Of a stretch of 13,867 bases of DNA, positions 1 through 13,867 are shown one piece after another. The notes under the pieces are model-generated. The model was not told the origin of the DNA, ran no database searches, and saw nothing but the letters and a program-made list of their open reading frames with translations. The translations under genes and the position numbers were made by a program. Numbering within the stretch: position 1 is the stretch's first letter; each line of letters starts with the position of its first letter. The DNA is from Desulfobacteraceae bacterium (GTDB taxonomy: Bacteria; Desulfobacterota; Desulfobacteria; Desulfobacterales; UBA11574), in contig PKTV01000566.1 of assembly GCA_002868985.1 (NCBI GenBank), positions 1 through 13,867 of the forward strand, written 5' to 3'.

Positions 1-125
1 ATGGACCTGCCCGCCATTGCAAGCCTTGGGCTCGTTCAGGCGAGGCGTGCGGGGTGGTTTCCCTTATCCTCTTTCCTGATTTCTCTTTCCTCTTTCCTAT
101 TTAATAATATTTTCCAAAGGCCTTG

Positions 126-824
126 TCACTGCTCATCAAGATTCAGCACCTCTATCCCCTCAGAAATTTCAAAACTAAACAAGGAATCATCGAGCATCTG
201 TTTAAGTTGAATATTGTTAAAGATGATCCGTATTTCATCGCCGTATGAATTATAGGTCAAAATCCTAACAACATTAAAAGTTTTTCTTGAAATCCACAGG
301 TATATTTCCACAATATCGTAGGTTTTTTCTCTGGGTAAGAGCTTGAGGACAAAGTAGCCCTCTTGAGTCTCTTTTTCAAGAACCATATTGAATTTTTGTC
401 TTATCACCTTCATATCAGAAAGGAAACTGAATCCTTTACCACCTTCAAAAAAAGAAGGGGCCTTTCCAATCATTACCTGGTTGTCATCAGGTCTAAATAC
501 CCACAGCGTTTTGCCGTCCGTAATAATCATTTGTCGGTCAGGTGTTTCATATTCCCATCTCATTTTGCCGGAACGTTTGAAAAAGGCTCTCCCCGAAGCA
601 CTATCTGTTATTTCCATGGCCTTTATTGATGAAGTTTGGGAAAAATCTGCAGAAAAGCCGGACACAGAATAATTCTTCTCAACCTTTTTAATCACCTCGT
701 CCAGGGTTAAACGCGATGCATCCGGGGGGGATGCTGTTTTAGATGACAAATTAGACGCCAATCCTAACTGTCCACCAAAAAAGAAAAAAACAAAAAGAAG
801 AAATGAAATTCTTTTAAATCGCAT
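126..824 (-). CDS. lolA: Outer-membrane lipoprotein carrier protein LolA-like
   Basis: 232-residue periplasmic chaperone that in the LolA family takes lipoproteins released by LolCDE and hands them to the outer membrane. The N-terminus is a clear Sec signal peptide: Arg/Lys in residues 2-5, then a Leu/Phe-rich core ending near an LGLAS cleavage region at about 21-25. The mature part shows the family pattern: an early helix with DEVIKKVEKNY, then FSADFSQ, the SGRAFFKRSGKMRWEYETPD strand pair and DGKTLWVFRPDDNQV. Length is slightly above the usual 200-220. A strong GAGGAG ribosome site lies about 8 bases before the ATG. It lies 169 bp downstream of the response-regulator gene on the same strand, so it is probably its own transcription unit or a distal member. 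Assignment to the LolA fold is firm; the exact client set is inference. Confidence 0.88.
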   Translation of the reverse strand: MRFKRISFLLFVFFFFGGQLGLASNLSSKTASPPDASRLTLDEVIKKVEKNYSVSGFSADFSQTSSIKAMEITDSASGRAFFKRSGKMRWEYETPDRQMIITDGKTLWVFRPDDNQVMIGKAPSFFEGGKGFSFLSDMKVIRQKFNMVLEKETQEGYFVLKLLPREKTYDIVEIYLWISRKTFNVVRILTYNSYGDEIRIIFNNIQLKQMLDDSLFSFEISEGIEVLNLDEQ

Positions 825-936
825 AAACGAATCTCCTCATTCGAATTCGATATTAAAATAGGGGTGCGAAGCTTGAGTTATTAATAGCAAAACACCGTAA
901 CTTCTCCGATGAATACGCGATAAATAGGCACTCTTG

Positions 937-958
937 TCCGCCGTCGACGTTTGGCGGA
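937..958. repeat. Short inverted repeat between regulator gene and lolA
   Basis: TCCGCC and GGCGGA form a perfect 6-bp inverted repeat around a 10-base centre that contains the palindrome GTCGAC. It sits 36 bases past the stop of the response regulator and upstream of lolA. No T-run follows on either strand, so it is not a convincing intrinsic terminator. It could be an operator or an RNA-processing hairpin. Nothing else was recognised in the 825-993 gap apart from the lolA ribosome site. Confidence 0.3.
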
Positions 959-993
959 TTAGATCATTTTAGGCCACTTCACACTTTTTAAAG

Positions 994-2361
994 TTAATCC
1001 ATCACCCCATATTTTTTAAGCTTTTTGTGAAGGGTTTTTCTGGTAATACCCAGCCGTCGTGCTGCCTCGCTTTTATTGCCGTCCACAGATTCCAACATGC
1101 GCAATATAGCAGCCTTTTCCACCTCCTCAAGGGGTATGTTGGCGATATTGTCAAAATCAGATGAGGCTGGAGCCGCCTGCTGTAACAAAGGCTGTAAGAT
1201 GGAAAAATCCTGATCATCAAGATAGTCTGTGCGGGCCAGTACAACCGCTCTTTCAATCGCATTCATCAGTTCGCGGACATTGCCGGGCCAATCATACCGA
1301 ATAAGCTGGTCCATTGCTTTGGGTGTAAACCCTTTTATCTCCTTTTTGTTTTTGTCGACAAAAATTTCCAAAAAATGCTGGGCAAGCAATGGGATGTCGT
1401 CTCTTCTCTCGGTAAGCGGCGGGATTTCAAGACTGACAACGTTCAACCGATAATAAAGATCCTCGCGAAACAGCTCTCTGTTTTTCAGATCAACGAGATT
1501 TTTGTTTGTGGCAGCGATGACCCGAACATCCACAGGTATGACTTTTTCACCGCCCACACGGGTTAATTCTCTTTCCTGTAATACACGCAAAAGCTTAACC
1601 TGCATGGTTAACGGCATTTCACTCACTTCGTCAAGGAAAATGCTTCCATGGTTCGCCTGATAAAAACGCCCTTCTTTTTTGCGGTCAGCGCCCGTAAAAG
1701 CCCCTTTTTCATGCCCAAAAAGCTCTGATTCAAGAAGCGTTTCAGTGATGGCGGCACAATTAATTTTTACAAAGGGACCGTCTTTTCTCGGGCTGTTATG
1801 ATGAATCACCCCGGCAATCAATTCCTTGCCTGTTCCGGACTCGCCGGTAATCATTACGGTGGCTTCGGACGGGGCCACATGGGCCACCGTTTCCAAAAGG
1901 CTTATCATGGCAGGACTTCGACCGATGATATTTTGCATGTCAAAATGTTTACCGAGGCTTTCTTTTAAAAGACGATTCTCCTCTTTAAGCCGGGTGTGCT
2001 CCATCGCCCTTTCAATGGTCAGCCGCAACTTGTCGAAATCGAGAGGTTTTGTAAGATAATCATAAGCGCCCTTTTTCAGGGCCTCAATCGCTGTTTCAAC
2101 TGAAGAATACGCCGTCATGATCGTTACCGGAATGGCAGGATTGAATGCTTTTATACGATCCAGTGCTTCGAGACCTGAAACCTTCAGCATTCTGATATCC
2201 ATCAAAATCAGATCAAAGGGCCGTTCTTGAACCTTCTCAATGGCGGTCGAACCGTCATCCGCCTCAACAATATCATATCCCCACCCCCCAACAAGGGTTC
2301 TTAGCATGGTACGATGGGCGTTATCATCATCAACGACCAAAATTGTCTTTCTATTTTTCAT
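994..2361 (-). CDS. Sigma-54-dependent response regulator, NtrC/ZraR family
   Basis: 455-residue cytoplasmic transcription activator of sigma-54 promoters. Three domains are visible. The receiver domain (about 1-125) has the acidic cluster DDD at 11-13, phospho-acceptor D55 in LILMDIRM, T82 and K105. The AAA+ domain (about 145-380) has Walker A GESGTGKE at 173-180, the sigma-54-contacting loop GAFTGA at 220-225, Walker B IFLDE at 241-245 and the R-finger region YYRLNV. The C-terminal Fis-type helix-turn-helix contains NKSEAARRLGITRKTLHKKL. Length is typical for the family. Its ATG overlaps the stop of the kinase gene (ATGA), so the two are translationally coupled and form a cognate pair. AtoC and ZraR are the nearest well-known relatives; the signal cannot be read from sequence. 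The two palindromes upstream of the operon are likely targets of its own HTH (inference). Confidence 0.93.
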   Translation of the reverse strand: MKNRKTILVVDDDNAHRTMLRTLVGGWGYDIVEADDGSTAIEKVQERPFDLILMDIRMLKVSGLEALDRIKAFNPAIPVTIMTAYSSVETAIEALKKGAYDYLTKPLDFDKLRLTIERAMEHTRLKEENRLLKESLGKHFDMQNIIGRSPAMISLLETVAHVAPSEATVMITGESGTGKELIAGVIHHNSPRKDGPFVKINCAAITETLLESELFGHEKGAFTGADRKKEGRFYQANHGSIFLDEVSEMPLTMQVKLLRVLQERELTRVGGEKVIPVDVRVIAATNKNLVDLKNRELFREDLYYRLNVVSLEIPPLTERRDDIPLLAQHFLEIFVDKNKKEIKGFTPKAMDQLIRYDWPGNVRELMNAIERAVVLARTDYLDDQDFSILQPLLQQAAPASSDFDNIANIPLEEVEKAAILRMLESVDGNKSEAARRLGITRKTLHKKLKKYGVMD

Positions 2362-4127
2362 TGTCCATCTTTTGTTCCTGCATAAGATAAAAATATTGTG
2401 ACCTCTGTTCCCTTTCCTAAGCGACTCTCAATGGTTATTTCCCCGCCATGGGCTTCCATAATATTATGAGCGATGGCCAACCCAAGACCGGTGCCGGATG
2501 CTTTGGTGGTAAAATAGGGATCAAAGATATGGGAGAGATCGTCTTCCGCAATACCGGCTCCGGTATCCGACACCTTGATCTCTATCCCGTTTTTTTTCGA
2601 ATTTTTGGCAAGCGTAACGGTCAGGTTCCCGCCATTATCCATAGATTCAATGGCATTTAAGTAAAGGTTCAGAAACACCTGGTTGATTCTGTCCGGATCG
2701 ATTAAAATCTCGTCTATTTCAGAATCAAAGTCGGTTCTGATGCTGATGTTTGCTTCCGATGCCTGCCTTTCGATCAGTTTGAGAGAGTCCTCTAAAAACG
2801 CTTTAATTTGAATCGATTTTTTCGAAACGGTTATGGGTCTGGCAAACTCATGGAGCTGACCCACAACTCTGTTCAACCGGTCAACCTCTTGAATCATGAG
2901 GTTTGAGATCTGTAGATTTTCAGGTACATCATAATATCTTTCTTTGAAATACGTCGCAAAACCTTTAATTGAACTTAAAGGATTACGGATCTCATGAGAA
3001 ACACCTGCTGCCAGCCTACCCACGGATGCTAGGCGTTGACTCCTTGCAATCTCTTTTCTTAACGAGCGGACTTCACTGAGATCTTTAAACAGGACCACAT
3101 ATCCAAGAAACGTTCCGTCTTCATCATTGAGCAACGTGGCGCTGATTTCCAGGGGAATCACCTCTCCTTTCTGCACGGTACAATCGCTCTCTTCTTCCAC
3201 AACACCTTTTTCCACATTTAGGTTTTTCAGCAGGTGCCATAGCTCAGCCGGAAGTACCTTTTCAGCATGTTCTCCAATCACTTCAGCGGGCAAAAGCTTT
3301 AGAACAGATCCAGCCACATTATTCAAGGAGGTTATCCTCTGATTGTCATCCAGCGCAACGAGGCCAATCGGCATATTTGCCACCAGATTGTCTGAAAAAG
3401 CCTTTATTCTGGAAAGAGACATCTTTGTAACCCGATAACTTTGCGCTAAAAATAGCAGAACGATACCGGCAAATCCGATCAAAAGAAGGATAATGCCCAT
3501 GATAACGGCATGTCGGGTGTCCGCCCGAATGGCATCTTCAATTGATGTCATGTCAAGTCCCACGAATATAATCGGACTGGAAGGAAGAATGTCTATTCTT
3601 TCATTCATTCCCCTTTGAAACCACATCTGGAGCATCATATGGCCGCGCCCCATGTCCGGTCTTCCTTCCACAGGTGAAAATTTACCAAAAACCTCAAATA
3701 TTTTTTTACCGTCAGGATTACGGACAATTCGCCACTGAACTGTTTTAAGATGTGAGATATTTTTGAGGTTTAATCCTCTTCCATGGTTTTGACCAATATT
3801 TCCGGGGTTATCATGGGCGAGAATGGTTCCGTTTATATCGGTGACCAAAAGGTATCGAATATCGGACTGCTGGGCAGTCTCGGTAAGAAGTTTCTGGAGC
3901 TGGAATTCACTCCAGCTCATCCCCATTCCTGTTCGTGTTCCTGCCTCAAAAGACCGGATCAAGGCCGCACCTTTTTCCAGCAAAAGTCGTGTGCTGTTTT
4001 GATTCTGACGGTTTATGTTCTGTATGGTCATAAACGCGAAAATCGGAAATAAAACCACCACCGCGCCGATAAATAACCAGGGCGGCACACCGGTCCAAAA
4101 TCGATTATGTTTATTTCTACCCTTCAT
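2358..4127 (-). CDS. Membrane sensor histidine kinase, ZraS/AtoS-like, with PAS domain
   Basis: 589-residue inner-membrane sensor kinase that phosphorylates the overlapping response regulator. Order of parts from the ATG used here: basic N-terminus, first membrane segment about 16-35 (WLFIGAVVVLFPIFAFM), periplasmic sensor about 40-200, second membrane segment about 206-229, PAS domain about 248-348 (NMPIGLVALDDNQRI), HisKA with the H-box histidine about 378 in AAGVSHEIRNPLSS, then the ATPase domain with N-box NLYLNAIESM, G1 DTGAGI, F-box FDPYFTTK and G2 GTGLGLAI. The open frame extends to a TTG at 4178, but that adds a cysteine/tryptophan-rich segment without a ribosome site and crosses the sigma-54 promoter match, so the ATG at 4127 is preferred. 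Its ribosome site is poor, and the start is the least certain part of the call. The ligand is unknown; ZraS itself senses zinc/envelope stress, but no metal site is evident here. Confidence 0.9.
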   Translation of the reverse strand: MKGRNKHNRFWTGVPPWLFIGAVVVLFPIFAFMTIQNINRQNQNSTRLLLEKGAALIRSFEAGTRTGMGMSWSEFQLQKLLTETAQQSDIRYLLVTDINGTILAHDNPGNIGQNHGRGLNLKNISHLKTVQWRIVRNPDGKKIFEVFGKFSPVEGRPDMGRGHMMLQMWFQRGMNERIDILPSSPIIFVGLDMTSIEDAIRADTRHAVIMGIILLLIGFAGIVLLFLAQSYRVTKMSLSRIKAFSDNLVANMPIGLVALDDNQRITSLNNVAGSVLKLLPAEVIGEHAEKVLPAELWHLLKNLNVEKGVVEEESDCTVQKGEVIPLEISATLLNDEDGTFLGYVVLFKDLSEVRSLRKEIARSQRLASVGRLAAGVSHEIRNPLSSIKGFATYFKERYYDVPENLQISNLMIQEVDRLNRVVGQLHEFARPITVSKKSIQIKAFLEDSLKLIERQASEANISIRTDFDSEIDEILIDPDRINQVFLNLYLNAIESMDNGGNLTVTLAKNSKKNGIEIKVSDTGAGIAEDDLSHIFDPYFTTKASGTGLGLAIAHNIMEAHGGEITIESRLGKGTEVTIFLSYAGTKDGQ

Positions 4128-4141
4128 GATGATACTTATTA

Positions 4142-4157
4142 AGCAAATCCAATGCCA
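4142..4157 (-). promoter_or_regulatory. Sigma-54 (-24/-12) promoter for the kinase-regulator operon
   Basis: The minus strand reads TGGCATTGGATTTGCT, matching the sigma-54 consensus TGGCAC-N5-TTGCW with the obligatory GG and GC separated by exactly ten bases. The predicted transcript start is near 4131, only about four bases before the ATG chosen for the kinase. That implies a near-leaderless message, a start further downstream (a GTG lies at 4088, without a clear ribosome site), or a chance match. The paired palindromes about 180-220 bp upstream support a real sigma-54 promoter. Confidence 0.5.
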
Positions 4158-4303
4158 CAAGTTGGGCAAAAAGGCCAACGTTGATAGCTTAACGTAAAAA
4201 AGGAAATTAAACTACAATCAAGTTAGCCCCTCCCGGCAATTTAAATGATGGAATCACAAATCTCGAAGAAATAGTGTAACACACTCCTATCCTAAAATTA
4301 AAA

Positions 4304-4320
4304 TGGATACTTTATATCCA
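4304..4320. promoter_or_regulatory. Palindromic operator, copy 1 (probable NtrC-type enhancer site)
   Basis: TGGATA-CTTTA-TATCCA is a 17-bp palindrome with perfect 6-bp arms. An almost identical site follows 41 bp away, centre to centre. Its centre is about 181 bp upstream of the transcript start predicted from the sigma-54 promoter, the usual range for enhancer sites of NtrC-class activators. The adjacent regulator gene encodes the obvious candidate protein. The binding assignment is inference. Confidence 0.55.
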
Positions 4321-4344
4321 CCGGGTCGATTCTACTCAACCTCG

Positions 4345-4361
4345 TGGATACATAATATCCA
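4345..4361. promoter_or_regulatory. Palindromic operator, copy 2 (probable NtrC-type enhancer site)
   Basis: TGGATA-CATAA-TATCCA has the same arms and the same 5-base spacer length as copy 1, with only two differences inside the spacer. The 41-bp centre spacing is close to four helical turns, which would place bound dimers on the same DNA face. The centre is about 222 bp upstream of the predicted sigma-54 transcript start. No plus-strand gene lies nearby to be controlled instead. Confidence 0.55.
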
Positions 4362-4410
4362 TCATGTGGTTCCCAATGGCAAGGCAAAATGTTTATTCAC
4401 CGCCCCAAAT

Positions 4411-4530
4411 ATGGAAGAATGGAATGGTGGAATATTGTAATATTAGGAGTTAGGTGGAAATAAACCATTTTAATTGTAAAAAAACTCCTTAAACCCCATC
4501 ATTCCATTACTCCATTATTCCATCATACCA
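4411..4530. repeat. Large imperfect inverted repeat of ATGGAAT-type units
   Basis: The left part (4411-4435) is rich in TGGAAT units and the right part (4497-4530) in the complementary ATTCCA/TCCATTA units. For example 4419-4433 matches the reverse complement of 4501-4515 at 12 of 15 positions. Nested inside is AGGAGTT (4445-4451) against AACTCCT (4483-4489), a perfect 7-bp arm pair. Together these could fold as one long hairpin of about 120 bases just before the first MITE-like copy. Between the enhancer palindromes (ending 4361) and 4551 no gene is seen; this structure is the only content recognised. It may be a decayed repeat or extragenic palindrome. Confidence 0.5.
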
Positions 4531-4550
4531 ATTGTGAGCGAAGCGAACTA

Positions 4551-4743
4551 GTGTCCATCCAGAAATTCAAAATGAACACAATGGGTGTCCAATTCAGAAA
4601 TGAGCAATTTTTGTTCTGATCAAGGCCGCACAAGGGTTTGCGGTCCCCGCACACGGGACAGGAAGGCGTACGTCTGTACGCCGCAGCCGGAAACCCGCGG
4701 AGAACGCCGAGCAGGACAAAAAGGGCCATTTATGGATGGACAC
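4551..4743 (+). mobile_element. MITE-like structured repeat, copy 1 (193 bp)
   Basis: The ends are perfect 10-bp inverted repeats, GTGTCCATCC and GGATGGACAC. The element is flanked directly by GAACTA on both sides (4545-4550 and 4744-4749), consistent with a target-site duplication. It is about 95% identical to the copy at 5242-5435 (8 substitutions and one indel counted by eye). The inside forms nested stems: TTTTTGTTCTG (4608-4618) with CAGGACAAAAA (4712-4722), one mispair; GGGTTTGCGG (4634-4643) with CCGGAAACCC (4687-4696), one mispair; a GTCCC/GGGAC hairpin (4643-4659); and a perfect GGCGTAC/GTACGCC hairpin (4665-4682). No transposase is encoded, so movement would need an enzyme from elsewhere. 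Short open frames inside both copies are by-products of the repeat. Confidence 0.8.
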
Positions 4744-4764
4744 GAACTAACTTGTAGGGATGGA

Positions 4765-5187
4765 TTAGGTGCACCGAAAATTTTCGATCTCCGGGATATA
4801 AGGCTGAATCACTTTGAGTTCATTAGGTCTGATGGGCCGCCAATCAATGGCATAAAATATTTCATTACCAAAATAAGACTTTGGCTTAAACATTGCGACA
4901 TACAACGCCGGTTCATCCGGATAATGCTCGATCCAGAGAATTTCATCGATTTCCAGATTAAAGTCTCTGCATATCCGTTTGCCTAAACTTTCGACGCAGG
5001 TAGTTTTAAAAATACCTTCCCCGGTTTGGGAGGCCACAACAGCATAAGGCCTGAGATGCTTCACATCCGGATGGCTTATGGAAAAATCGAACAGTCTCAA
5101 TCGCCATGAGCAGGCCCAGTTACAGTCAGTCCCTGAAGATTTATCTTCTCGCCTCTCCAAGCGATATGTCCCATCAAAGAGAATCAA
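4765..5187 (-). CDS. Uncharacterised 140-residue protein bracketed by MITE-like repeats
   Basis: I do not recognise this family with certainty. The protein is soluble, without signal peptide or membrane segment. The most gene-like stretch is in the second half: YAVVASQTGEGIF, then ESLGKRICRDFNLEIDEILW, then IEHYPDEPALYVAMFKP and an aromatic tail DWRPIRPNELKVI. This has the look of small conserved proteins of unknown function with a WIEHYP-type core. The start is TTG with a good AAGGGA ribosome site eight bases upstream. The stop is 21 bp from repeat copy 1 and the start 54 bp from copy 2, so the whole gene sits neatly in the space between them. It runs in the same direction as the ATPase gene, whose stop is 248 bp upstream. 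A functional link with the ATPase is only a guess from proximity. Confidence 0.65.
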   Translation of the reverse strand: MILFDGTYRLERREDKSSGTDCNWACSWRLRLFDFSISHPDVKHLRPYAVVASQTGEGIFKTTCVESLGKRICRDFNLEIDEILWIEHYPDEPALYVAMFKPKSYFGNEIFYAIDWRPIRPNELKVIQPYIPEIENFRCT

Positions 5188-5220
5188 TTTTTTGGTCCCT
5201 TATAGACAAAAGCACTCTTC

Positions 5221-5248
5221 ATTGTCAGTATCTGAGCTTAAGTGTCAA
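5221..5248 (-). promoter_or_regulatory. Candidate promoter partly made by the end of repeat copy 2
   Basis: On the minus strand a perfect TTGACA (5248-5243) lies inside the terminal repeat of copy 2, followed after 16 bases by GACAAT (5226-5221, four of six matches to TATAAT). The predicted start is about 25 bases before the TTG of the 140-residue gene, leaving room for its AAGGGA site. The -35 exists only because this terminal repeat reads GTGTCAATCC instead of GTGTCCATCC. Confidence 0.35.
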
Positions 5249-5435
5249 TCCATAAATTTAAAATGAACACAAAGGGTGTCCAATTCAGAAATGAGTAATT
5301 TTTGTTCTGATCAAGGCCGCACAAGGGTTTTCGGTCCCCGCTCACGGGACAGGAAGGCGTACGGTCTGTACGCCGCAGCCGGAAACCCGCGGAGAACGCC
5401 GAGCAGGACAAAAATGGCCATTTATGGATGGACAC
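5242..5435 (+). mobile_element. MITE-like structured repeat, copy 2 (194 bp)
   Basis: Same orientation and same fold as copy 1. The left end has one change (GTGTCAATCC); the right end is the intact GGATGGACAC. The GGCGTAC/GTACGCC hairpin is conserved although its loop gained one base. CTTAA directly precedes the left end (5237-5241) and recurs after TA at the right end (5438-5442), suggesting a target duplication if the element ends in TA on that side. The right end touches the stop codon of the 951-residue ATPase gene, so the element lies between that gene and the small gene downstream. Its hairpins could act in the transcript as a processing or attenuation structure. Confidence 0.8.
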
Positions 5436-8290
5436 TACTTAAAAAGCGACATCTGAGCGTCTTCCTTCTTTTTCCAGCCTTTGATCGGCCCCTTTCGAAT
5501 CTTTGCAAAAACACCCGGAGCAAGATTTGTATGGCGAGCCCAATCCAGCATAATCTTGGCAATGGTTTCCGAAGTGCTTTCCTTCCAGTTTTCCTTCAGC
5601 TTCTCCTGAAGTTCATGGCCAAGTTCTAAAAGAGTGCCTCCTTTAATCTGTTTTGATTTAAGGATTTCTATGAACACAGAAAACGAAACCAGCTGCAAAG
5701 CGCCTTCTGCAAACAAAAATGGGCGGTTATTCGGATTTTCCACAAAGGCTTTTGCTCTTGGCAACACTTTTATCAATGGTGCCTTTCTAAGAATGAATCC
5801 CAGATCCTCTAATGTTGCCAGCGCTCTAAAAATCGTATTTTTGTGAAGTCCTGTCCAATTCACCCTGCCATCCTCTTGGAGGGCATGAACAAGGCGCATG
5901 GCAATGTTTTCAACAGGTGCATATTGAATTCTCGGGGTTTTGCCTCCCCGTCTTTTAGAGAGAAAAATGTTGCGCACGCGAATGTCTGTTGCCGGATCAA
6001 AGTAAATGAGGGTTTTGTCTTTTTTGTTCAAAACCGCCAGGTCGGCAGCATCCAGCCACTCAGCCAAGATCCGGGCGTGTTTTAACCAGGCAAGTCTCGT
6101 CATCTTAATAAAGGGGAACAATGACTCAAGACGGCTGGAAATGTCGACCATTTTCAGCCTGTGATTGTCTTTGAGGGCTTTTAAGATCTCTGAAACCAAA
6201 CGATTTTTATGTAACCGGTTTCGCAGGTGATGTCGAAACAAAGCTTCCATCTCCTGGTTGGCATCAGACATGTCAAGTTGCAAAAGAACCGTGCCTTGGC
6301 CAAATCTCACGATTCCGAGCAGATCCAAATCCTTTGCGAGGCCATAAAACGCGAGTTCGGATAAGCTGATTTGATTTTTAAATTCGGAAACATCAAGAAT
6401 GCCTTTGGCGGCATGGAGAAGCTTTAACGCATGGACGACCTGACCCACGGCTGTGTCAAGAAGATAATGGTCATAAAAGGGTAAATCGCCGGTATTCAAA
6501 TAATCGTGAAAAATACTCCATGAAATGTCCACGGTATTGCCGATTCTATGGATCAGTCCCTGATGGGTCAATTTTTGAACGGCTTTGGGATCAAACATTT
6601 CCAAAAGCGCCGATGACCGCCCGGGGATTGATTTGGCAATTTGATGTAATGTGGCTCGTTCCGTGTCTGACAGATATTGAAATTCCTGCTGGAACAGTTC
6701 TTCAATGCCTAGCAAAATCCCTGGGATATCCGACTGTGGAATACCGGATTGACGCGCAACCATTACATGAAAGCAAAGTATTTTCAGAAGCCAGGGATAA
6801 CCTTGTGAAAATTTCTCAAGGAATGATTGAAGGCCCTTTGTTAAGGTCTCATCCAATTCTCTGCCAAGCTTTTTTAAAAGCATACCCATTTGGGCCTTAG
6901 AAAAAGTGGTGAGAATCATTTTCCGGCAATCATCGGCAACAGCATCAAGTTGTTTATTAGAAAATGCATCGCTCGATAAAACAAGATCCTTGTCCCACGT
7001 GAAGCCCAGAATAATATTTGTTTGTTTCTCGACGATTTTCAGAAAGAGTTTTTTAATCTGATTCAGCACATCCGGTAGAAAAAGAATATTTTCAAAAGGG
7101 TCGAAAAAGATAAACAGCAGTTTGTTTTTAGATTCAAGAATTTGACCGGTGTCCAGAATCATGCGCACAGCACTGTCAAATCCTGATATCTTCTTCTTTT
7201 GATCTGTTTCGACGATCCGTCCATCAAGATCCCCGAATTTTCCCACGGTATATTCTAACACTCGCGGAATGAACGTTGATGATGACGCTGTTCGGCAATC
7301 TACGGCAACTGCAAAGTGCCCCATCTTTTTCAAATGTGCCACGCTCGCCAGCACCATTGAACTTTTTCCCCAGCCAGTGGGGCCCTCGAATACAATACCG
7401 CGATGTGTGGTCTGGTTATGAATGACTTGATCAGAAAACGAATCAAGATTGCTGAAAAGGGATTTTCTACCCACAAAGTATCGGGGAGATGCGGGGAATT
7501 GATACTCAAAACAGGATGAACTTCCATTCACTTCTACAATTGGATCTGAATACTGGAACAGGCCCGGCTGAAGCGGACCTGTCTTGCCCGTAGAAATGTT
7601 GTCAAAATTTGCTATTGCAGGATCCAGTTTTGTCAGATAGCCGATGATGGATCGATCAGATATCAATTCACCTTTGCCGTCAAAGATTGCGATTTTATCC
7701 GGCGTTTTACTCCCGTGTGAAATAATGGGGTAGGCCCAAAACATGCCTTTTTGGGTATACAGCAGAATACCCTCACCAGGTTTCCCTATATCCGGAGGGA
7801 TTCGACCGGCAATCTGGTCCGGACTCACATGCCCCGGCATTCCTGAAATCGCTTTCAGAGCATCGTCTTCATCGTATAGAAAGGTTGTGACATGGGTATT
7901 ATTTTTTATGTGCTCTCGATAAAATTTCATGGCCCCACCGTCAAGACAGGGTAAGACGATAAAGAGGCCGTGACACCGTCTGTCCGTGTGCCATTTTATC
8001 ATATATCTGCCGAAAAAAGCCTGAAGGTCCCGTTCCGGCATGGGGGTTTCAGAAAACCTGCAGGCTGCATAAAACGGAAAACCTGTTTCCCTGTGTTTCC
8101 CCTGGACATCAATTTCCATTTGAGCGGGATCTGAGTGCAGGATGTGGTCAATACGGTATCCATCGTGATTTAGAACCCGGGTCATCATTTCCGCAAACAA
8201 CTTACCCCGGGCCTGGATCCGGGTGTGCTGCGAACGATCTGATGCGAATATTCTCAACTTTCCCATATCGATATTGTCTCTTTCAACCAC
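5435..8290 (-). CDS. REase-like (Mrr-type, degenerate) plus STAND/AAA-like P-loop ATPase, candidate defence protein
   Basis: 951-residue multidomain protein with no close named relative that I recognise. Residues about 25-125 resemble the Mrr-type PD-(D/E)XK fold: a helix with QARGKLFAEMM, GY at 44-45, MEIDV with D61, then YAACRF (74-79) where active members have a Q/E-C-K motif, then DLQAFFGRY and HGLFIVLPC. E/Q and K are replaced by A76 and R78, so nuclease activity is doubtful. The NTPase core has YFVGRKSL (271-278), Walker A GPTGWGKSS (303-311), Walker B LLFIFFDPFE (391-400) and a lid/GYPWLLKIL segment near 497-505, as in STAND or AAA_16-type switches. The remainder is helical with probable winged-helix units near 540-600 and further on. 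The start is GTG at 8290 (AGGA ten bases upstream); ATG at 8266 is an alternative. The gene follows cooS by 90 bp on the same strand. Its TAG stop lies at the edge of the MITE-like copy 2. The defence role is inference from architecture. Confidence 0.85.
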   Translation of the reverse strand: MVERDNIDMGKLRIFASDRSQHTRIQARGKLFAEMMTRVLNHDGYRIDHILHSDPAQMEIDVQGKHRETGFPFYAACRFSETPMPERDLQAFFGRYMIKWHTDRRCHGLFIVLPCLDGGAMKFYREHIKNNTHVTTFLYDEDDALKAISGMPGHVSPDQIAGRIPPDIGKPGEGILLYTQKGMFWAYPIISHGSKTPDKIAIFDGKGELISDRSIIGYLTKLDPAIANFDNISTGKTGPLQPGLFQYSDPIVEVNGSSSCFEYQFPASPRYFVGRKSLFSNLDSFSDQVIHNQTTHRGIVFEGPTGWGKSSMVLASVAHLKKMGHFAVAVDCRTASSSTFIPRVLEYTVGKFGDLDGRIVETDQKKKISGFDSAVRMILDTGQILESKNKLLFIFFDPFENILFLPDVLNQIKKLFLKIVEKQTNIILGFTWDKDLVLSSDAFSNKQLDAVADDCRKMILTTFSKAQMGMLLKKLGRELDETLTKGLQSFLEKFSQGYPWLLKILCFHVMVARQSGIPQSDIPGILLGIEELFQQEFQYLSDTERATLHQIAKSIPGRSSALLEMFDPKAVQKLTHQGLIHRIGNTVDISWSIFHDYLNTGDLPFYDHYLLDTAVGQVVHALKLLHAAKGILDVSEFKNQISLSELAFYGLAKDLDLLGIVRFGQGTVLLQLDMSDANQEMEALFRHHLRNRLHKNRLVSEILKALKDNHRLKMVDISSRLESLFPFIKMTRLAWLKHARILAEWLDAADLAVLNKKDKTLIYFDPATDIRVRNIFLSKRRGGKTPRIQYAPVENIAMRLVHALQEDGRVNWTGLHKNTIFRALATLEDLGFILRKAPLIKVLPRAKAFVENPNNRPFLFAEGALQLVSFSVFIEILKSKQIKGGTLLELGHELQEKLKENWKESTSETIAKIMLDWARHTNLAPGVFAKIRKGPIKGWKKKEDAQMSLFK

Positions 8291-8380
8291 GTTTCATTAT
8301 TCCTGATAAAATGAAGAGGATGCCCCTTAAACAATTTTAGGCATTTTAGAGCACTTTCCAGGCATGCCCGTGTTTTCTGC

Positions 8381-10441
8381 TCACACAGCCAGTCCAAGCT
8401 TTTTCCGCTTGGCATTAACGTGCGCAAGGATGGTTTGAGCCGCCTTATTGGGATCTGTCTCAACATAAAATTTACCGCCCACCAGCCCTTCCACACCATC
8501 GGTCAAAAGTTTAACCATATTTTTACTGCCGGAAACATAGGGTTGGCCGCCGATATGGGTCATGGCGCCTAAATTTACCGCCCATGTACCGATGGATACG
8601 GCTTTTTCAGTGATAAATTCCGGCGCAGAAGCCGCCACCGGCAAATCGCTGATTTTCACCTTCAAATACCCCGCAACAGCGTTTAGAACATCCTCAATGC
8701 GTGAGTTGTCCACACAGGAACCCATATGCCTGCACGCTGGAAGCGCGGGCACACCGTTGGCCTTTGCAACAGCTTTCAACACCGCTTTTAGGCCGTCTCC
8801 AACACCGGGATAATCAGGGTTGGGCTCGAGCAGACCCCGCTGTCCGGCGACATGCGCCCAGCATCCGGTACCGACAACAAGGACATTTTGTGCCAAAAGC
8901 GTTTTTGTCAATGCAAGATGACGGTACCCATAATGATCCCAGGGGGTAACGCATCCGACGATGGCTACGATCCCTCTGATATTGTTGCCGACAATGTTGT
9001 CAATCAATGGTTTGAGGGGATCGGAGGCGTTTAACTTGGACAACGCCCCGATGATTTGTTCAACTGAAAAACCGGCCATTATTTTTGCCGGGGGATGATC
9101 TGGAATCATCACCTTGTTTGATTTTCGAAGTCCGTAGTTGTCTACGGCAATTTTAACAATTTTTTGCGCAACCTCATCTGCTTTTTCCGGTTCAAACTCA
9201 ATATGCGTTGCTCCGGTTATTTTGGCCTGAGGATTGGTGGTGATGATTTTCGTATGAAAGTGCTGAGCAACCCGCTGAACGTTCGGCATAATACACTGAA
9301 CATCAACCACCATGGCTTCCACCGCGCCGGTAACAATAGCCAGCTCCTGTTGTACCATGCTCCCGGCCAAAGGAACACCTCTTCGCATCAGCACCTCATT
9401 TCCGGTACAGCATATGCCGACGACATTGATAGACCGCGGCGGAGACGGATATTTCTCGGCAGCTTCAACTATTTTTTCGGAAAGAATCGGTTCATGGCCG
9501 TGAACGATAATGTTGATCCTGTCCTTTTTGATCACACTCAAATTGGCGAGGCTGGAAACCAGTTTCGGGGTACCGAACAAAACATCCTGCATGTCCGTGG
9601 CCGGGTGAAGTCCGCAGTAGCCGTCCACCAGTCCCAGTTTCAGGGCGTCAGTAGCCAGATGGGTCATATCGGCGTCAACTCCCATGTGGGTTCTGTGGCA
9701 GGCCTGGCTGATCTCTGCTCCGGCACCGGTGGGAAGAATCCCCAGCTTTTTCCACGTGGCTTTTCTTTCCGCATTGGCCTTGTATCCCAGCCATGCCGGT
9801 TCACCTTCATCCTTGCCCAAATCGGAAAGGCAGGTTTCGGCAACCGCCAGTGCCTTGTTTTTCCCCTTGCATCCGAGGCCCTTATAAAGCACATCCAGTT
9901 TCGCTTTGTCTCTGATTTTATATGCCTTGATTTTACCGGTTGCGACACCTTTCAATGTTTTGGCCGTAGCTCTCGCATGTTCAACATGTGCCGAAGCCCC
10001 ACAGGTCACACGCCCCACCAGCCCTCGAGCAACAATGGTATCCGCCGTCGCACCGCAGGCGCCGTATTCGTATCCCGTGGCTTCGCCGAGAGTGCATGGC
10101 CCCATGTTGCAATGAAAACAGCAAACTCCTGAAATACCACCGTTTCCTTCTTCAGAGAACTCACAATGGGCCTTTCTGTCCCAGACCAAATCAATGTTTT
10201 GTTTGTGGGCATGATCGATCAGTTTTTCAGTGATGGGATCGGAAGTAAACCCTTCAGGAATTTTTTTGATGGATTTTGACTGGCTTTTCTTGTCCCCGGA
10301 CGCAAAAACTTCTTTGCCGTCGAGCATCAGACCGGCGACACCGGCAGCTGCGGTGGCCTTTAAGAAATCTCGTCGGTTGACCGCTTTACATGTCTTGCAG
10401 CCTACCGTCTTGTTTATGATTTCGGGATCCTTTTCATCCAT
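8381..10441 (-). CDS. cooS: Anaerobic Ni-Fe carbon-monoxide dehydrogenase catalytic subunit with Tat-type leader
   Basis: 686-residue CooS-type enzyme interconverting CO and CO2 at the Ni-Fe-S C-cluster. All six C-cluster ligands are identifiable: H316 in VHGHEP, C345 in GICCTGNE, C383 in DVQCIMP, C497 in AIVGC, C527 in GTGC and C576 in HMGSCVDNS. K613 matches the conserved catalytic lysine. The B/D-cluster cysteines are C93, C107, C108, C111, C116 and C129. Oddities: an N-terminal NRRDFLKATAAAGVAGLML twin-arginine signal (R23-R24) preceded by CKTC; a C-X13-CC spacing where the usual D-cluster motif is C-X7-CC; and A158 and K161 at two positions of the usual four-histidine ladder (H152 and H155 remain). 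A perfect AGGAGG site precedes the ATG. No cooC, cooF, cooA or acetyl-CoA synthase genes are in the window. Family assignment is firm; export is predicted only. Confidence 0.95.
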   Translation of the reverse strand: MDEKDPEIINKTVGCKTCKAVNRRDFLKATAAAGVAGLMLDGKEVFASGDKKSQSKSIKKIPEGFTSDPITEKLIDHAHKQNIDLVWDRKAHCEFSEEGNGGISGVCCFHCNMGPCTLGEATGYEYGACGATADTIVARGLVGRVTCGASAHVEHARATAKTLKGVATGKIKAYKIRDKAKLDVLYKGLGCKGKNKALAVAETCLSDLGKDEGEPAWLGYKANAERKATWKKLGILPTGAGAEISQACHRTHMGVDADMTHLATDALKLGLVDGYCGLHPATDMQDVLFGTPKLVSSLANLSVIKKDRINIIVHGHEPILSEKIVEAAEKYPSPPRSINVVGICCTGNEVLMRRGVPLAGSMVQQELAIVTGAVEAMVVDVQCIMPNVQRVAQHFHTKIITTNPQAKITGATHIEFEPEKADEVAQKIVKIAVDNYGLRKSNKVMIPDHPPAKIMAGFSVEQIIGALSKLNASDPLKPLIDNIVGNNIRGIVAIVGCVTPWDHYGYRHLALTKTLLAQNVLVVGTGCWAHVAGQRGLLEPNPDYPGVGDGLKAVLKAVAKANGVPALPACRHMGSCVDNSRIEDVLNAVAGYLKVKISDLPVAASAPEFITEKAVSIGTWAVNLGAMTHIGGQPYVSGSKNMVKLLTDGVEGLVGGKFYVETDPNKAAQTILAHVNAKRKKLGLAV

Positions 10442-10599
10442 GGCGAAACCTCCTTGGTATTGCAGTTAATAAATTTATTTTTAACGGGAAAAAATCCGGC
10501 AAGTATCGAGGTGAGCACCAATTAAAGGGTATCACTTTATGCGGTCCTCCAAATGTGCATTTAAGCGAAATGAATTTATATATTAAGGAATGAGGTATT

Positions 10600-10626
10600 A
10601 GTATAATGGGAATAGTTTTGTGTCAA
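10600..10626 (-). promoter_or_regulatory. Candidate sigma-70 promoter for cooS
   Basis: The minus strand has TTGACA (10626-10621), a 15-base spacer and TATACT (10605-10600, five of six). The spacer is two bases shorter than ideal. It would give a leader of roughly 150 bases before the cooS ATG at 10441, a region that otherwise holds no recognised element apart from the AGGAGG ribosome site. The -35 overlaps the palindrome at 10621-10635. Confidence 0.4.
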
Positions 10627-10692
10627 GAACTGACAAAGACACCCGCAATGTTAGCGGATGAAACGAACTATAAAACAGATTATGGATGGACA
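10620..10692. mobile_element. Probable relic of the MITE-like repeat
   Basis: TTATGGATGGACA at 10680-10692 matches the right end of both full copies over 13 consecutive bases, in the same orientation. GTGTCAA at 10620-10626 matches the left end of copy 2. The 53 bases between do not align convincingly with the full element, so this would be an internally deleted or decayed copy. Its right edge lies four bases from the stop codon of the EAL/HDOD gene, echoing how copy 2 abuts the stop of the ATPase gene. Confidence 0.4.
10621..10635. promoter_or_regulatory. Perfect palindrome over the cooS -35 region
   Basis: TGTCA-AGAAC-TGACA is a 15-bp perfect palindrome covering the candidate -35 box. It resembles CRP/FNR-family half-sites such as those used by CooA or HcpR, but those sites normally have a 6-base spacer and this one has 5. 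A repressor-type operator position is suggested by the overlap with the -35. Confidence 0.35.
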
Positions 10693-10696
10693 GTAT

Positions 10697-11911
10697 TTAT
10701 TGGAGGATGTTAAGACTATCCGCCCAACCCAAAGATTCCATATATTGGCGAGGAAGATCGCTTTGATCTATACCCATAATGTTTGTAGCGTCCTCGATCT
10801 CCTCCCAGTCGCCCCTCTCATAGGACTCTACCAGGGTTAGATAGCCGCTTAAGTCGCCGGTTCCGGATATGAGAACTTCTTTTATATTACCGGATATTGG
10901 AATCTGTGACATCAGATTTTCCATGGTATCATCCATAATCGCATCTATCAGAGAAAATAGGCCCAATGTGAACAATTCAGATGTTTCAACACTGCTACCG
11001 GGATGATCTCCAAGAAGTTCACAGAATTTAGCCCTGACAAGTGAAACTTTTATCAATTCATCCGGTTTACTACCAGCCAAACCCGCCATGGAAATCAGGG
11101 ATAAAAAGCGTCTGATTCCAACCTCGCCGATCATGACAATAGCTTGCCGAATGGAAGAGATTTCTTTCGCTCTCTTGAAGTATGTTGAATTGATCAAACG
11201 CATAAGTTTATAGGATATGGACGCATCACGAACAATCATCTTTTCCAGCCTGTTAAATTCAAAATTCTCTTTGTTGACCTCAGCCATTATTTCCAAAAGC
11301 TGCATCTGGGGCGTAGAAATTTCCTTGCCTGTCAAAACTTCCGGTTTGCTGAAAAAGAAACCCTGAAAGTAACGAAATCCCATTTCAAGGGCTCTGTTGA
11401 ATTCATCGTGGGTTTCCACTTTTTCAGCCAAAAGATCGACACCTCTTTCCGTCATTTTTTTGACAAGGTCCCCGACCTCCTCCAAAGGCGTTGCTTTGAC
11501 GTCAATTTTTATAATGTCTGCAACTTCGATTAACGGCTCCAAACTCGGTTTGTAAAAGAAATCATCCAGCACAATGATATATCCATTAAGGGCAATCTCC
11601 TGGCAGGCCTCAATAACGTCTCTTTCTGGTTGTACATCTTCCAAAATTTCCACCACAAGCCTGTCCTGGGAAAACATCAGGGGGAGCTGTTTGAGCAAGA
11701 GTTCCTGGGTAAAATTGATGAAGGCCAGATTGGATCCGGCAATTTTTTCAATGCCAATGTTAAAAAAACTGTTGGAAAGCAGCTTGGAGGTCGCAGAATC
11801 TCCTTCGATGTCAGGAAAAAAGTTGGCCATGTCGGCCCTGAAAAGAAGTTCGTATCCAAATATGCATTTTTTTGTATCGAATATGGGCTGTCTGGCAACA
11901 TATATATCCAT
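10697..11911 (-). CDS. EAL and HDOD domain signalling protein (YuxH/CdgJ-like)
   Basis: 404-residue cytoplasmic protein with an N-terminal EAL-like domain (about 1-200) and a C-terminal HDOD domain (about 205-400). The start MDIYVARQPIFD is the typical beginning of this family; it has an AAAGGA ribosome site, whereas the 18-residue upstream extension would overlap the sigma-54 promoter. EAL signature positions are altered: ELLFR at 21-25 instead of EALxR and LDDFF at 115-119 instead of DDFG. N66, E88, the IKID motif (134-137), AEKVE (162-166) and QGFFFSKP (183-190) are kept. c-di-GMP hydrolysis is therefore uncertain; binding or scaffolding is as likely. The HDOD part (DASISYKLMRLINS, then IRQAIVMIGEVGIRRFLSLISM) is of the kind found in motility and chemotaxis regulators. 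It is transcribed away from the acyl-CoA synthetase gene. Confidence 0.9.
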   Translation of the reverse strand: MDIYVARQPIFDTKKCIFGYELLFRADMANFFPDIEGDSATSKLLSNSFFNIGIEKIAGSNLAFINFTQELLLKQLPLMFSQDRLVVEILEDVQPERDVIEACQEIALNGYIIVLDDFFYKPSLEPLIEVADIIKIDVKATPLEEVGDLVKKMTERGVDLLAEKVETHDEFNRALEMGFRYFQGFFFSKPEVLTGKEISTPQMQLLEIMAEVNKENFEFNRLEKMIVRDASISYKLMRLINSTYFKRAKEISSIRQAIVMIGEVGIRRFLSLISMAGLAGSKPDELIKVSLVRAKFCELLGDHPGSSVETSELFTLGLFSLIDAIMDDTMENLMSQIPISGNIKEVLISGTGDLSGYLTLVESYERGDWEEIEDATNIMGIDQSDLPRQYMESLGWADSLNILQ

Positions 11912-11957
11912 TTTATGTCCTTTCAACAAAAAGGATTTCTTAACGTTAACAGATATA

Positions 11958-11973
11958 TGCAACAACCATGCCT
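11958..11973 (-). promoter_or_regulatory. Sigma-54 promoter for the EAL/HDOD gene
   Basis: The minus strand reads AGGCATGGTTGTTGCA. GG and GC are separated by exactly ten bases, and the flanks fit TGGCACG-N4-TTGCA with only two changes. The predicted start near 11947 leaves a leader of about 36 bases that contains the AAAGGA ribosome site, a normal arrangement. No copy of the TGGATA-N5-TATCCA palindrome was found upstream, so the activator may differ from the regulator in this window. Confidence 0.65.
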
Positions 11974-12013
11974 TATTGGAATGTATGCCGTTTTTTCTCT
12001 TTAACCATTACAT

Positions 12014-12145
12014 CTATTTGATATTACACAAATTAATTTCCATGACCTGCTGTATTTGATTGACGGTGCCGAAAATAATTGGGGCAAGATTTGCGTTTAT
12101 AGTTAAAATAATGTCACCCCTGATATCATATTCCTTGAATATCTT
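12014..12145 (-). pseudogene. Possible remnant of a phosphomannomutase N-terminus
   Basis: An open minus-strand frame ending in TAG encodes IFKEYDIRGD followed by IILTINANLAPII. IFKEYDIRG fits the start of phosphomannomutase/phosphoglucomutase proteins (e.g. CFKAYDIRG in E. coli CpsG, as recalled), and the following L/I, N, L/I, A and I positions fall in the same register. After that the match fades, and the frame stops after about 20 more residues. The frame continues upstream into the acyl-CoA synthetase gene, where it is clearly a shadow. If real, it is a short decayed fragment lacking the catalytic serine and everything beyond. A chance match cannot be excluded. The rest of the 288-bp gap between the divergent genes holds the sigma-54 elements. 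Confidence 0.3.
12080..12094 (+). promoter_or_regulatory. Weak sigma-54-like match upstream of the acyl-CoA synthetase gene
   Basis: TGGGGCAAGATTTGC has the GG-N10-GC spacing and the TTGC half, but the central part of the -24 box departs from consensus. The predicted start near 12106 would give a leader of about 94 bases before the ATG at 12200. It lies inside the possible phosphomannomutase remnant. It could be coincidental. Confidence 0.25.
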
Positions 12146-12199
12146 GACCAACCAATACAGGTTTGATATCCACTCGGAGAAAAATTGAAAGGAATATAT

Positions 12200-13774
12200 A
12201 TGCTGATTACAGAGATACTGGCCCGAAATGCTCGTATGTATGGGTCTGAAACAGCGCTTATCGAAAGAGAACCGGAAAAAAACCGGCGTCAGGAAATCAC
12301 TTGGAAAACATTCGACGACCAGGCCAATCAAATGGCCCAGGGTCTTATCGCCCGGGGAATTAAAAAAGGGGACCGGGTCGTCCATTTGATGACCAATTGT
12401 ATCGAGTGGTTACCCATCTATTTCGGAATCCTTCGGACCGGCGCCTGGGCCGTTCCTCTCAATTTTCGTTTCGTGGCAAAGACCATCCGACATTGTGCTC
12501 AAATCGCCGAAGCCAAGGCCTTCATCTTTGGTGAAGAATTTATTGAGCGCATTAACGCAGTTAAAGAAGATCTGGACGGTTTCGTAGAGACGTATATCTT
12601 TGTCGGCCCGAAGGAACTAACCCCCTCTTATGCACGACCCTATCAGGACGTGCTTGAAGCCGCCCCCTCCATCGATCCTAAAGTTGAAATTAAGGTCACA
12701 GATGAAGCAGCGCTGTATTTTACCTCCGGCACCACAGGTACGCCCAAGGCAACCCTTTTGACCCATAGAAATCTTGAATTTTCCTGTTTCTTGGAAAATC
12801 TGCATCATAACCAGACCCATGAAGATAACTTCCTATGTATCCCGCCATTGTATCACACCGGCGCAAAAATGCACTGGTTCGGAAATTTCATCGTCGGGGC
12901 CCGGAGTGTGATTCTCAAGGGAATCAAACCCAAATGGATCATGGACGCCATTTCCGAGGAAAAAGTGACGGTGGTGTGGCTGCTGGTTCCCTGGGCGCTT
13001 GATATCCTCTTTGCGATCCAGAGCGGAGAAATAAAGCTCAAAGACTACACTCTGGATCAGTGGCGACTGATGCATATCGGAGCCCAGCCCGTACCTCCCA
13101 CTCTAATTAAGGAATGGAAAAGAGTCTTTCCCCATCATCAGTACGATACCACCTATGGTCTGACCGAAAGCACCGGGCCGGGATGCGTCCATCTTGGAAT
13201 GGAAAACATGCACAAGGTTGGCGCCATAGGGCTGCCCGGCTTTGACTGGGAAATCAAGATTGTAGACGACCGGTTGAATCCTGTTGCCAAAGGACAGCCC
13301 GGTGAGTTGATCGTCAAAGGACCCGGTGTCATGATAGAATATTATAAAAACCCTGAAGCCACACGAGAAACACTGGTCGATGGATGGCTGTTAACAGGAG
13401 ATGTCGCCCGGCAGGATGAAGATGGATTTATCTGGCTGGTGGACCGGAAAAAAGACGTTGTCATCACCGGCGGGGAAAACATATATCCCGTTGAAATAGA
13501 GGATTTTTTACAGGCACATCCTAAAATTCACGATGTTGCGGTGATTGGCCTTCCCAGCCTACGGTTGGGGGAAATCGCCACCGCCGTCATCCAGGCAAAG
13601 GCCGGTGAGGAACTCACCCAAGAAGAAATCGATGTGTTTTGTCAGACGCTTCCCAGATACAAAAGACCCCGAAGGATCATTTTCGGCGATGTTCCGCGCA
13701 ACCCCACCGGAAAGATAGAAAAGCCGAAGCTGCGAAAAAAGTATGCAGGGATATCCGAAAGTTTTAAAGTATAA
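12200..13774 (+). CDS. AMP-forming acyl-CoA synthetase (ANL superfamily, FadD-like)
   Basis: 524-residue cytoplasmic ligase that activates a carboxylic acid to an acyl-adenylate with ATP and transfers it to CoA. Core ANL motifs are complete: the P-loop FTSGTTGTPKA at 174-184, YGLTEST (A5), LLTGDVARQDEDGF and LVDRKKDVVITGGENIYPVEIE (A7/A8 hinge), and the C-terminal PRNPTGKIEK with catalytic K about 505. Length fits medium/long-chain or aryl/alkanoate ligases. The ATG at 12200 is chosen because a GAAAGGA site lies six bases before it; the in-frame TTG at 12185 would lie upstream of that site. The substrate cannot be told from motifs. In sulfate reducers such enzymes feed beta-oxidation or aromatic-acid degradation. 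It is transcribed divergently from the EAL/HDOD gene. No terminator or further gene is visible in the 93 bases after the stop. Confidence 0.93.
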   Translation: MLITEILARNARMYGSETALIEREPEKNRRQEITWKTFDDQANQMAQGLIARGIKKGDRVVHLMTNCIEWLPIYFGILRTGAWAVPLNFRFVAKTIRHCAQIAEAKAFIFGEEFIERINAVKEDLDGFVETYIFVGPKELTPSYARPYQDVLEAAPSIDPKVEIKVTDEAALYFTSGTTGTPKATLLTHRNLEFSCFLENLHHNQTHEDNFLCIPPLYHTGAKMHWFGNFIVGARSVILKGIKPKWIMDAISEEKVTVVWLLVPWALDILFAIQSGEIKLKDYTLDQWRLMHIGAQPVPPTLIKEWKRVFPHHQYDTTYGLTESTGPGCVHLGMENMHKVGAIGLPGFDWEIKIVDDRLNPVAKGQPGELIVKGPGVMIEYYKNPEATRETLVDGWLLTGDVARQDEDGFIWLVDRKKDVVITGGENIYPVEIEDFLQAHPKIHDVAVIGLPSLRLGEIATAVIQAKAGEELTQEEIDVFCQTLPRYKRPRRIIFGDVPRNPTGKIEKPKLRKKYAGISESFKV

Positions 13775-13867
13775 ATCACTAAGGAGTACAAATCCTGCTC
13801 GACATTTTTTACTGATATGCTAACTTTGATATAAAAACAGAAAAAGTTACAAGTGCCTAAAGTGAAC

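Follow-up and report, generated by a model that had tools for sequence, protein, structure and literature searches.

Characterised CooS enzymes are, to our knowledge, cytoplasmic. The closest described relatives of the protein studied here are two Ni-containing CO dehydrogenases (Ni-CODHs) of Carboxydothermus hydrogenoformans, CODH-IV (6elq), a high-affinity CO scavenger, and CODH-II (1su6 and others); both have a type II D cluster. The CooS of Desulfovibrio vulgaris (6b6v, 6vwy) is the Ni-CODH of a sulfate reducer, and we know of no twin-arginine (Tat) leader in it. Sulfate reducers also contain periplasmic [NiFe] hydrogenases and formate dehydrogenases, which are folded metalloenzymes with an RRxFLK leader that pass their electrons to c3 cytochromes.

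In the main text of Inoue et al. 2019 (PMC6344411), Ni-CODHs are treated as passing electrons to ferredoxin-like proteins; that main text does not contain the terms signal sequence, twin-arginine, translocation, export or heme, and it uses periplasm for transporters only. A clade of CooS proteins with Tat leaders was not met in a limited literature search, where mentions of twin-arginine concerned other proteins or the pathway itself.

The cooS gene described here lies in the window, by which we mean the whole 13,867-nucleotide stretch analysed. Its product (the query) shares the fold, 14 cluster and catalytic positions and the type II D cluster with CODH-IV and CODH-II at 43–49% identity. It differs from them in having a Tat leader, a D-cluster spacing of CX13CC rather than CX7CC and no adjoining cooF or acs. 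The D. vulgaris enzyme also has the catalytic positions of the query (40–41% identity); unlike the query, it is assigned in the text of PMC6344411 to clade E-2 with a type III D cluster. If exported, the query would work like the periplasmic hydrogenases and formate dehydrogenases, although their catalytic subunits are unrelated to it and it is a single subunit with its own leader.

Results and discussion

The cooS gene (8381..10441; this and all features of the gene given below are on the minus strand) encodes a Ni-CODH catalytic subunit of 686 aa with a Tat leader, whose N-terminal sequence is MDEKDPEIINKTVGCKTCKAVNRRDFLKATAAAGVAGLMLDGKEVFASGDKK. The product scores 595.3 bits against TIGR01702 (anaerobic CODH catalytic subunit; cut-off 478), PF03063 matches residues 106–664 and the predicted model matches 6elq. 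An AGGAGG ribosome binding site (10449..10454) sits 7 nt 5′ of the ATG, upstream of which the frame stays open for only eight more codons (694 versus 686). On this basis the start is sound.

Residues 1–47 (10301..10441) constitute the predicted Tat signal peptide, with the cut at VFA-SG after A47. PF10518 (TAT_signal) and TIGR01409 both match residues 21–38, with 24.3 bits (cut-off 22.7) and 24.5 bits (cut-off 16.7) respectively. The query thus has the features of a Tat substrate: RRxFLK, an uncharged core, matches to curated Tat models and an AxA-type site, at which cleavage is plausible from the sequence. The twin-arginine motif, RRDFLK, occupies residues 23–28 (10358..10375); R23 and R24 are invariant in the leader alignment, the 70 rows of which had been chosen for bearing RR. 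Compared with the homologue in genome G208 (75% identity to the window's CooS), the segment VNRRDFLK (residues 21–28) is identical at 8/8 residues while 5/8 codons are silently different, which indicates that the leader is conserved at the protein level.

A protein search gave 8000 scored candidates; the 1e-50 threshold left 7829, of which the best 120 were taken forward. The CooS tree (n = 214) comprised the query, 117 of the best 120 matches and those CooS ORFs that a motif search picked out of the loci; P0075, P0077 and P0085 (<580 aa) were left out. Of the locus CooS ORFs, 101 passed the filter; loci missing the motif were dropped, likewise five repeating clade genes. The query and P0001–P0074 form a clade of 75 with support 0.957, or 0.974 once five solved CODH references are added. 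In this tree an RR leader is present in 70/75 clade members (22/22 in the query's sub-branch and 48/53 in the other) but in only two of the 139 CooS outside the clade, P0076 and P0082; the contrast places the Tat leader beyond chance. With the locus ORFs extended back as far as the stop before them, 5/101 showed the RR pattern, and these five are three Tat-clade genes. The sequence-only reading had proposed residues 22–40 as a Tat signal, and both the profile scores and the leader in most of the clade bear this out; the search that it suggested for further CooS with RR N-termini has uncovered a whole clade.

Among the leaderless members of the clade, the sequences of P0059, P0071 and P0072 begin within the catalytic domain, and the first residue of P0067 is Leu, so a contig end is probable. 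P0022 has a Met start near residue 60 and may, judged by its sequence, be a leaderless member. Examined for leaderless orthologues starting after residue 60, the clade favours the Tat reading, with P0022 as the sole doubtful case. P0022 would also fit a wrong start or a chance motif in the query, with the true protein beginning near residue 60. AGGAGG at the first ATG, the silent codon changes in the motif and the clade-wide leader make such an error extremely improbable, and we have rejected it. Outside the tree rows, P0075 bears RR and P0077 (438 aa) lacks the N-terminus. One source already annotates P0070 as a twin-arginine signal protein, and clade member P0025 is recorded under Candidatus Desulfarcum epimagneticum.

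P0076 and P0082 group with the leaderless P0078–P0081 in a sister branch (support 0.997 in the 214 tree and 99 in a second tree). The second tree was made from 57 hand-picked rows using residues 103–684, thus omitting the leader along with most of the D loop. In it the Tat clade is one side of a branch with an SH-aLRT of 84 (not starred), rising to 100 when taken with the sister branch. The RR trait requires two changes on this tree, which could be two gains or a single gain plus a loss, and we therefore reject a leader arising from many CooS branches. We note that in P0078–P0081 the two D-cluster cysteines are replaced by Ser and Thr; the B- and C-cluster positions are kept.

The 11-residue core of the leader is uncharged in 22/22 members of the query's sub-branch and 47/48 of the other (69/70 in total), and 17/22 and 30/48 (47/70 in total) carry a strict [AV]xA site. 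TIGR01409 at E 0.001 recognises 19/70 clade leaders, thus the curated model alone would overlook most of the clade. The 23/70 leader-bearing members without the strict site would suit a Tat-exported enzyme whose leader stays uncut, anchoring it to the periplasmic side of the inner membrane with electrons passing directly to a membrane complex. Helix 23–39 of the predicted model could serve as such an anchor. However, the query has VFA-SG, its sub-branch mostly has the strict site, and a CxxCH motif soon follows the leader in 43/48 members of the other sub-branch (below); an uncut anchor is therefore unlikely.

The CKTC ahead of the RR had been singled out as unusual in the sequence-only reading. 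It is present (residues 15–18, 10388..10399) in the n-region of the leader, but is poorly conserved: CxxC occurs at this place in 11/22 members of the window's sub-branch and 0/48 of the other. Giving it special weight is therefore not supported, and we have rejected a functional role for it in the clade. The n-region Cys pairs in 11/22 could bind metal or a chaperone, as might be expected if the leader were read by a Tat-type chaperone as quality control of Ni insertion and the protein stayed cytoplasmic. We consider this very unlikely, since the leader type, the uncharged core and the frequent AxA are those of working export signals and other CooS mature without a leader (137/139 outside the clade).

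The enzyme was compared with the five solved CODHs at 14 positions, whose identities as cluster ligands and acid–base residues we take as established. At 14/14 (D, B and C clusters and the acid–base His/Lys) the query agrees with all five, and the positions are kept in every clade row having the stretch. The B-cluster ligands are C108, C111, C116 and C129 (10055..10120), conserved in those clade rows that cover them. Alignment to the five structures identified the C-cluster ligands H316, C345, C383, C497, C527 and C576 together with the acid–base K613 (8603..9496); the acid–base H152 lies upstream of this stretch. From these residues, the window's CooS looks catalytically complete. The predicted model has a mean pLDDT of 84.7 and is confident beyond the disordered residues 1–57 (residues 1–24 and 27–57 are below 50). 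It has the CODH fold, superposing on CODH-IV (6elq) with a TM score of 0.86 (query) and 0.94 (target).

The loop of the D cluster, the electron exit, runs from C93 to C107 (10121..10165) with the spacing CX13CC. This spacing is found in 22/22 members of the query's sub-branch and 45/48 of the other (two are X14 and one is unmatched). Among the 139 CooS outside the clade, 121 have CX7CC, none has X13, there is one X10 and one X18, and 16 are unmatched. A type II D cluster of clade F is allowed C-X7-13-CC in the text of Inoue et al. 2019 (PMC6344411); the query, with CX13CC and a complete active site, fits this clade F type II description at the upper limit of the range. In the reference tree the query joins CODH-IV and CODH-II (0.964) before the AM4, D. 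vulgaris and C. autoethanogenum enzymes, and groups with CODH-IV apart from CODH-II (0.914); of these two, CODH-II is the one whose clade assignment is taken from PMC6344411.

In the other sub-branch, 43/48 leader-bearing members have CxxCH behind the leader, four have CxxC without His and one has neither. The motif lies 39–41 residues before the first D-cluster Cys (41 members measurable). No CxxCH is found in the stretch before the D cluster in any of the 139 CooS outside the clade, and it is absent from the window's CooS and its sub-branch (0/22), which rules out a haem motif within the window's own protein. By its sequence and placing, the CxxCH of the other sub-branch resembles a haem c site close to where electrons leave the enzyme. 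We do not accept it as a certain haem site, since 4/47 CxxC members are without His and the model of P0039, a CxxCH member, is weak there (pLDDT 43 for residues 41–50 and 62 for residues 51–60). Tentatively, the clade may represent an exported Ni-CODH lineage rewired for the periplasm, with an enlarged D loop throughout and, in the larger sub-branch, a covalent haem c relay towards extracytoplasmic cytochromes; we regard this as possible rather than probable.

The assembly that holds the window (577 contigs, 89.7% complete) contains three near-complete CooS. The other two are 43 and 38% identical to the window's and have no leader at their start; a fourth match spans only 95 codons. TatC is present in this genome (250.7 bits). 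On the tatC contig (L127, 21–524 and 783–1956, both minus strand), an ORF for a class III type cytochrome of 167 aa with four CxxCH adjoins tatC, as does a TatA/B-like ORF (judged by eye). The genome also has eight class III cytochrome matches above cut-off, six cytochrome c554 matches and dsrA, a gene content that points to a sulfate reducer.

At E 1e-165 the gene was found in 4/389 genomes of the order (G000, G003, G083 and G208); these four also made up the result for the class sample (4/389). The phylum sample gave 4/395, two of which are in the Tat clade (G000 and G083); in the same sample G600 is leaderless and beside a CooF-like ORF, and G464 is without an N-terminus. Within the same genus, the G003 copy lies at a contig end and covers the C-terminal 441 aa, and G002 has a piece matching residues 1–27. 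In G004 (L122, 8248–8661) a leaderless cooS remnant of 137 codons occupies the syntenic place between EAL and AAA genes. The presence of a remnant in a same-genus genome suggests that the trait is dispensable.

No cooF, cooC or acs was found beside cooS, either among the six window neighbours (Pfam) or at the G208 and G083 loci (by eye). The co-directional gene 90 bp after cooS (5435–8290, minus strand) encodes a 951-aa protein with only weak AAA-type Pfam matches, and it is beside cooS in G003 and G004 too; a defence link of this AAA gene was discarded, as there was no PADLOC match. Further along, the window holds two direct repeats of about 200 bp (4550–4750 and 5241–5442), which are 94–95% identical and 691 bp apart. 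Their outer ends bear a 21-nt inverted repeat, and the whole is perhaps a small mobile element. A mobile origin of the gene itself was rejected: one scan of viral contigs gave no relative and plasmids gave two distant matches (43 and 32%).

A solo gene without energy-conserving partners, rare and dispensable, could be that of an exported enzyme not engaged in CO respiration, which would clear CO that poisons periplasmic metalloenzymes (e.g. hydrogenases) or act as a CO2 reductase. That the nearest solved structure is CODH-IV, a CO scavenger as noted above, is in keeping with the former. However, the lengthened D loop, like the CxxCH in the other sub-branch, suggests selection on outward electron transfer. 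Scavenging would likewise need an acceptor. Taken together, we think CO removal or CO2 reduction improbable.

The explanation we favour, and judge rather likely, is that the window's protein is a CooS-type Ni-CODH, near CODH-II/CODH-IV, which is exported by Tat, cut at VFA-SG and passes the electrons from CO on to cytochromes in the periplasm. From the sequence data we infer the export, the cutting, the direction of catalysis and the acceptor. The steps draw on the known behaviour of Tat leaders and CODH clusters. CooS would be made and folded with its Ni–Fe–S C cluster in the cytoplasm, carried folded over the inner membrane by Tat and then cut. In the periplasm it would convert CO to CO2, with electrons passing from the C cluster to B and D and out at the enlarged D-cluster loop. 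The acceptors would be small c-type cytochromes (class III, c3-like) feeding the membrane complexes of sulfate reduction, and the class III cytochromes of this genome could take these electrons.

This explanation is consistent with the Tat models above cut-off, the leader (common in the clade and rare outside it) with its uncharged core and [AV]xA sites, and the retained VNRRDFLK. It also agrees with the 14/14 kept positions and the disordered residues 1–57 ahead of a confident CODH fold, and with the genome's TatC, TatA/B-like ORF, four-CxxCH ORF, class III cytochromes and dsrA. The D-loop change shared by the clade and the CxxCH shortly before the D cluster in the other sub-branch argue for it as well. 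Weighing against it are the few leaders recognised by TIGR01409 (19/70), the members missing the strict site (23/70), the lack of a partner gene beside cooS, the possibly leaderless P0022 and the same-genus remnant.

Conclusions

The Tat tag shared by this clade suggests CO oxidation outside the cytoplasm in these bacteria, a place not expected for a Ni-CODH. If the enzyme is periplasmic, a Ni-CODH would oxidise CO without ferredoxin, protons would be released outside and a new electron partner would be needed; the Ni–Fe–S enzyme would also have to be loaded ahead of Tat passage. Were the haem relay of the larger sub-branch real, it too would mean CO oxidation outside the cytoplasm and without ferredoxin, the window's gene belonging to the branch without the haem motif. 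The clade supplies clear test proteins, and its D-loop and CxxCH changes mark a possible partner-binding place.
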